Shown one piece after another: positions 1 through 64,000 of a stretch of DNA of 64,000 nt. The notes beneath the pieces are model-generated. The model was given only the letters and a program-made list of their open reading frames with translations. It was not told where the DNA came from and searched no databases. Where the stretch lies: positions 248,001 through 312,000 of the forward strand of contig JANQKC010000021.1 in NCBI GenBank assembly GCA_028281325.1, read 5' to 3'. How positions within the stretch are numbered: position 1 is the stretch's first letter; every line of letters begins with the position of its first letter. The translations under genes were made by a program, and so were the position numbers. The stretch is from Alphaproteobacteria bacterium (GTDB lineage Bacteria > Pseudomonadota > Alphaproteobacteria > UBA8366).

Positions 1-135
1 CACCGCCCGATCGACCCCGCCTTCTTCAGCGACCGCCGCGACCTCTACAACCTCTATCCGTTGCTTGTGCATACGGCGCTGTTCGGCGGCGGCTACGCCC
101 GGTCGGCCGCGCAAACGATCCGGCGGTTTCTCTAG
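1..135 (+). CDS. Fructosamine kinase family protein, C-terminal fragment
   Basis: The window opens inside a reading frame that ends with TAG at 133-135; 44 residues remain. The segment contains LYNLYPLLVHTALFGGGYA, which closely resembles the conserved C-terminal helix region of bacterial fructosamine/ketosamine-3-kinases (an LYxLYxxLxHxxLFGGGY pattern). By family knowledge these APH-like enzymes phosphorylate sugar-amine adducts on glycated proteins as a repair reaction. The catalytic core lies outside the window, so activity cannot be judged. The convergent gene thpR ends 9 bp downstream. Confidence 0.72.
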   Translation, partial: HRPIDPAFFSDRRDLYNLYPLLVHTALFGGGYARSAAQTIRRFL

Positions 136-144
136 TCTGGACGA

Positions 145-693
145 TCAAGGGTTGGGTGGATCGAGCGGATAGTCGGCCTCGGCCCGGTAGATCGGTCCGG
201 CGGTTCCGCGAAAGCTGGAATAGAGCGTGAAACGATCGACCCGGATCGGACCGGACAGGAACGCCGCATGGTCGGCGACGAAGTCCCGTACCCGGCCGGC
301 CGGCGCGCGGCGCATTCGGGCCAGCGTGACGTGCGGGGCGAACTTGCGTTCCTCGACCGGCACGCCGGCGTCCCACAACGCCGTCTCGACCTTCGCCTGA
401 AGGCGGAGCAGCGGCTCGGAGCGTCGGACCCCGGCCCATAACGCGCGCGCGGCGGACGGCTTGCCGAAAAATCCCACCCCATCGAGTTCGATGTCGAAGC
501 CCGACGCGTGGAGTTTGGCCAGCGCCGTGTCGATATCCTGGGCGAGCCCGTTCTCGACCTCGCCGATGAAACGGAGGGTCAGGTGCATATTCTCCGCCGG
601 CACCCAGCGCGCATTCGGCACGCCGCCGCCCAACGCGGCAAGACGGTCGCAAACGGGTTCCGGTAGATCGAGGGCAACGAACAGACGAATCAC
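145..693 (-). CDS. thpR: RNA 2',3'-cyclic phosphodiesterase (LigT/ThpR family)
   Basis: The 182-residue product has the length and the paired HxT motifs of the 2H phosphoesterase family: HLT at residues 37-39 and HVT at 121-123. These histidines form the active site that opens 2',3'-cyclic phosphates on RNA ends; the family is cytoplasmic. The N-terminus MIRLFVALDLP is typical. The start is GTG at 693. The gene lies 35 bp downstream of the FIST gene on the same strand and may be the last gene of a tesA-FIST-thpR transcript. The physiological substrate is not known for most members. Confidence 0.9.
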   Translation of the reverse strand: MIRLFVALDLPEPVCDRLAALGGGVPNARWVPAENMHLTLRFIGEVENGLAQDIDTALAKLHASGFDIELDGVGFFGKPSAARALWAGVRRSEPLLRLQAKVETALWDAGVPVEERKFAPHVTLARMRRAPAGRVRDFVADHAAFLSGPIRVDRFTLYSSFRGTAGPIYRAEADYPLDPPNP

Positions 694-728
694 GGCGGAT
701 CACCCCGGCATCAGTCAGGAAACACCGA

Positions 729-1859
729 TTAGAGGAAGAGGGTCAGCACCCCGGTGTAGCCGTAGAGGCGGTTGTTGCTGATCTCGCCGTTGGCGAAGAA
801 TCCCACAAGGGGAAAATCGCCCAGTTCTTCGGAGAGCAGCTTGAGTTCCGCGTCATCCGGTCCGAATTGATTGGGCCCCCGCGCACAGCAGGAGAAATAC
901 AGCCCGCCCCGGATCGGCGACGCGCCGATGCGTTTCTTCAGGTCCACCAACATGCGCCGCATATCCTGGACCGCGGTGTCGTGATCGCGGCGGCAGAACA
1001 TGATGCGATCCCCCGGCGCCACCTGCTCGCCGATGGCGATCGCACCCGACTCCGGATCGATGCCGACGAGATTGCGCACCATGTAGTCGCCCGTGTCGGA
1101 CCCCGACACCGGAATCGCCGCGAAGATGTAACCGGCGACCCGCCGCAGATCCTGCGCCAGCACGTCGCCGATATCGTCCTTGAACACGTCGAGCGCCGGC
1201 TTGTCGTTCAACTCGAACAGGATATTCTCCTGCGCCTGCGTGACCTCATGAACCATCCCGATCGGCGAACAGCCCTGCGTCAGGCCCGCTTGCACCGGCA
1301 CCGCGTCGAGCGAGATCATCACGCCGGACAGGCCGCCGTCCTCGACCCCGTCGGCAAGCTGCGGGAAGCTGTCATTCGCCGCCGTCAGACCGCCGACCAG
1401 GAAACCGTTGGTCGCGTTGGAGAATTGCTCGATCAATTCGGGCAGCTTCTCGTTGCGGGGATCGCCATGCACCACGGTGAGCGGCGGCGCCGGACCGTCG
1501 ATCCAGGCGCGGTGTTCGGTCACCACCGAGTCGACGCTGTCCGACACGCCAGAGAAAACCCGAAAGGCGTCTTCCGCGATCGGCGCCAGCATGACCGCCA
1601 TGGCGGGCTCGTTGAAATATTCCTTGCCGGTGCCGCAGACGCCGAAGCCGGCGGTCCCGACCCAATGCGGCACGCCGGTGGTTTGCCGCAGAAAAACCGA
1701 TATATCCTTGAGGTCCGCCGCATAGTCGTCGGTGACATAGACGAACCCGAGGCGATGCTGCGCGGTCACCGGATCCAATTCGAGGATGATTTTTCCGGCG
1801 GCGTCACGCCAATGGTCGCCGGTCGCGTGCGCGGCCAGGAAAGGGACAGCGGTGTTCAT
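729..1859 (-). CDS. FIST domain-containing protein
   Basis: This 376-residue soluble protein matches the FIST (F-box and intracellular signal transduction) architecture. An N-terminal FIST_N-like half includes a GTAGFGVCGTGKEYF segment (about residues 61-75). A C-terminal half ends with the pattern GGLYFSCCARG...LVGFFANGEIS, typical of FIST_C. FIST proteins are proposed small-ligand sensors, but no ligand can be assigned from sequence. No signal peptide or membrane segment is seen. The ATG at 1859 is preceded by GGAGAA, and the gene begins only 2 bp after the tesA stop, so translational coupling to tesA is likely. Confidence 0.8.
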   Translation of the reverse strand: MNTAVPFLAAHATGDHWRDAAGKIILELDPVTAQHRLGFVYVTDDYAADLKDISVFLRQTTGVPHWVGTAGFGVCGTGKEYFNEPAMAVMLAPIAEDAFRVFSGVSDSVDSVVTEHRAWIDGPAPPLTVVHGDPRNEKLPELIEQFSNATNGFLVGGLTAANDSFPQLADGVEDGGLSGVMISLDAVPVQAGLTQGCSPIGMVHEVTQAQENILFELNDKPALDVFKDDIGDVLAQDLRRVAGYIFAAIPVSGSDTGDYMVRNLVGIDPESGAIAIGEQVAPGDRIMFCRRDHDTAVQDMRRMLVDLKKRIGASPIRGGLYFSCCARGPNQFGPDDAELKLLSEELGDFPLVGFFANGEISNNRLYGYTGVLTLFL

Positions 1860-1861
1860 TA

Positions 1862-2467
1862 TTATTCTCCTAGCGCCCGCATCACGTAGGGCAAAATACG
1901 CTCGACGATGACCTTAATGCCTTTTTCGTTCGGGTGTATGCCGTCCGCCAGATTGAGGTCGGGACGCGCGGCGACACCGTCGAGAAAGAATGGGTATAAC
2001 GGCACCTTATGCTGCTCGGCCAATTGGGGAAAGATTTGGTTGAAGGCGTCGGTATACTCCCGGCCGAGATTCGGCGGCGCGAGCATGCCGGCCAGCAACA
2101 CGCGCGTCCCGCCCTGCTTGGCCCGGGACAGGATCGCGTCCATGTTGCGGCGCGTCGCCGCCGGGTCCAAGCCGCGCAAACCGTCATTCGCACCCAGCTC
2201 GACGATGACCAGGTCGGGGTTTTCGGACATCAGCCAATCAAGTCGGCCGAGCCCGCCGGCGCTGGTATCGCCGGAAACGCCGGCGTTTATCACGCGCGCC
2301 GTCACGCCTTGCGCCCGCAGACCCGCTTCGAGCCGCGCGGTGAATCCATCCTGGGCCGCGAGGCCGTACCCGGCGATCAGGCTGTCGCCGAGCGCCAGGA
2401 TCGTCTTCTCCTTGGCTAGGGTTAAGCTCGAGGCCAGGAAAACGACCGCAAAGGCCGCAACGCCCAT
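1862..2467 (-). CDS. tesA: Arylesterase / acyl-CoA thioesterase I-like SGNH hydrolase
   Basis: The protein carries the SGNH/GDSL block signature: GDSL with nucleophile Ser29, GAND at about 92-95, and DGIHP with Asp175 and His178 (numbering from ATG 2467; 201 residues). A hydrophobic N-terminus ending SSLTLA indicates a signal peptide, so action in the periplasm on lysophospholipids or esters is likely, as for E. coli TesA. An upstream GTG at 2590 would add 41 residues and overlap the divergent ABC gene, so the shorter start is preferred; a start in between is possible because the ATG form lacks a basic n-region. Divergence from a ybbA-ybbP-like pair matches the E. coli arrangement. Confidence 0.88.
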   Translation of the reverse strand: MGVAAFAVVFLASSLTLAKEKTILALGDSLIAGYGLAAQDGFTARLEAGLRAQGVTARVINAGVSGDTSAGGLGRLDWLMSENPDLVIVELGANDGLRGLDPAATRRNMDAILSRAKQGGTRVLLAGMLAPPNLGREYTDAFNQIFPQLAEQHKVPLYPFFLDGVAARPDLNLADGIHPNEKGIKVIVERILPYVMRALGE

Positions 2468-2582
2468 GGCGACGCCGAAAGCCCGCAATCCATTGAAAAG
2501 CGCCGCCGACGCGCCATATCCAGCGGATGCCGGCGCGGCGCCCTTATCCCGCGCCGCCCACCGATGAGGTAACGAAAAAACC

Positions 2583-3314
2583 GTGTCCACGATGCCGTCT
2601 CAATCCTCAACGTCCATGCTTCGCCTTGAAGGCGTGGAACTAACACTTGGGAGCGCTGCCGGTCAGGTCAATATCCTGCGCGGTATCGACCTCTCCGTAT
2701 CCGCCGGCGAAAGGGTCAGTATCGTCGGGCCTTCGGGCTCCGGCAAGACGTCCCTGATCATGGTGATCGCCGGCCTGGAACGCGCGACCACCGGGTTGGT
2801 CTGCGTCGCCGACCAGGACCTCGGCGCGCTCGACGAGGACGGCCTGGCGCTGTTCCGGCGCGACACGATGGGCATCGTATTCCAGGCCTTCCACCTCGTC
2901 CCGACCATGACGGCCGTCGAGAATGTCGCCGTGCCGATGGAGTTCGCCGGACATAGCGACGCCTTCGAACGCGCCGAGGCGGAGCTGGCCGCGGTCGGTC
3001 TGGACCATCGCCTGCAGCATTATCCTGGGCAATTGTCCGGCGGCGAACAGCAACGCGTCGCCCTGGCGCGCGCGGTCGCGATGGAGCCGAAACTGCTGCT
3101 GGCGGACGAGCCGACCGGCAATCTGGACAGCGACACGGGTCAACAGATCATCGACCTGCTGTTCGATCTCGCGGACAAGCGCAACGCGACGCTGATGCTG
3201 ATCACCCATGACGCGACCCTGGCCGCGCGCTGCGACCGGAACATCAAACTGGCGGACGGCCAGATCGTCGACGTGACGCCGCCGGCCGCCGCCGCGCAGC
3301 CGCTGTCGGCATGA
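2583..3314 (+). CDS. ABC transporter ATP-binding protein (YbbA/LolD-like)
   Basis: The 243-residue ATPase has Walker [10 protein letters not shown] (49-57), Q-loop Gln101, signature LSGGEQQR (151-158), Walker B LLLADEP (171-177) and an H-loop in LITHDA. The LolD/MacB-like subfamily energises a large-loop FtsX-type permease, which is encoded immediately downstream with a 4-bp ATGA overlap. The GTG at 2583 gives the longest form; ATG codons at 2592 and 2616 are alternatives that also avoid overlap with the longer tesA form. Pairing with tesA mirrors E. coli ybbA-ybbP, whose exported substrate is not established. Confidence 0.92.
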
Positions 3315-5839
3315 GCAACCTGCCCCTCGCCTGGCGTTTGGCGCGGCGCGAACTGCGCGGCGGGTTGGCGGGCTTCCGCGTCTTCCTCGCCTGCCTGATC
3401 CTCGGCGTGGCCGCGATCGCCGGCATCGGCTCGGTCTCCGAGAGCGTCGTGTCCGGCATCCGCGCCGACGCCCGCACCCTGTTGGGCGGCGACGTCGACC
3501 TGCGGCTGACGCATCGCGCGGCGACGCCCGAACAACTTGCCTGGCTCGACGCGAATACGGCGCGGCGATCGAATATCGCCGAGATGCGCGCCATGGCGAA
3601 GACGCCCGACGGCAACGCGCGCAACCTGGTCGAGTTGAAAGCCGTCGACGATGCGTATCCGCTGTTCGGCGGTTTCCGGCTCGCCGACGGCACACCGCTG
3701 GCCGACGCCCTCGCCCAACGCGAGGGACAGTGGGGCGCGGTCGTGGAGGAACGCCTGCTCGACAAGCTCGGCGTCGGTCTCGGCGATACGCTGCGCGTCG
3801 GCGACGCCGACTTCCGGCTGACCGGCATCATCGCGGAGGAAGCGGACCGCGCGACGCGCGCGTTCAACCTGGGGCCGCGGCTGCTGGTCGGGTTTCCCGC
3901 CTTGACCGCCACCAACCTGCTGCAGCCCGGCAGCCTGATCCGCTATCACTATCGCATCGAGGTGCCGCAAGGGTCCGGCCACAGGGCGTGGATCGCGCGG
4001 CTCAACGAACAATTCCCCGATGCCGGCTGGCGCACCCGTTCGATCGACAACGCCGCCCCGAATATCCAACGCTTCGTCGACCGCGTGACGCTGTTCCTCA
4101 GCCTCGTCGGGCTGACGGCGCTGCTGGTCGGCGGCGTCGGCGTCGGCAATGCGGTGAAAAGCTACCTCGATTCGCGGCTGGCCACGATCGCGACGCTGAA
4201 ATGCCTGGGCGGACCGGGCCCGCTGGTCTTCCAACTCTATCTGCTGCAGGTCCTCGGCCTCGCCTTGTTGGCCATCGCGGTCGGGGTGGCGATCGGCGCG
4301 GCGCTGCCGTTGATCGGTGCGCCGCTCTTGTCGCAAAGCCTGCCGATCGAGGCACAGGCCGGGTTCTACCCGATGCCGCTGGCGCTGGCGGCCGTGTTCG
4401 GCTTGCTGGTGACCGTCGCCTTTTCGCTGTGGCCGCTGGGCCAGGCGCGCGAAGTCCCCGCCGCCAGCCTGTTCCGCGCCGTCGTAGCGCCGCCGGACCG
4501 GCGGCCGCGTTTGCTGTACATGGCGTCGCTCGTGCTGGTGGTGCTGGCGCTGGCCGGCCTGACCGTCGCGACCGCCTACCGGCCGGGCATCGCCGCCGTC
4601 TTCGTGGTCGGCGCGATCGTCACCTTCGCGATCTTCCATGGCGCCGCGCGGGCGATCATCGCATTGATCGACCGGCTGCCGCGGCCGCGCAATCCCGTGC
4701 TGCGGCTCGCCCTCGCCAACCTGTCGCGGCCGGGCACCCCGGCGGCCAGCGTGGTGCTGTCGCTCGGCCTCGGCCTGACGGTGCTCAGCGCGGTCGCGTT
4801 GATCGAGGGCAACCTCGCCGGCCAGATCGACAACAACATCCCCGAGGAAGCGCCCGGCTTTTATTTCATCGACATCCAAAGCAACCAGGTCGCCGAGTTC
4901 GAGGAACTGGTGAAGAGCTTTCCCGCCGTGGAATCGACGGAAAGCGTCCCGATGCTGCGCGGTCGGTTGATGCGCCTGAACGGCACCCCGGTGGAGCAGA
5001 TCACCCCGCCGCCCGACTTCGCCTGGATCCTGCGCGGCGACCGGGGCCTGACCTGGGCGCGCACGCCGCCGAAACTCGGCAGCCGCATCACCGCCGGGGA
5101 GTGGTGGCCGGCCGATTACACCGGCGAGCCGCTCGTCTCCTTCGACGCGCGCGCCGCCGAAGGCTTCGGCCTGACGGTCGGCGATACCTTGACCGTGAAT
5201 GTCCTGGGCCGCGCGGTCACCGCGAGAATCGCCAACCTGCGCGAAATCGACTGGACCACCCTGTCGATCAACTTCGTCATGATCTTCTCGCCGGGCCTGC
5301 TGGAGGCCGCGCCGCAATCCTACATCTCGACGGCGAAGGCCGACGACGCGACCGAACTGGCCCTGGAGCGCGCGATCACCGACCGGTTTCCGAACGTGTC
5401 GGCGATCCGGGTCAAGGAAGTGCTGGAAGGCATCAGCGATATCCTCGACCGGCTCAGCACGGCGGTCCGCGGGATCACCGGCCTGGCCGTCCTGGCCGGC
5501 GGGCTGGTCCTGGCCGGCGCGATCGCCGCGACCCGGCGGCGGCGCATCTACGATTCCGTGCTGCTGAAGGTGCTGGGCGCGACCCGGCGCGAAGTGCTGG
5601 CGACCTATCTCATCGAGTTCGGACTGCTCGGCCTCGTCACGGCCGCCGTGGCCTCCATCATCGGGACCGCCGCCGCCTGGGCGGTGATCGTCCATGTGAT
5701 GCGGGCGGAGTGGACCTTCATTCCGGGCGCGGTGATCGGCACCACGGCGGCGTGCATCGCAATCACCGTCGTCGCCGGCTTCATCGGCACCTGGCGGGCG
5801 CTCGGGCACAAGGCCGCGCCGGTCCTGCGTAACGAATAA
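3311..5839 (+). CDS. ABC transporter permease, FtsX/YbbP-like
   Basis: The 842-residue inner-membrane protein has an N-terminal membrane helix (about 21-42), a periplasmic MacB-like domain, a central group of helices (about 255-450), a second periplasmic domain (about 500-705) and three C-terminal helices. The duplicated large-loop plan fits YbbP rather than a simple FtsX. It overlaps the ATPase gene by 4 bp, so the two are translated together and very likely form one exporter. YbbAP-type exporters are thought to handle lipophilic cargo, consistent with the adjacent TesA, but the substrate is unproven. Confidence 0.9.
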   Translation: MSNLPLAWRLARRELRGGLAGFRVFLACLILGVAAIAGIGSVSESVVSGIRADARTLLGGDVDLRLTHRAATPEQLAWLDANTARRSNIAEMRAMAKTPDGNARNLVELKAVDDAYPLFGGFRLADGTPLADALAQREGQWGAVVEERLLDKLGVGLGDTLRVGDADFRLTGIIAEEADRATRAFNLGPRLLVGFPALTATNLLQPGSLIRYHYRIEVPQGSGHRAWIARLNEQFPDAGWRTRSIDNAAPNIQRFVDRVTLFLSLVGLTALLVGGVGVGNAVKSYLDSRLATIATLKCLGGPGPLVFQLYLLQVLGLALLAIAVGVAIGAALPLIGAPLLSQSLPIEAQAGFYPMPLALAAVFGLLVTVAFSLWPLGQAREVPAASLFRAVVAPPDRRPRLLYMASLVLVVLALAGLTVATAYRPGIAAVFVVGAIVTFAIFHGAARAIIALIDRLPRPRNPVLRLALANLSRPGTPAASVVLSLGLGLTVLSAVALIEGNLAGQIDNNIPEEAPGFYFIDIQSNQVAEFEELVKSFPAVESTESVPMLRGRLMRLNGTPVEQITPPPDFAWILRGDRGLTWARTPPKLGSRITAGEWWPADYTGEPLVSFDARAAEGFGLTVGDTLTVNVLGRAVTARIANLREIDWTTLSINFVMIFSPGLLEAAPQSYISTAKADDATELALERAITDRFPNVSAIRVKEVLEGISDILDRLSTAVRGITGLAVLAGGLVLAGAIAATRRRRIYDSVLLKVLGATRREVLATYLIEFGLLGLVTAAVASIIGTAAAWAVIVHVMRAEWTFIPGAVIGTTAACIAITVVAGFIGTWRALGHKAAPVLRNE

Positions 5840-5938
5840 GGCGATCACATTTTCGTGGGCGGCTTCATCCCCGCCGGTATTCGAGCAACATTAGGGCGGC
5901 TGAGTTACGACACCCTGTATCGACATAGCGCGTGGAGC

Positions 5939-6565
5939 ATGCAGATGAGAAACCGACTATTCGCCATCCTTCCCGTCCTCGCCCTGGCGGCATTTCTGAT
6001 CACCGCGCCCGATCGGGCCGTGGCGAAGCCGGCGAAATACGAAATCGACCCGGCGCATGTCACCATCGCCATGAAGGTCCATCACATCGGCTATTACGAC
6101 ATGATCGGCCTGTTTACCGAGGCCGGCGGCAGCTTCATGTTCGACGAGGAGAACCCCACGGTTTCGGACATCCAGGTGGTGGTCAAAACCGAAAGCTTCT
6201 TCAGCGGCCACGATAAACGCGACGAGCACGTGCGCAGCGCCGACTTCCTCAACGCCAAGGAGTTCCCCGAAATGGTCTTCGTCGGCAAGCGCGCCGAGCA
6301 AACCGGCGAGCGCACCGGGAAGATTCACGGCGAGTTGACGCTGCGGGGCGTCACCAAGCCGTTGACGCTGGACATCGTCTGGAACAAGAGCGCCGAATAT
6401 CCTTTCGGCGGCACCCTGCTCGGCGGAAAACCGTATGTGGCTGGGTTCAACGCCTCGGGCAAGCTCAAGCGCAGCGATTTCGGCATGACCTACGCGGTGG
6501 ATAACGGCTTGGTCGGCGACGACGTGGAGTTGATCCTGGGATTCGAGGCGATTCGCCAGGATTGA
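5939..6565 (+). CDS. YceI family periplasmic lipid-binding-like protein
   Basis: The 208-residue protein starts at ATG 5939 with MQMRNRLF followed by a hydrophobic stretch and a cleavage-like site near VAKPAK, indicating a Sec signal peptide. The mature part begins with YEIDPAHV and contains the YceI pattern of a beta-barrel domain (GxFTEAGGSF near 50-60, FFSGHDKRDEHVRSADFL, GELTLRGVTKPLTLDI). YceI proteins bind polyisoprenoid or amphiphilic molecules in the periplasm. A longer in-frame form from 5855 would place about 28 residues before the signal peptide, so the ATG at 5939 is preferred. Confidence 0.9.
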   Translation: MQMRNRLFAILPVLALAAFLITAPDRAVAKPAKYEIDPAHVTIAMKVHHIGYYDMIGLFTEAGGSFMFDEENPTVSDIQVVVKTESFFSGHDKRDEHVRSADFLNAKEFPEMVFVGKRAEQTGERTGKIHGELTLRGVTKPLTLDIVWNKSAEYPFGGTLLGGKPYVAGFNASGKLKRSDFGMTYAVDNGLVGDDVELILGFEAIRQD

Positions 6566-6631
6566 TGACGGTTTGATTAAAATTTGAGCGGATTTCAGGT
6601 GTTTAGGGCCTGAAAACCCTTCGCTACGTAT

Positions 6632-6647
6632 TGATAATCATTATAAT
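6632..6647 (+). promoter_or_regulatory. Fur-like box overlapping a consensus -10 element
   Basis: TGATAATCATTATAA at 6632-6646 matches the 7-1-7 Fur consensus TGATAAT-N-ATTATCA at 14 of 15 positions. It overlaps a perfect TATAAT at 6642-6647, about 50 bp before the Bax-inhibitor-1 gene. No strong -35 hexamer is visible. Binding by a Fur/Mur-family repressor is inference. Confidence 0.45.
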
Positions 6648-6698
6648 CTCCCCAATATAATCCACCGACAGTTCACTGAATGGGTATGGAGGAGCAGG

Positions 6699-7439
6699 AT
6701 GGCTCTCGAACCACAATATTCAGCCCAAGGGCGTACTATTGATCGCGCAGGCGCCGATATCGACGCCGGGCTGCGCTCGTACATGCTCCGCGTGTACAAC
6801 TACATGGCCCTTGGCGTTGCGTTCACCGGCGTCGTGGTCCTCTTTATGGCGAATTCGCCGCAGCTTCTCATGACCTTGGCCGTCGGCCCCATGAAATGGG
6901 TGTTGTTCGCCGCCGTCATCGGCATGGGATGGTTCTCGCCGAAAATCTTGACGATGCGCAGCACCGTCGCCGCACAGGGCTATTTCTGGGCCTATTGCGC
7001 GCTTTGGGGTGTGATGATCGCGCCCATGGTGCTGTTCATGCTGCAAACGCCGCACGGCGTCGCCGACGTGTCGCGGGCCTTCTTCATCACGGCGGGTATG
7101 TTCGCGGGCGCAAGCTTCGTCGGCTACACGACCAAGAAGGATCTGTCCGCATTCGGGACCTTCTTCCTGCTGGCGACGATCGGCCTGATCATCGCGATGC
7201 TGGTCAACGCCTTCCTGATCGAGAGCACGATGCTGAGCTTCGGCATCTCGGCGCTGGTCGTCCTCGTCTTCGCGGGAATCACCGCCTACGAGACGCAGAT
7301 GGTCAAGAACATGTACCGGGAAGCTCCGGCCGACATGATCACCAAGATGGCGGTCTTCGGCGCGCTCGGCCTCTACGGCAGCTTCGTCGTGATGTTCATC
7401 CACATCCTGAACTTGATCGGCATCATGCGCAGCGAATAA
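6699..7439 (+). CDS. Bax inhibitor-1/YccA family membrane protein
   Basis: The 246-residue protein has a hydrophilic N-terminus (residues 1-30) and about seven hydrophobic membrane segments. It ends in the BI-1 pattern with TAYETQMVKNMY followed by GALGLYGSFVVMFIHIL. Bacterial BI-1 homologues are inner-membrane proteins; YetJ is a pH-sensitive calcium leak channel and YccA interacts with FtsH. The ATG at 6699 follows GGAGGAG-like spacing (ATGGAGGAGCAGG). A Fur-like box and a perfect -10 lie upstream and a strong terminator downstream, so the gene is probably monocistronic. Confidence 0.93.
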   Translation: MALEPQYSAQGRTIDRAGADIDAGLRSYMLRVYNYMALGVAFTGVVVLFMANSPQLLMTLAVGPMKWVLFAAVIGMGWFSPKILTMRSTVAAQGYFWAYCALWGVMIAPMVLFMLQTPHGVADVSRAFFITAGMFAGASFVGYTTKKDLSAFGTFFLLATIGLIIAMLVNAFLIESTMLSFGISALVVLVFAGITAYETQMVKNMYREAPADMITKMAVFGALGLYGSFVVMFIHILNLIGIMRSE

Positions 7440-7463
7440 CCGCGCCCGCCGTTCACGAACACG

Positions 7464-7490
7464 CCGCCCGGGTTCTGCCCGGGCGGTTTT
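7464..7490 (+). terminator. Rho-independent terminator after the BI-1 gene
   Basis: Arms CCGCCCGGG (7464-7472) and CCCGGGCGG (7478-7486) form a perfect 9-bp stem with a 5-nt loop, followed by TTTT. It begins 25 bp after the BI-1 stop. The convergent SDR gene ends 9 bp further on, so the stem may also serve that gene. Confidence 0.85.
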
Positions 7491-7498
7491 CGTATGGG

Positions 7499-8266
7499 CT
7501 AGATGCAGCGCCCGCCGTCGACCTCCAGGCAAACGCCGGTCAGCAGGTCGGCCTCGTCCGACGCGAGGTAAAGCGCCGCGTTGGCAATGTCGCGCGGCAG
7601 GCTGTAGCGGCCGAGCGGTATGTTGGCCTCGAACCGCTTGCGGTTCTCCGGCGTGTCGGGCATGCCCATGAAGGTCTCGGTCAGGCCGCTTTCGCCGATG
7701 CCGGGATTGATGGCGCAGACCCGGATCGCGTCGGGCGCCAATTCGACCGCCATCGACTTGGTCAGGATCACCGCCGCGCCCTTGCTGCCGTTGTACCAGG
7801 TCAGGCCGGGCCGCGGCCGCACCCCCGCCGTCGACGCGATGTTGATGAACACGCCGCCGCCGCGCTGCTTGAACACCGGCACCGCATGCAACGCCGACAG
7901 GTAGATCGACTTCACGTTGACCGCGAAGATCTTGTCGAAAGTCGCCTCGTCGACCTCGGTCATCGGCCGGTTGCGGTGCGACACGCCGGCATTGTTGACG
8001 ACGATATCGAGATCGCCGAACCGGTCGAGCGCCGCCTGCACCAACGCGCCGACCTCGGCATTCTGCGACACGTCCGCGCCGTGAAAGACGGCCCGATCCG
8101 GATCGCCCGTCGCCGTTGCGATCGCATCGACCGTCGCCGCGCCGCCGTCCGCGTTGATGTCGTTCACCACCACCTGCGCACCTTCCGCGGCGAACCGCTC
8201 GGCGATGCCCGCGCCGAAGCCAGAGCCCGCGCCGGTCACGATGGCCACCTTGTCCTTCAACCGCAT
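7499..8266 (-). CDS. SDR family NAD(P)-dependent oxidoreductase
   Basis: This 255-residue classical short-chain dehydrogenase has the TGAGSGFG cofactor motif (11-18), NNAG (91-94), catalytic Ser145 and the Tyr158-xxx-Lys162 pair, all intact. The C-terminal VDGGRCI end is typical of glucose-dehydrogenase/3-oxoacyl-reductase-like members. The substrate cannot be deduced. The ATG at 8266 is divergent from the SAM hydrolase gene, with 71 bp between the preferred starts. It contrasts with the second SDR in this window (59373-60113), which lacks the canonical tyrosine. Confidence 0.92.
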   Translation of the reverse strand: MRLKDKVAIVTGAGSGFGAGIAERFAAEGAQVVVNDINADGGAATVDAIATATGDPDRAVFHGADVSQNAEVGALVQAALDRFGDLDIVVNNAGVSHRNRPMTEVDEATFDKIFAVNVKSIYLSALHAVPVFKQRGGGVFINIASTAGVRPRPGLTWYNGSKGAAVILTKSMAVELAPDAIRVCAINPGIGESGLTETFMGMPDTPENRKRFEANIPLGRYSLPRDIANAALYLASDEADLLTGVCLEVDGGRCI

Positions 8267-8337
8267 TGCACCCGCTGCCTCCTGTCGATTTACCGCACAG
8301 CTTGCCCCGAACGCGCCGGGTCCGCCATAGTATCCGC

Positions 8338-9069
8338 GTGATTTTCCTGTTCACCGATTTTACCCGCGACGGTCCCTATGTGGGCCAGATGCAGGCGGTG
8401 CTCGCCGCCCGCGCGCCCGGCGTGCCGGTCGTCGACCTGATGCAGGACGCCCCCGCCTTCGCGCCGAAGCCCGCCGCCTACCTGCTGGCGGCCCTGGCCA
8501 CGGACTTTCCCGAGGATGCGGTCTGTATCGGCGTCGTCGACCCCGGCGTCGGCACCGCCCGCCCGCCGGTGGTGGTCGAGGCCGATGGCCGGCGTTTCGT
8601 CGGGCCGGGCAACGGCTTGTTCGAACTCATCGCCCGACGCGCCACGACGGCGGCCACGCGGCACATCGACTGGCGGCCGGAGGTTCTGTCCGATTCCTTC
8701 CACGGTCGCGACCTCTTCGCGCCGGTCGCCGCGATGCTCGCGGCCGGCACCGCGCCCGGCGGCCTGCTCGCGCCCGACCCGGCACCGGACATCCCCGGCG
8801 CGGATTGGCCGGACGACCTGTCCGAAATCGTCTATGTCGACGGGTTCGGCAACCTGATGACCGGCCTGCGCGCCGGGACCGTGCCCGCGTCCGCGTCGCT
8901 GCGGGCCGGCGGCGCGATCGTCGCACCGGCGCGCGTCTTCGGCGACGCGCCCGCGGATGCGCCGTTCTGGTATGCGAATTCCTGCGGCCTGGTCGAGATC
9001 GCGGTGCCGTCCGGCAATGCGGCGGCGGCGCTTGGCCTCGCGACCGGCGATACGGTTGAAATCGCATAG
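8338..9069 (+). CDS. SAM hydrolase / SAM hydroxide adenosyltransferase (DUF62)
   Basis: The 243-residue product matches the DUF62 fluorinase/chlorinase-like fold: FTDFTRDGPYVGQM at 5-18 with Asp7, VVDPGVGT at 66-73, FVGPGNGLF, FHGRDLFAPVAA and a C-terminal YVDGFGNLM followed by WYANSCGLVEIAV. Family members without halogenase features use water to split S-adenosylmethionine into adenosine and methionine. GTG at 8338 is preferred because MIFLFTDFTRD is the conserved N-terminus; an ATG at 8266 would overlap the divergent SDR start. The biological role of this reaction is unsettled. Confidence 0.88.
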   Translation: MIFLFTDFTRDGPYVGQMQAVLAARAPGVPVVDLMQDAPAFAPKPAAYLLAALATDFPEDAVCIGVVDPGVGTARPPVVVEADGRRFVGPGNGLFELIARRATTAATRHIDWRPEVLSDSFHGRDLFAPVAAMLAAGTAPGGLLAPDPAPDIPGADWPDDLSEIVYVDGFGNLMTGLRAGTVPASASLRAGGAIVAPARVFGDAPADAPFWYANSCGLVEIAVPSGNAAAALGLATGDTVEIA

Positions 9070-9164
9070 GGGTTTCCCCTGATAGCGAGATGCGGCCGCA
9101 ATCGCCACATTGATAAAACTCCCAAGAGTCGGCCCGAAACCGTCAAACGGAATTGAAGGCTACA

Positions 9165-10529
9165 ATGCTGCGACTTGGATTCGCGTTGCTCATGATGATC
9201 GGCCTCGCGTTGGGTGTGGCCGGTCATGCCGCGCCGCAAGGTCCAGCGCTTATCCTCGACATTAAGGGGCCGGTCGGCCCGGCGACCGCCGATTACGTCG
9301 GGCGCGGCCTTGAGACGGTCGCCGACCGTAACGCGCCGGTCGTCATCTTGCGCATCGACACGCCGGGCGGCCTCGATTCGGCGATGCGCGATATTGTCAA
9401 GGCTATCCTGGCGTCGCCGGTTCCCGTCGTCGGCTATGTCGCGCCCAGCGGCGCGCGGGCGGCCAGCGCCGGCACCTTCATCCTATACGCGACACATGTC
9501 GCGGCGATGGCGCCGGGCACCGATCTGGGCGCGGCTACGCCGATCCAAATCGGCGGACCGGGGAACCGGTCACCATTGCCGTCCCGCCCAAGCCCGGCAA
9601 AACCGGACGCCGAGCCGCAAAGCCCAGCGCCGGCGACCCAACAACACCCGACGGTACAGGACAAAACCGTCAACGAAGCGATCGCCTATATCCGCAGCCT
9701 CGCCGAAATGCGCGGCCGAAACGCGGACTGGGCCGAGAAGGCGGTCCGCGAGGCCGCCTCCCTGCCGGCGCGGGAAGCGCTGCAAGCTGGGGTCGTCGAC
9801 CTGATCGCCGCGACCGTTCCCGACCTATTGGTCGCAGTCGACAACCGGCGGGTTTCCGTTGCGGGCGTGGAGCGCCCGCTCAAGACCGCAGGGCTGACGG
9901 CCGAGACGCTCGCCCCCGACTGGCGCAACGAGTTGCTGTCGATCCTGACCAATCCCAATGTCGCCTACATCCTGATGATCATCGGCATCTATGGCATCAT
10001 CCTCGAATTCTACAATCCGGGCATGGTGCTGCCCGGCACCGTCGGCGCGATCAGCCTGTTGCTCGCGCTCTACGCCTTCAACGTCTTGCCGGTGAACTAT
10101 GTCGGGCTGGCGCTGATCCTGTTAGGCATCGCGTTGATGGTCAGCGAGACCTTCGTGCCGAGTTTCGGCGCGCTCGGCATCGGCGGGATCGCCGCCTTCG
10201 TCGTCGGCTCGGTCATGTTGATGGATACCGACGCGCCGGGATTCCAAATCTATCTGCCGTTGGTCGTGTCGTTCGCCGCCGCGAGCGCCGGGCTCTTCCT
10301 GTTCGTCATCGTCATGTTGATGCGGTCGCGGCAGAAGGCGGTCGTCTCCGGCCCGGAGGAGATGATCGGCAGCGGCGGCGAAGTGCTTTCCTGGTCCGGC
10401 GGTGAAGGGCGCGTCCGGACCCATGGCGAGGTGTGGCGGGCCCGGTCGGCAAACACCCTGTCGCCCGGCGCGCAGGTGCGCGTTCGCGCGCGCGACGGGC
10501 TGACCCTCGTCGTCGAACCGGAGGAGTAG
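9165..10529 (+). CDS. NfeD family membrane serine protease (long form)
   Basis: The 454-residue protein has a signal peptide, then a ClpP-like protease domain with the nucleophile Ser101 in PSGARAASAGTF. A proline-rich insert follows near residues 140-165, then about four membrane helices (about 265-390) and a C-terminal OB-fold NfeD domain (GGEGRVRTHGEVWRA). This is the full-length NfeD1b architecture that cleaves stomatin/slipin C-termini; its partner slipin follows 6 bp downstream. The ATG at 9165 is preferred over the TTG at 9153. The pair is thought to organise membrane microdomains. Confidence 0.92.
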   Translation: MLRLGFALLMMIGLALGVAGHAAPQGPALILDIKGPVGPATADYVGRGLETVADRNAPVVILRIDTPGGLDSAMRDIVKAILASPVPVVGYVAPSGARAASAGTFILYATHVAAMAPGTDLGAATPIQIGGPGNRSPLPSRPSPAKPDAEPQSPAPATQQHPTVQDKTVNEAIAYIRSLAEMRGRNADWAEKAVREAASLPAREALQAGVVDLIAATVPDLLVAVDNRRVSVAGVERPLKTAGLTAETLAPDWRNELLSILTNPNVAYILMIIGIYGIILEFYNPGMVLPGTVGAISLLLALYAFNVLPVNYVGLALILLGIALMVSETFVPSFGALGIGGIAAFVVGSVMLMDTDAPGFQIYLPLVVSFAAASAGLFLFVIVMLMRSRQKAVVSGPEEMIGSGGEVLSWSGGEGRVRTHGEVWRARSANTLSPGAQVRVRARDGLTLVVEPEE

Positions 10530-10535
10530 AAGAAA

Positions 10536-11297
10536 ATGACTTTCCTATCCACGTATATGGGCGCGCTCGTCGTCCTGGTTCCGATCATCATCGTTCTGAT
10601 GTCGTTGCGCATAACCCGCGAATACGAGCGCGGCGTCATCTTCATGCTGGGCCGGTTTTGGAAGGTGAAGGGCCCCGGACTGATCATCGTCCTGCCGGTG
10701 ATTCAACAAATGGTGCGGGTCGATTTGCGGACCCGTGTCTTCGACGTGCCGGAACAGGACGTGATTTCGCGCGACAACGTGTCGGTCAAGGTCAACGCCG
10801 TCGTCTATTTCCGGGTCATCGACGCCGAGAAGGCCGTGATCCAGGTCGAGGATTTCTTCGCCGCCACCAGCGAGCTTGCCCAGACGACGCTTCGCTCGGT
10901 GCTGGGCCAGCACGAATTGGACGAAATGCTGGCGGAACGCGAGCGGCTGAACATTGATATCCAGACCATCCTCGACGACCAGACGGATGCCTGGGGGATC
11001 AAAGTGATGAATGTGGAACTCAAGCATGTGGATATCGACGAGAGCATGATCCGCATCATCGCAAAACAAGCGGAAGCGGAGCGCACGCGGCGGGCGAAGG
11101 TCATCGATGCGGAAGGCGAATTGCAGGCGTCGCAGAAATTCTACGAGGCCGCCGAAATCCTGTCGGGCAACCCGCAGGCGATGCAACTGCGCTATCTGAC
11201 CACGCTGAACAACATTGCCAGCGACCGCAGTTCGACCATCGTTTTTCCCTTCCCGATGGATATGATGCGGGCCTTCGAGGAGCGGAGAGGGGTCTGA
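10536..11297 (+). CDS. Slipin family protein (SPFH/Band 7)
   Basis: This 253-residue protein has one N-terminal membrane hairpin or helix (about 7-25), followed by an SPFH domain starting [17 protein letters not shown], with [15 protein letters not shown] and the stomatin segment [19 protein letters not shown]. Slipins oligomerise at the inner membrane. The gene follows nfeD by 6 bp and the protease and slipin are known functional partners, so this is a two-gene operon. The glycosyltransferase gene converges and ends 7 bp beyond. Confidence 0.94.
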
Positions 11298-11304
11298 GGA
11301 CCAG

Positions 11305-12255
11305 TTAGCGCCGGCGGCCGCCTGCCCCGAAGCGCGGAAATTCTAGGTATTTCAGGCGTTTCATTTCGAGCTGGCCCCGGCTACTGTTGTTGAGCACGAG
11401 TCCGATCGCCTGCGAGATCGCGCCCACCAGCATGACGCCCATCGCCAGCACCGCCGTCGGGAACCGGGTGACCAGCCCGGTCTCGAAATACTCCGCCACG
11501 ACCGAATAGCCCAGCAGGACGGAGACGGTCGCCAGCATCGCCGCCAACACGGTGAAGAAGAACAGCGGGCGGTAATGCTGCGTGAACAGCAGGACGGTGA
11601 GCAGGATTTTGAACCCGTCGCGATAGGTCCGCAGCTTGCTTTCCGACCCTTCGACCCGGCCGCGATAGGCGGTCGGGATTTCCGCCACCGGCATGCGCAA
11701 CTGGATCGCGTGCACGGTCAGTTCGGTCTCGATCTCGAACCCGGCGGACAGCGCCGGGAAGGATTTCACGAAGCGGCGCGAGAACACACGGTAGCCGGAG
11801 AAGATGTCGGTGAACAGGTCGCCGAACAGCAAGGCCACCGTCATGTTGAACAGCCGGTTGCCCGTGCGGTGCCCGCGCCGGTAAGCGTCGGGGTCGTCGT
11901 CGGTGCGCACGCCGACCACCATGTCGAGATTGTCGCCGAGCAGCAGGTCGACCATCTCCCGCGCGCGCTCGGGGTCGTAGGTGCCGTCGCCGTCGGCCAT
12001 GAGATAGACATCCGCCTCGATATCGGAAAAGGCGCGGCGCACCACGTTGCCCTTGCCCTGCATCGTCTCCTTGCGGACGTGCGCGCCGGCGGCCTCGGCG
12101 ACCGCCACGGTGTCGTCGGTGGAATTGTTATCGTAGACGTAGATCATGGCGTCGGGCAGTGCCGCGGCGAAATCGCGCACCACATCGGCGATCGCCGCCG
12201 CTTCGTTATAGCACGGCAGGATGACCACGATTCTCGGCTCGGTCGGCGTCGTCAT
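11305..12255 (-). CDS. Glycosyltransferase family 2, DPM1-like with membrane tail
   Basis: The 316-residue protein begins MTTPTEPRIVVILPCYNEA, the usual GT2 start, and has the nucleotide-sugar DxD region MADGDGTYDPE. It also has GNRLFNMTVALLFGDLFTDIFSGYRVFSR, typical of polyprenyl-phosphate (dolichol-phosphate-mannose-like) transferases. Two hydrophobic helices in the last 100 residues anchor it in the membrane. The frame is open upstream to 12378, but the conserved start is ATG 12255. Acceptor and sugar are not predictable. It probably feeds an activated lipid-linked sugar to envelope glycan synthesis. Confidence 0.88.
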   Translation of the reverse strand: MTTPTEPRIVVILPCYNEAAAIADVVRDFAAALPDAMIYVYDNNSTDDTVAVAEAAGAHVRKETMQGKGNVVRRAFSDIEADVYLMADGDGTYDPERAREMVDLLLGDNLDMVVGVRTDDDPDAYRRGHRTGNRLFNMTVALLFGDLFTDIFSGYRVFSRRFVKSFPALSAGFEIETELTVHAIQLRMPVAEIPTAYRGRVEGSESKLRTYRDGFKILLTVLLFTQHYRPLFFFTVLAAMLATVSVLLGYSVVAEYFETGLVTRFPTAVLAMGVMLVGAISQAIGLVLNNSSRGQLEMKRLKYLEFPRFGAGGRRR

Positions 12256-12407
12256 CTCAGCATCGCCCCGCAACGGCCCCCTCACACTGGCCCCATCCCC
12301 AACCGGCTGAACCTTACAGGAATCCAGCATGTCCGCGAATCGCTTAATGAATAAATTCCGTGCGCCAAGGGGCGGCACGCTTAGACGGCGACGCTAGCAG
12401 CCGCACG

Positions 12408-12797
12408 TTAAGAGCGGATTAAGGAGATTTTTTGGTGAAGCAACGCAAGCGCCGGCACGACAATCAATTCCAGCCATAATCCCGCGACATGCCCCGCCGA
12501 TGGCGGTCCGGCGACTCCATAGGACAGCAGGCGGCCGACGCCGCCGCAGAACACCAGCGCCGCCAAAAGGCGGAACCGCGCGACCTTGTCTTCGGTTCGG
12601 TGAATGCACGTCACGAAGGCAATCCCAATCGCCAGGAATATCCCCGACAGGAACCGGAAATGACTGTCCAGATCGACCGGCCACGTCCCGCCGAAGGCCG
12701 GAAACCGCGAGCCCAGCAACAGGCCCGCGGCACCGGTCGTGACCGGGATCAGGGCAAGCACCCCGATGACGGTTTGCAGAAGCCGCCGGACGATCAC
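12408..12797 (-). CDS. DUF4345 family membrane protein
   Basis: The 129-residue protein has four predicted membrane helices and the DUF4345-like segment FRFLSGIFLAIGIAF (from the conserved loop after the first helix pair). The start is a GTG at 12797 whose bases overlap the msrB stop as GTGA, a classic coupled-translation junction. This argues for the short form, although the frame stays open to 12908. Function is unknown; co-translation with an exported methionine sulfoxide reductase suggests an envelope role, by inference only. Confidence 0.78.
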   Translation of the reverse strand: MIVRRLLQTVIGVLALIPVTTGAAGLLLGSRFPAFGGTWPVDLDSHFRFLSGIFLAIGIAFVTCIHRTEDKVARFRLLAALVFCGGVGRLLSYGVAGPPSAGHVAGLWLELIVVPALALLHQKISLIRS

Positions 12798-13303
12798 GAG
12801 GCGGCCGGGACGAAGGTGAGCGCCAATCCGTTGAGGCAGTGACGCTGGCCCGTGGGAGCCGGCCCATCGTCGAAGATGTGGCCAAAATGGCCCCCGCAGC
12901 GGCGGCAATGCACCTCGGTGCGGACGGCGAACAGCTTGTTGTCCGGCCGCGTCCCGATGGCGCCGGGCAACGACTCGGTGAAGCTGGGCCAGCCGGTCTT
13001 GCTGTCATACTTCGCGGCCGAGCTATACGCGGGCAGGTCGCAGCCCTTGCAATGGTATATGCCGGTGCGGTTCTCCTTCAGCAGAGGGCTGGTATAGGGC
13101 CGTTCGGTTTCTTCCTCGCGAAGAACGAGGTATTCCGCTTCGGTCAGTTGCGCCCGCCATTCCGCCTGGGTCTTGACGATTTCGAAACCGCCGTCCTGGG
13201 CAACGGCCGTTTCGAATCCGCGGCCGGATTTCCAGAGGGCGGCGCCCGCGCCGGCGGTGACAACGGTTCCGGCGATAGCGAAGAGGATTTGACGGCGATT
13301 CAT
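12794..13303 (-). CDS. msrB: Peptide-methionine (R)-S-oxide reductase, probably exported
   Basis: The 169-residue protein contains the MsrB domain with zinc ligands Cys85/Cys88 (CKGC) and Cys123/Cys126 (CRRC), and catalytic Cys146 in GQRHCLNG. Before it sits an N-terminus of about 35 residues, MNRRQILFAIAG then a hydrophobic stretch. This resembles a twin-arginine signal, so the enzyme likely repairs oxidised methionines in the periplasm. ATG 13303 is preceded by AAGGAG at ideal spacing. Its GTGA overlap with the DUF4345 gene and closeness to a fasciclin gene and an ECF sigma pair suggest a stress-repair module. Confidence 0.92.
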   Translation of the reverse strand: MNRRQILFAIAGTVVTAGAGAALWKSGRGFETAVAQDGGFEIVKTQAEWRAQLTEAEYLVLREEETERPYTSPLLKENRTGIYHCKGCDLPAYSSAAKYDSKTGWPSFTESLPGAIGTRPDNKLFAVRTEVHCRRCGGHFGHIFDDGPAPTGQRHCLNGLALTFVPAAS

Positions 13304-13325
13304 GGGATATCTCCTTTCAAGTGAG

Positions 13326-13364
13326 CCGACCCATCCGCCCGACGCGCGGGGCCGGATGGGTCGG
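13326..13364 (-). terminator. Strong hairpin between the fasciclin gene and msrB
   Basis: Arms CCGACCCATCCG (13326-13337) and CGGATGGGTCGG (13353-13364) pair perfectly over 12 bp. The hairpin lies 43 bp after the fasciclin stop on the minus strand. No T-tract follows, so it may be a partial terminator or an mRNA-stabilising processing hairpin rather than a full stop. Confidence 0.5.
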
Positions 13365-13406
13365 TTCGGGTTCATCGATCCTGTGGAGTCTCAGCGTCCG
13401 GTGCTG

Positions 13407-13979
13407 TTACGACGCCGGCAGCAGGACCCGGTCGATGACGTGGATCACGCCGTTCGACTGGTCGACGTCGGCGATCGTCACATGCGCGACGGTCCCTTGG
13501 CCGTCCTGGATCATGATCGTGTCGCCCTGATACTTGGCGGTGAATTCGCAGCCGCCGACCGTCGGGACGGGATGCGCGCCGTTATCGTCGGCAACCATCT
13601 TCTTGATGGCGCCCGACATCGCATCCGCCGCGACCACATGACAGGTCAGTATCTTGCGGAGCTTGGCCTTGTTCTCCGGCTTCAGAAGCGTTTCGACGGT
13701 CCCCGCCGGCAGGGCGGCAAAGGCTGCATCGGTCGGCGCGAAGACGGTGAACGGGCCCTTGCCCTGCAACGTCTCGACCAGGCCGGCAGCTTTCACCGCC
13801 GCGACCAGCGTCTTATGGTCCTTCGAGTTCACGGCGTTCTGGATGATGTTCTTGCTCGCATACATCGGTGCGCCACCGACCATCGGGTTGCCGGCCGAGG
13901 CCGGGGCAGACAGGCCGAGCACGGCGGCGCCGAGCACGACGGTGGCGAGAAGCGACTTTCGGAGGGAGGTCTTAAACAT
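13407..13979 (-). CDS. Fasciclin domain-containing secreted protein
   Basis: The 190-residue protein has a clear Sec signal peptide (MFKTSLRKSLLATVVLGAAV, cleaved near APASAG). One FAS1 domain follows, with AAVKAAGLVETLQGKGPFTVFAPTDAAFA (H1 box) and the C-terminal NGVIHVIDRVLLP (H2 box). FAS1 proteins mediate adhesion or matrix interactions outside the cytoplasm. The gene lies 92 bp downstream of the anti-sigma factor on the same strand and has a good Shine-Dalgarno (GAAAGGAAC). A GAAAC-N17-CGTT ECF-type promoter candidate lies in that gap, so it is a plausible target of the adjacent sigma factor. Confidence 0.93.
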   Translation of the reverse strand: MFKTSLRKSLLATVVLGAAVLGLSAPASAGNPMVGGAPMYASKNIIQNAVNSKDHKTLVAAVKAAGLVETLQGKGPFTVFAPTDAAFAALPAGTVETLLKPENKAKLRKILTCHVVAADAMSGAIKKMVADDNGAHPVPTVGGCEFTAKYQGDTIMIQDGQGTVAHVTIADVDQSNGVIHVIDRVLLPAS

Positions 13980-14024
13980 GGTTCGTTCCTTTCAAAGATG
14001 ACCGCTTGATTGCGTTCACCCGAA

Positions 14025-14053
14025 GGAACGGAGACGGTTTCGAAAAAGTTTCA
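14025..14053 (-). promoter_or_regulatory. ECF-type promoter candidate for the fasciclin gene
   Basis: On the minus strand TGAAAC (14053-14048) and CGTTCC (14030-14025) are separated by exactly 17 bp. This resembles the alphaproteobacterial ECF pattern GGAAC-N16/17-CGTT with one mismatch in the -35. It lies 46 bp upstream of the fasciclin ATG and just below a sigma/anti-sigma pair. Confidence 0.4.
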
Positions 14054-14071
14054 GCCGATCAGAAAAATTTT

Positions 14072-14791
14072 TTAGATTTTTTTCGCGAGGCCCGCCGCGA
14101 TCACCGGCCCAGTCGGCGCGCCGGTCGGCGACCCGCCTGCCGGCTCGCGGCTCACGGCGAAGGTCGCGCCCGCGGCGAAATGCTGCCGCACATCGCCCGG
14201 AACCGGGATGACGGCCTGTCCGCTTGCGGGAATGACGCCCAGGGAGACCGGTGCGCCGCCGGGCGGGATAATCCACAATTCCATATCCCGGTTCGGCTGC
14301 GTCTCGACCGCCACCGGGCTCAAATGCATCGTATTCGTCGCTTGCTCATAAAAGGCGACGAAACGCGACGCGCTGCCCGCCGCCGACAACGAGGCGAGCA
14401 GCCGGTCGCGTTCCGGGGTCCTTTGGTCGCCGGTAACCAGCAGCGTCCCGACGACCGCCAACATCAGCATCGACGCCAACGCGACGCCGCGCCACAACGA
14501 CACGCTTTGCCAGAAACCGGCGCTGCCCGATGGCGTTTCCGACCCGGCGAACAACCGCGCCTCGACGGCGTCCCGTATGCGCGCCGGAGCCTCGACCGGC
14601 TCATATCCTTCGGCCAACGGGTCCAGAGAGTCCTCCCAATCGCGCACCAACGCCGCAAAAGCGGGCTCTTCCTCGATCCGCCGTTGGACCGCCGCGCGCT
14701 CGTCCGCCTCGAGCACGCCGAGCACGAACTCGCCGGCGATCACGTCGTCCGGGCGGTCGTCGTCCATCGGGGGATCGCGGTCCATGCTCAT
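14072..14791 (-). CDS. Anti-sigma factor, RskA-like
   Basis: The 239-residue protein has an N-terminal cytoplasmic anti-sigma region (MSMDRDPPMDDDRP, then GEFVLGVLEADERAAVQRRI), a single membrane helix at about 101-120, and a C-terminal periplasmic RskA domain (RFVAFYEQATNTMHL, ELWIIPPGGAPVSLGVI). It overlaps the ECF sigma gene by 4 bp (ATGA), the normal arrangement for a cognate pair. By family knowledge it sequesters the sigma factor until an envelope or redox signal removes it. The signal here is unknown. Confidence 0.9.
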   Translation of the reverse strand: MSMDRDPPMDDDRPDDVIAGEFVLGVLEADERAAVQRRIEEEPAFAALVRDWEDSLDPLAEGYEPVEAPARIRDAVEARLFAGSETPSGSAGFWQSVSLWRGVALASMLMLAVVGTLLVTGDQRTPERDRLLASLSAAGSASRFVAFYEQATNTMHLSPVAVETQPNRDMELWIIPPGGAPVSLGVIPASGQAVIPVPGDVRQHFAAGATFAVSREPAGGSPTGAPTGPVIAAGLAKKI

Positions 14792-15330
14792 CGTTCCAGA
14801 CACTCTTTCAACGTTATCAGGCTGCGGCGCAGCCACGTGCGCATCGTATTGACCGGGACGGCGAAACGCTCGGCCAGTTCGGCATAGCTGTACCCTTCGA
14901 TATAGGCCTGCTGCACCGCCAGAGCCCGGTCCGGTTCGATTTCGTCCAGGCATCCGGCGATGCGGGCGCGCTCGTCGCGGGCCATCGCATCGCGCTCCGG
15001 CCCCGGCGCGGGATCGGCGACTGCGGCGGCCGCTTCCATCGGGTCGGTCGCGGTCTTTCGGGTCCGCACGATATCGATGCAGTGATTGCGGGCAATCGCG
15101 ATCAGCCACGTCATCGGGCTCGCTTGTCCCCGGGCAAATCGATCCGCCCGCTGCCAGACCTTTATGTATATCTCCTGCAATGCATTTTCGGCTTCCTGCC
15201 GTTCCTTGAAGATACGCAGACAGACGCCGAAAAGTTTCGCACTGGTTCGGCCGTAGAGCGCGCGAAAGGCCACGCGGTCGCCCAGCGCGGTTCGCGAAAT
15301 CAGGTCGGAAAGGTCATCGGGTGTCGTCAC
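14788..15330 (-). CDS. ECF RNA polymerase sigma factor
   Basis: This 180-residue sigma-70 family protein has region 2 (FRALYGRTSAKLFGVCLRI, NALQEIYIKVWQRADRF, TWLIAIARNHCIDIVR) and region 4 (AVQQAYIEGYSYAELAERF, VNTMRTWLRRSL), with no sigma-1 region, as expected for ECF members. The start is GTG at 15330. The paired RskA-like gene overlaps it. The likely regulon includes the adjacent fasciclin gene and perhaps msrB-DUF4345. SigK-type ECF factors in proteobacteria commonly neighbour fasciclin-like genes. No autoregulatory promoter was recognised upstream. Confidence 0.92.
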   Translation of the reverse strand: MTTPDDLSDLISRTALGDRVAFRALYGRTSAKLFGVCLRIFKERQEAENALQEIYIKVWQRADRFARGQASPMTWLIAIARNHCIDIVRTRKTATDPMEAAAAVADPAPGPERDAMARDERARIAGCLDEIEPDRALAVQQAYIEGYSYAELAERFAVPVNTMRTWLRRSLITLKECLER

Positions 15331-15429
15331 GGTGTTTCACCGCCGTCTCAGGGGGCCGATTGCGAACCGGCCACCGACCGCAGCGATCCGGGCCGTCCGC
15401 ACGGGGCCTGACAACCAAAAGCGGAAAGA

Positions 15430-15505
15430 TGGTGCCGCCTGCGTGACTTGAACACGCGACCCCCGCATTACGAATGCGATGCTCTACCAGCTGAGCTAAG
15501 GCGGC
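15430..15505 (-). tRNA. tRNA-Thr (anticodon CGU)
   Basis: The minus strand reads as a complete 76-nt cloverleaf. A perfect 7-bp acceptor stem pairs GCCGCCT with AGGCGGC. The D-arm contains AGCTCAGCTGGTAGAGC, the anticodon stem is TCGCA/TGCGG-like with loop TTCGTAA, and the T-arm is GCGTG-TTCAAGT-CACGC. A genomically encoded ACCA end is present. Anticodon CGT decodes ACG threonine. The gene sits between the ECF sigma gene and hemY. Confidence 0.96.
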
Positions 15506-15548
15506 TCCGGTTCGGCGCGATTTTCAAAAAATCCGTCCGATGGCGCGG

Positions 15549-15577
15549 ACCATAAGCGCGTCGGGCGCGTTTCGCAA
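15549..15577 (-). promoter_or_regulatory. Candidate sigma-70 promoter for tRNA-Thr
   Basis: On the minus strand TTGCGA (15577-15572) and TATGGT (15554-15549) are separated by 17 bp. They lie about 44 bp upstream of the mature tRNA 5' end. Both hexamers are four-of-six matches to consensus. Confidence 0.4.
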
Positions 15578-15776
15578 GCTTCTGAATGCGCCCGATTCGC
15601 TTAGGAATCCATATAACCGAATATGGTTAAAAAAAATTTACTATCTGTGACCCCGGTCACTGTCCGTTCCCCCGGGGATGGGTAGGGTTTAGGTGCCACA
15701 CTGCGGGACGCGGACCCCGTCACGCCAAACAGACACAGCGCCGCCTCCCACTGATTAACTTCCTAACTCCCGATGG

Positions 15777-15804
15777 CCGGGCCGGCAATAATTCGCCGGC
15801 CCGG
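15777..15804. other. Perfect 10-bp GC hairpin downstream of hemY
   Basis: CCGGGCCGGC (15777-15786) pairs with GCCGGCCCGG (15795-15804) around an 8-nt loop, 34 bp after the hemY stop. There is no T-tract on the hemY strand, so termination is only a possibility. Confidence 0.45.
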
Positions 15805-15837
15805 TTGCTGTCCGGCCACCGACTCATAAAATTTTAT

Positions 15838-17178
15838 CTAGATGCTTGCCGGCAGGGCGGGGACCGACGCCTCCCGGGTCACGCGGGGCGCCTGCACCGG
15901 CGGATGCCAGCTCAACCCATCAAAGGCATTGCAGTTGCCGCAGCGCGCCGTCCATTCGCCGGCCACGGCGCCGCAATGGTCGCAGGCCCAGACCGGGTCC
16001 GGGTCGGCATCGGCCACGCGTTCGAGCCAGATCCGCGCCGCCGCGCCATCATCATGTTCGGATTCTTCAAGCGCGGCCATCATGCGGCAAATCCGCGGCG
16101 TCACCCCTTGTTCCGCGGCCTGGTCCAGATGCGCCCGCGCCTCGCCCCAAAGCTGCGCCGCCAGGGCGGCCCGCGCCACCGCAAGATGGCTTTCCACGTG
16201 ATCCGGCCGGAAACCCAAGAGCCGTTGGGCGCGATTGACGCGTTCCAAGTCGGTGTCGCCCTCGAACAGCGCCTCGTAGGCCGCGGCGATATCCGGGTGC
16301 GGTTGGGATTTCCAGGCATTCTCCAGGACCCGCTTCGCGCGCCAGTCTTTTGCCTGCGCGTGAAGCAACCGGCCGTAATGCGCCGCCACCGGCACGCGGC
16401 TGCCGTCCAACTGATAGGCCTGCTTCGCCAGCGCGAGCGCCTCGACCGACGCGCCGTCGCTCTCCGCAAGGCGGCTGCGTTCGAGCAGCACGGCGGATCG
16501 CCAGCGCTTCGCCTCGGCGGGCGGGAATGCCTTGTGCCGGATCGCATTCGCCAGGGTGCGGTCGGCCGCGTCCCATCGGCCGAATTCGACCTGCAGGTCG
16601 AGCAACCGGCGCACGACGTCGCGCGCCTTGGGGTGTTGGCGGTGCGCCTTCTCGGCGAGCCGCATCGCCTCGGCCCGGTCGCCGCGGTCGTCGGCCTGTT
16701 CCAAGAGTCCGCGCATCCCGATCAATGCGGTTTCCGGATCCTCGGCCATTTCCTCATAGGTGCGCCGCGCGGTCGCGGTATCGCCGTTCAGCTTCGCCGC
16801 CTCCGCGCGCAACAGCCGCGTCACGCTCGCGTCCTCCAGCAGGTCCTCGGCCTTGCGGGATTGGCGCTGCGCTTCGGCGGTGTCGCCGGAGGCCGCGGCG
16901 ATCATGCCGCTGCTGAGCGCCTGATACCCGAGCCGGCGGCGGCGCATCCGGCGGGCGTCGAAGAACCGCCCCGGCGCGGCCAGCATCGCGCGCCAGAACC
17001 GGTAGCCGATCGCGACCAGCACCGTCAAAAGCACGATCAGAAAGGCCAGCATCGCGACCGAGGTGTCGGCGCGCCACCCGAGCCATTCGATCGTCACGTT
17101 CCCTGGGTTGCCACTGAGCCAGCTTGCCGCCAACGCGACCACCACGATGACGCCGACGAGGACGAAGACGCGGGTCAT
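15838..17178 (-). CDS. hemY: HemY-like tetratricopeptide membrane protein with zinc ribbon
   Basis: The 446-residue protein starts at ATG 17178 (ATGA overlap with the upstream gene). It has two N-terminal membrane helices (about 4-21 and 40-60), a HemY_N-like region, TPR-like helical repeats, and a C-terminal Cys4 ribbon (CDHC at 399-402 and CGNC at 413-416). HemY in the hemCDXY/hemCD-mitofilin cluster is a membrane protein of unclear function; it is not protoporphyrinogen oxidase despite the shared name. The membrane-TPR-rubredoxin layout also resembles LapB (YciM). It ends the hemC-hemD/mitofilin-hemY operon. Confidence 0.88.
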   Translation of the reverse strand: MTRVFVLVGVIVVVALAASWLSGNPGNVTIEWLGWRADTSVAMLAFLIVLLTVLVAIGYRFWRAMLAAPGRFFDARRMRRRRLGYQALSSGMIAAASGDTAEAQRQSRKAEDLLEDASVTRLLRAEAAKLNGDTATARRTYEEMAEDPETALIGMRGLLEQADDRGDRAEAMRLAEKAHRQHPKARDVVRRLLDLQVEFGRWDAADRTLANAIRHKAFPPAEAKRWRSAVLLERSRLAESDGASVEALALAKQAYQLDGSRVPVAAHYGRLLHAQAKDWRAKRVLENAWKSQPHPDIAAAYEALFEGDTDLERVNRAQRLLGFRPDHVESHLAVARAALAAQLWGEARAHLDQAAEQGVTPRICRMMAALEESEHDDGAAARIWLERVADADPDPVWACDHCGAVAGEWTARCGNCNAFDGLSWHPPVQAPRVTREASVPALPASI

Positions 17179-19304
17179 GGCGCGCGCTGTCCCGGTTCGG
17201 CGGACGCCGCATCCGCCGCCAGCAGGTCCGCCACCCGCGTCCGAATCGCCGCCAGGGCCGCGTCCGCCGCGATACGGGCCTCCGCGTCGGCGCGCCATGC
17301 CGCCAACGGCCCGGCCACGCCTTCGAGCGCCGCCACGGCGGCTTTAACGTCGCCGCGCGCCAAGGCCCGCTCGGCCCGTGTCACCGGCGACTGCGCGCCA
17401 TCCTCGCCGATCGGCCGCATCTTGACCAACGCCAGCGTTTTTTGCCGCAGCCGTTCGGTCCAGCCGGGCTCGGCCTCGGACGACGGCGCCGACAGCTTCG
17501 GCGCGATGTCGGCGAAACCCGCCGCAAGCCGAGTCGGCGTCGGCACGCCCGTGTCCGCGCGCGGATCGAGCAGGACGATATGCTTTACGATCGCCGTATC
17601 CTCCGCGGCCATGGTCCGCAGGCGGTCGAGCGCCGGGCGGTACCCGCCGCCGCCGGCGACCGCCGCTTCCAACTGTCCCGCCGCGATCGCCAACGCCGCG
17701 ATCTCGCCGCCGCTGACCGGCGGACGGTCCTCAAGGGTTTTGATCCGCCCGCTCAACGCCGTCACGCCATCGCGCAGCGCCGCCATGTCCGTGCGGATGC
17801 CGTCGAGCGCCGCCGGCGTTCCTTGCAGCCCGTCGAGCCGACCGGCGAGATCATCCAGCCGCGTCCGCACCGCGCCGAGTTGGTCGTCGAGCACCGCCAG
17901 CGCCTGATCGTTTCTCGGCTTGGCGACAGCCGCTTCCGCGAGATTCTTCGACGCCTCGTCGAGACGTTTTTCCAACGCGCCGAGCCGCGCCGGGAGGTCG
18001 CCGCGCGGCGTCCGCGCTTCGAGCCGGTCCAACCGGTCCGTGATCTCCGGCGGCAGCGATACCGGTCCCGTCGCCGAAGGCGGCGGGTCGAACCGGCCGT
18101 ACAGCACGACGCCCAAGGCTACAGCGGCAAGCAGCAACGCCCCCCAGCTGAGCATGTTGGCCGACCCGCCCTGCGCCGGCGGCGCGGGCGGCTCACTGTC
18201 CGCTGCGCCCGGTTCCGTCGATGCCGCCGTTTTCGGGGACGCCGCCGTTTGGGCGGCCATTTCGACAGGCGCGTCGGCGGACGCATCGGTCGGGGCATCA
18301 TCGGGCGGTGGCGCCGCATCGGCGGACAGATCGACGCCATGCGCGCCGGCGGCCGACCGGATCGCGTCGAACCGGCCCTCGGGAATATGATTGCGGCCCT
18401 TCCACCCCTGCACCGTGGTCACGGGGACGCCGAGTTTCCCGGCCATGGGCCGGATGCCGCCGAAGCGTTCGACGACGGTTGCGGCATTTCCCTGATCGAG
18501 AAGATCGGCCGCGCCCGCCGGCGTATCGGCACCGTCCGTCCCGTTGCCGTCGCGGTCCTGATCGTTGGTATTGTCCGTCACGTTTCCTTCCAGACTGGCA
18601 AGCAGGCTTTCCTGGTTCGGTCGCGCCGCCACCGCCACGTTCCGCCATTGCACGGGCGACAGCGCCGCCGCCACCGCCTCGCTGAGGCAAACGGCCGTCA
18701 ATTCTCCGCACGCCCCGGCGATGCCCGCCGTTTGTACCAGATTAACAAAGGCCGTGGCGCTGCGCGGCGAAAAAAGCACCACGGCATCCAGCGTCCCATC
18801 GGTCAGGGCGGACCGGACCGGCGGCTCGATCACCGTGACCGTGCGCGCCGTATATAGCTGTTCGCGCCGCACCGTGAAACCGTCCGAGGCCAGGAGTCCG
18901 GACAGATCGCCGGCAACGGCGCTACCGGCCGCGTGGAACAGCGTCCCCGCATCCGGTCTGGCCTTGCGGCGGATGAGCATGGCGAGGTCGTCGACATTCC
19001 CGCCGGCGCTTTCGACCGCGACGAATCCCTGCGCCCGCGCCTCGCCCGCGGTCGCGTCGCCGACGGCGAAGACCGGCAGGTCGCGACGCCCGCTGCGCGC
19101 GACGAAGGCCCGAACCCCGTTCGCCGAGGTGAACACCAAAGCCTGAACGCCATCCAAGCCGAGCGGCGCCGCCGCGTCGATCTCGATTTCCAGCAACGGC
19201 TGCTGCAAGACCGTATGCCCGCGGCGTTCCAGTTCCGCGGTCAAATCCGCCGCATCGGGCCGTGGCCGCGTCACCAGGACGTGCAAGCCACGGGGCATGG
19301 TCAT
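17175..19304 (-). CDS. hemD: Uroporphyrinogen-III synthase fused to a mitofilin (Mic60)-like membrane protein
   Basis: One open frame of 709 residues. Residues 1-241 form HemD (MPRGLHVLVTRPRPDA, VFTSANGVRAF, VVLFSPRSATAFV), which cyclises hydroxymethylbilane to uroporphyrinogen III. Residues 272-321 form a small helix-turn-helix-like segment (VVERFGGIRPMAGKLGVPV, then TTVQGWK). An acidic Ala/Pro-rich linker, a membrane helix (about 384-402), a coiled coil (about 418-530) and a mitofilin C-terminal domain follow. Alphaproteobacterial Mic60 homologues shape intracytoplasmic membranes and sit in heme operons. No stop separates the parts, but a GTG at codon 242 preceded by GGAAGGA could start a separate 468-residue protein. 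HemD starts at ATG 19304, overlapping hemC as ATGA. Confidence 0.85.
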   Translation of the reverse strand: MTMPRGLHVLVTRPRPDAADLTAELERRGHTVLQQPLLEIEIDAAAPLGLDGVQALVFTSANGVRAFVARSGRRDLPVFAVGDATAGEARAQGFVAVESAGGNVDDLAMLIRRKARPDAGTLFHAAGSAVAGDLSGLLASDGFTVRREQLYTARTVTVIEPPVRSALTDGTLDAVVLFSPRSATAFVNLVQTAGIAGACGELTAVCLSEAVAAALSPVQWRNVAVAARPNQESLLASLEGNVTDNTNDQDRDGNGTDGADTPAGAADLLDQGNAATVVERFGGIRPMAGKLGVPVTTVQGWKGRNHIPEGRFDAIRSAAGAHGVDLSADAAPPPDDAPTDASADAPVEMAAQTAASPKTAASTEPGAADSEPPAPPAQGGSANMLSWGALLLAAVALGVVLYGRFDPPPSATGPVSLPPEITDRLDRLEARTPRGDLPARLGALEKRLDEASKNLAEAAVAKPRNDQALAVLDDQLGAVRTRLDDLAGRLDGLQGTPAALDGIRTDMAALRDGVTALSGRIKTLEDRPPVSGGEIAALAIAAGQLEAAVAGGGGYRPALDRLRTMAAEDTAIVKHIVLLDPRADTGVPTPTRLAAGFADIAPKLSAPSSEAEPGWTERLRQKTLALVKMRPIGEDGAQSPVTRAERALARGDVKAAVAALEGVAGPLAAWRADAEARIAADAALAAIRTRVADLLAADAASAEPGQRAP
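18579..18592 (-). promoter_or_regulatory. Possible internal ribosome binding site and GTG start for the mitofilin part
   Basis: On the minus strand the sequence GGAAGGAAACGTG places an AGGA-type Shine-Dalgarno three to four bases before GTG (18581-18579), in frame with the HemD-mitofilin reading frame. The spacing is short, but the position falls exactly at the end of the HemD domain. Confidence 0.4.
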
Positions 19305-20218
19305 TCGAAGAAGCCCGGCGCCATCTTGGCGCGCAGCCGGTTGCCCAGCTCGGTCGCCATCGCCACCGAGTCCGCGACGGGCGCTGCGTCCGACAGACGG
19401 TGCAGCTCGGACCCGTCGGGCCGCGCCACCAACCCTTGCAGCGACACCGTTCCGCCGGCGGCGTCCAGGGTGGCGAATGCGCCGATCGGCGTGCGGCAGG
19501 AGCCGTCGAGCGCGGCCAGCACGGCGCGCTCGGCCGCGATGCAAATCGACGTCTCCGATTCGTCGAGTGCGGCCAAGAGGTCCAGCACGGCGGTGTCGCC
19601 GACGCGCGCCTCCACGCCGATCGCGCCTTGGGCCGCGGCCGGCAGCATGACGTCCGGGTCGAACACGCCGGTGATGACGTCTTCGCGCGCCAACCGCTTG
19701 AGCCCGGCATAGGCCAGCAGCGTCGCGTCGGCCTCGCCCTCGCCCAGCTTGCGCAGGCGGGTCTCCACATTGCCACGGAAGGGAACCACCTTGAGATCGG
19801 GCCGCCGGTGCAGAATCTGCGCCTGACGCCGCACCGACGCGGTGCCGATGCGGGCGCCGGCGGGCAGGTCGTCCAACGACGCGCCGTCGCGCGACAGGAA
19901 AGCGTCGCGCGGGTCTTCGCGCGGCAGGACGGCCACGATGTCCAACCCATCGGGCAGGAAGGTCTCCATGTCCTTCATCGAATGGACGGCGATATCGACA
20001 TCGCCTTCGAGCAGGCCATGCTCGATTTCCTTGGTGAACAGCCCCTTGCCGCCGACGTCGGCCAAGGGCCTGTCCTGAATGCGGTCGCCGGAGGTCCGGA
20101 CGGTTTGGATATCGACCCGGAGGCCGGGATGCGCGTCCCGCAGCAGCCGCGCCACGAGGTTGGCCTGGAACAACGCCAGCGGCGACCCCCGCGTGCCGAG
20201 TTTTATATGGTCTGTCAT
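19301..20218 (-). CDS. hemC: Porphobilinogen deaminase (hydroxymethylbilane synthase)
   Basis: The 305-residue cytoplasmic enzyme polymerises four porphobilinogens into hydroxymethylbilane, the HemD substrate. Visible family features are LGTRGSPLALFQAN (7-20), RTSGDRI, GGKGLFTKEIE, HSMKDM, RIGTASVRRQAQ, and the dipyrromethane-cofactor cysteine Cys241 in DGSCRTPIGA. The length is normal. It is the first gene of the operon; hemD overlaps its stop by 4 bp. The intergenic stretch before it separates it from the DUF2235 gene, whereas in many alphaproteobacteria hemC faces tsaD directly. Confidence 0.97.
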   Translation of the reverse strand: MTDHIKLGTRGSPLALFQANLVARLLRDAHPGLRVDIQTVRTSGDRIQDRPLADVGGKGLFTKEIEHGLLEGDVDIAVHSMKDMETFLPDGLDIVAVLPREDPRDAFLSRDGASLDDLPAGARIGTASVRRQAQILHRRPDLKVVPFRGNVETRLRKLGEGEADATLLAYAGLKRLAREDVITGVFDPDVMLPAAAQGAIGVEARVGDTAVLDLLAALDESETSICIAAERAVLAALDGSCRTPIGAFATLDAAGGTVSLQGLVARPDGSELHRLSDAAPVADSVAMATELGNRLRAKMAPGFFE

Positions 20219-20521
20219 GGTTCTTCTCTACCCGGTTCCGTGGCGCGCCGAAAGAGCTTCGATGAATTGGCGGTCGGCGGCGTACCATTTCCGCGATTTC
20301 CGTTTCGTGATTTTCTCGTGAAAGTTATCTTTACTTGTGTATAGTTCGACTTTATCGGGATTTCGGTGCGCGGGTATCATAAGAAGTGCTGCGTTCCAGC
20401 CGCATCAGCCGACCAAGCCGGTTCCGCATCTTCGGACGTGACGGCCGGCACGATTTTTCGACCCAACACGTCACCCAAACGCCCTGCCGCCAGAATCCCT
20501 TTACCGGGAGGAGGCATAACA
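20219..20521. other. 303-bp divergent intergenic region between hemC and the DUF2235 gene
   Basis: No gene is evident. The middle (about 20300-20360) is unusually A/T-rich for this chromosome and contains a TATAGT -10-like hexamer at 20340-20345 reading rightward, with only a weak -35 (TCGTGA). A good Shine-Dalgarno (GGGAGGAGG) lies at 20507-20515 ahead of the DUF2235 ATG. Confidence 0.45.
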
Positions 20522-22294
20522 ATGGCAAAGAACATCGTGCTGTGTTCGGACGGCACCGGCAACCGTGGCGGCAAGGGCCAAGGTACCAACGTCTGGCGCA
20601 TCTATCACGCAATCGACCGAAACTCCAAAAAGAAGGAACAGGTCGCTTTCTATGACGACGGGGTCGGCACCGAGGATTATAAGTATCTCAGATACTTCAG
20701 CGGCGCGACAGGCTTTGGGTTTACGCGCAATGTGAAGGATCTGTATCGGTTGCTCGTTCTCAACTATGACGACATGAGCGGCGACGGGACACCCCCAGAC
20801 ATCTATCTGTTCGGGTTCAGCCGAGGCGCATACACGGTCCGCGCACTCGCCGCGTTCGTCGCGTCCGAAGGCATCATCCAAAACGCCCAAAAATTTTCCG
20901 AAAGGGATTTGGATTTTGCGATCCAAGCACTCGTCTGCAAATACCGATCCTATTGGCGCAAGCCATTCCACCAAATCCATAGCCGCTGGTTAACCCGGAA
21001 CCGCCGCAACACCGACTATCGCACCAACCGCGTGCGCATCAAATGCATTGGCGTATGGGATACGGTTTCCGCCATTGGCGTTCCATTCGATATCGGTCTG
21101 AAAAAATTGATCCTGAAGGTTTTTTGCCCGTTCCGGTTTCATGACTATTCGCTGAGCCCCAGGGTCGATTACGCATTCCACGCGGTTTCCATCGACGACC
21201 GTCGAAAGACATTTCATCCAGAACTTTGGAACGAAGACGATAAGGAAAACAGAGTTGAACAGGTCTGGTTCTCGGGCGTCCACTCGAACGTCGGTGGCGG
21301 CTACCCGAAACAAGGCATGTCCTACGTCACGCTTGATTGGATGATGGAGCGAACCGATACAGCGAATCGGCGGAACTGGGGTTTACACTTCGACAAGCCG
21401 CTTCGGGACGAAGCGCGGCATGAAGCGAACGTGCATGATAAACTTTACGATTCGCGATCCGGAGTGTTGGCATTCTACCGCTACTCGCCGCGCGACATGG
21501 ACGACCCCACACCGCATGGCGACGCAGGCAAGCCAACACGCGGCGATGAAACGCCGGTCCGAATTCACGAGAGCGCGCTCCGAAGAATCGCGAGCAAAAC
21601 ACGCGGCTATAACCCCGGCAACCTGCCTTGCGGGAAAATCAAGATCGACCGGACCAGAGCCTCCGGTTCAGCGAGCCCAGATCGGCACGGACTTGACTCG
21701 GACGTCGCGTCCGAAAAACGCATCAACAAAGAAACCATTCAGAACCAACGAAGGGAAGAAAAGAACAAGGCCGCGGCGATTATCCACGCACAAAAAGCGC
21801 TGCACCTTTCGTTCGTTTTCCTGTGTTTGTTCATCGCGGCGGCCGCCGGACAGGTCGCGCTTCGGTCCTTCGGCCTGAATGGGGCCTGGCTTTTCACTTT
21901 TCCCAGCATACTGACGATCGTTGCACTTGTTACTCTCGTCTTGATTCCTAAGTGCCCGTGCATGGCGGTCAGCGCGCTTGCGTTTGCGGCAACGAGTTTG
22001 TTTTGGATTCGCATCCTGCCCAGCATGGAAGACACTACTGTGGCCAAATGGATTAGAGAATTCGATTCGGCCGCGATCTACGGCGAACCGCTAAATTTTT
22101 GGCCTTGGGCTTGCGATATCCTCCAATTCTTGTTGCCGGACCTGTTAGCAAACCTGATTGTTGATTTTATCGCCACAATGCCGAACATCGCCGCTCTGGT
22201 CTTTGGCTTGTTGTTGCTCTTGTGGCTAGGCCGCATTCTCTGCCGGCGCCATCTCGCCGTGATAAACGAGCAAATTGCCGATACGGTGCGGTAG
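20522..22294 (+). CDS. DUF2235 (Tle1-like) alpha/beta hydrolase with C-terminal membrane segments
   Basis: The 590-residue protein starts at ATG 20522 (MAKNIVLCSDGTGN) behind GGAGG. The N-terminal 330 residues form a DUF2235 hydrolase domain: DGTGN near 10-14, nucleophile Ser100 in GFSRGAY, CIGVWDTVSAIG, and WFSGVHSNVGGGY with the likely catalytic His. The last 130 residues hold about four hydrophobic helices. Tle1 effectors of type VI secretion share the catalytic fold, but no vgrG, immunity or T6SS gene is nearby. Base composition is visibly lower in GC than its neighbours (one 60-nt line at 45% against 77% in tsaD), suggesting acquisition between hemC and tsaD. The substrate is probably a membrane lipid, by inference. 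Confidence 0.85.
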   Translation: MAKNIVLCSDGTGNRGGKGQGTNVWRIYHAIDRNSKKKEQVAFYDDGVGTEDYKYLRYFSGATGFGFTRNVKDLYRLLVLNYDDMSGDGTPPDIYLFGFSRGAYTVRALAAFVASEGIIQNAQKFSERDLDFAIQALVCKYRSYWRKPFHQIHSRWLTRNRRNTDYRTNRVRIKCIGVWDTVSAIGVPFDIGLKKLILKVFCPFRFHDYSLSPRVDYAFHAVSIDDRRKTFHPELWNEDDKENRVEQVWFSGVHSNVGGGYPKQGMSYVTLDWMMERTDTANRRNWGLHFDKPLRDEARHEANVHDKLYDSRSGVLAFYRYSPRDMDDPTPHGDAGKPTRGDETPVRIHESALRRIASKTRGYNPGNLPCGKIKIDRTRASGSASPDRHGLDSDVASEKRINKETIQNQRREEKNKAAAIIHAQKALHLSFVFLCLFIAAAAGQVALRSFGLNGAWLFTFPSILTIVALVTLVLIPKCPCMAVSALAFAATSLFWIRILPSMEDTTVAKWIREFDSAAIYGEPLNFWPWACDILQFLLPDLLANLIVDFIATMPNIAALVFGLLLLLWLGRILCRRHLAVINEQIADTVR

Positions 22295-22372
22295 CAGGAG
22301 ATCATTTTCAGCCGAACCACCAGCGTCTATAAGAGCGCTCATTCTTCATTTAAGTATGAAGGCATCTTTTGC

Positions 22373-23416
22373 ATGCGCGTGCTGGGCATCGAAACATCCT
22401 GCGACGAGACGGCGGCGGCCGTGGTCTGCGACGACCGGACGATCCTGTCGGACGTGGTGCTGTCGCAACTGGACGAGCACCGCGCCTATGGCGGCGTGGT
22501 GCCCGAGATCGCGGCGCGCAGCCACCTCGACCATATCGACCGGCTGGTGGCGCAGGCGATGGACGAGGCCGGGATCGACTTCGACGACCTCGACGGCGTG
22601 GCGGCGACGGCTGGGCCGGGCCTGATCGGCGGCGTCATGGTCGGGCTGATGACCGGCAAGGCGATCGCCCTGACCCGGAACCTGCCCTTCGTCGCGGTCA
22701 ATCACATGGAAGGTCATGCCTTGACGCCACGGATGACCGACGGCATCGACTTTCCTTATCTCGCGTTGCTGGTCTCGGGCGGGCATTGCCTGCTGACGGC
22801 GGTCGCCGGGCCGGGCGAGTTCCGACGCTACGGCGGCACGGTCGACGACGCGGTCGGCGAAGCTTTCGACAAGACGGCGAAGCTGTTGGGCCTGGGGTAT
22901 CCCGGCGGGCCGGCGCTGGAAGCGATGGCGCGGGACGGCGACCCGGCCGCCTATGACCTGCCCCGGCCCATGCGCGGGCGCGCCGGCTGCGATTTCTCCT
23001 TTTCCGGCCTGAAGACGGCGGTGCGGCATATCGTCGACCGCCTGCCCGACGGGCCGCTTGATCATAAGGTCGCGGCCGATATCGCCGCCTCCTTCCAAGC
23101 GGCGGTCGCCGACGTGCTGGCCGACCGGGCACGCAACGCGATTCTGCGGTTCCGGGCCGAGCATCCCAGCGGCACGACGCTGGTGGTGGCGGGCGGCGTC
23201 GCCGCGAATCGAACCCTGCGGTCCGCCCTGGCCGAGACGGCCGAAGCCGGCGGCATGGCCTTTGTCGCGCCGCCGCTGCGGCTCTGCACCGACAACGCGG
23301 CGATGATCGCCTGGGCCGGACTCGAGCATTTGCGGATCGGCCGCGCGGATACGCTCGACGCGCCGGCCCGGCCGCGCTGGCCGCTTGACGAACCCGGCCC
23401 GGAACCGCGAGGGTAA
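22373..23416 (+). CDS. tsaD: tRNA N6-adenosine threonylcarbamoyltransferase
   Basis: The 347-residue Kae1/TsaD protein transfers threonylcarbamoyl to A37 of ANN-decoding tRNAs, with TsaB and TsaE. It shows [18 protein letters not shown] at the start, the iron-binding NHMEGH with His111 and His115, SGGHC, and [10 protein letters not shown] near the C-terminus. Length and motifs are normal. ATG 22373 lies 79 bp after the DUF2235 stop, with a small CTTCAT/ATGAAG hairpin between (22344-22361). gpsA follows after 3 bp, so the two are co-transcribed. Confidence 0.97.
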
Positions 23417-23419
23417 GCC

Positions 23420-24424
23420 ATGGCACGCATTGCAATCATCGGCGCCGGCGCCTGGGGAACCGCGCTGGCCTGCGTCACGCGCCGGGCCGGCCATGACGCC
23501 ATGATGTGGGCGCGGGAGGACGAGGTCGTAGCCTCCATCGCGGCCGGCGGCGGCAACCCCGTCTATCTGCCCGAGATCCCGCTGGAGCCGGGGATCGACG
23601 CCACGAACGACATCGCCAAGGCAGTCGCCGGCGTGACCGCCGTGCTGCTTGTCGTGCCGTCGCAATTCCTGCGGGCCATCGCCAAACTGATGGCGCTGTA
23701 CCTGGACGACGGCGTGCCGGTGGTGCTCTGCGCCAAGGGGATCGAGCACGGCACCTTGGAAATGATGACCGAGGTTGCGGCGGAAACGCTGCCGAAAGCG
23801 CCGATCGCCGTGCTGTCCGGGCCGACATTCGCCCGGGAAGTCGCGCTCCGCAGCCCGACCGCCGTGACGCTGGCCTGCGCGGATACGGCGCTGGGTGAAA
23901 CGCTGGTCGAGATGATCGGGACGCCCAACTTCAGGCCCTACCTGTCGGACGATCCGATCGGGGCGGAGATCGGCGGCGCGGTCAAAAACGTGCTGGCAAT
24001 CGCCTGCGGCGTGTTGACCGGCAAGAAGCTCGGCGACAACACGCGGGCCGCCCTGATCACGCGCGGCCTGGCGGAAATGGCGCGGCTCGGCCTCGCCAAG
24101 GGCGGCAAGCCGGAAACCCTGATGGGACTGTCCGGCCTGGGCGACCTGACGCTGACCTGCAACGGCCCGCAATCGCGCAACATGTCGCTCGGCATGGCTT
24201 TGGGCGAAGGCCGCGCGTTGAAGGACATCCTGGCCGAGCGCAACTCGGTCGCCGAGGGTGTGTTCAACGCGGAGTCGGTCACCGCGCTGGCCGCGTCGCT
24301 CGGCATCGAAATGCCGATCTGCGACGCCGTCGACCAGGTCATCAACCACGGGGCGGATATCGATGCGGCGATCGCGGGCCTGCTCAACCGACCCTTCCGG
24401 GCGGAGGGACTGGACGCAGGCTGA
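23420..24424 (+). CDS. gpsA: Glycerol-3-phosphate dehydrogenase [NAD(P)+]
   Basis: The 334-residue enzyme reduces dihydroxyacetone phosphate to sn-glycerol-3-phosphate for phospholipid synthesis. The Rossmann motif GAGAWGTAL is at 7-15. The family segments CAKGIEHGT, LSGPTFAREVA, GGAVKNVLAIACG and MGLSGLGDLTLTC follow, with the catalytic lysine in AVKN. It begins 3 bp after tsaD, a common alphaproteobacterial pairing. The YCII-domain gene follows after 88 bp. Confidence 0.97.
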   Translation: MARIAIIGAGAWGTALACVTRRAGHDAMMWAREDEVVASIAAGGGNPVYLPEIPLEPGIDATNDIAKAVAGVTAVLLVVPSQFLRAIAKLMALYLDDGVPVVLCAKGIEHGTLEMMTEVAAETLPKAPIAVLSGPTFAREVALRSPTAVTLACADTALGETLVEMIGTPNFRPYLSDDPIGAEIGGAVKNVLAIACGVLTGKKLGDNTRAALITRGLAEMARLGLAKGGKPETLMGLSGLGDLTLTCNGPQSRNMSLGMALGEGRALKDILAERNSVAEGVFNAESVTALAASLGIEMPICDAVDQVINHGADIDAAIAGLLNRPFRAEGLDAG

Positions 24425-24512
24425 CCCCCTCAGGTTGACCGGGGGCGCAGCGGTCGCTAGCGTCCTCCCCAATCGACCCGACAAATCCAATACTGACATC
24501 CGGAGACCGACC

Positions 24513-24815
24513 ATGCTGTGGGCCATCACCTGCGACGACAATCCCGATACCGACGCGATCCGCCAGGAGAACCTGGAAATCCATCGCGACTACCTGAAAA
24601 GCCAGAAAGGCATTTTGGTCTTGGCCGGCGCAGCGCAATCCGACGACGGGACGGAAGCGATCGGCAGCGTGTTCATCGTCAATGTGAACAGCCGGGCCGA
24701 AGCGGAAGCCTTCTCGAACGGCGATCCGTTCACCAAGGCCGGCGTGTTCAAGAGCGTTTCGATCCGCCGCATGCGCAAGGGTCAGTGGAACCCGGAAGCC
24801 GCCGAAGGCGCGTAG
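24513..24815 (+). CDS. YciI family (YCII domain) protein
   Basis: The 100-residue protein starts at ATG 24513 (MLWAITCDDNPDT) and consists of a single YCII domain. It has the HRDYLKSQKG segment containing the conserved histidine and EAFSNGDPFTKAGVFKSV, the typical aspartate-bearing strand. The fold is a ferredoxin-like alpha/beta barrel dimer; some members are muconolactone-isomerase-like or dehalogenase-like, and most have unknown substrates. A GGAGA Shine-Dalgarno precedes it. A second, duplicated YCII protein follows in the same operon. Confidence 0.88.
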   Translation: MLWAITCDDNPDTDAIRQENLEIHRDYLKSQKGILVLAGAAQSDDGTEAIGSVFIVNVNSRAEAEAFSNGDPFTKAGVFKSVSIRRMRKGQWNPEAAEGA

Positions 24816-24840
24816 ACCGAAACAGCGGAAAGACAGAACC

Positions 24841-25440
24841 ATGCTGTTCGTCTATTTCATGCTGGACGCACCCGGGATGGCGGCAAAGCGGGCCGAGATC
24901 CGGCCCGCCCATCAGCAGTATCTGGGGGGCGAAACCGACCGGTTCTTCGCCGCCGGGCCGCTGTGGAGCGACGATTTCAGCGCCATGACCGGATCGATCT
25001 TCATCATGGACTGGCCCAACCGGCAAGCGGCAGCGAACTGGCTGCGGGACGAACCGTTCACCAAGAACGGCGTCTACGGCATGACCCACATCAAGGGATT
25101 GGCGAACAAATGGCCGAAGGACGGCCGGCCCGCGGTGAAAGACAAACTGTTCGCCTACTTCAATCTGAACAGCGATACGGCGGCGGGGCCACGCAAGGCA
25201 TTCCGGCAAGCGCATCTCGACTATCTGGCCGCGACGGCCGATCATCTCTTCGCCGCCGGCCCGATGTTCGAGGACAGCGACGCCACCGAGATGGAAGACC
25301 GGATCGGGTCGCTCTATATCGTGGACTATCCGAACCGCGCCGCGGCGGACGGCTGGTTCGCGGCGGAACCGTTCAACAAGAACGGCGTCTACGGAGACAA
25401 ATGGACGCAGGCCTACGAAAACCTGTGGCCGAAAGACTGA
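24841..25440 (+). CDS. Tandem YCII-domain protein
   Basis: The 199-residue protein contains two YCII-like units, about residues 1-98 and 101-199. Both share the same landmarks: the LFVYFxL / LFAYFNL start, FFAAGP / LFAAGP, the strand IMDWPNRQAA / IVDYPNRAAA, EPFTKNGVYG / EPFNKNGVYG, and the end KWPKD / LWPKD. An internal duplication fused two protomers of a domain that is normally a dimer. It lies 25 bp after a single-domain paralogue and 16 bp before the EVE gene, in one operon. The reaction is unknown. Confidence 0.85.
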   Translation: MLFVYFMLDAPGMAAKRAEIRPAHQQYLGGETDRFFAAGPLWSDDFSAMTGSIFIMDWPNRQAAANWLRDEPFTKNGVYGMTHIKGLANKWPKDGRPAVKDKLFAYFNLNSDTAAGPRKAFRQAHLDYLAATADHLFAAGPMFEDSDATEMEDRIGSLYIVDYPNRAAADGWFAAEPFNKNGVYGDKWTQAYENLWPKD

Positions 25441-25456
25441 GAGCGAGGAAACGACG

Positions 25457-25870
25457 ATGGCATATTGGTTGTTCAAGAGCGAACCCGGCACCTGGTCCTG
25501 GGACGATCAGGTCCGCGACGGCACCGCCGAGTGGGACGGTGTGCGCAACTACCAAGCCTGCAACAACATGAAGGCGATGAAAAACGGCGACCTCGGGTTT
25601 TTCTACCACTCGGTCAACGAGAAACGGATCGTCGGCATCGTCGAGATCGTCAAGGAATACTACCCGGACCCGACCGACAAATCCGAGCGGTTCGGCATGG
25701 TCGACGTGAAAGCCATCCGCCCGTTCGAGCGGCCGGTGACGCTGGCCGAAATAAAGGACGAGCCCCGGCTGGAAGAAATCGCGCTGGTGCGCCAATCGCG
25801 CCTGTCGGTGATGCCGATCGAGCCCGACCACTGGAAGCTGATCTGCGCCATGGGCGAGACCGAGGCCTAG
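25457..25870 (+). CDS. EVE domain protein (thymocyte nuclear protein 1-like)
   Basis: The 137-residue protein is an EVE/PUA-like domain across its whole length. It starts MAYWLFKSEPGTWSWDD and has EWDGVRNYQACNNMKAMKNGD and FFYHSVNEKRIVGIVEIV, all characteristic. EVE domains bind modified cytosine or adenine bases in DNA or RNA. The context next to tsaD and YCII genes is widespread in alphaproteobacteria. GAGGAAACG precedes the ATG. No nuclease or restriction partner is adjacent, so a defence role is not supported here. Confidence 0.93.
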   Translation: MAYWLFKSEPGTWSWDDQVRDGTAEWDGVRNYQACNNMKAMKNGDLGFFYHSVNEKRIVGIVEIVKEYYPDPTDKSERFGMVDVKAIRPFERPVTLAEIKDEPRLEEIALVRQSRLSVMPIEPDHWKLICAMGETEA

Positions 25871-25886
25871 GCCGCGCCCGCCCGCC

Positions 25887-26228
25887 ATGGCAGACGATAG
25901 CCGCAAACTCTGCCGCCTCGACGAGATTCCCGACGGCGAAGGCAAGAGCCTGGAAATCGAGCAGGACGGCGAGGTGATCGACGTCTTCGTCGTACGCCAG
26001 GGCGAGGCCGTGCACGGCTATCACAACATCTGTCCGCATCTCGGCACGCCGCTGACCTGGGTCGACGACGAGTTCATGACCTTCGACCGGCAATTCATCC
26101 TCTGCGCCATGCACGGCGCGGAATTCCGGATCGAGGACGGCCACTGCACCACGGGGCCTTGCCAAGGCGACAATCTCGATCCTTTCCCCGTGGAGTTGAA
26201 AGACGGCTGGGTGTTGCGGAAGATTTAG
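25887..26228 (+). CDS. Rieske [2Fe-2S] domain protein
   Basis: This 113-residue soluble ferredoxin-like protein has both Rieske cluster boxes: Cys49-Pro-His51 in CPHLGTPL and Cys73-xx-His76 in CAMHGAEF. It has no membrane anchor or catalytic iron domain, so it is a small Rieske electron carrier of the NirD/ferredoxin-component kind; no oxygenase partner lies in the operon. It starts 16 bp after the EVE gene and ends a five-gene run beginning with gpsA. Confidence 0.9.
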   Translation: MADDSRKLCRLDEIPDGEGKSLEIEQDGEVIDVFVVRQGEAVHGYHNICPHLGTPLTWVDDEFMTFDRQFILCAMHGAEFRIEDGHCTTGPCQGDNLDPFPVELKDGWVLRKI

Positions 26229-26250
26229 GTTTCCGACTCGCGAGCCCGCC

Positions 26251-26432
26251 CTTCGTCCTTCGACAGGCTCAGGACGAAGCTTCGACACGCTCAGAAGATG
26301 GATTTTCTCATTCCTGTTTGCCGTCATTCCCGCGGATGCGGGAATCCAGACTTTCGCGCACATGGGTCCCCGTTTTCACGGGGACGACGACATCATGATT
26401 CAAACACCTCATGCTGAGCCCGTCGAAGCATG
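26251..26432. repeat. Cluster of dispersed hairpin repeats
   Basis: The convergent gap between the Rieske and creatininase genes holds four stem-loops: CTTCGTCC/GGACGAAG (26251-26279), ATTCCCGC-GGAT-GCGGGAAT (26326-26345), GTCCCCGT-TTTC-ACGGGGAC (26366-26385) and CATGCT/AGCATG (26410-26432). The second recurs in variant form at 61271-61290 and 61316-61335. Such elements are typical dispersed intergenic repeats and may act as terminators for both genes. Confidence 0.7.
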
Positions 26433-26450
26433 ACGAAGCAGCGCGCGGAC

Positions 26451-27227
26451 TCAGGTCCCCGTCACCTCGACGAAATGCCGGTAGTCGGCGGCCAGGTCTT
26501 CCACCGCGGCCTTGACCAGCTTCTCGCCGGCCTCGGCGGTGGAGAGCGACGGGTCCGCGCCGCCGCGCCGGCCGTCCGGATGGCGGCGGCGGAAATCGGC
26601 CGCGCCCTGGATCGGGTTCGCTTCCGACGGCACCGCGTCGAGCGGCACGTCGCGCTGCTGGTCCGGGAAGGCGTACCACGTCACCGAGACTTCGGCGGGG
26701 GTCGCGTGGCTGCCGTTCTTGTCGCCGTAGAGGTCCTGCGACAGCTTGTCGACCTGCGGCATGGCGAACCAGTTGGCGAGCCGGCAGAACACTTCCGCCG
26801 GCATGCGGTTCGACCCCGGCCCGGCGAGCGCCGCCGCCTCGCCGAGTTCCGCGTGGACCTCGCTGAACGCCGTGTTGACCGGCTGGATGTTGCCGCCATG
26901 GCCGTTGACGAAATAGAAGCGGTCGAAGCCGTGCCGCGCCAGCGACATCACCATGTCACGCACCACCAGCATCAGCGTGGACGGACGCAGGGTCACCGAC
27001 CCGGGGAAATCCATGTGGTGTTGCGCCATGCCGACGGCGATGGTGGGCGCGACCATCACGCCGATCTCCTCGCCGAGCCGGCGGCCGATCACTTCGGCGG
27101 TCAGCGCATCGGTGCCGACCAGGCCGTTCGGGCCGTGCTGTTCGGTCGATCCGATGGGCAGAATGACGCCCGTGTTGTCCTTGAGATAACGCTCGACTTC
27201 GGGCCATGTGGTGAGTTGCAGTTGCAT
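26451..27227 (-). CDS. Creatininase family protein
   Basis: The 258-residue product has the creatininase-fold metal-binding pattern: ILPIGSTEQHGPNG, then TDALTAE (Glu, His and Asp ligands) and FVNGHGGN (His). The family comprises zinc or manganese amidohydrolases such as creatininase, the MftE peptidase and FAPy-deaminases; residues deciding among these cannot be resolved here. GGAGGACGATC gives a good ribosome binding site before ATG 27227. The gene is monocistronic and transcribed toward the repeat cluster. Confidence 0.87.
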   Translation of the reverse strand: MQLQLTTWPEVERYLKDNTGVILPIGSTEQHGPNGLVGTDALTAEVIGRRLGEEIGVMVAPTIAVGMAQHHMDFPGSVTLRPSTLMLVVRDMVMSLARHGFDRFYFVNGHGGNIQPVNTAFSEVHAELGEAAALAGPGSNRMPAEVFCRLANWFAMPQVDKLSQDLYGDKNGSHATPAEVSVTWYAFPDQQRDVPLDAVPSEANPIQGAADFRRRHPDGRRGGADPSLSTAEAGEKLVKAAVEDLAADYRHFVEVTGT

Positions 27228-27496
27228 GATCGTCCTCCGCTGCTGCCGGGTTGCGCGCGGTCCATCCTAGCGTAGCACGCCGCGCCAGCCGAGCGCGGCC
27301 TTTCACTGATTTCACAGGTTGGTGCGAAACGACGTTAACAATAAACGACTCCGCTGTTTACTAACCGGCGGTTGCCGTGAATGGTATGGGAATAGCCGTG
27401 GGGTCGGCGCGGGCTGCGTCCTGTCCCGGCCCCGGCTTCGTGATAAACTCACCGGCGCAACTCATGTGACTTCATTGCCGGGCAGGAGCAGGGCGC

Positions 27497-28060
27497 ATGA
27501 ACATCGATAAAATCTCGGTCGGCGCGAATCCGCCCTACGAGGTGAACGTGATCATCGAGATTCCGATCGGCGGCGTCCCGGTGAAATATGAGATGGACAA
27601 AGAATCCGGCGCGATGTTCGTCGACCGCTTCCTGCACACGGCGATGTATTACCCGTGCAACTACGGCTTCATCCCGCACACGCTGTCAGAGGACGGCGAT
27701 CCGATCGACGCGGCGGTGGTGGCGCAGATTCCGGTGATTCCCGGCGTCGTCATCCGGTCCCGGCCGGTCGGCGTGTTGATGATGGAGGACGAGAGCGGCG
27801 TCGACGAGAAGATTCTCTGCGTGCCGGTCGACGACCTGCATCCGTTTTACGAGAACATCAGCTCCTATCGCGACTTGCGCCCCATTTTGATTGATCAGAT
27901 CGCGCATTTCTTCGAGCATTACAAAGACCTGGAAAAAGGAAAATGGGTCAAGGTACAGCGATGGGGCGAGAGCGAAGAGGCCATGGACCTGATCAAGCAG
28001 GCGATGGCGCGCGCACGTAAAAAGGCCGCCGCGAGCCCCGGCTCACGCGAAGGGCCGTAA
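27497..28060 (+). CDS. ppa: Inorganic pyrophosphatase
   Basis: The 187-residue family I pyrophosphatase hydrolyses PPi in the cytoplasm, pulling biosynthetic reactions forward. It shows VIIEIPIGG with the substrate-binding segment, VKYEMDKESG, MYYPCNYGFIP, the metal-binding DGDPIDA (66-72), and DDLHPFYENI. Length is normal, with a short Lys/Arg-rich tail. An AGGAGCAG Shine-Dalgarno precedes ATG 27497. acs, which produces PPi, follows 30 bp downstream on the same strand, a functionally sensible pairing. Confidence 0.96.
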   Translation: MNIDKISVGANPPYEVNVIIEIPIGGVPVKYEMDKESGAMFVDRFLHTAMYYPCNYGFIPHTLSEDGDPIDAAVVAQIPVIPGVVIRSRPVGVLMMEDESGVDEKILCVPVDDLHPFYENISSYRDLRPILIDQIAHFFEHYKDLEKGKWVKVQRWGESEEAMDLIKQAMARARKKAAASPGSREGP

Positions 28061-28090
28061 CGAACCAATCCTCGATCAAGGGAGGCACAG

Positions 28091-30031
<1,941 letters not shown>

Positions 30032-30117
30032 GGACCGCCGCAAGAGTTCGAGTGGTGAAAGGCGGGGCCGGTATGGGTTCCGCCTTTCGTTCGAGGGCAG
30101 GGCAAGGGAAAGAAAAC

Positions 30118-30921
30118 ATGCGGGAAGAACCCGGCGGATCGCTGATCCTCTATCACGGCTGGTCGTCCAGCGCATCGCGCAAGGTGCGCTTCGCGCTCGC
30201 CGAAAAACAGCTCGCCTATACCAGCCATCCGATCAACGTGCGGAAGAACGAACATCACGCACCGGCCTACCGTAAGATCAACCCGAATGGCCTCGTTCCG
30301 GCGCTGGTTCACAACGGCGTGCAGCTCATCGAAAGCACCTTCATCGGCGAGTATCTCGACGAGGCCTTTCCCGACCGGCCGATCCGCCCAGCAGACCCGG
30401 TGGAACGTCACGCCATGCGGCTTTGGTGCCGCGACGTGGACGAAAAATACCTGCCCGCCGTCCTGAAGCATAACTGGCAGCTCACGATTCATCCGATCGC
30501 GCGTGAATGGAGCGACGCCGAGCTGGATGAAAAACTCGCCAACATCCCCAACCCCCAACGGCGGCAGTTCTGGTATCGCATGGCGCGCGACCCGTTCACC
30601 CGCGACGAGTTGGAGGAGGCGACGGCCGTGATGCGCGGCCTGATCCGTCAGATGGAAGAAACGCTGTCGGTGTCGGATCGCCCCTGGCTTACCGGCGAAA
30701 CGTTCTCCTTGGCCGACATCAGCGTGACGCCCTATGTGAAACGCATTGAGGAACTGGACCCCGCGCAGCTCGACCCCAGCACGAACCCGCGCACCGCCGA
30801 CTGGTGGCAACGGCTGACGGCGCGGCCGGGATTTCAGGCGGCGCATATCGGCGCCTATTCGGAACAGGCGGACCCCGAATATCCGGGACCGCGCGTCACC
30901 GACAACCCGGTCGATACCTGA
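30118..30921 (+). CDS. Glutathione S-transferase family protein
   Basis: The 267-residue protein starts at ATG 30118 behind AAGGGAAAG. The N-terminal thioredoxin-like domain (about 10-90) includes YHGWSSSASRKVRFALAEK, where a serine near residue 17 is the likely glutathione-activating residue, and NPNGLVPALVHNG then IGEYLDEAFP. The helical C-terminal domain has WLTGETFSLADISVTPY. The frame runs open far upstream inside acs, but homology begins at this start. The substrate class is unknown; it may sit in the acs transcript (86-bp gap). Confidence 0.92.
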   Translation: MREEPGGSLILYHGWSSSASRKVRFALAEKQLAYTSHPINVRKNEHHAPAYRKINPNGLVPALVHNGVQLIESTFIGEYLDEAFPDRPIRPADPVERHAMRLWCRDVDEKYLPAVLKHNWQLTIHPIAREWSDAELDEKLANIPNPQRRQFWYRMARDPFTRDELEEATAVMRGLIRQMEETLSVSDRPWLTGETFSLADISVTPYVKRIEELDPAQLDPSTNPRTADWWQRLTARPGFQAAHIGAYSEQADPEYPGPRVTDNPVDT

Positions 30922-30991
30922 AGGCGCGGTAAACCGTCCGCCGCCGATTTTTTCTTGCGTCTCTTCGGGACGACGACAAAATTGCGACACC

Positions 30992-31822
30992 ATGTCCGCA
31001 TCCCCGCCCACCGCGCCGGAAGACCACCACGATCCGCTGCTGCCGCCGGAAATGGCGTTGAAGGCGGAACATGTGGGCGTCGCGAAGGCGACAATGGATT
31101 TCTGGTCGCTGCTCGCCCTGTCGGTGCTGGCCGGCGCATTCATCGCCTTCGGCGCGCTTTTCATGACGGTGACGGTGGCCGGCGCGGCGGATACGCTGCC
31201 CTATGGCGTGGTGCGGCTGCTCGGCGGCCTCGTCTTCTCGCTCGGCCTGATCCTGGTGGTGATCGGCGGGGCCGAACTGTTCACCGGCAACAACCTGATG
31301 GTGATGGCCTGGGCCGGCGGCCTGATCAAGCTTCGGGCGCTGCTGCGCGCCTGGGCCATCGTCTATGTCGGCAACTTCATCGGCGCCGTCGGCACGGCCG
31401 GCCTTGTCTTCCTGTCGGGCCATATGAACGCGGGAAACGGCGTCGTCGGGCGGACCGCGCTGCTCATCGCCGAAGCCAAGGTCGCGATACCCTTCGTCGA
31501 CGCGATGGTGCTCGGCATCCTCTGCAACGTGCTGGTCTGCCTCGCCGTGTGGCTGACCTACAGCGCCCGCACCGTGACCGGTAGGGTCCTGGTGATCGTC
31601 CCGCCGATCGCCGCCTTCGTGGCCGCGGGGTTCGAGCATTCGATCGCCAACATGTATTTCATTCCCCTGGGCTTGCTCATAACTGGGTTCGGCGACGCCC
31701 CGTCCGGACTCACGCTCGGCGGCCTCGCGATGAACCTGATCCCCGTGACCGTCGGCAACATGATCGGCGGCGGCCTGCTGGTCGGCGTGGTGTATTGGTT
31801 CGTCTATCTCCGGAACCGGTAG
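30992..31822 (+). CDS. Formate/nitrite transporter family channel
   Basis: The 276-residue membrane protein has a hydrophilic proline-rich N-terminus and six hydrophobic helices. The FNT signatures are visible: GAFIAFGALF, GGAELFTGNNLMV, VYVGNFIGAVG and FEHSIANMYFIPLG, with the conserved pore histidine in EHS. FNT pentamers conduct formate, nitrite or hydrosulfide; the neighbourhood does not single one out. The convergent isomerase gene ends 7 bp downstream. Confidence 0.93.
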   Translation: MSASPPTAPEDHHDPLLPPEMALKAEHVGVAKATMDFWSLLALSVLAGAFIAFGALFMTVTVAGAADTLPYGVVRLLGGLVFSLGLILVVIGGAELFTGNNLMVMAWAGGLIKLRALLRAWAIVYVGNFIGAVGTAGLVFLSGHMNAGNGVVGRTALLIAEAKVAIPFVDAMVLGILCNVLVCLAVWLTYSARTVTGRVLVIVPPIAAFVAAGFEHSIANMYFIPLGLLITGFGDAPSGLTLGGLAMNLIPVTVGNMIGGGLLVGVVYWFVYLRNR

Positions 31823-31828
31823 CGGCGG

Positions 31829-32422
31829 CTACACGCCGAGCGCGTCGGCGATATACTCCATCCGGTCCTGGCCGAAGAACAGTTCGTCCCCGACGAAAAA
31901 ACTCGGCGCGCCGAAGACGCCGCGCGACACCGCCTCGCCGGTGTTCGCGATGAGCTTGTCCTTGGCCTCCGGTGCCCGAATCTTCTCGGCCATCGCGGCG
32001 GCGTCGAATCCAGACGCCGTCAAAACCTCGGCAAACACCTCGGGGTCGCCGACATTCTTGGCGTCGACCCAGACGGCCCGGAACAGGGTATCCGCATAGG
32101 CATCGAAGGATCCCTCCGCCAGCGCGACGAAACACCCCCGCATCGCGGCGATCGTGTTGACCGGGAAATGCGGGTTCGGCGTCACCGGAATGCCATAGCG
32201 CGCGGCGCAGCGGGGAATGTCGATTTGATAATAGGCCCCCTTCGCCGGCACCGCGACCGGCGGCGCGTTGCCGGTTTCCTTCATCACCCCGCCCAACAGC
32301 ATCGGCTTGAACACGATCTCGGCGCCGGTGCGATCGCACAATTCGGGCAGCCGGAAATACGCGATATGCGACATCGGACTGACGAAATCGAACCAGAACT
32401 CGACCTGACGGGCCATCGGCAT
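31829..32422 (-). CDS. 2-hydroxychromene-2-carboxylate isomerase family (DsbA-fold) protein
   Basis: The 197-residue protein has a thioredoxin/DsbA-like fold of the kappa-GST type: VEFWFDFVSPMSHIAYFRLP with the active-site serine where DsbA has CxxC, YGIPVTPNPHFPVNT, and FGAPSFFVGDELFFGQDR. Such enzymes use glutathione to isomerise aromatic degradation intermediates such as hydroxychromene carboxylate. ATG 32422 is adjacent to the AGGAG, so the second ATG at 32416 (MARQVEF) has the better spacing. No aromatic degradation genes are adjacent. Confidence 0.88.
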   Translation of the reverse strand: MPMARQVEFWFDFVSPMSHIAYFRLPELCDRTGAEIVFKPMLLGGVMKETGNAPPVAVPAKGAYYQIDIPRCAARYGIPVTPNPHFPVNTIAAMRGCFVALAEGSFDAYADTLFRAVWVDAKNVGDPEVFAEVLTASGFDAAAMAEKIRAPEAKDKLIANTGEAVSRGVFGAPSFFVGDELFFGQDRMEYIADALGV

Positions 32423-32455
32423 GCTCCTTCGCGGGACCAGGCGGCGCGCCGCGCC

Positions 32456-33094
32456 TTAGTCGGCGGAGAGTGACTGGATGATGCGGGACATGTTTTCGCG
32501 CGCCTGCTTTTCCAAACGATCCCGCCAATAAACGGTCTGGTAGATCACCGGACGATCCAACAACCCCTGGAAGAAGGCGTTGCGCTTGGTCGTCCAGACC
32601 TCTTCCTCGACCCAGGCAAATTCCGCCCGCACGTCGCGTCCATGCTGGTCGAAGATTTCGAACGGCACGCCGAGTCGGTACAGGTCGAGATCGCAGAACA
32701 ATTGGACGTCCGGATCGTCCGACGCCGCATGCCCCGCGGAATGCCGGATCATGGCCTGCGCCGCCGCCGAGCAATCGCCGTCGTACACCGCGCCGAGCCG
32801 TTCGGCGCTTAGGCGCTCATTCTCGCCGTATTCCAGCGTCGAATCATAAATGCAGTCGTGGAACCAAATGGCCAGGTCGATCGTGTCGGGACTGTCGGCG
32901 AGATGCTGCGACGTCGCATGACAGTCGAGCATTTCGACGACATGGTCCAGTGTGTGGTAACGGCGCTGCGGTTCGCCGTAGGCCGTAATCAACTCGGCGA
33001 GGAGCGCGTCCGACAACCCGAGCCGACCCGCCAACGGCGTCCAGTAGGATGTCGCCTTGGTCACGGTCGGATCGGCTTCGGTCGGTTTCGCCAT
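32456..33094 (-). CDS. HD-domain-like predicted metal-dependent hydrolase (COG4339-like)
   Basis: The 212-residue protein contains HD-type metal-binding patterns: RRYHTLDHVVEMLD (about 48-61) and LAIWFHDCIYD (about 74-84), with a later MIRHSAGHAA. The family comprises predicted phosphohydrolases of unknown substrate found in bacteria and eukaryotes. It starts 24 bp downstream of the DUF1674 stop on the same strand, and 33 bp separate its stop from the isomerase start. No regulatory domain is fused. Confidence 0.82.
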   Translation of the reverse strand: MAKPTEADPTVTKATSYWTPLAGRLGLSDALLAELITAYGEPQRRYHTLDHVVEMLDCHATSQHLADSPDTIDLAIWFHDCIYDSTLEYGENERLSAERLGAVYDGDCSAAAQAMIRHSAGHAASDDPDVQLFCDLDLYRLGVPFEIFDQHGRDVRAEFAWVEEEVWTTKRNAFFQGLLDRPVIYQTVYWRDRLEKQARENMSRIIQSLSAD

Positions 33095-33118
33095 CTCAGG
33101 AAACCCGCGGTCGAAGGA

Positions 33119-33397
33119 TCAAAAATCGAAGCACCGTCCGGCCTTTTCCCAATCGCCGTAACGGGTCGGCTCCAAACCCTTCGGGCCGCCGACTTCCTTG
33201 GCGATTTCGCCGCGCGCCTCCGCCTCGGCCCGCCATTTCTCGCCGGCCGCATCCGCCTTTTCCTCCGCCCGGCGGCGCGGATCGACGCCTTTGACGTCAT
33301 TGGCGGGCGTTGAGTCAGACAGGTCCGGCGCGTCCTTCCCGGCGCTTTCGGGTACGGTCGGTTGGCGTTTCCGGAGACGGTCGAAAATGTTAGGCAT
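33119..33397 (-). CDS. DUF1674 protein (succinate dehydrogenase assembly factor 4-like)
   Basis: The 92-residue charged protein starts at ATG 33397 (MPNIFDRLRKRQPT) and ends with the DUF1674 hallmark GPKGLEPTRYGDWEKAGRC-FDF. Mitochondrial SDHAF4/Sdh8 belongs to this family and protects flavinated SdhA during complex II assembly; a bacterial equivalent role is plausible but unproven. The sdh genes are not in this window. It is divergent from htpX, a recurrent alphaproteobacterial neighbour together with rsmB. Confidence 0.87.
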   Translation of the reverse strand: MPNIFDRLRKRQPTVPESAGKDAPDLSDSTPANDVKGVDPRRRAEEKADAAGEKWRAEAEARGEIAKEVGGPKGLEPTRYGDWEKAGRCFDF

Positions 33398-33434
33398 CGT
33401 GACAATATGGCCCGTTTCCGGGCATTTTCCAGAC

Positions 33435-33465
33435 CTTGAAGCGGGCGATCCGTGTCCCCTAATTA
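33435..33465 (+). promoter_or_regulatory. RpoH (sigma-32) type promoter for htpX
   Basis: CTTGAA at 33435-33440 and CCCCTAATTA at 33456-33465 are separated by 15 bp. This closely follows the heat-shock consensus CTTGAA-N13/17-CCCCATTTA, about 45 bp before the htpX start. The -10 part also forms the palindrome CCCCTAATTAGGGG (33456-33469). Confidence 0.6.
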
Positions 33466-33508
33466 GGGGGGTTATACCCGGCTCGTCAACCGTAGGGAGA
33501 ACGGCATC

Positions 33509-34384
33509 GTGAATTATTTCCGCACGGCAATGCTGCTCGCCGGCATGACCGCGCTTTTCATGGGCTGCGGATACCTGATCGGCGGCGAAGGAGGCATGCT
33601 GATCGCGCTGATGATCGCGATCGCCATGAATGCCTTCGCCTATTGGAATTCGGACAAGATGGTGCTGCGCATGTATGGCGCGCGCCAGATCGAGCGCGGC
33701 GACGCGCCGGGATTCTACGGCATTGTCGAGCAGCTTGCCGAAAAGGCCGAGCTGCCGATGCCGAAGGTCTATATTATCGAGAACGATCAACCGAACGCTT
33801 TCGCCACCGGCCGCAACCCGGAGAACGCCGCCGTTGCGGCCACGACCGGTTTGATGCGGATTTTGAGTCATGAGGAGATTGCCGGCGTGATGGCACATGA
33901 ATTGGCGCATGTGAAGAACCGCGACACGCTGATCATGACGATCACGGCGACCATCGCCGGCGCGATCTCGATGCTGGCGAATTTCGCGATGTTCGCCGGC
34001 ATGTTCGGCGGCGGAAACCGCAACAACCCGCTCGGCATCATCGGCGTGTTGGTGGTGGCGCTGCTCGCCCCGTTCGCGGCGATGCTGGTCCAGATGGCGA
34101 TCAGCCGGACCCGCGAGTATGCGGCCGACCGCATGGGGGCCGAAATCTGCGGCCACCCGCTGTGGCTGGCCTCCGCGCTGGAAAAACTGGAGCAAGGCGC
34201 CCAGCGCATCGACAACAACGCCGCGGAGAAGAATCCGGCGACGGCGCATATGTTCATCGTCAACCCGCTGCACGCGCACAGCGTCGACAGCCTGTTCTCG
34301 ACCCATCCCAACACCGCGAACCGGGTCGGCCGCTTGCATGAAATGGCCGGCGGCGCGGCGCCCGCCGCCGGCCCTTGGGGCTGA
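33509..34384 (+). CDS. htpX: Zinc metalloprotease HtpX
   Basis: The 291-residue M48 membrane protease performs quality control of inner-membrane proteins. It has two N-terminal helices (about 5-25 and 28-47), the zinc motif His130-Glu131-Leu-Ala-His134 in [12 protein letters not shown], two further helices (about 150-205), and the third ligand region YAADRMGAE. The start is GTG 33509 behind AGGGAG. A sigma-32-like promoter precedes it, matching the heat-inducible expression known for E. coli htpX. rsmB follows immediately. Confidence 0.96.
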
Positions 34385-34390
34385 CGCGTC

Positions 34391-35674
34391 ATCGCCGCCA
34401 ATCCCAACCCGGTCCATAGCCGCGTCGTCGCGCTCGACGTGCTGGACGCCGTGCTGACGCGGAACCAGCCCTTCGACGCCGCATTGGCCGGCCACCGCCA
34501 TTTCACAACGCTGAGCCCCCGCGACCGCGCCTTCGCCCGTCTGTTGATCGTGACCGTGTTGCGGCGACTCGGCGAGATCGATGCGCGGCTCGATAGACTG
34601 CTGCGCCATCCCTTGCCGGAAAAGGCCGGGCGCGCGCAAAACGTCCTGCGGCTCGGCGCGGCGCAACTCGCCTTTCTCGGCACGCCGCCGCATGCGGCGG
34701 TGGATACCGCGGTGCGTCTGCTGGAGAAAGGCTTCCCCCATTTGAAGGGCGTGGCGAACGCCGTGTTGCGGAAAATCTCGCCGGACCCGGCAGCGGACCC
34801 GCCCGCCGGGATCAACACCCCGGCATGGCTCTGGGAAAGCTGGGTCGACGCCTATGGCGCGGCGACGGCCGCCGCCATCGCGGCGGCGCATCTGACGGAA
34901 CCGCCGCTCGATATCTCGGTCGCCGGCGACGCCGAGGCCTGGGCCGAACGGCTGGAGGCCGAGCTGTTGCCGACCGGATCGCTGCGCCGGGCCGCCGGCG
35001 GCAATCCCGCGCTGTTGCCGGGCTTCGACGACGGCGCGTGGTGGGTGCAGGATGCGGCGGCGACCCTGCCGGCGACCCTGTTCGGCGACGTCGCCGGCAA
35101 GCCGGTGATCGATCTTTGCGCCGCGCCCGGCGGCAAGACCGCGCAACTCGCCGCGGCCGGAGCATCGGTCACCGCCGTCGACCGGTCGCGCCAACGGCTC
35201 AAGCGACTGGAGGAGAACCTGCAACGATTGTCGCTCGCGGCCGGCGTCGTGGAAGCGGACGCGGTGGTCTGGCGTCCGCCCACGCCTGCCGCCGCGGTGC
35301 TGCTGGACGCGCCCTGCACCGCGACCGGAACGATCCGCCGCCACCCGGACATTGCCCATCTGAAGACGTCCGACGACGTCGCCCGGCTCAGCGCCCTGCA
35401 GGACCGGCTGCTGCGCGCCGCGGTCAGCATGACGGCGCCGGGCGGGCGCATCGTCTATGCCACCTGTTCGCTGCAACCGGAAGAAGGCCCGGACCGGATC
35501 AAGGCCGTGCTGGACGACGACACGCCGGTAGCCCTGGACCCGATCGCCGAGAGCGAAGCGCCCGGCCTGGACGCGGCGATCCGGCCGGACGGCACGCTCC
35601 GCACCCTGCCTTGCCATTGGAGCCAGCGCGGCGGCCTCGACGGATTCTTCATCGCCCGCCTGCGCCGGACTTGA
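34391..35674 (+). CDS. rsmB: 16S rRNA (cytosine-C5)-methyltransferase RsmB/Fmu
   Basis: The protein joins an N-terminal NusB-like RNA-binding domain to a SAM methyltransferase: DLCAAPGGKTAQL (motif I), DAPCTATGTIRRHPD (motif IV cysteine) and YATCSLQPEEG (catalytic cysteine of motif VI). It would methylate C967 of 16S rRNA. The first canonical start is GTG 34439 (411 residues), but conserved NusB-domain sequence (VHSRVVALDVL) extends upstream to the htpX stop without ATG, GTG or TTG. A non-standard ATC at 34391 or GTC at 34388, coupled to htpX termination, would be needed. The coordinates here use ATC 34391; 34439 is the conservative alternative. Confidence 0.85.
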   Translation: MAANPNPVHSRVVALDVLDAVLTRNQPFDAALAGHRHFTTLSPRDRAFARLLIVTVLRRLGEIDARLDRLLRHPLPEKAGRAQNVLRLGAAQLAFLGTPPHAAVDTAVRLLEKGFPHLKGVANAVLRKISPDPAADPPAGINTPAWLWESWVDAYGAATAAAIAAAHLTEPPLDISVAGDAEAWAERLEAELLPTGSLRRAAGGNPALLPGFDDGAWWVQDAAATLPATLFGDVAGKPVIDLCAAPGGKTAQLAAAGASVTAVDRSRQRLKRLEENLQRLSLAAGVVEADAVVWRPPTPAAAVLLDAPCTATGTIRRHPDIAHLKTSDDVARLSALQDRLLRAAVSMTAPGGRIVYATCSLQPEEGPDRIKAVLDDDTPVALDPIAESEAPGLDAAIRPDGTLRTLPCHWSQRGGLDGFFIARLRRT

Positions 35675-35758
35675 GCCCCCGGGACGGCGACAGGCGCACG
35701 ACCCCGCATCCCACGACTTCCGCTTGCACCCGTTCACGGAAGCGACTAAGCAAAGGGC

Positions 35759-36424
35759 ATGCAGCAGCCGGTTCGAATCGCCCCGTCCATCCTGTCCTCC
35801 GACTTCGCCGCCCTCGGCGAGGAGGTCCGCGCCATCGACGCCGCCGGGGCGGATTACATTCATATTGACGTAATGGACGGACATTTCGTCCCGAACATCA
35901 CGATCGGTCCGGACGTCATCAAGGCGCTGCGGCCGCACAGCGCGAAACCGTTCGACGTTCACCTGATGATTTCGCCCGTGGACGCGTATATCGACGCCTT
36001 CGCCGATGCGGGCGCGGATATCATCACGGTGCATCCCGAGGCCGGTCCGCACACCCACCGGACCATCCAGGCGATCAAGGCACGCGGCAAGAAGGCCGGT
36101 CTGTCCCTCAACCCGGCCACGCCGGTTTCCGCGGTCGATTACCTGCTGCCCGATCTCGACCTGGTGCTGGTCATGACGGTCAATCCCGGGTTCGGGGGTC
36201 AGAAATTTATTACCGCGCAGCTCTCGAAGATTCGGGACTTACGGGCGCGAATTGATACAATCGGGGCTTCGATCGACTTGGAAGTGGACGGCGGCATCAA
36301 TGCCGACACCGCAGCCCAGGCGATCGACGCCGGCGCAGACGTATTGGTCGCAGGCACCGCGAGTTTCCAGGGCGGGCCGGCGGCCTATGCGGAAAATATA
36401 AAAATGCTCCGCGGCGGCGCCTGA
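35759..36424 (+). CDS. rpe: Ribulose-phosphate 3-epimerase
   Basis: The 221-residue TIM-barrel enzyme interconverts ribulose-5-phosphate and xylulose-5-phosphate. It shows [18 protein letters not shown], the metal-binding [33 protein letters not shown], and the second aspartate in [12 protein letters not shown], followed by phosphate-binding VAGTASF. Length is normal. It lies 84 bp after rsmB in a run of housekeeping genes. AAAGGG precedes ATG 35759. Confidence 0.97.
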
Positions 36425-36490
36425 CGGTTCGGGGATCGAGACTCGAGGGGATGATCGGTACGGGTGTGATTTGGTTGTCCTATTAACCGA

Positions 36491-38233
36491 GTGTCCGGCT
36501 TGAGCAACGGTTTTTCCAACAGTGTCTTTCGATCGCGCCTTTACAAGCTCGCCTTGATGGGCCGCGGGCCGACCACCTTGGCCGCCCTGCCGCCGGACAG
36601 CGAAGAGCGCGGCGTCGCCGTGGGCGATCCGGAGCGCGGCCGCGCGATCATGAATGGCGGCTTCACCATCGCGGGCGAGACCGTCGACTTCGATGCGGCT
36701 TGGCCGTCGCCCGGCATCGGCGACGCCGCCCAGGTCGCCGTGCACCGATTCGATTGGCTCGGCCATCTGGCAGCGCTCGACTCGGTCGACGCGCGCCGAT
36801 TCGCCGAACAATTGTTCGAGAGTTGGGACGAACGGTTCGGCACCTATCACGAGGTCAGTTGGCGGGCGGATATCCTCGCGGCGCGAATGGTGACCTGGCT
36901 GACCCATTACGCCGCCCTGTTCGAACCCGCCGAGGCGGCTTTCCGCATTCGCTTCCTCGACAGCATCGCGCGGCAACTCCGGCATCTGCGGCGGATCGCC
37001 AGCCAGGAAACCGCGCCGATGGAACGGATCGACGTGCTGAAGGGCCTGATCTACGGCGAAACCTGCGTGACTTCGGAGACCGAACGGGTCCGCCGGTCGC
37101 TGAGCCTGCTGGAGACGGAGCTGGACCGCCAGGTGCTGCCGGACGGCAGCCATGTTTCCCGCAGCCCGGGCCGGCAGCTCGCCACCTTGGAGGCCTTGAT
37201 CGATATCCGCGCCGTGCTGACCGCGGCCAGCCGCGAGGTGCCGGTGGCGCTGCGCAACGCCATCGACCGGATGGCGCCGATGACGCGGTTTCTGCGCCAC
37301 AGCGACGGCGCGCTGGCCTGTTTCAACGGCGGCGGCCGGCCCGATCCGACCCATGTCAGCCGGATCCTCCTGCGATCCGACGCGCAAGGCCGCGCGCCCG
37401 GCCGGGCGCCTTACGCCGGGTTCGAGCGGATCGACGCGAACGGCATGGTGCTGATCCTGGACGGCGGCGCACCGCCTGACGACGCCTATGACGAAGAGGC
37501 GCATGCCGGCCTGATGAGCTTCGAGTTGAGCGTCGGCGGTCAGCGCCTGATCGTGAACTGCGGCGCCGGTCCGGACACCGACGCCGGCTGGCGTCAGGCG
37601 CTGCGGACGACCGCGGCCCACTCGACCGTGATCGTCGACGACCGGAATTCCTGCGAGGTGACCGAAACCGGTTTAGGCCGGCGGCCGCGCGCCATCGATT
37701 GCGACCGCGGCGAGATCGACGGCAACATCTGGATCAGCAGCAGTCATGACGGATACGAAGGCCGCTACGGGCTGACGCACCGTCGGCGGCTCTATGTCGG
37801 CGACGCGGAGCCGGGGCTGCGCGGCGAGGATATCCTCGTCGGCGACACCGAACACCCCTTCGCCGTCCGCTTCCATCTCCATCCGTCCGTGCGCGCGGTG
37901 ATCGACGGCGACCGGACATCCGCCACCCTGGCCCTGCCGAACGGAGACCGTTGGCAGTTGCGCGCCGACCGACCGGTCGCCCTCGAGGACAGCGTGTATT
38001 GGGAAGACGCCACGGGCATCGCCCGCGCGACTCAGATCGTGCTGCGCGGTGAAACCCGCGGCGCCGCGACGCAGGTAAAATGGCGGCTGCGGCAGTTGGC
38101 GCAGGACGCCGGCAAGGAGGCGGAAACCGACCCGGGTTCCGAAACCCCGGGCCCGGCCGAGTCCGATGAAACAGCCCAGTATCCCGGCGGGCCCGCGCAG
38201 GCGGAAACCGGCGAGACCAAACCGTTCATATGA
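36491..38233 (+). CDS. Heparinase II/III family protein
   Basis: The 580-residue protein has an N-terminal alpha/alpha toroid (about 60-300, with WRADILAARMVTWLTHYA) and a C-terminal heparinase II/III-like beta domain (AGLMSFELSVGGQRLIVNCG, AAHSTVIVDDRNSCEV with a likely catalytic His). The disordered tail is rich in Glu, Pro and Thr. There is no signal peptide at the GTG start. In alphaproteobacteria such a gene commonly neighbours rsmB/rpe and purH; function is unproven, with polysaccharide lyase or cell-wall roles suggested. Its last codons overlap the first operator copy of the next locus. Confidence 0.88.
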   Translation: MSGLSNGFSNSVFRSRLYKLALMGRGPTTLAALPPDSEERGVAVGDPERGRAIMNGGFTIAGETVDFDAAWPSPGIGDAAQVAVHRFDWLGHLAALDSVDARRFAEQLFESWDERFGTYHEVSWRADILAARMVTWLTHYAALFEPAEAAFRIRFLDSIARQLRHLRRIASQETAPMERIDVLKGLIYGETCVTSETERVRRSLSLLETELDRQVLPDGSHVSRSPGRQLATLEALIDIRAVLTAASREVPVALRNAIDRMAPMTRFLRHSDGALACFNGGGRPDPTHVSRILLRSDAQGRAPGRAPYAGFERIDANGMVLILDGGAPPDDAYDEEAHAGLMSFELSVGGQRLIVNCGAGPDTDAGWRQALRTTAAHSTVIVDDRNSCEVTETGLGRRPRAIDCDRGEIDGNIWISSSHDGYEGRYGLTHRRRLYVGDAEPGLRGEDILVGDTEHPFAVRFHLHPSVRAVIDGDRTSATLALPNGDRWQLRADRPVALEDSVYWEDATGIARATQIVLRGETRGAATQVKWRLRQLAQDAGKEAETDPGSETPGPAESDETAQYPGGPAQAETGETKPFI

Positions 38234-38285
38234 TGAACGCCCTTGACGTTCACAGCATGAACGCGTTATTGTTCATCCTGTGAAC
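38224..38285 (+). promoter_or_regulatory. Three phased GTTCA-N5-TGAAC operators
   Basis: Perfect inverted repeats GTTCA-N5-TGAAC occur at 38224-38238 (spacer TATGA), 38248-38262 (CAGCA) and 38271-38285 (TCCTG). Their centres are 24 and 23 bp apart, about two helical turns, with the spacers unrelated. The array covers the presumed promoter of the MarR-EPS-type regulator, which is the obvious candidate binder by autoregulation. Confidence 0.75.
38243..38272 (+). promoter_or_regulatory. Candidate sigma-70 promoter of the polysaccharide locus
   Basis: TTGACG (38243-38248, five of six) is followed after 18 bp by TATTGT (38267-38272, four of six). The -35/spacer is overlapped by operator copy 2 and the -10 by copy 3, as expected for repression. 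Confidence 0.5.
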
Positions 38286-38350
38286 ACGCGTGACGGGCGC
38301 TCCTCGACGGGGCGTACGCGTATCGAGGGACGGTGCGGTGGGGGCCGCCG

Positions 38351-39004
38351 ATGGCCGATGGCAAGACCGAAAACGGCACGATGGACAGCGAGGCCGAAAT
38401 TACCCTCGGCCTGTTGAATGCGGTGCATGAAGACAGCGGTCTGACGCAACGGTCCGCCGCGCAGAACCTGGGCATCGCGCTCGGCCTCACCAACGCCTAT
38501 CTGAAACGCTGTATCCGCAAGGGCTATATCAAGGTTCGGCAGATTCCGTCCAACCGCTACGCCTATTACCTGACGCCGCAGGGCTTTGCGGAAAAGGCGC
38601 GGCTGACGACCGAATACCTTTCGCATTCCTTCACCTTCTTCCGCCAGGCGCGCGAACAATGCACCGAGGCGCTGACGAGCTGCGCCACCAGCGGCTGGCG
38701 CACCGTCGCCCTGGCCGGGTCCGGCGACCTGGCCGAGATCGCGGTGTTGTGCGGCCATAATCTGAACGGCGCGGTGACCCTGCAATGCGTGATCGACCCG
38801 GAGGACACCGCGGCCCAGTGCGCGGGCCTGCCGCTCGTGCACACGCCGCCGCCGCGCGGCACGATCGACGCGGTCATCCTGACCGACCTGCGCATGCCGC
38901 AACAGACGTTCGACGCGTTGTGCGGGCATTTTCCGGCCGACCGGATTCTCACCCCGCCCTTGCTGCAGGTCGTGCGGGCCCCTGCGCCGGACGCGGAGGC
39001 ATGA
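38351..39004 (+). CDS. MarR-EPS-type winged-helix regulator with C-terminal Rossmann-like domain
   Basis: The 217-residue protein begins at ATG 38351. Residues about 12-85 form a winged helix matching the EPS-associated MarR family: LTQRSAAQNLGIALGLTNAY, RCIRKGYIKVRQIP, then YYLTPQGFAEKARLT. Residues about 115-210 look like a small nucleotide- or sugar-binding Rossmann domain (TVALAGSGDLAEIAVLCG, IDAVILTDLRMP). The regulator overlaps the NusG-like gene by ATGA. The operator triplet upstream implies autoregulation. The C-terminal domain may sense a sugar nucleotide or phosphosugar, which is inference. Confidence 0.82.
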   Translation: MADGKTENGTMDSEAEITLGLLNAVHEDSGLTQRSAAQNLGIALGLTNAYLKRCIRKGYIKVRQIPSNRYAYYLTPQGFAEKARLTTEYLSHSFTFFRQAREQCTEALTSCATSGWRTVALAGSGDLAEIAVLCGHNLNGAVTLQCVIDPEDTAAQCAGLPLVHTPPPRGTIDAVILTDLRMPQQTFDALCGHFPADRILTPPLLQVVRAPAPDAEA

Positions 39005-39510
39005 CCATGCCCCGATGGCATGTGGTGCATACGCGGGCCGGCGCCGAGCTTCTGGCGCAAGGTCACCTGGACCGTCAGGGGTTCGAGACTTATCTGCCGC
39101 GCTACCTGAAGACCCGCCGCCACGCCCGGCGGACCACCCGGCTTCCGGCGCCGCTGTTCCCGCGCTACCTGTTCGTCCGGTTCGACCCCGACAGTGCGCC
39201 GTGGCGGTCGATCAACGGCACCCACGGCGTCAGCCATCTCGTCTGCATGGGCAACCGCCCGTCCGCCGTACCGCGCGGCGTCGTGGCCGACATCCGCGCC
39301 CGCGAGTCCGAGGAGGGATTCGTCGAGGTACACGACCCGATCGGGTTCGAGTCGGGCGAGGTGGTGCGGGTGACCGAAGGACCGTTGGCGCAGCAATCCG
39401 GCATCTTCCAGGGCAGCGACGACGACCGGCGCGTCGTCATCCTGCTGTCGATGTTGGGCCGCGAGATGAAGGTGACGCTGGACCGCGACGCCGTCGCCGC
39501 CTTCGCCTGA
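39001..39510 (+). CDS. NusG-like transcription elongation factor (RfaH/UpxY type)
   Basis: The 169-residue protein has an NGN domain (RWHVVHTRAGAELLAQ, FETYLPRY, APLFPRYLFVRFD, INGTHGVSHLVCM) and a C-terminal KOW domain (VVRVTEGPLAQQSGIFQG). As a specialised paralogue in a polysaccharide cluster it probably suppresses termination within long surface-glycan operons, as RfaH, LoaP or UpxY do. It starts within the regulator stop (ATGA), so the two are translationally coupled. The housekeeping nusG would be elsewhere, beside rpl genes. Confidence 0.88.
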   Translation: MTMPRWHVVHTRAGAELLAQGHLDRQGFETYLPRYLKTRRHARRTTRLPAPLFPRYLFVRFDPDSAPWRSINGTHGVSHLVCMGNRPSAVPRGVVADIRARESEEGFVEVHDPIGFESGEVVRVTEGPLAQQSGIFQGSDDDRRVVILLSMLGREMKVTLDRDAVAAFA

Positions 39511-39573
39511 CCTGTCCGGGCCGTCCGGCGTCACCGGCTGGCCGATCCCGCCGCCACGGTCTATAACGCGGCG

Positions 39574-40545
39574 ATGAGTTGGTTGATCCCCGCCTGCACC
39601 GCCGTCGTCATCGCCAGCGCCCTGGCCACCGGCGCGTTACGCGCGCAGTTGCAGCGGCGGTCGATCCTCGATCATCCGAACGAGCGCAGCAGCCACAAGC
39701 GCCCGACGCCGCGCGGCGGCGGACTGGCGGTCGTTCCGATCATCCTTTTCGCCTGGGCGCTGTACGCCGACAAGCCGGTCGCGGGCGCGTTGGCCGTCGT
39801 GATCCCGGGCGCGGCGGCGCTGGCGCTGCTGTCCTGGATCGACGATCTGCGGACGTTGCCGGCCTCGGTCCGGTTGATCGGGCAAGCCGCCGTGGTCGCA
39901 ACGGTGCTGGCCCTGCTCGACGGGTTCGGACTTGTTTTCCAGGGCCTGCTGCCGCCGCTGTTGGACAAGATCGCCGCAGCGGTCGCCTGGATCTGGTTCG
40001 TCAACCTGTTCAACTTCATGGACGGTATCGACGGCATTTCGGGGGTCGAGTCGATCGGCATCGGCGGCGGGCTCGCCTTGTTGGTGCTGGTCACGCCGGC
40101 GGCGGCGCCCGAGGCTTGGTACGGTGCCGCGATCGCGGCGGCGATGCTCGGATTCTTGATTTGGAACTGGCATCCGGCGCGGATTTTTCTAGGCGACGTC
40201 GGCAGCGTCCCGGTCGGCTTTTTGCTCGGCTTCCTGCTGCTGACCGCCGCCGCGGACGGGTATTGGGCGGCCGCCTTGATCCTGCCGCTGTACTACCTGG
40301 CCGATGCGACGATAACGCTGCTTCGGCGGGCGGCGCGCGGGGAAAAAGTGTGGCGCGCCCATCGCGAGCACTATTATCAAAAAGCAGTTCAGGGCGGTCT
40401 CAGCCATGCCGCCGTGTCCGGCGCCGTTTTCGCCGCGAACCTGCTGCTCGTGGCCTTGGCGCTGACCGCCGTGACCATGCCCGCCTTGTCGCTGGCCGGA
40501 GCCGGAACGGTGGTGCTGCTGCTGTTGTTCTGGATGCGATCCTGA
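39574..40545 (+). CDS. MraY/WecA-family polyprenyl-phosphate glycosyl-1-phosphate transferase
   Basis: The 323-residue integral membrane protein has about ten helices and the family signatures [45 protein letters not shown] (metal-binding Asp), [18 protein letters not shown] and the cytoplasmic HREHYYQKA loop. It would transfer a sugar-1-phosphate (commonly HexNAc-1-P) to undecaprenyl phosphate, starting O-antigen or exopolysaccharide assembly. It lies 63 bp after the NusG-like gene. The remainder of the pathway is not in this window. Confidence 0.92.
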
Positions 40546-40655
40546 CCGCCGTCCCGTCAACCAATCGCTGGCCTATCCGGCCGCTACACGGGTATGATAT
40601 GCACCGGCCGCGAAACGTTGCTGTTGCCGCACAAGCGCCGTAAGAAGCGGGGGAC

Positions 40656-42569
40656 ATGGGCCTACGGATCAAAATGGATCGAACGCGGATCGCGTTCGTG
40701 CATGACGTCATCATGGCGGCGGTGTCCTTTCCGCTGTCGCTCTACCTGCGCGTCGGCACGGTCGACAGTTACGAGATCGACCCGTATCTGATCCCCGGCA
40801 CGATCCTGTTCGCCGCGCTGGCCGCGCCGGTGTTTTGGTATGGCCGGTTGTATCGCGGCATCTGGCGGTACGCCTCGTTGGAAGACCTGGTCGCGATCAC
40901 CAAGGCGGTGACGCTGCTGATCCTGCTGTTCCTGCCGCTGTTGTTCGTCATCACGCGCCTGGAATACTTCCCGCGTTCCGCGCCCTTCATCAACTGGTTC
41001 GTGCTGATGACGCTGCTCGGCGGCCCGCGCTTCCTCTACCGGCTGTTCAAGGACCGGCGGATGGAAAACGTGCTGGCGCGATCCGACCATCTGCGGGTGC
41101 CGGTGCTGCTGATCGGCGCGAACGACGCGGCCGAACTGTTCATCCGCCAGCAGGCCCGCGACCGCGACGCCCCCTATAAAGTACTCGGCGTCATCGACGA
41201 AAAAGGCGGTCGCGTCGGCCGCTCGATCCATGGCGTTCAAGTTCTCGGCGGGCTGAAAGACCTGGAACGGATCGTGCGCAGCCTCCACGATCCGCCGGCG
41301 CAGCGGCTCGTGCTCACCCATCACCGGTTCGAGGGCGCGACGGTGCGGAACATCCTGGCGCAGGCGGAGAAACTGGGGCTCAGCATGGCGCGGCTGCCGC
41401 GCCTCGCCGACCTGAAATCCGGCATCGAGGACCAGGACCGCATCGAGACCCAGCCGATCGCCGTCGAGGACCTGCTCGGCCGGCCGCAGGCGGTGCTCGA
41501 CCGGGACGCGATGCGGGCGCTGATCGCCGACCGCAAGGTTCTGGTGACCGGCGCGGGCGGCACGATCGGCGGCGAATTGGTGCGCCAGATCGCCGATTTC
41601 GACCCGGCGACGATCATCCTGTTCGACGCGTCTGAATACAATCTTTACGAAATTGACGGCGAGCTTGCCGAACGCCATAGCGGCCTGCCGCGTCATCCGG
41701 TGCTGGGCGACGTGCGCGACCGGACCCGGCTCGACCAGACCTTCGCGCAGTATGCGCCGGACCTCGTCTTCCACGCCGCCGCGCTGAAACACGTCCCGAT
41801 GGTCGAGGCCAACCCGCTCGAAGGGGTTCTGACCAACACGATCGGCAGCCGCAACGTGGCCGAGGCTTGCCGGTCGGCGAATGTCCGGCTGATGGTGCAG
41901 ATTTCCACCGACAAGGCGGTCAACCCGACCAACGTGATGGGCGCGACCAAGCGGCTGGGCGAAAGCTACGGCCAGGCGCTCGACCTGGAGACCCGGGAGA
42001 ACGGCGGCACCCGTTTCGTGACCGTTCGCTTCGGCAACGTCCTGGGGTCGACCGGATCGGTGGTGCCGCTGTTCCAACGCCAGATCGCGCAAGGCGGGCC
42101 GGTCACGGTGACCGATCCGGACGTGACGCGCTATTTCATGTCGGTCCGCGAAGCCGTCGAACTGGTGCTGCAGGCCTCCGCCATCGGCGAGTCGGACGGC
42201 GCCGCCTGCGGCAAGATCTTCGAGTTGGAAATGGGCGAGCCGGTGCGTATCGTCGACCTGGCGCATCAGATGATCCGGTTGGCCGGATTCACCCCGGACA
42301 AGGATATCGAGGTGCGGTTCATCGGCCTGCGCCCCGGCGAGAAGTTGCAGGAAGAGCTGCTGCACGCCTCCGAGGCGGTGGTGCCGACCACCCATCCGAA
42401 CCTGTGCCTGGCCAATCCGCGCACCGCGGACCTGCCGTTGCTGCAGCGGGCGCTCGGCGAGCTGGAAGAGGCCGCCCGGGCCCGGCGCGAGGACCAGGTG
42501 ATGGCGATGATTCAACGGCTCGTTCCCGAATTCGGCAGCGAGGCGGCACCCGCCGCCCTCTCGCGATGA
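40656..42569 (+). CDS. FlaA1/CapD-type nucleotide-sugar 4,6-dehydratase/epimerase
   Basis: The 637-residue protein has four N-terminal membrane helices (about 11-125), a CoA-binding-like Rossmann domain (VPVLLIGAND at 148-157) and an extended-SDR domain. The latter has TGAGGTIG (298-305), HAAALKHVPMVEANP, STDKAVNPTNVMGATKR (the Met-xxx-Lys variant typical of this group) and VRFGNVLGSTGSVVPLF. The group inverts or dehydrates UDP-HexNAc for surface glycan synthesis. An alternative start is ATG 40674 (MDRTR). It ends the inserted locus; purH follows after 72 bp. Confidence 0.93.
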   Translation: MGLRIKMDRTRIAFVHDVIMAAVSFPLSLYLRVGTVDSYEIDPYLIPGTILFAALAAPVFWYGRLYRGIWRYASLEDLVAITKAVTLLILLFLPLLFVITRLEYFPRSAPFINWFVLMTLLGGPRFLYRLFKDRRMENVLARSDHLRVPVLLIGANDAAELFIRQQARDRDAPYKVLGVIDEKGGRVGRSIHGVQVLGGLKDLERIVRSLHDPPAQRLVLTHHRFEGATVRNILAQAEKLGLSMARLPRLADLKSGIEDQDRIETQPIAVEDLLGRPQAVLDRDAMRALIADRKVLVTGAGGTIGGELVRQIADFDPATIILFDASEYNLYEIDGELAERHSGLPRHPVLGDVRDRTRLDQTFAQYAPDLVFHAAALKHVPMVEANPLEGVLTNTIGSRNVAEACRSANVRLMVQISTDKAVNPTNVMGATKRLGESYGQALDLETRENGGTRFVTVRFGNVLGSTGSVVPLFQRQIAQGGPVTVTDPDVTRYFMSVREAVELVLQASAIGESDGAACGKIFELEMGEPVRIVDLAHQMIRLAGFTPDKDIEVRFIGLRPGEKLQEELLHASEAVVPTTHPNLCLANPRTADLPLLQRALGELEEAARARREDQVMAMIQRLVPEFGSEAAPAALSR

Positions 42570-42641
42570 CGCCGTGGAGATGATGACACCCGGCCCGGCC
42601 GGCCCGAACCGATACCCCTAACCAAGGAGAGTTCCAAACCC

Positions 42642-44219
42642 ATGGCCGACGTTTCGATTGCGCGCGCCCTGATATCCGTTTCCGACAAGACGGGCCTCAT
42701 CGAGTTTGCGCGGTTCCTTGCCGACTCCGGCGTGGAAATCCTCTCGACCGGCGGCTCCGCCAAGGCCATGACCGACGCCGGCCTGACCGTCATCGAGGTC
42801 GCCGATCACACCGGGTCGCCGGAAATCCTGGACGGCCGGGTCAAGACGCTGCATCCGAAAATCCACGGCGGCATCCTGGGCCGCCGCGATCTCGACAGCC
42901 ATCGCCACCAGATGGAGGAACACGGTATCGCCCCGATCGACCTGGTCGTGGTCAACCTGTACCCGTTCGAGGCGACGGTGGCGCGCGGCGCGTCCTTCGA
43001 GGATTGCGTGGAGAATATCGACATCGGCGGGCCGGCCCTGATCCGCGCCGCCGCCAAGAACCACGACCATGTCGCCGTGGTCACGGACCCGTCGCAATAC
43101 GACGCGGTGCGATCGGAAATGACCGCACGGTCCGGCGCCACCGACACCGCCTTGCGCCTGGGCCTCGCCGAAGCCGCCTATGCGCATACCGCGCTATACG
43201 ACACGATGATCGCCGACTGGCTGACCAAACAACGCGGCGAGGTCCTGCCGGCGCAGCGCACGGTCGGCGGCCGCCTCAAACAGCGCCTGCGCTATGGCGA
43301 GAACCCGCACCAGGAGGCTGGCCTCTATGTCGACGGATCGAACCGGCCCGGCGTCGCCACGGCCGAACAGATCCAAGGCAAGGAGCTGAGTTACAACAAC
43401 CTGAACGACACCGACGCGGCCTTCGAGCTGGTCGCCGAGTTCGACGAGCCGGCCTGCGCAATCATCAAACACGCCAATCCCTGCGGCGTCGCCGCCGGCG
43501 CGGACCTGAGCAGCGCCTATGCGTCGGCGCTGGCTTGCGATCCGGTCAGCGCCTTCGGCGGCATCATCGCGCTGAACCGCCCACTGGACGGCCCGACCGC
43601 CGCGCAGATCGCGGAGCTGTTCGCCGAGGTCATCATCGCGCCCGACGCGGATGCGGACGCCCGCGCGGAACTGGCGAAGAAAAAGAACCTGCGCATCCTG
43701 CTGACCGGCGCGTTGCCCGACCCGGCGGCCGGCGGCATGATGGTCAAGTCGATCGCCGGCGGCTACCTCATGCAGTCGCGCGACAATGGGCATATCGCCG
43801 AGCCGGACCTGCGCGTCGCGACGCAGCGCGCGCCGACCGACGACGAAGTGCGCGATTTGCTGTTCGCCTTCACCGTCTGCAAACACGTGAAATCGAACGC
43901 CATCGTGTACGTCAAGGACCGCGCCACGGTCGGGATCGGGGCCGGTCAGATGAGCCGCGTGGACTCCTCCCGCATCGCCGCGCAAAAGGCCCGCGACGCG
44001 GCCGAAGCGGCCGGCGGCGGCGAGCCCAAGACCATCGGATCGGTGGTCGCCTCGGACGCTTTCTTCCCTTTCGCCGACGGATTGATGGCGGCGGTCGACG
44101 CCGGCGCCACCGCGGTGGTCCAGCCCGGCGGATCGATGCGCGACGAGGACGTCATCGCCGCGGCCGACGAAGCGGGGATCGCGATGGTCTTCACCGGGAT
44201 GCGCCACTTCCGGCATTAA
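42642..44219 (+). CDS. purH: Bifunctional AICAR formyltransferase/IMP cyclohydrolase
   Basis: The 525-residue enzyme catalyses the last two steps of IMP synthesis. The N-terminal MGS-like IMP cyclohydrolase domain has [42 protein letters not shown] and [11 protein letters not shown]. The C-terminal AICAR transformylase domain has [23 protein letters not shown] and [13 protein letters not shown], ending GMRHFRH. AAGGAGAG precedes ATG 42642. In related genomes purH often follows the heparinase gene directly; here the polysaccharide locus intervenes. Confidence 0.98.
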
Positions 44220-44226
44220 CCGCCCT

Positions 44227-45501
44227 CTAGCCGCGGGACGGCTCCCGAACCGTGACCAGCACCGCCCCGCCGGCGACGAAGAACAGGATGATCGTCGCCA
44301 TGCCCGCGCGCTGGCTGTCGAAGGCCTCGGTCGCGAGCCCGAAGAATATGGGGCCGAGAAAGGCCACGGATTTCCCGGCAAAGGCGTAGAGGCCGAACAT
44401 CTCCGTCTCCAACTCGTTCGGCGACAGCCGCGCCATCAGCGACCGGCTCGCCGCCTGCGCCGGCCCCACGAAGATGCCGAGCCCCAGGGCCAGCGCAATG
44501 AAGACGGTCTTGTCGGAGATGAACAGCGTCGCCGCCCCGAACCCGATCAACCCGATCAAGGCGACGAAGACGGTCTTCTTCGACCCGACGGCGTCGTCGA
44601 GCCAGGCAAAGCCGAACGCGCCGAGCCCGGCGGTCACGTTCAGGCCGATGGCGAAGATCAGGATTTCCTCGAAGTCCATCCCAAACGTGCCGGCGGCGTA
44701 GAGACCGCCCATGGCGAACAGAGTCACCAAACCGTCGCGATAGAGCGCGCTGGCAATCAGAAAGCGCACGATGTTGCGGTAATGCCGCACGTCGCGCAGC
44801 GTCTGCACGAGTTGTGCCAGACCGGCGGTGACGGCCTTGCGAATGGACATGCCGTTCGCCGGCATATCCGGCGTGAACAGAAACAGCGGCACCGAGAACA
44901 GGCCGAACCAGAGTGCGACCAGCACCGCCGTCGCGCGGATATTCTCCGACTCCTCTTTCGACAGGCCGAAGAGCGGCTGTTCCGGCTGAATGAAGCCGAT
45001 CAGCGCAACCAAAAGGCAACAAAGGCCGCCCGCATAGCCCAGCCCCCACGCCCAGCCGGAAACGCGGCCGATCATGCCGGGCGGCGCCACGTCCTCCAAC
45101 ATGGCGTTGTAGAACACATTGGCGAGTTCGAAGGCGATGCTGGCAATGACGACGCAGGTCAGGACGAAGACGACCATGCTCCTGTCGGGCGTCGCATACC
45201 ACAACAGCGCGGTCGCCAGCAGGGTCAACGCGACGAAAACGCCGAGCCAGGGCTTGCGCGCCCCACCGCAATCCGCGATGGCGCCGAGCACCGGGCTTGT
45301 GACGGCGACCACCAACCCCGCCGCGCCGAGGGTGAAGCCCCACACGGCGCTGCCCGCGGTCTCGTCGCCGTAGATCCCGCGCGCGAAATAGACGCTGAAC
45401 ACGAAGGTGCCGATGACCGTATTGAAGGCGGAATTCGCCCAGTCGTACAGGCACCAGGAAAAAACAGCGCGGCGCGTCGTCATGGTTTCGTCAATTGGCA
45501 A
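44227..45501 (-). CDS. MFS transporter, UMF1/Atg22-like
   Basis: The 424-residue protein has twelve predicted membrane helices and the UMF1-like start FSWCLYDWANSAFNTVIGTF, with YFARGIYGD after the first helix and GPAQAASRSLMARLSPNE in the second half. Fungal Atg22 exports amino acids from the vacuole; bacterial substrates are unknown. The start is ATG 45501 in MPIDETMTTRRAV; the second ATG (45483) is also plausible. It converges on purH with a 7-bp gap. Confidence 0.9.
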   Translation of the reverse strand: MPIDETMTTRRAVFSWCLYDWANSAFNTVIGTFVFSVYFARGIYGDETAGSAVWGFTLGAAGLVVAVTSPVLGAIADCGGARKPWLGVFVALTLLATALLWYATPDRSMVVFVLTCVVIASIAFELANVFYNAMLEDVAPPGMIGRVSGWAWGLGYAGGLCCLLVALIGFIQPEQPLFGLSKEESENIRATAVLVALWFGLFSVPLFLFTPDMPANGMSIRKAVTAGLAQLVQTLRDVRHYRNIVRFLIASALYRDGLVTLFAMGGLYAAGTFGMDFEEILIFAIGLNVTAGLGAFGFAWLDDAVGSKKTVFVALIGLIGFGAATLFISDKTVFIALALGLGIFVGPAQAASRSLMARLSPNELETEMFGLYAFAGKSVAFLGPIFFGLATEAFDSQRAGMATIILFFVAGGAVLVTVREPSRG

Positions 45502-45570
45502 CTCCGTCGCCAGCGCTTAGGGTGATGCGCCGCTCTCATGGGCAGTGCGAATAGAGGAGGAGTTTAGCGC

Positions 45571-45891
45571 ATGCTTGTTACAACCACACAGACTCTCGAT
45601 GGACGAAAGATCGTCGAGTATTACGGTATTTGCACAGGCGAAGCGATCTGCGGCGCCAACGTCTTCCGCGACATGTTCGCCGGCGTCCGCGACTTCGTCG
45701 GCGGCCGCTCGGGCGCCTATGAAAAGGTGTTGCGCGAGGGCAAGGACATCGCCATCGGGGACATGTGCGATCAGGCCAAGGAATTGGGCGCGAATGCCGT
45801 CATCGCCGTCGATATCGACTACGAGGTGGTCGGCGAAAAAGGCTCGATGCTGATGGTCGCGGTCAGCGGCACCGCCGTCCGGGTCGAATAG
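45571..45891 (+). CDS. YbjQ family (DUF74) heavy-metal-binding-domain protein
   Basis: The 106-residue protein spans a single YbjQ domain: [45 protein letters not shown] and [17 protein letters not shown]. The fold is a pentameric dodecin-like assembly. The heavy-metal label is a database name without demonstrated binding. A strong GAGGAGG lies before ATG 45571. It is divergent from the MFS gene and convergent with the glutamate dehydrogenase gene. Confidence 0.93.
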
Positions 45892-45927
45892 CCCCGGGTC
45901 GAATACCCACGCACCGGCGGCGGACGG

Positions 45928-48900
45928 CTACGCCGTCACCAGGCCGCGCAGTTCCCGATTCGCCACGGTCAGCATCGCCAGATCGATGCTGCCATGCTGC
46001 TCCAACTCGTTGACGATGGCTTCGACGCGTCCCACCACATCGTGGCGCTTGCCGGCCCAGCCGTCGATCGCCTCGTCGCCGCAGCCGCCGTCGATCAGCA
46101 CCTTGCCGGCAAGATCGCCTTGCGTTCCCCACAGGTCGTCGATGATCGCGCCGAGCGCCATCTGATGCCACGGATTCTCCGGCGTCATGATGTTGGCGTG
46201 ATGGCGCAGCCAGTCCAGCTTGAACCGGCTGCCCAGCAGGAAATAGGTCTCGCCGACTTCGCCGACCTGACGGTTCGCCTGCTGCGCGATCCTTACGATG
46301 TCGCAGGCGGTCGACAACGCCTTGAGATGCGCGACCCGCTGCGCCAATGCCTCGGGAACCCCGGGCTGCGAGAAGCGCGCCGCGCGATCCTGCGTTTCCG
46401 CGATCTGATCCGGCGCCATCAGCGAGTCCAGCTTGCCGCTGATTTCCTGAATGCCGGCGCCGTAGACCTCGGCATTCTTGCGGATGTCCAGCGGGTGTTC
46501 GCCGTTGCGCAGGAACCATAGGGTCATGCGTTCGAGCGTGCGGCCGGTCTCCATCAGCATCTGAATCTGCGCATCCGTCGAGACCTTGGTGTCGAGATCC
46601 TCGATCGCCTGCCAAAGCGAGCGCAGGTCGAAAGCCTCGCGGACGATGGTGTAGGCCCGCGCGATCTCGGACGTGTCCATGCCGGTGCGGTCCTGCATCT
46701 CGGTCACGAAGGTCGGCCCGACCCGGTTGATCATCGAATTGGTCACCACGGTCGCGATGATTTCCCGCCGCAGGCGATGCCGCCCGATGACCGCCTTGTA
46801 TTTCTTGCGCAACGGCTCCGGGAAATAGCGCAGCAGATCCTCTTCGAGCATCGACTCGTCGGGAATGTCGCTTTCGAGCAGGCGCGCGTAGGTGATGTTC
46901 TTGGAGTAGGCGAGCAGGACCGACAGTTCCGGCCGCGTCAGACCCTGGCGGGCCGACTGCCGGTCCGCGATTTCCTCATCGTCGGGCAGGAATTCGATCT
47001 GCCGGTTCAGCAGGTCCGCCCGTTCGAGCATCCGCATCATGCGCTGCTGTTGGCCGAGCAAGTGATACGAATGCGCCTCGGTCACAGACAGCGCCTGGGT
47101 CTGCTGGTAGTTGTTGCGCAGGACGAGCGCCGCGACCTCATCGGTCATCTTGGCGAGCAGCGTGTCGCGCTGCTTCATCGTCATGTCGCCGCGCTGCACC
47201 ACGTCGCCGAGCGCGATCTTGATGTTGACCTCGTGGTCCGACGTGTCGACGCCGGCCGAATTGTCGATGAAGTCGGTGTTGATGCGGCCACCGGTCTGCG
47301 CGAATTCGATACGGCCGAGTTGGGTCACGCCCAGATTGGCGCCTTCGCCGACCACCTTGCAGCGCAGGTCGCGGCCGTCGATCCGGATCGGGTCGTTCGC
47401 CCGGTCGCCCGCCTCGGCATGGTCCTCGTCCGACGACTTGATATAGGTGCCGATGCCGCCGAACCACAGCAGGTCGACCTCGGCCAGCAACATCGCCTTC
47501 AGCAGCTCGTTCGGCGTCACCTTGCTCGATGAAATGCCGAACAGCTTCCGAATCTCCGGCGTCAGGTCGATCGACTTGGCGCTGCGCTCGAACACGCCGC
47601 CGCCCTTGGAGATCAGCTTCGCGTCGTAATCCGACCAACTGCTGCGCGGCAGATCGAACAAGCGCCGGCGTTCCTTGAAACTCGTGGCCGCGTCCGGCGA
47701 CGGGTCGATGAAGATATGCAGGTGATTGAAGGCGCCAACCAACCGGATATGCTCGGACAGCAGCATGCCGTTGCCGAACACGTCGCCCGACATGTCGCCG
47801 CAGCCAACGCAGGTGAAGTCCTCGGACTGCGAATCGTGGCCCATTTCCCGGAAATGCCGTTTCACGGATTCCCAGGCGCCGCGCGCGGTGATGCCCATGC
47901 CCTTGTGGTCGTATCCGGCCGACCCGCCCGACGCGAAGGCGTCGTCGAGCCAGAAGCCGCGGTCGCGGGCGACCCCGTTCGCGAAATCTGAGAAGGTGGC
48001 GGTGCCCTTGTCCGCGGCGACGACGAGATAGGGATCGTCCTCGTCCTTGCGCGCCACTTCCAGCGGCGGGACCACGTCGTCGCCCGACAGGTTGTCGGTC
48101 ACGTCGAGCATCGCCCCGATGAACGTCTTGTAGACCGCGATCCCCTCTTCCATGAAGGCTTCGCGGTCGGACGGCGGCGGCGCTTTCTTCAACACGAACC
48201 CGCCCTTCGAGCCGACCGGCACGATCACGGCGTTCTTCACCTGCTGCGCCTTGGCCAGGCCCAGCACCTCGGTGCGGAAATCCTCGCGCCGGTCCGACCA
48301 GCGCAAACCGCCGCGCGCCACATAACCGAAGCGCAGATGCACGCCTTCGAAGCGCGGGCTGTAGACGAAGATCTCGCGCAACGGCCGGGGCAACGGCAGT
48401 TCGTCGATGTTGCCGCTGTCCAGCTTGAAGGTCACATAGGGCTTCGGCGATCCGTCCTCGGACGGCTGATAGAAATTCGTCCGCAGCGTCGACTGAACCA
48501 TGTTCAGGTAGTGCCGGATGATACGGTCTTCATCCAGGTTGCTGACCGCTTCCAACGCGTCCTCGATGCTTTCCACAGTCGTGATCTCGTCGACCTGGCG
48601 TTTCCTGGCATAATCGGGATCGAAGCGAATTTCGAACAGTTTGACCAGCAGACCGGCGAGCGTGCGGTTCTTCGCCAGCGTCTCTTCCATATAGGCTTGG
48701 CTGAACGGGATGCGCGCCTGGCGCAGATATTTGCAATAGGCGCGCAGGATGACGACCTCGCGCCAATTGAGCCCGGCGCCGAGGACCAGCCGGTTGAACC
48801 CGTCATTCTCCATCCGGTCGCACCAGATATGCGCGAAACTCTCGTGGAATTCGTCGCGGATCGTCTCGAAGTCCACGGCCGACCCATCGGCGGTGACGAG

Positions 48901-50760
48901 GCCGAAATCGTGAATGCGAATCTCACCCTCGGCGTCGGACAAGGTCATCTCGAAGGGAATCTCGCTCATCACCTTCAGGCCCATGTTTTCGAGCACGGGC
49001 AACACATCCGACAGGGCCAGCTGCCCGTCTGTGCTGTAGACCTTGAAGCGCAGCTCGCTCTCTTCCGCCTCGATCGGGTGGTAGAGGTTCATGCCGAGCG
49101 CGCCGTTCTCGCGCACCTCTTCGATCTTTTCGATGTCGAAGACGCCGGTCGCGGCGGAGAAACGATGCTGATAGGCCACCGGGAAGGCGTTGCAATAGCG
49201 CCGGTACAGCCGGTTGCCGGTCTCCTCGCCGAGGCGTTCCACCAGCACGTCATGCAGACGGTCGCTCCAGGTGCGGCCGGCGTCGCGCAGCCGGCCTTCG
49301 ATCTCGCGAATGTCGTAGTCCGGAACCTGGCCCGGCCGCGTCGCCACGATGAAATGAAGCCGGCCGAGCGGTTCGTCGCCGAACTGCGCCGTGTGATTGG
49401 CGATCACGCCGTCGAAGGCAGCGGCGATGATGTCCTCGAAGGCGCGGCGCAGCGACGGATTGTAACGGTCCCGCGGCACATACACGAAGGCCGACACGAA
49501 GCGGCCGAACGGATCGCGCCGCACGAACAGCGCGATGCGTTGACGTTCCTGCAGGCTGACGATGCCGATGGAGATCTCTTCGAGGATGTCGGGTTCGATC
49601 TGAAAAAGTTCGTCGCGCGGGAAATTTTCCAGCACGTGCATCAGCGCCTTGCCGCTATGGCTGCGCGGATCGAAGCCGGACCGCGCCAGCACCTCGTTGA
49701 CCTTCTGGCCCAGCACCGGAATGCGGCGCGGACTCATGCTGTAGGCGGAGGAGGTGAACAACCCGACGAAGATGCGTTCGCCGGTGACCTTGCCCTTGGC
49801 GTCGAACTTCTTGATCGCGATCGCGTCCAGCGGGGTCGGCCGGTGCACGGTCGAGCGCAGGCTGGACTTGGTGATCAGGATCGGCTCGGGACGGCGCAGG
49901 AATTCCTGCACCTCCGGCGGCATGCTGCCGAGCTGGCGTAGGCCGGCGAAGACCTCGGTCGCGGGATCGCCCAGGACACCCAGGCCCGAATTCTCCAGGA
50001 TCTCGACCGTCGCCTTCTTCCCCTTGTGCAGGATGTTGACGTCGCGATAGCCGATGAAGGTGAAATGGTCGTCGCGAATCCATTCCAGGAAGGCGACGGC
50101 TTCCTCCAGCTTGTCCGCATCGATCGGCGGCGGCGTCTCGGTCAGGCTTTCCAGCGCTTGTTTGGACTGTTCCAGCATCGCGGGCCAATCTTCGACGGCC
50201 GCGCGGACATTGCCGAGAATCCGGTGAATATTCGTTTCGATCTCGCGCAGCGCCTCGGAGGAGGTCTGCTCGTCCACCTGGATCTGCATGAAGGATTCGC
50301 GGGCGGCGCCATTGCCGCTCTCGTGGCCTTCGGTGATCGTCACCAAGCGGCCGGTCTCGTCGCGCTCGACCTGAAAAATCGGATGGATCACCAGATGCAC
50401 CGTCAGATTCAGCGCGTTCAGTTCCATCGCCACCGAATCAACCAAAAAGGGCATGTCATCGTTGATGATTTCGATGACGGTATGCCGGCACCGCCAGCCG
50501 TGTTTTTCGAATTGCGGGTTATAGGCGCGGACTTTCGCGTCGTTGCCCGTGCGCTTTTCGCCGAAATGCAGCAGCGACAGCGCCCCGCCGTAGAGGTCTT
50601 CCGGGTCGACGCCGAGGACGTCGTCCTCCAACACGTCGGTATAGAACTGGCGGATGAAATACGCGGATTTTTCCGCTTTTTCGCCGCTCATCTTCGATTG
50701 AACCAGGGTCGTGACCTTTTCGATCATCTCCTGTTTCAGCGTTTCCACCCGGACTGACAT
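45928..50760 (-). CDS. NAD-glutamate dehydrogenase, large (L180) type
   Basis: The 1,610-residue protein is full length for the large GDH class. Its N-terminal half (about 1-700) holds ACT-like regulatory repeats (NDDMPFLVDSVAMELNAL, VSAFVYVPRDRYNPSLRR). The catalytic region (about 800-1,270) has ARGGLRWSDRREDFRTEVLG, QVKNAVIVPVGSKGGFVLKK with the active-site lysine, and CVGCGDMSGDVFGNGML. A long helical C-terminal domain follows. It oxidises glutamate to 2-oxoglutarate for catabolism. GGGAG precedes ATG 50760. The leader can form two exclusive hairpins (50776-50804). Confidence 0.97.
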   Translation of the reverse strand: MSVRVETLKQEMIEKVTTLVQSKMSGEKAEKSAYFIRQFYTDVLEDDVLGVDPEDLYGGALSLLHFGEKRTGNDAKVRAYNPQFEKHGWRCRHTVIEIINDDMPFLVDSVAMELNALNLTVHLVIHPIFQVERDETGRLVTITEGHESGNGAARESFMQIQVDEQTSSEALREIETNIHRILGNVRAAVEDWPAMLEQSKQALESLTETPPPIDADKLEEAVAFLEWIRDDHFTFIGYRDVNILHKGKKATVEILENSGLGVLGDPATEVFAGLRQLGSMPPEVQEFLRRPEPILITKSSLRSTVHRPTPLDAIAIKKFDAKGKVTGERIFVGLFTSSAYSMSPRRIPVLGQKVNEVLARSGFDPRSHSGKALMHVLENFPRDELFQIEPDILEEISIGIVSLQERQRIALFVRRDPFGRFVSAFVYVPRDRYNPSLRRAFEDIIAAAFDGVIANHTAQFGDEPLGRLHFIVATRPGQVPDYDIREIEGRLRDAGRTWSDRLHDVLVERLGEETGNRLYRRYCNAFPVAYQHRFSAATGVFDIEKIEEVRENGALGMNLYHPIEAEESELRFKVYSTDGQLALSDVLPVLENMGLKVMSEIPFEMTLSDAEGEIRIHDFGLVTADGSAVDFETIRDEFHESFAHIWCDRMENDGFNRLVLGAGLNWREVVILRAYCKYLRQARIPFSQAYMEETLAKNRTLAGLLVKLFEIRFDPDYARKRQVDEITTVESIEDALEAVSNLDEDRIIRHYLNMVQSTLRTNFYQPSEDGSPKPYVTFKLDSGNIDELPLPRPLREIFVYSPRFEGVHLRFGYVARGGLRWSDRREDFRTEVLGLAKAQQVKNAVIVPVGSKGGFVLKKAPPPSDREAFMEEGIAVYKTFIGAMLDVTDNLSGDDVVPPLEVARKDEDDPYLVVAADKGTATFSDFANGVARDRGFWLDDAFASGGSAGYDHKGMGITARGAWESVKRHFREMGHDSQSEDFTCVGCGDMSGDVFGNGMLLSEHIRLVGAFNHLHIFIDPSPDAATSFKERRRLFDLPRSSWSDYDAKLISKGGGVFERSAKSIDLTPEIRKLFGISSSKVTPNELLKAMLLAEVDLLWFGGIGTYIKSSDEDHAEAGDRANDPIRIDGRDLRCKVVGEGANLGVTQLGRIEFAQTGGRINTDFIDNSAGVDTSDHEVNIKIALGDVVQRGDMTMKQRDTLLAKMTDEVAALVLRNNYQQTQALSVTEAHSYHLLGQQQRMMRMLERADLLNRQIEFLPDDEEIADRQSARQGLTRPELSVLLAYSKNITYARLLESDIPDESMLEEDLLRYFPEPLRKKYKAVIGRHRLRREIIATVVTNSMINRVGPTFVTEMQDRTGMDTSEIARAYTIVREAFDLRSLWQAIEDLDTKVSTDAQIQMLMETGRTLERMTLWFLRNGEHPLDIRKNAEVYGAGIQEISGKLDSLMAPDQIAETQDRAARFSQPGVPEALAQRVAHLKALSTACDIVRIAQQANRQVGEVGETYFLLGSRFKLDWLRHHANIMTPENPWHQMALGAIIDDLWGTQGDLAGKVLIDGGCGDEAIDGWAGKRHDVVGRVEAIVNELEQHGSIDLAMLTVANRELRGLVTA

Positions 50761-50775
50761 AGCTCAACTCCCAAA

Positions 50776-50804
50776 GGGCATACCGCCCGGGCAAAGGATG
50801 CCCG
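50776..50804 (-). promoter_or_regulatory. Alternative hairpins in the glutamate dehydrogenase leader
   Basis: In the minus-strand RNA the segment from 50804 can pair CGGGCA with TGCCCG (50788-50793/50799-50804). Alternatively GGGCAT pairs with ATGCCC (50776-50781/50798-50803), just 5' of the Shine-Dalgarno. The shared arm makes the two structures mutually exclusive. Confidence 0.35.
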
Positions 50805-50937
50805 AGGCAACACAAAGGTTTAGCGAAGGTCCCGTGAACATTTTACTAACCGTGACGCCGCTCATTTCCGCGGTCATGCGGCCAATATAGGCGGCAATAG
50901 TAACGCAACCACCGCGATTAGCGAGCAAAATGACATG

Positions 50938-50965
50938 AAAACGCCGGCGGTCGGGCCGCCGGCGC
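50938..50965 (-). terminator. Rho-independent terminator after scoB
   Basis: On the minus strand CGCCGGCGG (50964-50956) and CCGCCGGCG (50950-50942) form a perfect 9-bp stem with a 5-nt loop, followed by TTTT (50941-50938). It lies 28 bp after the scoB stop and separates the CoA-transferase operon from the glutamate dehydrogenase gene. Confidence 0.88.
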
Positions 50966-50992
50966 ATCAAATTCGAGTCATGCGGTTCTCCG

Positions 50993-51682
50993 CTACGCGG
51001 CGATTTCGCACAAGGTGTCGGGCAGGATGAGTTTTGCGTCGCACGCCGCCTGCACGTCTTCGGCGGTCAGCCCCGGCGCGACTTCCTCCAGGACAAAGCC
51101 GTCTTCCGTCACCGACAACACCGCCATGTCGGTATAGACCCGCGTCACCACGCCCAGCGCCGTCGGCGGATAGGTCAGCGTGTCGACGATCTTGGCGCTG
51201 CCGTCCTTCGACAGATGCGTCATGATCGCGAAGGTCTGCCGCGCGCCGACGGCGATATCCATCGCGCCGCCGATGTTGCCGGCGCTCGCGCCCAATACCT
51301 TCCAGTTCGCCAGGTCGCCGTTCGCCGCCACCTGGAACGCGCCGAGCACCGCGCAGTCGAGCCGGCCGCCGCGCGCCAGCGAGAAGGAGTCCGCGTGATG
51401 GACATAAGCGCCGCCGGGGATCAGCGTCACCGGCCCCTTGCCCGCGCTCATCAGGTCGCGGTCGATGTCTTCCTCGCGTTCCGGCGGCGGCCCCATGCCG
51501 ATGATGCCGTTCTCGCTGTGCAGGATAACGTCGCGCTCGGGAGGGACATACTGCACGGCCATGGTCGGCATGCCGATGCCGATGTTGACCACCCAGTCGG
51601 CCTCCAGGTCGCGGGCGAGCCGCCGGGCGACTTGGTCGCGGGTGAGCAGGGGTTTATCGGGTTTCGTCATGATGCGTGCCAT
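50993..51682 (-). CDS. scoB: 3-oxoacid CoA-transferase subunit B
   Basis: The 229-residue subunit contains NIGIGMPTMAVQYVP and the catalytic glutamate Glu57 in HSENGIIGMGPPP, then GGAYVHHADSFSL and the GGAMDIAVGARQ loop. Together with subunit A it moves CoA from succinyl-CoA to acetoacetate or a related oxoacid. An alternative start is ATG 51670 (MTKPDK). It begins 6 bp after scoA; a strong terminator follows. Substrate preference beyond short-chain oxoacids is not certain. Confidence 0.93.
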   Translation of the reverse strand: MARIMTKPDKPLLTRDQVARRLARDLEADWVVNIGIGMPTMAVQYVPPERDVILHSENGIIGMGPPPEREEDIDRDLMSAGKGPVTLIPGGAYVHHADSFSLARGGRLDCAVLGAFQVAANGDLANWKVLGASAGNIGGAMDIAVGARQTFAIMTHLSKDGSAKIVDTLTYPPTALGVVTRVYTDMAVLSVTEDGFVLEEVAPGLTAEDVQAACDAKLILPDTLCEIAA

Positions 51683-51688
51683 TTTCTC

Positions 51689-52354
51689 TTACCCGCCAGT
51701 TACCAGATAGCAGTCCACGTAGACGCTGGGCGTCACGATGATTTCCGGGTCGAGATCGCCGACCTCGACCTCCTCGGCCACCTCGGCGATGGTGAACTCC
51801 GCCGCCATCGCCATGACCGGGTTGAAGTTCCGCGCCGATTTGCGGAACACCAGATTGCCGCGCTTGTCCGCCTTCAGCGCCTTGATCAGCGCGAAGTCGC
51901 CGCGCAGCGGCTTTTCCAGAATATACGTCTTGCCATCCATCTCAAATTCCGGCTTGCCCTCGGCGATCTCGGTGCCGACGCCGGTCGGCGTCAGGAAACC
52001 GCCGAGCCCCGCGCCGGCGTTGCGCATACGCTCGGCCATGGTGCCCTGCGGCACCACTTCCAGGTCGACCTTGCCGGCGGCGTACAGCTCCTTGAAGACG
52101 TGGGATTCGCTGGCGAAGGGGAAGCTGCAGATCATCTTGCCGACGACGCCTTCCTCCAGCAGCCGGGCGATCCCGGTATGGCCGGTGCCCGCGTTGTTGT
52201 TGACGATGGTCAGGTTGCGCAGCCCGCTGTCGCAGACCCCCTCGATCAGGGTCTCGGGCACGCCGCCGTAGCCGAACCCGCCGACCAGCACGATGCTGCC
52301 GTCACGCAGGTTCGCGATCGCGTCTTCCAGCGATGCCGCCTTTTTCTTCTTCAT
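51689..52354 (-). CDS. scoA: 3-oxoacid CoA-transferase subunit A
   Basis: The 221-residue subunit has the CoA-binding glycine-rich loop VGGFGYGGVPETLIEGV (24-40), LTIVNNNAGTGHTG, GAGLGGFLTPTGVGTEI and a C-terminal EVEVGDLDPEIIVTPSVYV. It forms the first half of the heterotetrameric class I CoA-transferase with the adjacent subunit B. The start ATG 52354 opens with MKKKKAASLEDAI. Together with glutamate dehydrogenase and acs it fits acetoacetate or amino-acid catabolism feeding acetyl-CoA. Confidence 0.93.
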   Translation of the reverse strand: MKKKKAASLEDAIANLRDGSIVLVGGFGYGGVPETLIEGVCDSGLRNLTIVNNNAGTGHTGIARLLEEGVVGKMICSFPFASESHVFKELYAAGKVDLEVVPQGTMAERMRNAGAGLGGFLTPTGVGTEIAEGKPEFEMDGKTYILEKPLRGDFALIKALKADKRGNLVFRKSARNFNPVMAMAAEFTIAEVAEEVEVGDLDPEIIVTPSVYVDCYLVTGG

Positions 52355-52542
52355 GGTGTCGCTGTTCTCCCTCGCCGTTGGCGGCGTCGTTCTTTATCGA
52401 TTGTCCGGAAAGGCGCGGGATCCGCGCGGTGCTCCCCTAGTTTTTATCCCGTGGCGGCGGGTGCGGGCAAGCGCGCTTGCCGTCCGCGCGCCCGGATCGC
52501 ATGATATCGGCCTAAAACCGCCGACCGGGGAGCAAGCAAAAC

Positions 52543-53415
52543 ATGGATGACGGGGTTTTTCGCGGCTATTCCGCCGAGGAGCTGGAGCTGCAGTTCAACC
52601 CGCGGGCCGCGGTGCCGGACCACGAGGCGATCGTCGCCGCCGGCGTCGAGCGCGCCGCCGCATACCGCGAGGCGGCGGCCGACGCGACCTACGACGTCGC
52701 CTATGGCGGCCACGCGATGGAGACCCTGGACATCTTCCGCCCCGAAAACCCCGAAGGCGCGCCGGTGCATGTCTACATCCACGGCGGCTTCTGGCGCTCG
52801 CGGGTGAAGGAGGATTTCAGCTATGTCGCCGGGCCGATGGTCGACGCCGGCGCGGTCGTCGCGGTGGTGAACTACGCGCTTTGCCCCGACGTGACGCTGG
52901 ACGAGATCGTCCGCCAGATGCGCGCCTGCTGCGCTTTCCTATACAAGAACCCGGAGGTTCACGGCGGCGACCCGGACCGCATCCATGTCTCGGGCCACTC
53001 GGCAGGCGGGCACCTCGGCGCGATGCTGATGGCGACCGACTGGCCCGCCTATGACAACACCCTGCCGGCGGACCTGATCAAGAGCGCGGTGCTGATCAGC
53101 GGCATCTACGAGATCGCGCCGGTGATGGACATCTCGGTGCAGGAAGCCGTCCGCCTGACCCCCGACATGGCCGAGCGCAACAGCCCGATCTTCATGACGC
53201 CGGCGACCAAGGCCCCGATCGCGATCACTGTCGGCGGCGCGGAAAGCGACGAGTTCCGCCGCCAATCCGCCGCCCTCGCCGACGCCTGGAAGGGCCACGC
53301 GCCGGTCGAGCATTTCGAACTGCCGGACCTGAACCACTTCACCGTGCTGAGCGAAACCGCCAACGCCGACAACCCGCTGACCGAATGTCGATTAAGGATG
53401 ATGGGGTTGGGGTAA
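52543..53415 (+). CDS. Alpha/beta hydrolase (kynurenine formamidase/BD-FAE-like)
   Basis: The 290-residue enzyme has an HGGFW oxyanion motif (80-84), nucleophile Ser153 in GHSAGGH, an acidic residue in GGAESDEFRR, and the catalytic His in DLNHFTVL. This HGG-type layout is shared by arylformamidases and feruloyl or carboxyl esterases, so the exact substrate is open. There is no signal peptide. It is followed by an enolase-superfamily gene 73 bp downstream on the same strand, and the two may act in one catabolic route. Confidence 0.88.
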   Translation: MDDGVFRGYSAEELELQFNPRAAVPDHEAIVAAGVERAAAYREAAADATYDVAYGGHAMETLDIFRPENPEGAPVHVYIHGGFWRSRVKEDFSYVAGPMVDAGAVVAVVNYALCPDVTLDEIVRQMRACCAFLYKNPEVHGGDPDRIHVSGHSAGGHLGAMLMATDWPAYDNTLPADLIKSAVLISGIYEIAPVMDISVQEAVRLTPDMAERNSPIFMTPATKAPIAITVGGAESDEFRRQSAALADAWKGHAPVEHFELPDLNHFTVLSETANADNPLTECRLRMMGLG

Positions 53416-53488
53416 CGGTTCCACCGCCCGTCTCCGTCGTTACTCCCTCCCGCCGCAAGACCAGACACACAATAAGGACACCGCCGCC

Positions 53489-54667
53489 ATGAAAGTCACC
53501 AAAGTCACCCCCATGCTCATCGACAAATACATGTTCGTCGAGGTCGAGACGGACACGGGGTTGACCGGGCTCGGCGAGAGCGGCGCGTGGGGCCATCTGG
53601 AGGCGTCCAAGACGGCGGCGGAGAAGTTCGGCGATTATCTGGTCGGCAAGGACCCCGGGCCGATCGAGCATCATTGGAACATCATGCATCGGTTCGGCCA
53701 TTTCCGCGGCACCGCCATCGTCGGCGCGATTTCGGCGATCGACATGGCCCTGTGGGACATCAAGGGGCAGGCGCTGGGCGTGCCGGTGCACCAATTGCTG
53801 GGCGGGCCGACCCGCGACAAGGCCCGCGTCTACGGCCACGTGAAGGCGGAGACGCCGGACGAGATGGTCGAGAACTGCATCAAGCTGAAGGAGTTGGGCT
53901 TCACCGCGATCGGCCACATGAACCCCTTCCTCGACGAGGACCGGGACAACGCCTATTTCAAGCCGCACGCGCGCAAGATCGATGACGCCGTCGCCGTGGT
54001 GGCGCGGGTGCGCGAGGCGGTCGGCCCGGACGTGGACCTGTGCATCGAAATCCACCGGCGGCTGACGCCCGCCGAGGCCGTGGTCTTCGCGCGCGAGTTG
54101 GAACCCTTGCGGCCGATGTTCTACGAAGACCCGATCCCGCCGGAAAGCTACGACGCGATGGCGCGGGTGGCCGACCGCATCCGCATCCCGCTCGCCACCG
54201 GGGAACGTTTCCACTCGCTGCATGAATTCGAAACGCTGCTGGTGCGCAACGCGGTCGATTACGTGCGCAGCTCGCTCTGCGTGTGCGGCGGGATCACCGG
54301 CGGCCGCAAGATCGCCGCCCTGGCCGAAGCGCATGGCGTGCAACTGGTGCCGCACAACCCGTTGTCGCCGGTCTGCCTGTTCGCCGGGCTGCACCTGGAC
54401 GCCAGCATCGCCAATTTCGCGATCCAGGAATACCCGACGGTCGGCGTCGGCTTCGAGGACAAGGGAACGTCGAACGCGCCGACCACCACGCTGGCCGGGA
54501 AGGACATCGTCACCAACGTGCCCGCGTTCAAGGACGGTTTCGTCGAGATTCCGCAAGCGCCGGGGCTCGGCGTGAAACTGGTGAAGGACGCCGCCGAGAA
54601 ATTCCCGCCCATCCCGCGCCGCGTCCGCATGCGGCCGCACAAGGACGGGTCGCTGGTCGACCAGTAG
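53489..54667 (+). CDS. Mandelate racemase/muconate-lactonizing (enolase superfamily) protein
   Basis: The 392-residue protein has the N-terminal capping domain (GLTGLGESGAWGHLEASKTA) and a TIM barrel. The barrel has ligands in VDLCIEIHRRLTP (Glu and His rather than Asp), MFYEDPIPPESYDAM and ATGERFHSLHEFE, followed by PHNPLSPVCLFAGLHLDAS. The EIH and PHNP features resemble galactonate- or mannonate-type acid sugar dehydratases. The specific acid sugar cannot be read from sequence. It is followed by a rhodanese after 43 bp. Confidence 0.9.
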   Translation: MKVTKVTPMLIDKYMFVEVETDTGLTGLGESGAWGHLEASKTAAEKFGDYLVGKDPGPIEHHWNIMHRFGHFRGTAIVGAISAIDMALWDIKGQALGVPVHQLLGGPTRDKARVYGHVKAETPDEMVENCIKLKELGFTAIGHMNPFLDEDRDNAYFKPHARKIDDAVAVVARVREAVGPDVDLCIEIHRRLTPAEAVVFARELEPLRPMFYEDPIPPESYDAMARVADRIRIPLATGERFHSLHEFETLLVRNAVDYVRSSLCVCGGITGGRKIAALAEAHGVQLVPHNPLSPVCLFAGLHLDASIANFAIQEYPTVGVGFEDKGTSNAPTTTLAGKDIVTNVPAFKDGFVEIPQAPGLGVKLVKDAAEKFPPIPRRVRMRPHKDGSLVDQ

Positions 54668-54710
54668 CCGTAAAGATTAGCAGGCATACTGTCATGGAGA
54701 CCTCGACACG

Positions 54711-55553
54711 ATGACCACCGCCGACCGCGACTACACGAATCCCGACCTGTTGTGGTCGCCCGAAACCTTGCGGGCGCGCATGGCCGAGCCTGGCCTCGCC
54801 GTGATCGACACGCGGCCCGCCGAGCTGTTCGCGCAAGGGCGGCTGCCGGGGGCGCGGCATTTCGACCTGTATTTCGTCAACACCGACGACACCGACCCGG
54901 CCCCGCTGGCCGCCTTCACCCGGATGTGGGCCAACCTGCTCGGCTGGCGCGGGGTAAGCGCGGACGACACCATCGTCTTCTACGGCGGCTTCACCGACAT
55001 GTGCGCGGCGCGAGGCTATTGGTTCTGCGAGTACCTCGGCCATGACGACGTGCATGTGCTGGACGGCGGAATCGCCGCCTGGACCGAAGCGGGCCTGCCG
55101 CTGGAAACCGAGAGTGGCCCACCCGCGCCGGTCAAATACGCCGCCGACCCGGTCATGGAGAAGGTCGCCGGATATCAAGATATCCTGGCGGCCGACGGCG
55201 ACGCCAGCACGGTGATCGTCGATACGCGCAGCCGCGCAGAGTTCCTCGGCACCGACCGGCGCGCCCGGCACGGCGGCGCGATCCCCGGCGCGGTGCACCG
55301 CGACTGGGTCGACCTGTACGATCCCGGCACCGGCTGCATGAAACCGGCGGACAAGCTGCGCGAGGCCTTCGAATCGCTGGGCGTGACGCCGGACAAGGAG
55401 GTTACGCTCTACTGCAACACGGGCTACCGTTCGGCGCACGGTTACCTGGCGCTGCGGCTGCTCGGCTATCCGCGGCTGCGGAACTATGTCGGATCCTGGC
55501 AGGAATGGGGCAACCGCGACGGCCTGCCGATCTGGACGCCGGAAGACGCTTAG
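54711..55553 (+). CDS. Two-domain sulfurtransferase (rhodanese)
   Basis: The 280-residue protein has two rhodanese domains. The first (about 1-130) has VIDTRPAELFAQGRLPGARHFD and VFYGGFTDMCAARGYW but no active loop. The second (about 150-275) has IVDTRSRAEFLG and the persulfide cysteine Cys235 in LYCNTGYRSAHG. It moves sulfane sulfur from thiosulfate or 3-mercaptopyruvate to acceptors; CNTGYR differs from both typical CRxGxR and CGSGVTA loops, so the donor is uncertain. No signal peptide is present, so it should be cytoplasmic. Confidence 0.9.
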   Translation: MTTADRDYTNPDLLWSPETLRARMAEPGLAVIDTRPAELFAQGRLPGARHFDLYFVNTDDTDPAPLAAFTRMWANLLGWRGVSADDTIVFYGGFTDMCAARGYWFCEYLGHDDVHVLDGGIAAWTEAGLPLETESGPPAPVKYAADPVMEKVAGYQDILAADGDASTVIVDTRSRAEFLGTDRRARHGGAIPGAVHRDWVDLYDPGTGCMKPADKLREAFESLGVTPDKEVTLYCNTGYRSAHGYLALRLLGYPRLRNYVGSWQEWGNRDGLPIWTPEDA

Positions 55554-55570
55554 TTTGTCTATTAGGTTGT

Positions 55571-56290
55571 CTATGGGGTCTTGAAAACCACCGCCTGGCC
55601 GGTCGGCAGCACCAACGGGTTTTCCGGCTTATCGGCGAAGAATGCGTCGACCGCCTTGCGCGCGCCGGGGCAGGTCGGAAAACCATAATCGTCAAACACC
55701 ATGAACCCGCCGGGCGTCATCCGAGGATAAACGAAGGCGCAACAATCCACGACCGAGCGGTAGATATCCACGTCGATATGCGCGAAGGCGATGCGATGCG
55801 CCTCCAATCCCGCGAAGGTTTCGGGGATCAGGCCCTTGTGGATATCGACGAGTCCGGGGTTAATCGCATCGAGCCGCCGCCGCACCAGGTCCGCCGAACT
55901 GTCCGCGAAATCGCCCTTGGAATGCCTGTCTTCGCGCGGATCGGTTTCCGGCATGCCCTCGAAGGTGTCGAATAGGTGCAGCCGCGTGTCCGCGTCCCAG
56001 GCTTCCCACTGATGCGTCCGCAGGACATGGGCGAGCAGCATTGCCGTTCCGCCCCGATAGACCCCGCATTCGTACCACTGCCCGGTCAGGCCCGCCGCCT
56101 GGATCGCCAGCGAGTACAAAACGTGGCAACGGTCGGCGGAAACAAGGGTAAAGGGCCGGACCTCGTCGAAGACCGCCGTGAAAGCGCCATACCCAAGCCA
56201 GGGCGAAAAGACCGGTTGGTAGAATTCCTGATCCGGGATGGGCGATCCAACCGGCGCGGCCATAGCGCCCGGTCTTGCCTGCTCCGACAT
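55571..56290 (-). CDS. TylF/MycF-type O-methyltransferase
   Basis: The 239-residue class I SAM-dependent methyltransferase resembles macrocin O-methyltransferase: YECGVYRGGTAMLLAHVL (SAM-binding), HLFDTFEGMPETDPRED, IAFAHIDVDIYRSVVDCCAFV and the metal-binding MVFDDYGFPTCPGARKAVDAFF. Members methylate sugar hydroxyls on natural products or glycans. Nearby genes offer no clear substrate. It converges on the rhodanese gene with a 17-bp gap. Confidence 0.87.
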   Translation of the reverse strand: MSEQARPGAMAAPVGSPIPDQEFYQPVFSPWLGYGAFTAVFDEVRPFTLVSADRCHVLYSLAIQAAGLTGQWYECGVYRGGTAMLLAHVLRTHQWEAWDADTRLHLFDTFEGMPETDPREDRHSKGDFADSSADLVRRRLDAINPGLVDIHKGLIPETFAGLEAHRIAFAHIDVDIYRSVVDCCAFVYPRMTPGGFMVFDDYGFPTCPGARKAVDAFFADKPENPLVLPTGQAVVFKTP

Positions 56291-56408
56291 CTATCCGACA
56301 CCCCACCATCATCCCGACTACAATGCAGGGTCTAACATAGCTTCCCGAATAGCAATTTAAATTTCGGGCGACCCGGCGCACGCCACCTATTATCCGGCGG
56401 CGCCGAGG

Positions 56409-56627
56409 TCAGGGTTCCTTCGACTCCCCGTCCGGGACGCCCTCGACGTTTTCCTGCAGCTGGTGTTCCAGCCGCACCAAGTCATCCGGCAGCGGCATGC
56501 CGGTGGCGCGGAATTGCCGGAGGAGTTCCTGCAGCTTCAGATGCACTTCGTGCAAGTCGTCCGGCTCGGACTCCATCTCTTCCACCAAGACGTTGATCGC
56601 CGCCGTCAAGTCGACGCTGCCGCTCAT
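56409..56627 (-). CDS. Small acidic hypothetical protein
   Basis: The 72-residue protein starts at ATG 56627 (MSGSVDLTAAINVLVEEME) behind AGGAG; the frame is open a further 18 codons. It is mostly helical and acidic, with a possible short amphipathic coil (LHEVHLKLQELLRQFRATG). No family was recognised. It sits alone between the methyltransferase and the IclR gene. The ribosome binding site and protein-like helix pattern favour a real gene. Confidence 0.6.
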   Translation of the reverse strand: MSGSVDLTAAINVLVEEMESEPDDLHEVHLKLQELLRQFRATGMPLPDDLVRLEHQLQENVEGVPDGESKEP

Positions 56628-56729
56628 CGGATGCTCCTGTGTTAGATCTGTGGGACAATCAATATTATACCGCGCGGGCAAGTCGAACAGCCTTGATTTG
56701 GCGCAACGGGCGAATACCCGACGGGACGC

Positions 56730-57461
56730 CTAAAGGCGGCTCAGGCTGTCGTGGAACGGGCCGGGATCGCCGCCGCAGAGGCGCGTCAGCTCGGCCGCGG
56801 CCGGCAGGAGATGCCGGACGAATCCCGCCGCCTTGCCCTCCGTGAACTTGCCCGTCGGACCGGTGATCGACACCGTGCCGACGAGAACGCCGTGCGGCTG
56901 CAGCACGGGGGCCGCGACCGACGAAATCTCCGCTTCGCGGCCGCCGATATTGATCACGAAATGATCCCGCCGGATCCGCTCGGCTTCCGGCCCGTCCTCG
57001 CCGGAAAAGGCGAGCAGGACCCGGCCGGTGCCGCCGGGCAGCAGCGGCCGCGCCTCCCCTTCGCGCAGATGCAGGCGCAGCGCCGATTCGGTCTCGACCC
57101 GATGCAGGCAAATCCGCATGTCGCCGTCGCGCACGAAGAAGGCGGCGGTCTCGCCCGATCGCCGCACCAGATCGCGCAGAACCGGCATCAGGCTGTCCGC
57201 CAGATGAAAGGACGATTGATAGGTGCTGCCGAAGCGCAATAAGGCCGGTCCCAATGCGTATTCGCCATGGCCGCGCCGTGTCATGCAGCCGGCCTTTTCC
57301 AGCGACGCGATCAGGCGGATGATTGTCGCCTTGTTCAAGCCGGTCCGCGCCGCCAGCGTCTGCAGGTTGAGCGACGCCTCGCCCGGCTTGAAACTCTCGA
57401 TGATCGAGAAGGCCCGATCGACCGCCGCCACGCCTTTGGTTTCCATTTTGTCCTCGCCCAT
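56730..57461 (-). CDS. IclR family transcriptional regulator
   Basis: The 243-residue regulator has an N-terminal winged helix (SLNLQTLAARTGLNKATIIR, then LIASLEKAGCM) and a C-terminal IclR effector domain (ETAAFFVRDGDMRICLHRVE, GGTGRVLLAFSGED, APVLQPHGVLVGTVSITGP). The start is ATG 57461, with ATG 57446 (METKGV) possible. It is divergent from the TauD-family dioxygenase gene. Two TTTC-N7-GAAA palindromes lie in the shared 303-bp intergenic region, so it most likely controls that gene and itself in response to a small acid ligand. Confidence 0.93.
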   Translation of the reverse strand: MGEDKMETKGVAAVDRAFSIIESFKPGEASLNLQTLAARTGLNKATIIRLIASLEKAGCMTRRGHGEYALGPALLRFGSTYQSSFHLADSLMPVLRDLVRRSGETAAFFVRDGDMRICLHRVETESALRLHLREGEARPLLPGGTGRVLLAFSGEDGPEAERIRRDHFVINIGGREAEISSVAAPVLQPHGVLVGTVSITGPTGKFTEGKAAGFVRHLLPAAAELTRLCGGDPGPFHDSLSRL

Positions 57462-57517
57462 GCCGCCGCGGCCCGCCCTGCCGCCAGGGCTTGACCGTCC
57501 AGCCGATTCTCTCTATT

Positions 57518-57552
57518 ATTTCATATATCGAAATAAGTTTCATAATATGAAA
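57518..57552. promoter_or_regulatory. Twin TTTC-N7-GAAA operators between iclR-type and tauD-type genes
   Basis: TTTC-N7-GAAA occurs at 57519-57533 (within ATTTC-N7-GAAAT) and again at 57538-57552 as the near-perfect palindrome TTTCATAATATGAAA. The centres are 19 bp apart in an A/T-rich patch just upstream of the IclR gene. The rest of the divergent region to 57764 holds a GC-rich hairpin (CGGCCGCG/CGCGGCCG near 57700-57720) and no gene. Confidence 0.65.
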
Positions 57553-57764
57553 TTTATTTCAACCCGTCAAGACGGCGGTCCCGGGCTTTGTCCCGAAACC
57601 GCGTTTGGCGGGGCGAACGGCCACGGAACGGACCGGTCGGCGGCAACCGGCCGAAATGACGGGTTCGTTTCGGTCATGCTTAAATACCGGTGAGCATCAT
57701 CGGCCGCGCCCGGCGCGGCCGCCCCGATGCCACCCTGCGCGACGATAGGCGAAGGAGGATGAAA

Positions 57765-58718
57765 ATGGGCAAGACGGTTTCGGAAAACACTTTGGACTCG
57801 CTGACGGTGACCCCGACGGGCGGGCCGCTGGGCGCCGAGGTCGGCGGCATCGATTTCGCGCAGCCGGTCCCCGACGCGGTGAAGGACGCGCTGCGCCAAG
57901 CCTGGGCCGACCATGTGATCCTGATCTTCCACGACCAGGACATCAACGACGCCCAGCTCATCGAGGCCTCGAACATCTTCGGCGGCGTCCAGGTCGGCGG
58001 CGCGCGGGCTTACTTCCTGCGCGACGGCGAGGGCAAGAACCAGCAGCTTCTGGGCGAGTATCCCGAAATCACGCCGATCACCAATCTCGGCCCCGACGGC
58101 GAGCCGGTGAAGGCGAATGCCGGATTGGGCAGCGCGGAGGTCGTCTGGCACAGCGACAATTCCTATGTCGAGGTGCCGCCCGCGGGCAGCATGCTGTATG
58201 CGCTGGAACTGCCGGTGAACGGCGGCGGCGACACCTTCTTCAACAACCAATACCTCGCCTACGAGACTCTGCCGGACGATTTGAAGAACGCGGTCGACGG
58301 GAAGTATCAGGTGCATGATTCCAGCCGCAACAGCGCCGGCGTATTGCGCCCCACCGCCAAGCTGCCGACGAAACCGGAAGAGGTCGTAGGCCCGACCCAC
58401 CCCTTGGTGCGGACCCACCCGGTGACCGGCAAGCCGGCGCTCTATCTCGGCCGCCGCCGGGTCTGGCCGTCGAACTATGTCGTCGGCCTGTCCAACGAGG
58501 AGAGCGAAGCCCTGCTCGACCGACTGTGGGAGCACGCAACGCAAGAGAAATTCGCGATCAAGCATGTCTGGAAGGTCGGCGACATCGCGCTGTGGGACAA
58601 CCGCTGCGCCATGCATTACCGCAGCGAGGTCGACCCGACGCAACGCCGCGTCCTGCACCGCACCCAGATCAAGGGCGAGGCGATGATCGCGCCCTGGGAT
58701 GAGACCGCCGCGGCCTAA
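57765..58718 (+). CDS. TauD/TfdA family 2-oxoglutarate-dependent dioxygenase
   Basis: The 317-residue protein starts at ATG 57765, six bases after GAAGGAGG. It has the facial triad HxD in WHSDNSY (about residues 127-130), the distal His in CAMHYRSE, and the 2-oxoglutarate-binding arginine in RRVLHRTQIKG. LGAEVGGIDFAQP is the typical N-terminus. The family hydroxylates taurine, 2,4-D, carnitine precursors and similar compounds; the substrate is not predictable. The divergent IclR gene is the likely regulator and a terminator follows. Confidence 0.92.
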   Translation: MGKTVSENTLDSLTVTPTGGPLGAEVGGIDFAQPVPDAVKDALRQAWADHVILIFHDQDINDAQLIEASNIFGGVQVGGARAYFLRDGEGKNQQLLGEYPEITPITNLGPDGEPVKANAGLGSAEVVWHSDNSYVEVPPAGSMLYALELPVNGGGDTFFNNQYLAYETLPDDLKNAVDGKYQVHDSSRNSAGVLRPTAKLPTKPEEVVGPTHPLVRTHPVTGKPALYLGRRRVWPSNYVVGLSNEESEALLDRLWEHATQEKFAIKHVWKVGDIALWDNRCAMHYRSEVDPTQRRVLHRTQIKGEAMIAPWDETAAA

Positions 58719-58811
58719 GCGGCGGCGTACAGAGGGAGAAATCAGCGGAAGAGCCGCCGAGTCCAATACCAACCCACGCATCATGCTCGGCGGTCGACGC
58801 CGCGAAATAGA

Positions 58812-58850
58812 AAAGGGCCGGCGTGTATCCGACGCCGGCCCTTTCGTTTT
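58812..58850. terminator. Bidirectional terminator between tauD-type and GFA genes
   Basis: AAAGGGCCGGCGT (58812-58824) pairs with ACGCCGGCCCTTT (58832-58844) over 13 bp around a 7-nt loop, with further T residues to 58850. It lies between convergent genes and has A and T tracts on both sides, so it can stop both transcripts. Confidence 0.85.
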
Positions 58851-58869
58851 CGGTTATCGGTGATCCGAC

Positions 58870-59343
58870 CTACTCGTCCAGCAATCCGTGCCGCCGGTGC
58901 CAATCGGCCAGCGCCTCGTCGGGGTATTCGTCGAACCGGGCGTCGCCATCCGCCACGTCGACCGGCACCCAGTCGGGCTTCGACGCCAGCATGATGTGGA
59001 CGTGTTCCGGCGGCGTCGGCAGCGGCGTGTCGACCGCGCCGGCGAAAGGATGCAACAGTTCGGGCCAGCGCGGGTCCCAGACCCACAGCGCCGATCCGCA
59101 GGATTTGCAGAAGCGCCGTTCCGCAGGGCTCTCCTTGCCGTCGATGGTTGCGTGAAAGACAGCGATCTCGGACGCGCCGGTCACTTTCAAGGTTTCCGTC
59201 TTCGCACCCAGATTGATCGCATAGCCGCCCCCGCCGCCGGTCTTGCGGCAGATCGAGCAATAGCACCGCATGTACGGCACGGGCGCATGCGCCTCGACCG
59301 AGAAACGCACCGCGCCGCAATGGCACGAACCGTCGAGACGCAT
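58870..59343 (-). CDS. GFA (glutathione-dependent formaldehyde-activating/CENP-V) family protein
   Basis: The 157-residue protein starts at ATG 59343 behind GGAGGG. It has the complete GFA zinc-cysteine set: CHCGAV near the N-terminus, CYCSICRKTGG and FCKSCGSALW. The fold binds two zincs. The founding glutathione-formaldehyde activity has been questioned, so the function is unassigned. The SDR gene lies 29 bp upstream on the same strand and the two are probably co-transcribed. Confidence 0.9.
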   Translation of the reverse strand: MRLDGSCHCGAVRFSVEAHAPVPYMRCYCSICRKTGGGGGYAINLGAKTETLKVTGASEIAVFHATIDGKESPAERRFCKSCGSALWVWDPRWPELLHPFAGAVDTPLPTPPEHVHIMLASKPDWVPVDVADGDARFDEYPDEALADWHRRHGLLDE

Positions 59344-59372
59344 CGGACCCTCCTTATTGCAAGACCGCGACC

Positions 59373-60113
59373 CTATTGCATATAGGCGCCGCCGTTCACC
59401 AGATAGCTTTGCCCGGTGATGTAGCCGCCCTGCTCGCTCGCCAGGAAGACGGCGAGGCTCGCCACCTCGTCGGGCTTGCCGCTGCGGCGGATCGGCTGGT
59501 GGTCGAAAACGCCCTTGGTCGGGTCCTGGAAGTCGTCGCGTTCCACATCGATATGGCCCGGGCCGATGCAGTTGGCGGTGATGTTGTGCTCGCCATACTG
59601 TTTGGCGATGCCGCGCGTGAAACCGACGATGCCGATCTTCACCATCGACTTGCCGGGATAGGAGCCGAGATAGGGCGCGATGCCGGAGAAGTTGACGATG
59701 CGGCCCCACTTCCCCTCGATCATGTGCGGGATCGCGTTCTTACACATGTAATAGGGGCCGTTGAGGTTGACGTCGATATTCTTCATCCAGGACTCGTGCG
59801 AGGTCTCCAACAGGTCGCCTTCGGAACGGTAGACCGCGTTGTTCACCACCACATCGACCGAGCCGAACGCGTCCTTCGCCTTGGCGACGAAGCCGGCGAC
59901 CGCGTCCGCGTCGGTGACGTCGACCTTCTCGGCCACCGCCTTGGCGCCGGCCTTCTCGATCTCGCCCGCCGTGGCCATCAGGCCGTCCATGTTGCTGCTG
60001 GTGCAGATGGCGACATTCGCACCCTCTTCGGCGAACAGCACCGCCATGCGGCGGCCGATATTGCGGCCCGCGCCGGTGATCAACACGCTGCGTCCTTCGA
60101 GACCCGTTTTCAC
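59373..60113 (-). CDS. SDR family protein with an altered catalytic tyrosine position
   Basis: The 246-residue protein has the cofactor motif TGAGRNIG (13-20), VDVTDAD, NNAV (91-94), Ser143 and Lys159 (in the SMVKIGIVGFTRG helix). However, the residue four before the lysine, where YxxxK is expected, is Lys155; the nearest tyrosine is Tyr152 in SYPGK. The C-terminal YLVNGGAYMQ is normal. It may be a divergent dehydrogenase using another acid, or a non-enzymatic SDR. It lies upstream of GFA in a two-gene unit. Confidence 0.88.
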   Translation of the reverse strand: MKTGLEGRSVLITGAGRNIGRRMAVLFAEEGANVAICTSSNMDGLMATAGEIEKAGAKAVAEKVDVTDADAVAGFVAKAKDAFGSVDVVVNNAVYRSEGDLLETSHESWMKNIDVNLNGPYYMCKNAIPHMIEGKWGRIVNFSGIAPYLGSYPGKSMVKIGIVGFTRGIAKQYGEHNITANCIGPGHIDVERDDFQDPTKGVFDHQPIRRSGKPDEVASLAVFLASEQGGYITGQSYLVNGGAYMQ

Positions 60114-60316
60114 GCTACGCTCTCCCTTGCCTGTCGTTTCGCCAGTCGTCTCGGCTGTCTTGTCGGAGTGCCGCCGGCAGCCGTAAAGTCAGCCGTCCCC
60201 CTTCGACCCGCACGGCGGTTGGAAATCGTGATCGGACCTTACCCTAGCGCGGCAGACCCTGTAAAACCTGGGTTCCGATCGTTTCTCGGAACAGCATCCT
60301 GGAGGACCGTCCACCG

Positions 60317-61243
60317 ATGGCCTTGATTCTTCATGTCGGGCCGCGCCGCGCCCAATGGTGGAAGGACACCATGCAATCGCTGATCCCCAACCTGGAAGTC
60401 CGCGGTTGGGACGATCCGGGCGACCCGGCGGACGTGGAATACGCGGTGGTATGGAAACATCCGGCGGGCGGGTTGCTGCGGTTCCCCAACCTGAAATGCA
60501 TCGTGTCGATCGGCGCGGGTGTCGACCATGTGCTGGTCGACCCGGACCTGCCGGAAGGCGTGCCGATCGTCCGCACGGTCGGCGAGGATTTGCGCCAGCG
60601 TATGCGGGAATACGTCGCCCTGCATGTCCTGCGACTGCACCGCCGCCTGCCCGAGATCGAGGCGTCGCAGCCGAAGCGCGAATGGAACCAGATCATCGAG
60701 CCGCCCGCGCCGGAACGGACCGTCGGGATCATGGGACTCGGCTTCATGGGCCGGTATTGCGCGGAGGCGCTGGTCGCCCTCGGCTTCGACGTGCTGGGCT
60801 GGTCGCGCGACAAGAAACACCTGCCGGGCGTCACCTGTTTCGGCAGCGCGGATTTCGACGCCTTCCTCGCGCGCACGCAGATCCTCGTCTGCCTGCTGCC
60901 GCTGACGCCGGAGACCGACAGCATCCTGAACCGCGACCTGTTCGAGAAGCTGCCGGAGGGCGCCTGCGTCATCAACGCAGGGCGCGGCGACCATCTGGTC
61001 GAGGAGGATTTGCTGGCGGCGTTGGACACCGGCCAAATCCGGGCGGCGACTCTGGACGTCTTCCGCACCGAGCCGCTGCCCGACGATCACCCCTTCTGGG
61101 ACCATCCGAACGTGCTGGTAACGCCGCATGTGGCGAGCCTGATCGACCCGCTGGCGGGCGGCAAGGTGATCGCCAAGAACATTCAGCTCTTCCGCGCCGG
61201 CAAGCCGGTGCCCGACATGATCGACCCGGGCAAGGGGTATTAG
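60317..61243 (+). CDS. ghrA: Glyoxylate/hydroxypyruvate reductase A-like D-2-hydroxyacid dehydrogenase
   Basis: The 308-residue enzyme has the NAD(P) motif GLGFMG (140-145) and the D-hydroxyacid catalytic set Arg223 (NAGRGDHL), Glu252 (FRTEPLP) and His271 (TPHVAS). Conserved VSIGAGVDHVL and RLHRRLPE fit the GhrA subgroup, which reduces glyoxylate and hydroxypyruvate with NADPH. It has its own start behind GGAGG and runs toward a hairpin repeat pair. The exact 2-oxoacid substrate is inferred from similarity. Confidence 0.9.
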   Translation: MALILHVGPRRAQWWKDTMQSLIPNLEVRGWDDPGDPADVEYAVVWKHPAGGLLRFPNLKCIVSIGAGVDHVLVDPDLPEGVPIVRTVGEDLRQRMREYVALHVLRLHRRLPEIEASQPKREWNQIIEPPAPERTVGIMGLGFMGRYCAEALVALGFDVLGWSRDKKHLPGVTCFGSADFDAFLARTQILVCLLPLTPETDSILNRDLFEKLPEGACVINAGRGDHLVEEDLLAALDTGQIRAATLDVFRTEPLPDDHPFWDHPNVLVTPHVASLIDPLAGGKVIAKNIQLFRAGKPVPDMIDPGKGY

Positions 61244-61267
61244 GCGTCTACGCTAGACCCTAAATCC

Positions 61268-61336
61268 GTCACTCCCGCGAAAGCGGGAGTCCAGGGACGC
61301 AGAACGGGGAAGTAGATTCCCGCCTACGCGGGAATG
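61268..61336. repeat. Dispersed hairpin repeat pair
   Basis: ACTCCCGC-GAAA-GCGGGAGT (61271-61290) and ATTCCCGC-CTAC-GCGGGAAT (61316-61335), each within GTCA...TCCAG-like context, are variants of the element at 26326-26345. They lie between convergent ghrA and GGT genes and can act as terminators. Confidence 0.7.
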
Positions 61337-61362
61337 ACAACGGTGCGGTTACGGCAACACCA

Positions 61363-62958
61363 TCACGCCCGCGGCCCCACGTCGCCGTCCGCGCCGTCGG
61401 ACTCGAGCACGAAGGGCGCTTCCGCCGCCGCGCCGGCGACCGGTTGCGACTTGTCGCTGATGCCGTGGTTGAGGCCGGTCGCGGCATCGTGCATCACGCC
61501 CGACGGGCAGGAATAGAATTTCGGGAAGACCAGCATCTGCGCCACGTCCACGTCGTGCTTTTCTTCCAGGGCGGCGAGGATGTCCGGGCCGACGGCAGGG
61601 TCGACGCCGATGCTGCCGCGGTCGCTGGCGTCGATCCGCGGCGCGTTGAACGCTTCCTCCAGCGAGACGCCGTAGTCCAGCATGAAGGCCGCCACCTGCA
61701 TGGTGCCGGGCACGATATGGTTCGCGCCCGACGCGCCCACCGCGAACAGCGGCTTGCCGTCGCGCACCGCAACCGCCGGGCACATGTTGCTGGCGTTGAT
61801 CCGCTTGCCGCCCTCCATCGTGGTCGGGTAGCCGGGCCGCGGATCGAAATAGGACACCGAGTTGTTCATCATCATGCCCGTGCTCGGCAGCATCACCTTC
61901 GCGCCGAAACGGCTGAGCAGCGTGTAGGTCAGGGCGACCATGTTGCCGTCGGCGTCGAGCGTGCTGAGATGGCTGGTGCAGCCGGTTTCCAGCGAGACGC
62001 CGAGCTTGCGCTTGTGCGTCGCGAACGCCTTGTTCAGCGCGTCGGCATAGGTGAGGTAGGTATGCGCGCCGATGCCTTGGGACACGTCCAGCGCTTCCTC
62101 GATGTGAGCCAACGCTTCAAGCATGCGCGGGCCGCCGCTGGTCTCGCCCGCCGTGTGGATCGTGGCGCCGCGATGGGTGCCCGACAACGGTTCGTGCACC
62201 GCCGCCCGGTAGGCCGCCAGATCCTCCATCGCGATGCGGCTGCCGCCCGCCTGCAGGTCGCCGACCATGCGTTCGGCAAGGTCGCCTTCGTAGAAATCGC
62301 GCGGGCCGTGATCCGCCAGCCGGCGCAGCGTCTCGGGCAGCTTGCCGAGCACGCGGTATTGCTCCGGCCCGAGCGGCGCGCCGCCGGGCAGGTAGGTCTT
62401 GGCGGCTTCCGGGTCCTTCAACAGGTTGGCCGCTTCCAGCGCGATCTGCAGCGTGCCGTGCCAGTCGACCGGCAGGCCGCGCTCGGCAAGGTCGATCGCC
62501 GGTTTCAGCGCCGTGTCGAAGGACAGCCGGCCGAACCGCGCCTGCGCCTCGGACAGGCCAGCGACCGCGCCCGGCACCGTGATCGCGCCGTAGCCGGTCA
62601 CGTTGCGGTCGTCGACGACGCCGGGAAACCCCATGATCGAGCCCGGGACCGACGGATCGAGCGGATAGTCCGCGAGGTCGATCGCCTGCGGCAGCGTGCC
62701 CTGGAAATTCACCACATGCGCGGTGTCCGACTCGGCGAGCCAGATCACCATGAAGCCGCTGCCGCCGAGCCCGCACATCCAGGGCTCGACCGCATTCAGC
62801 GCCAGCGCGGTGGCCACCGCCGCGTCGACCGCGTTGCCGCCCTCGGCCAGGACGCCGGCCCCCGCCTGCGCCGCCAGCCAATGCTGCGATCCGACGACGC
62901 CGCGCTCGCTCCGGACGGCTTTCTTATAGACCTGCCATTGCTCGACGTTTCTGTTCAT
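61363..62958 (-). CDS. Gamma-glutamyltransferase family protein
   Basis: The 531-residue Ntn-hydrolase has GNAVDAAVATALALNAVEP (41-59), GLGGSGFMVIWL, and the autocatalytic nucleophile Thr328 in the GCTSHLSTLDADGN segment, where the precursor would be cleaved into two subunits. No signal peptide is evident, unlike periplasmic GGT, so it may be cytoplasmic or act as a cephalosporin-acylase-like amidase. The start is ATG 62958. It is divergent from the RraA-like gene with 98 bp between starts. Confidence 0.92.
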   Translation of the reverse strand: MNRNVEQWQVYKKAVRSERGVVGSQHWLAAQAGAGVLAEGGNAVDAAVATALALNAVEPWMCGLGGSGFMVIWLAESDTAHVVNFQGTLPQAIDLADYPLDPSVPGSIMGFPGVVDDRNVTGYGAITVPGAVAGLSEAQARFGRLSFDTALKPAIDLAERGLPVDWHGTLQIALEAANLLKDPEAAKTYLPGGAPLGPEQYRVLGKLPETLRRLADHGPRDFYEGDLAERMVGDLQAGGSRIAMEDLAAYRAAVHEPLSGTHRGATIHTAGETSGGPRMLEALAHIEEALDVSQGIGAHTYLTYADALNKAFATHKRKLGVSLETGCTSHLSTLDADGNMVALTYTLLSRFGAKVMLPSTGMMMNNSVSYFDPRPGYPTTMEGGKRINASNMCPAVAVRDGKPLFAVGASGANHIVPGTMQVAAFMLDYGVSLEEAFNAPRIDASDRGSIGVDPAVGPDILAALEEKHDVDVAQMLVFPKFYSCPSGVMHDAATGLNHGISDKSQPVAGAAAEAPFVLESDGADGDVGPRA

Positions 62959-63056
62959 TGGACTATTGTGATCCGTATGGGCTGTGAAGGGACGCTTACC
63001 GGAAGGAAAGCCCGATCATAGCATTGCGCGCGAGCGCGAAACAGGACAGCCGACTC

Positions 63057-63725
63057 ATGAGCTACATCATCAAGGACATGCCGCCTCAGGTCGACGACGC
63101 GTTGATCGGGAAGGGCCGTCGCGTGGAAACCGCGACGATCGGCCACCGCCGGCATATGGGATTCATGGATGCGGCCATTCAATGCGTGCTGCCGGACCGC
63201 CGCGTCGCGGGCACGGCGGTCACGCTGGCGTTGCCCGGCATGGACGCGACCCTGTTGCATCACGTCATCCAGTTCCTGCGGCCGGGCGACTTTCTCTGTA
63301 TCGACCGGCTCGGCGATCACAAGCATGCCTGCGTGGGCGGCGGGGTGGCGGCGGCGATCAAGGCGAGCGGCTGCGTCGCGGTCGCGATCGACGGCCCCTG
63401 CACCGACCTGCCCGAGATCGAAGAACGGGACCTGGCGGTGTGGGCGCGCGGGGTGGCCCCGATCACCACACGGCTCTACGATGTCGGCGGCAGCTTCAAC
63501 GTGCCCATATCCTGCGGCGGCGCGGTCGTGATGCCCGGCGACTTGGTGGTCGGCGATTTTTCCGGCGTCGTGGTTCTTCCGCCGGACGAAGCCGAGGCCG
63601 ACCTGGATTGGGCGCTGGCGAAAGCGGCCGCCGAGCCCGAGGGGCACAAACGCATGCTGGCGGGCGAGAAGATCGGCGACCGATCGGGTGCGACGAAGAT
63701 GGTCGAGGCGAAACGCGGCGGGTAG
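63057..63725 (+). CDS. RraA-like family protein with substituted arginine motif
   Basis: The 222-residue protein starts at ATG 63057 (MSYIIKDMPPQVDDAL). It has the RraA/aldolase fold markers FLRPGDFLCIDRLGDHKHACVGGGVAAA, GVAPITTRLYDVGG, CGGAVVMPGDLVVGDFSGVVVLP. The GxxRD motif that binds pyruvate in HMG/CHA aldolases reads Gly113-Pro-Cys-Thr116-Asp117, with threonine replacing arginine. It is therefore unlikely to be a standard class II pyruvate aldolase. It may hydrolyse, decarboxylate or regulate. The divergent GGT gene is its only close partner. Confidence 0.88.
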   Translation: MSYIIKDMPPQVDDALIGKGRRVETATIGHRRHMGFMDAAIQCVLPDRRVAGTAVTLALPGMDATLLHHVIQFLRPGDFLCIDRLGDHKHACVGGGVAAAIKASGCVAVAIDGPCTDLPEIEERDLAVWARGVAPITTRLYDVGGSFNVPISCGGAVVMPGDLVVGDFSGVVVLPPDEAEADLDWALAKAAAEPEGHKRMLAGEKIGDRSGATKMVEAKRGG

Positions 63726-64000
63726 CGCACGCCATCCTTCCAGGTTCAGGACGAGATTTCGCCAGACCCGGGAGGCGGATGTCTAGACGCATGCCGACCT
63801 TGTCGTCGACCGTCGACGTTCTTTGCCCGCCCGCGTTACCCTCTCCGCCGTCGCGGGCCGACCGTGCATGACGGTGCATAATGACGGTACGTAGTGTCCG
63901 GCGACGCCGTTCCGATGTCGGGCGAATGTTCCCATGACTCCAAACCTTTGGTTGATCGTTAAGACTTGATTAAGCAAACCGGCCGATGATGGGTATAGGC
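63726..64000. other. Terminal interval without recognisable gene
   Basis: From the RraA-like stop to the window end no convincing coding frame, RNA or terminator is visible. The last 60 bp are A/T-richer, and may carry the promoter of a gene beyond the window. Confidence 0.5.

Follow-up and report, generated by a model that had tools for sequence, protein, structure and literature searches.

A conserved palindrome as the putative operator of a MarR_EPS-like regulator encoded with an RfaH-like antiterminator and linked to glycan operons in Alphaproteobacteria

Results

Genes and putative operators at the locus

The window (the whole 64-kb stretch of DNA analysed, to which the positions below refer) harbored the following genes and elements around the inverted repeats under study:

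36491-38233, plus strand: heparinase II/III-family gene, the 3' end of which shares bases with operator 1
38224-38238, no strand assigned: operator 1, GTTCATATGATGAAC, within which the upstream heparinase gene has its stop codon; supported by the orthologues
38243-38248, plus strand: -35 element TTGACG, its final G common to operator 2; TTGAC lies directly against an operator in 85 of 97 orthologous promoters
38248-38262, no strand assigned: operator 2 (core operator), GTTCACAGCATGAAC, occupying the -35/-10 spacer, as in 85 of 97 orthologous promoters
38267-38272, plus strand: -10 element TATTGT, after an 18-bp spacer; TA kept at that distance in 81 of 85 promoters, without having been selected for
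38271-38285, no strand assigned: operator 3, GTTCATCCTGTGAAC, covering the final two bases of the -10 element and the expected start site
38351-39004, plus strand: long-form MarR_EPS-like regulator gene (winged helix, long helix, Rossmann-like domain); a longer form from a GTG start at 38333 is possible
39001-39510, plus strand: gene for an RfaH-like NusG paralogue, in ATGA overlap with the regulator stop codon; alternative start at 39007
39574-40545, plus strand: WecA-like polyprenyl-phosphate glycosyl-1-phosphate transferase gene (NCBIfam/Pfam matches)
40656-42569, plus strand: CapD/PseB-like nucleotide-sugar dehydratase gene with an N-terminal CoA_binding_3-like region (NCBIfam/Pfam matches)

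The first-pass annotation of this DNA had described three perfect GTTCA-N5-TGAAC palindromes over a candidate promoter, and this description was confirmed in its essentials: the palindromes start at 38224, 38248 and 38271, with centres at 38231, 38255 and 38278 (24 and 23 bp apart), the promoter TTGACG-N18-TATTGT begins at 38243 (-35) and 38267 (-10), its 18-bp spacer being made up of the remainder of operator 2 plus four bases, and the heparinase stop codon (TGA, 38231-38233) falls within the first copy. The repeats were rightly called identical, but their spacers are not wholly unrelated: all four sites of the genome read GTTCA-YnnnR-TGAAC, and Y and R at the spacer ends were mildly preferred across 85 orthologous sites. 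Only these three copies were present in the window, even with one mismatch permitted, and the 5.12-Mb genome contained four exact copies at two loci (reversed-pattern control, 1). Sixteen one-mismatch sites were detected elsewhere in the genome, and requiring a promoter context left only the two known promoters; full promoter-operator units were restricted to the regulator promoter and to a second unit on contig C20 (C20:222786-222815). Rfam matched a single feature of the window, a tRNA gene (15433-15505, minus strand).

In 82 of 89 loci, the RfaH-like NusG paralogue was encoded by the gene following that of the regulator. A cultured relative, Hwanghaeella grinnelliae (L030), has this layout too. 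The WecA-like gene is probably carried on the regulator transcript, judging from its orientation and the 63-nt gap, and the CapD/PseB-like gene probably is as well.

The regulator protein

The regulator scored 63.2 bits against TIGR04176 (MarR_EPS), whose curated cut-off is 88 bits (65.1 bits in the genome search), and its winged helix is homologous to that of the model (E 1.9e-17 over residues 22-105). With a score below the cut-off, the protein is a long-form MarR_EPS relative and not a TIGR04176 equivalog. The association with extracellular polysaccharide that goes with TIGR04176 was also found here: WecA- and CapD-like genes downstream, and glycan operons with the same operator. Pfam HTH_24 was matched with 39.7 bits (threshold 21.9), whereas MarR_2 reached 15.6 bits (gathering score 27). 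The Pfam search gave no match for the C-terminal part, and a sequence profile search of the PDB retrieved no natural relatives of the regulator.

A structure model (m3b6c67901a8a, built from 55 orthologues, pLDDT 82) predicted a helix of 38 residues between a winged helix and a Rossmann-like domain. In alignments of the model, the Rossmann-like domain was superimposed on that of Rex repressors with a Z of 10.4 (rmsd 2.5 over 97 residues) and, nearly as well, on that of WbaP, a glycosyl-phosphate transferase (Z 9.7); the winged helix was aligned with Lrp/AsnC-type domains (Z 8.6). The GxGxxG loop of the Rossmann-like domain was not intact, no Rex model was present among the NCBIfam/Pfam matches, and no Rex chain among those of the PDB sequence profile search. 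Two genomes encoded two copies of the regulator each: G375 (contigs C7 and C50) and G040 (C24 and C34); both copies in G375 had their own TTGAC-operator promoter, and one of them held a stop codon.

Conservation upstream of orthologous regulators

A search for GTTCA-Nk-TGAAC, with k from 0 to 14, was made in the upstream regions of 97 non-redundant orthologues. At k=5, perfect sites were present in 89 of the 97 regions and sites with at most one mismatch in all of them (eight with one mismatch), while no perfect site was found at any other k in this range, nor with the reversed pattern, and direct GTTCA repeats were essentially absent. Conservation of the repeats ahead of orthologous regulators, on which the first-pass reading depended, thus extended to the whole set. 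TTGAC abutted the operator in 85 promoters and not in the other 12. In these 85, which were picked by this abutment alone (the -10 element was not a criterion), the operator filled the 18-bp spacer before TAnnnT, and TA was found at the fixed distance in 81. Across the aligned promoters, the bases of the two arms (ten in all) and of the promoter elements were the only constant ones, and the five spacer positions were variable.

The number of operators per promoter varied: one in 25, two in 58 and three in 14 of the 97 promoters. Spacing between operators was mostly 21-25 bp, a second copy at +22 to +24 being the commonest arrangement (compare operator 3); other promoters had spacings of 27-28 bp, usually with the extra copy upstream, and a few of 34-48 bp. 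Cooperative binding on one face of the DNA, suggested earlier from the regularity of the three copies, was rejected: 24 and 23 bp correspond to about 2.2-2.3 helical turns, so that the copies face differently; the orthologous spacings (21-25, 27-28 and a few of 34-48 bp) represent many phases, and 25 of the 97 promoters have a single operator. With spacings of both 21-25 and 27-28 bp, a fixed helical face is therefore not conserved.

Some sites had other positions. A perfect GTTCA-N5-TGAAC lay within the regulator coding sequence at +247 from the winged-helix anchor in loci L022, L024 and L047, and may represent a coding constraint or an internal operator. Locus L009 carried two extra perfect operators in tandem (1739-1777), 24 bp apart and about 240 bp upstream of the sites of the regulator promoter. 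The sites of loci L043 and L069 fall within reading frames.

Distribution in Alphaproteobacteria

The class-wide scan for TTGACGTTCA-N5-TGAAC covered 385 alphaproteobacterial genomes and detected 45 sites in 38 of them, with one hit for the reversed pattern. The regulator was encoded in 77 of the 385 genomes, including all 38 with sites, and none of the 308 genomes lacking the regulator had a site (Fisher p 2.7e-31). Thirty-seven of the 45 sites were located ahead of regulator genes, seven ahead of glycan genes and one at a contig end.

Short MarR_EPS proteins and PAPS-synthase fusions

The short MarR_EPS proteins lack the Rossmann-like domain and are mostly found outside Alphaproteobacteria. 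Of 18 complete cases, 15 carried a perfect N5 site at the start of the gene. No motif was found upstream of three short alphaproteobacterial members (L164, L168 and L171, families f16 and f149), L164 having at most a weak N4-like site. In genomes of family f26 (L174-L184), the MarR_EPS winged helix was fused N-terminally to a bifunctional ATP sulfurylase/APS kinase (PAPS synthase; e.g. L175, 1468-3288), with the fusion domains verified in two members. All 11 fusion genes were immediately preceded by GTTCA-N4-TGAAC and none by the N5 site. Some of them had a second N4 copy about 48 bp away. The half-sites are constant and the distance between them shifts by 1 bp with the protein architecture, a pattern difficult to account for if these proteins did not bind the sites. 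The fusion is a candidate autoregulating trigger enzyme.

Glycan operons with the same operator

Whether the motif also lies upstream of glycan operons had been put forward as a check, and such sites were found both in the same genome and in others. The fourth site of the genome is TTGACGTTCATGGTGTGAACGTGCTAGAGA, read leftward, in a promoter-operator unit like that of the regulator (C20:222786-222815), which heads a leftward glycan cluster of about 22 kb, of pseudaminic type. Two of its products scored above curated cut-offs (WecB, 238.7 vs. 210.2; PseC, 430.8 vs. 423.5), and the cluster also included genes for a DegT aminotransferase, a cupin, an FnlA/PseB-like dehydratase, an MsbA/PglK-like flippase, and PseG-like and NeuB/PseI-like proteins. 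In other genomes, operator-bearing promoters other than those of the regulator preceded PseB, PseC, NeuB, NeuC, NeuA and flippase-type genes (identified by Pfam in three cases and judged from the sequences in the rest).

The leaders of these operons shared a further element. Nine leaders following TTGAC-type operators at glycan operons were compared for common 8-mers, with no element specified beforehand, and GCGGTAGC was the only 8-mer family common to most of them (8 of 9; expectation 0.1). With five added sites, kGCGGTAGC was present in 13 of 14 operator-bearing glycan leaders, compared with 1 of 97 regulator leaders, though the direction in which the added sites were read had been set partly in the light of the ops-like element, which makes 8 of 9 the cleaner figure; the exception was an operon of genome G321. 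All 13 elements came directly after a predicted RNA hairpin (mean z -3.0), the stem sequences being quite different. The copy in the genome studied was as follows, and the remaining hairpin-kGCGGTAGC leaders were those of L186, L188, L191, L192, L194, L201, L048, L056, L075, L076, L081 and L196:

G000:C20:222738-222748, minus strand: hairpin-kGCGGTAGC in the glycan leader

This layout resembles that of JUMPstart leaders, in which a hairpin is followed by ops. Rfam JUMPstart gave no match at the gathering score in ten glycan-operon loci, and none at E <=5 in two leaders. GCGGTAGC forms the core of ops, the element at which RfaH is recruited (ops12, GGCGGTAGCGTG; Zuber 2018, PMC5995543), and the copy in the genome studied matched 11 of the 12 bases of E. 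coli ops12. GCGGTAGCnTG occurred five times in this genome, and only the glycan-leader copy was in a hairpin-type leader; the four others, inside or away from glycan leaders, were discarded. As an 11-mer, GCGGTAGCNTG was strongly under-represented (5 copies in 5.1 Mb, against 56 for the reversed control), possibly reflecting avoidance.

The RfaH-like protein was aligned to E. coli RfaH with an E of 4e-21, and scored 124.8 bits against TIGR01955 (RfaH), below the curated cut-off of 144.5. Among the ops-binding side chains of E. coli RfaH, H20, R23 and Q24 were kept, while K10 was replaced by R and R73 by H, so that two of the four ops-contacting residues K10, H20, R23 and R73 differ.

Discussion

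The central proposal of the first-pass annotation, that the palindromes are putative operators of the adjacent regulator and define its recognition motif, was supported by all 97 orthologues and by the glycan operons. We consider it highly probable, from the sequence patterns described, that GTTCA-N5-TGAAC is the operator of an autorepressor gating both its own antiterminator operon and the glycan operons which that antiterminator serves. A regulator dimer, probably joined by the long helix, would read one GTTCA half-site with each winged helix. With the core operator in the -35/-10 spacer and extra copies over -10/+1 or just upstream, bound dimers would most likely block RNA polymerase. The same promoter-operator unit ahead of nonulosonic/pseudaminic-acid-type glycan clusters would allow the regulator to gate initiation there too, and the RfaH-like antiterminator, loaded at the hairpin-adjacent ops-like element, would let RNA polymerase complete the long glycan cluster. 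Binding would depend on a ligand, possibly a dinucleotide or nucleotide sugar, of the C-terminal Rossmann-like domain, and release of the regulator by this ligand would lead to the antiterminator and its target transcripts being made together.

The main rival concerns the sign of regulation. MerR-type operators are placed between the -35 and -10 elements, in promoters with spacers of 19-20 bp, and the palindrome was found exactly between these elements in 85 of the 97 promoters; the regulator might then act at the same operators as a MerR-style activator that distorts the spacer and so brings -35 and -10 into register, or as a ligand-switched repressor/activator, to which the Rossmann-like domain would lend itself. 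We regard this as unlikely: at 18 bp the spacer is near the optimum and shorter than the 19-20 bp of MerR promoters, the second and third copies cover -10/+1 in many promoters, where occlusion fits better, and the fold combines a winged helix with a Rossmann-like domain and is not that of MerR. We infer repression rather than activation because of this near-optimal spacer and of the copies over -10/+1.

A second objection, to which we give a similarly small chance, is directed at the leaders: GCGGTAGC might be an inherited or constrained sequence (a pause site, a translation signal or the target of another NusG paralogue) and not a site of recruitment for the RfaH-like protein. The replacement of the RfaH contacts K10 and R73 by R and H, the lack of an Rfam JUMPstart match and the operator-bearing glycan operon without the element (G321) would fit such an origin. 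However, the core emerged unprompted in 8 of 9 leaders, it always stands directly after a hairpin, it is nearly absent from the regulator leaders (1 of 97) and from the intergenic remainder of the genome, and the copy in this genome is identical at 11 of 12 positions to E. coli ops12, GGCGGTAGCGTG (PMC5995543). Recruitment of the RfaH-like protein at these leaders is thus the reading favored here.

Binding of the palindromes by another protein (a LexA-type or other global regulator), with the regulator adjacent by accident, is very improbable: GTTC half-sites also occur in the alphaproteobacterial LexA box (GTTC-N7-GTTC), but the repeats described here are inverted, direct GTTCA repeats being essentially absent from the promoters, the genome has four sites at two loci only, the regulator is encoded in 38 of 38 genomes with sites and the site is found in 0 of 308 genomes without it, and the spacer length follows the architecture of the adjacent protein.

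Taken together as a repressor and an antiterminator, the two proteins suggest, with fair though lesser confidence than for the operator itself, a two-tier circuit that is widespread in Alphaproteobacteria and previously undescribed: an autorepressor with winged-helix and Rossmann domains that senses a ligand would share one operon with an RfaH-type antiterminator, and the two would act on the same distant glycan operons, the former at GTTCA-N5-TGAAC within the promoter and the latter at the hairpin-ops element of the leader, with initiation and processivity set by one signal, and the operator would be ancestral to MarR_EPS proteins across Proteobacteria, its spacer shifted by 1 bp in the PAPS-synthase fusions.

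Autorepressor palindromes, MarR_EPS proteins, RfaH and ops are all of known kinds. A search of open-licence papers retrieved no description of the operator or its conservation across the family, of the regulon, or of operator and ops occurring together; the palindrome provides a concrete putative operator for a MarR_EPS-type family, for which none was described in that literature. Transcription of surface-sugar genes appears to be governed from one small operon at both its start and its completion, and the coupling of a promoter operator to an ops element within a single regulon can be tested directly. The 20-base pattern predicts glycan operons in many uncultured Alphaproteobacteria, and the 1-bp change in operator spacing that accompanies the protein fusion is a natural experiment on how winged-helix dimers set the half-site distance. 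The means by which RfaH-like proteins recognize their targets outside enterobacteria is listed as unknown by Wang et al. 2020 (PMC7593976), and the leaders described here suggest a way in which they may do so.

Comparison with known systems

Members of the MarR_EPS family (TIGR04176) in other classes share the upstream GTTCA-N5-TGAAC (15 of 18), and several adjoin glycan genes; the regulator described here has in addition a long helix and a Rossmann-like domain, and an RfaH-like gene is encoded with it. Rex redox-sensing repressors likewise consist of a winged helix followed by a Rossmann domain, but there is no sequence match to them, the winged helix of the regulator is nearer to Lrp/AsnC, a long helix separates the domains and the GxGxxG motif is broken.

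The regulator-linked RfaH-like family is presumably cluster CL4 of the survey by Wang et al. In that survey, 18% of rfaH genes are reported to belong to alphaproteobacteria, and an HTH transcriptional regulator to be found next to CL4 (Wang et al. 2020, PMC7593976); the operator, the ops elements at the targets and the regulon are absent from the passages on CL4.

With the E. coli RfaH/ops (JUMPstart) system, the circuit proposed here shares an RfaH-like NusG paralogue and a hairpin with kGCGGTAGC in the leaders of long surface-polysaccharide operons. It differs in the replacement of R73 by H, in a score below the equivalog cut-off and in leaders without an Rfam JUMPstart match, and, in contrast to E. 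coli, the antiterminator gene lies in the operon of the regulator, under an operator that is also found at the target promoters.
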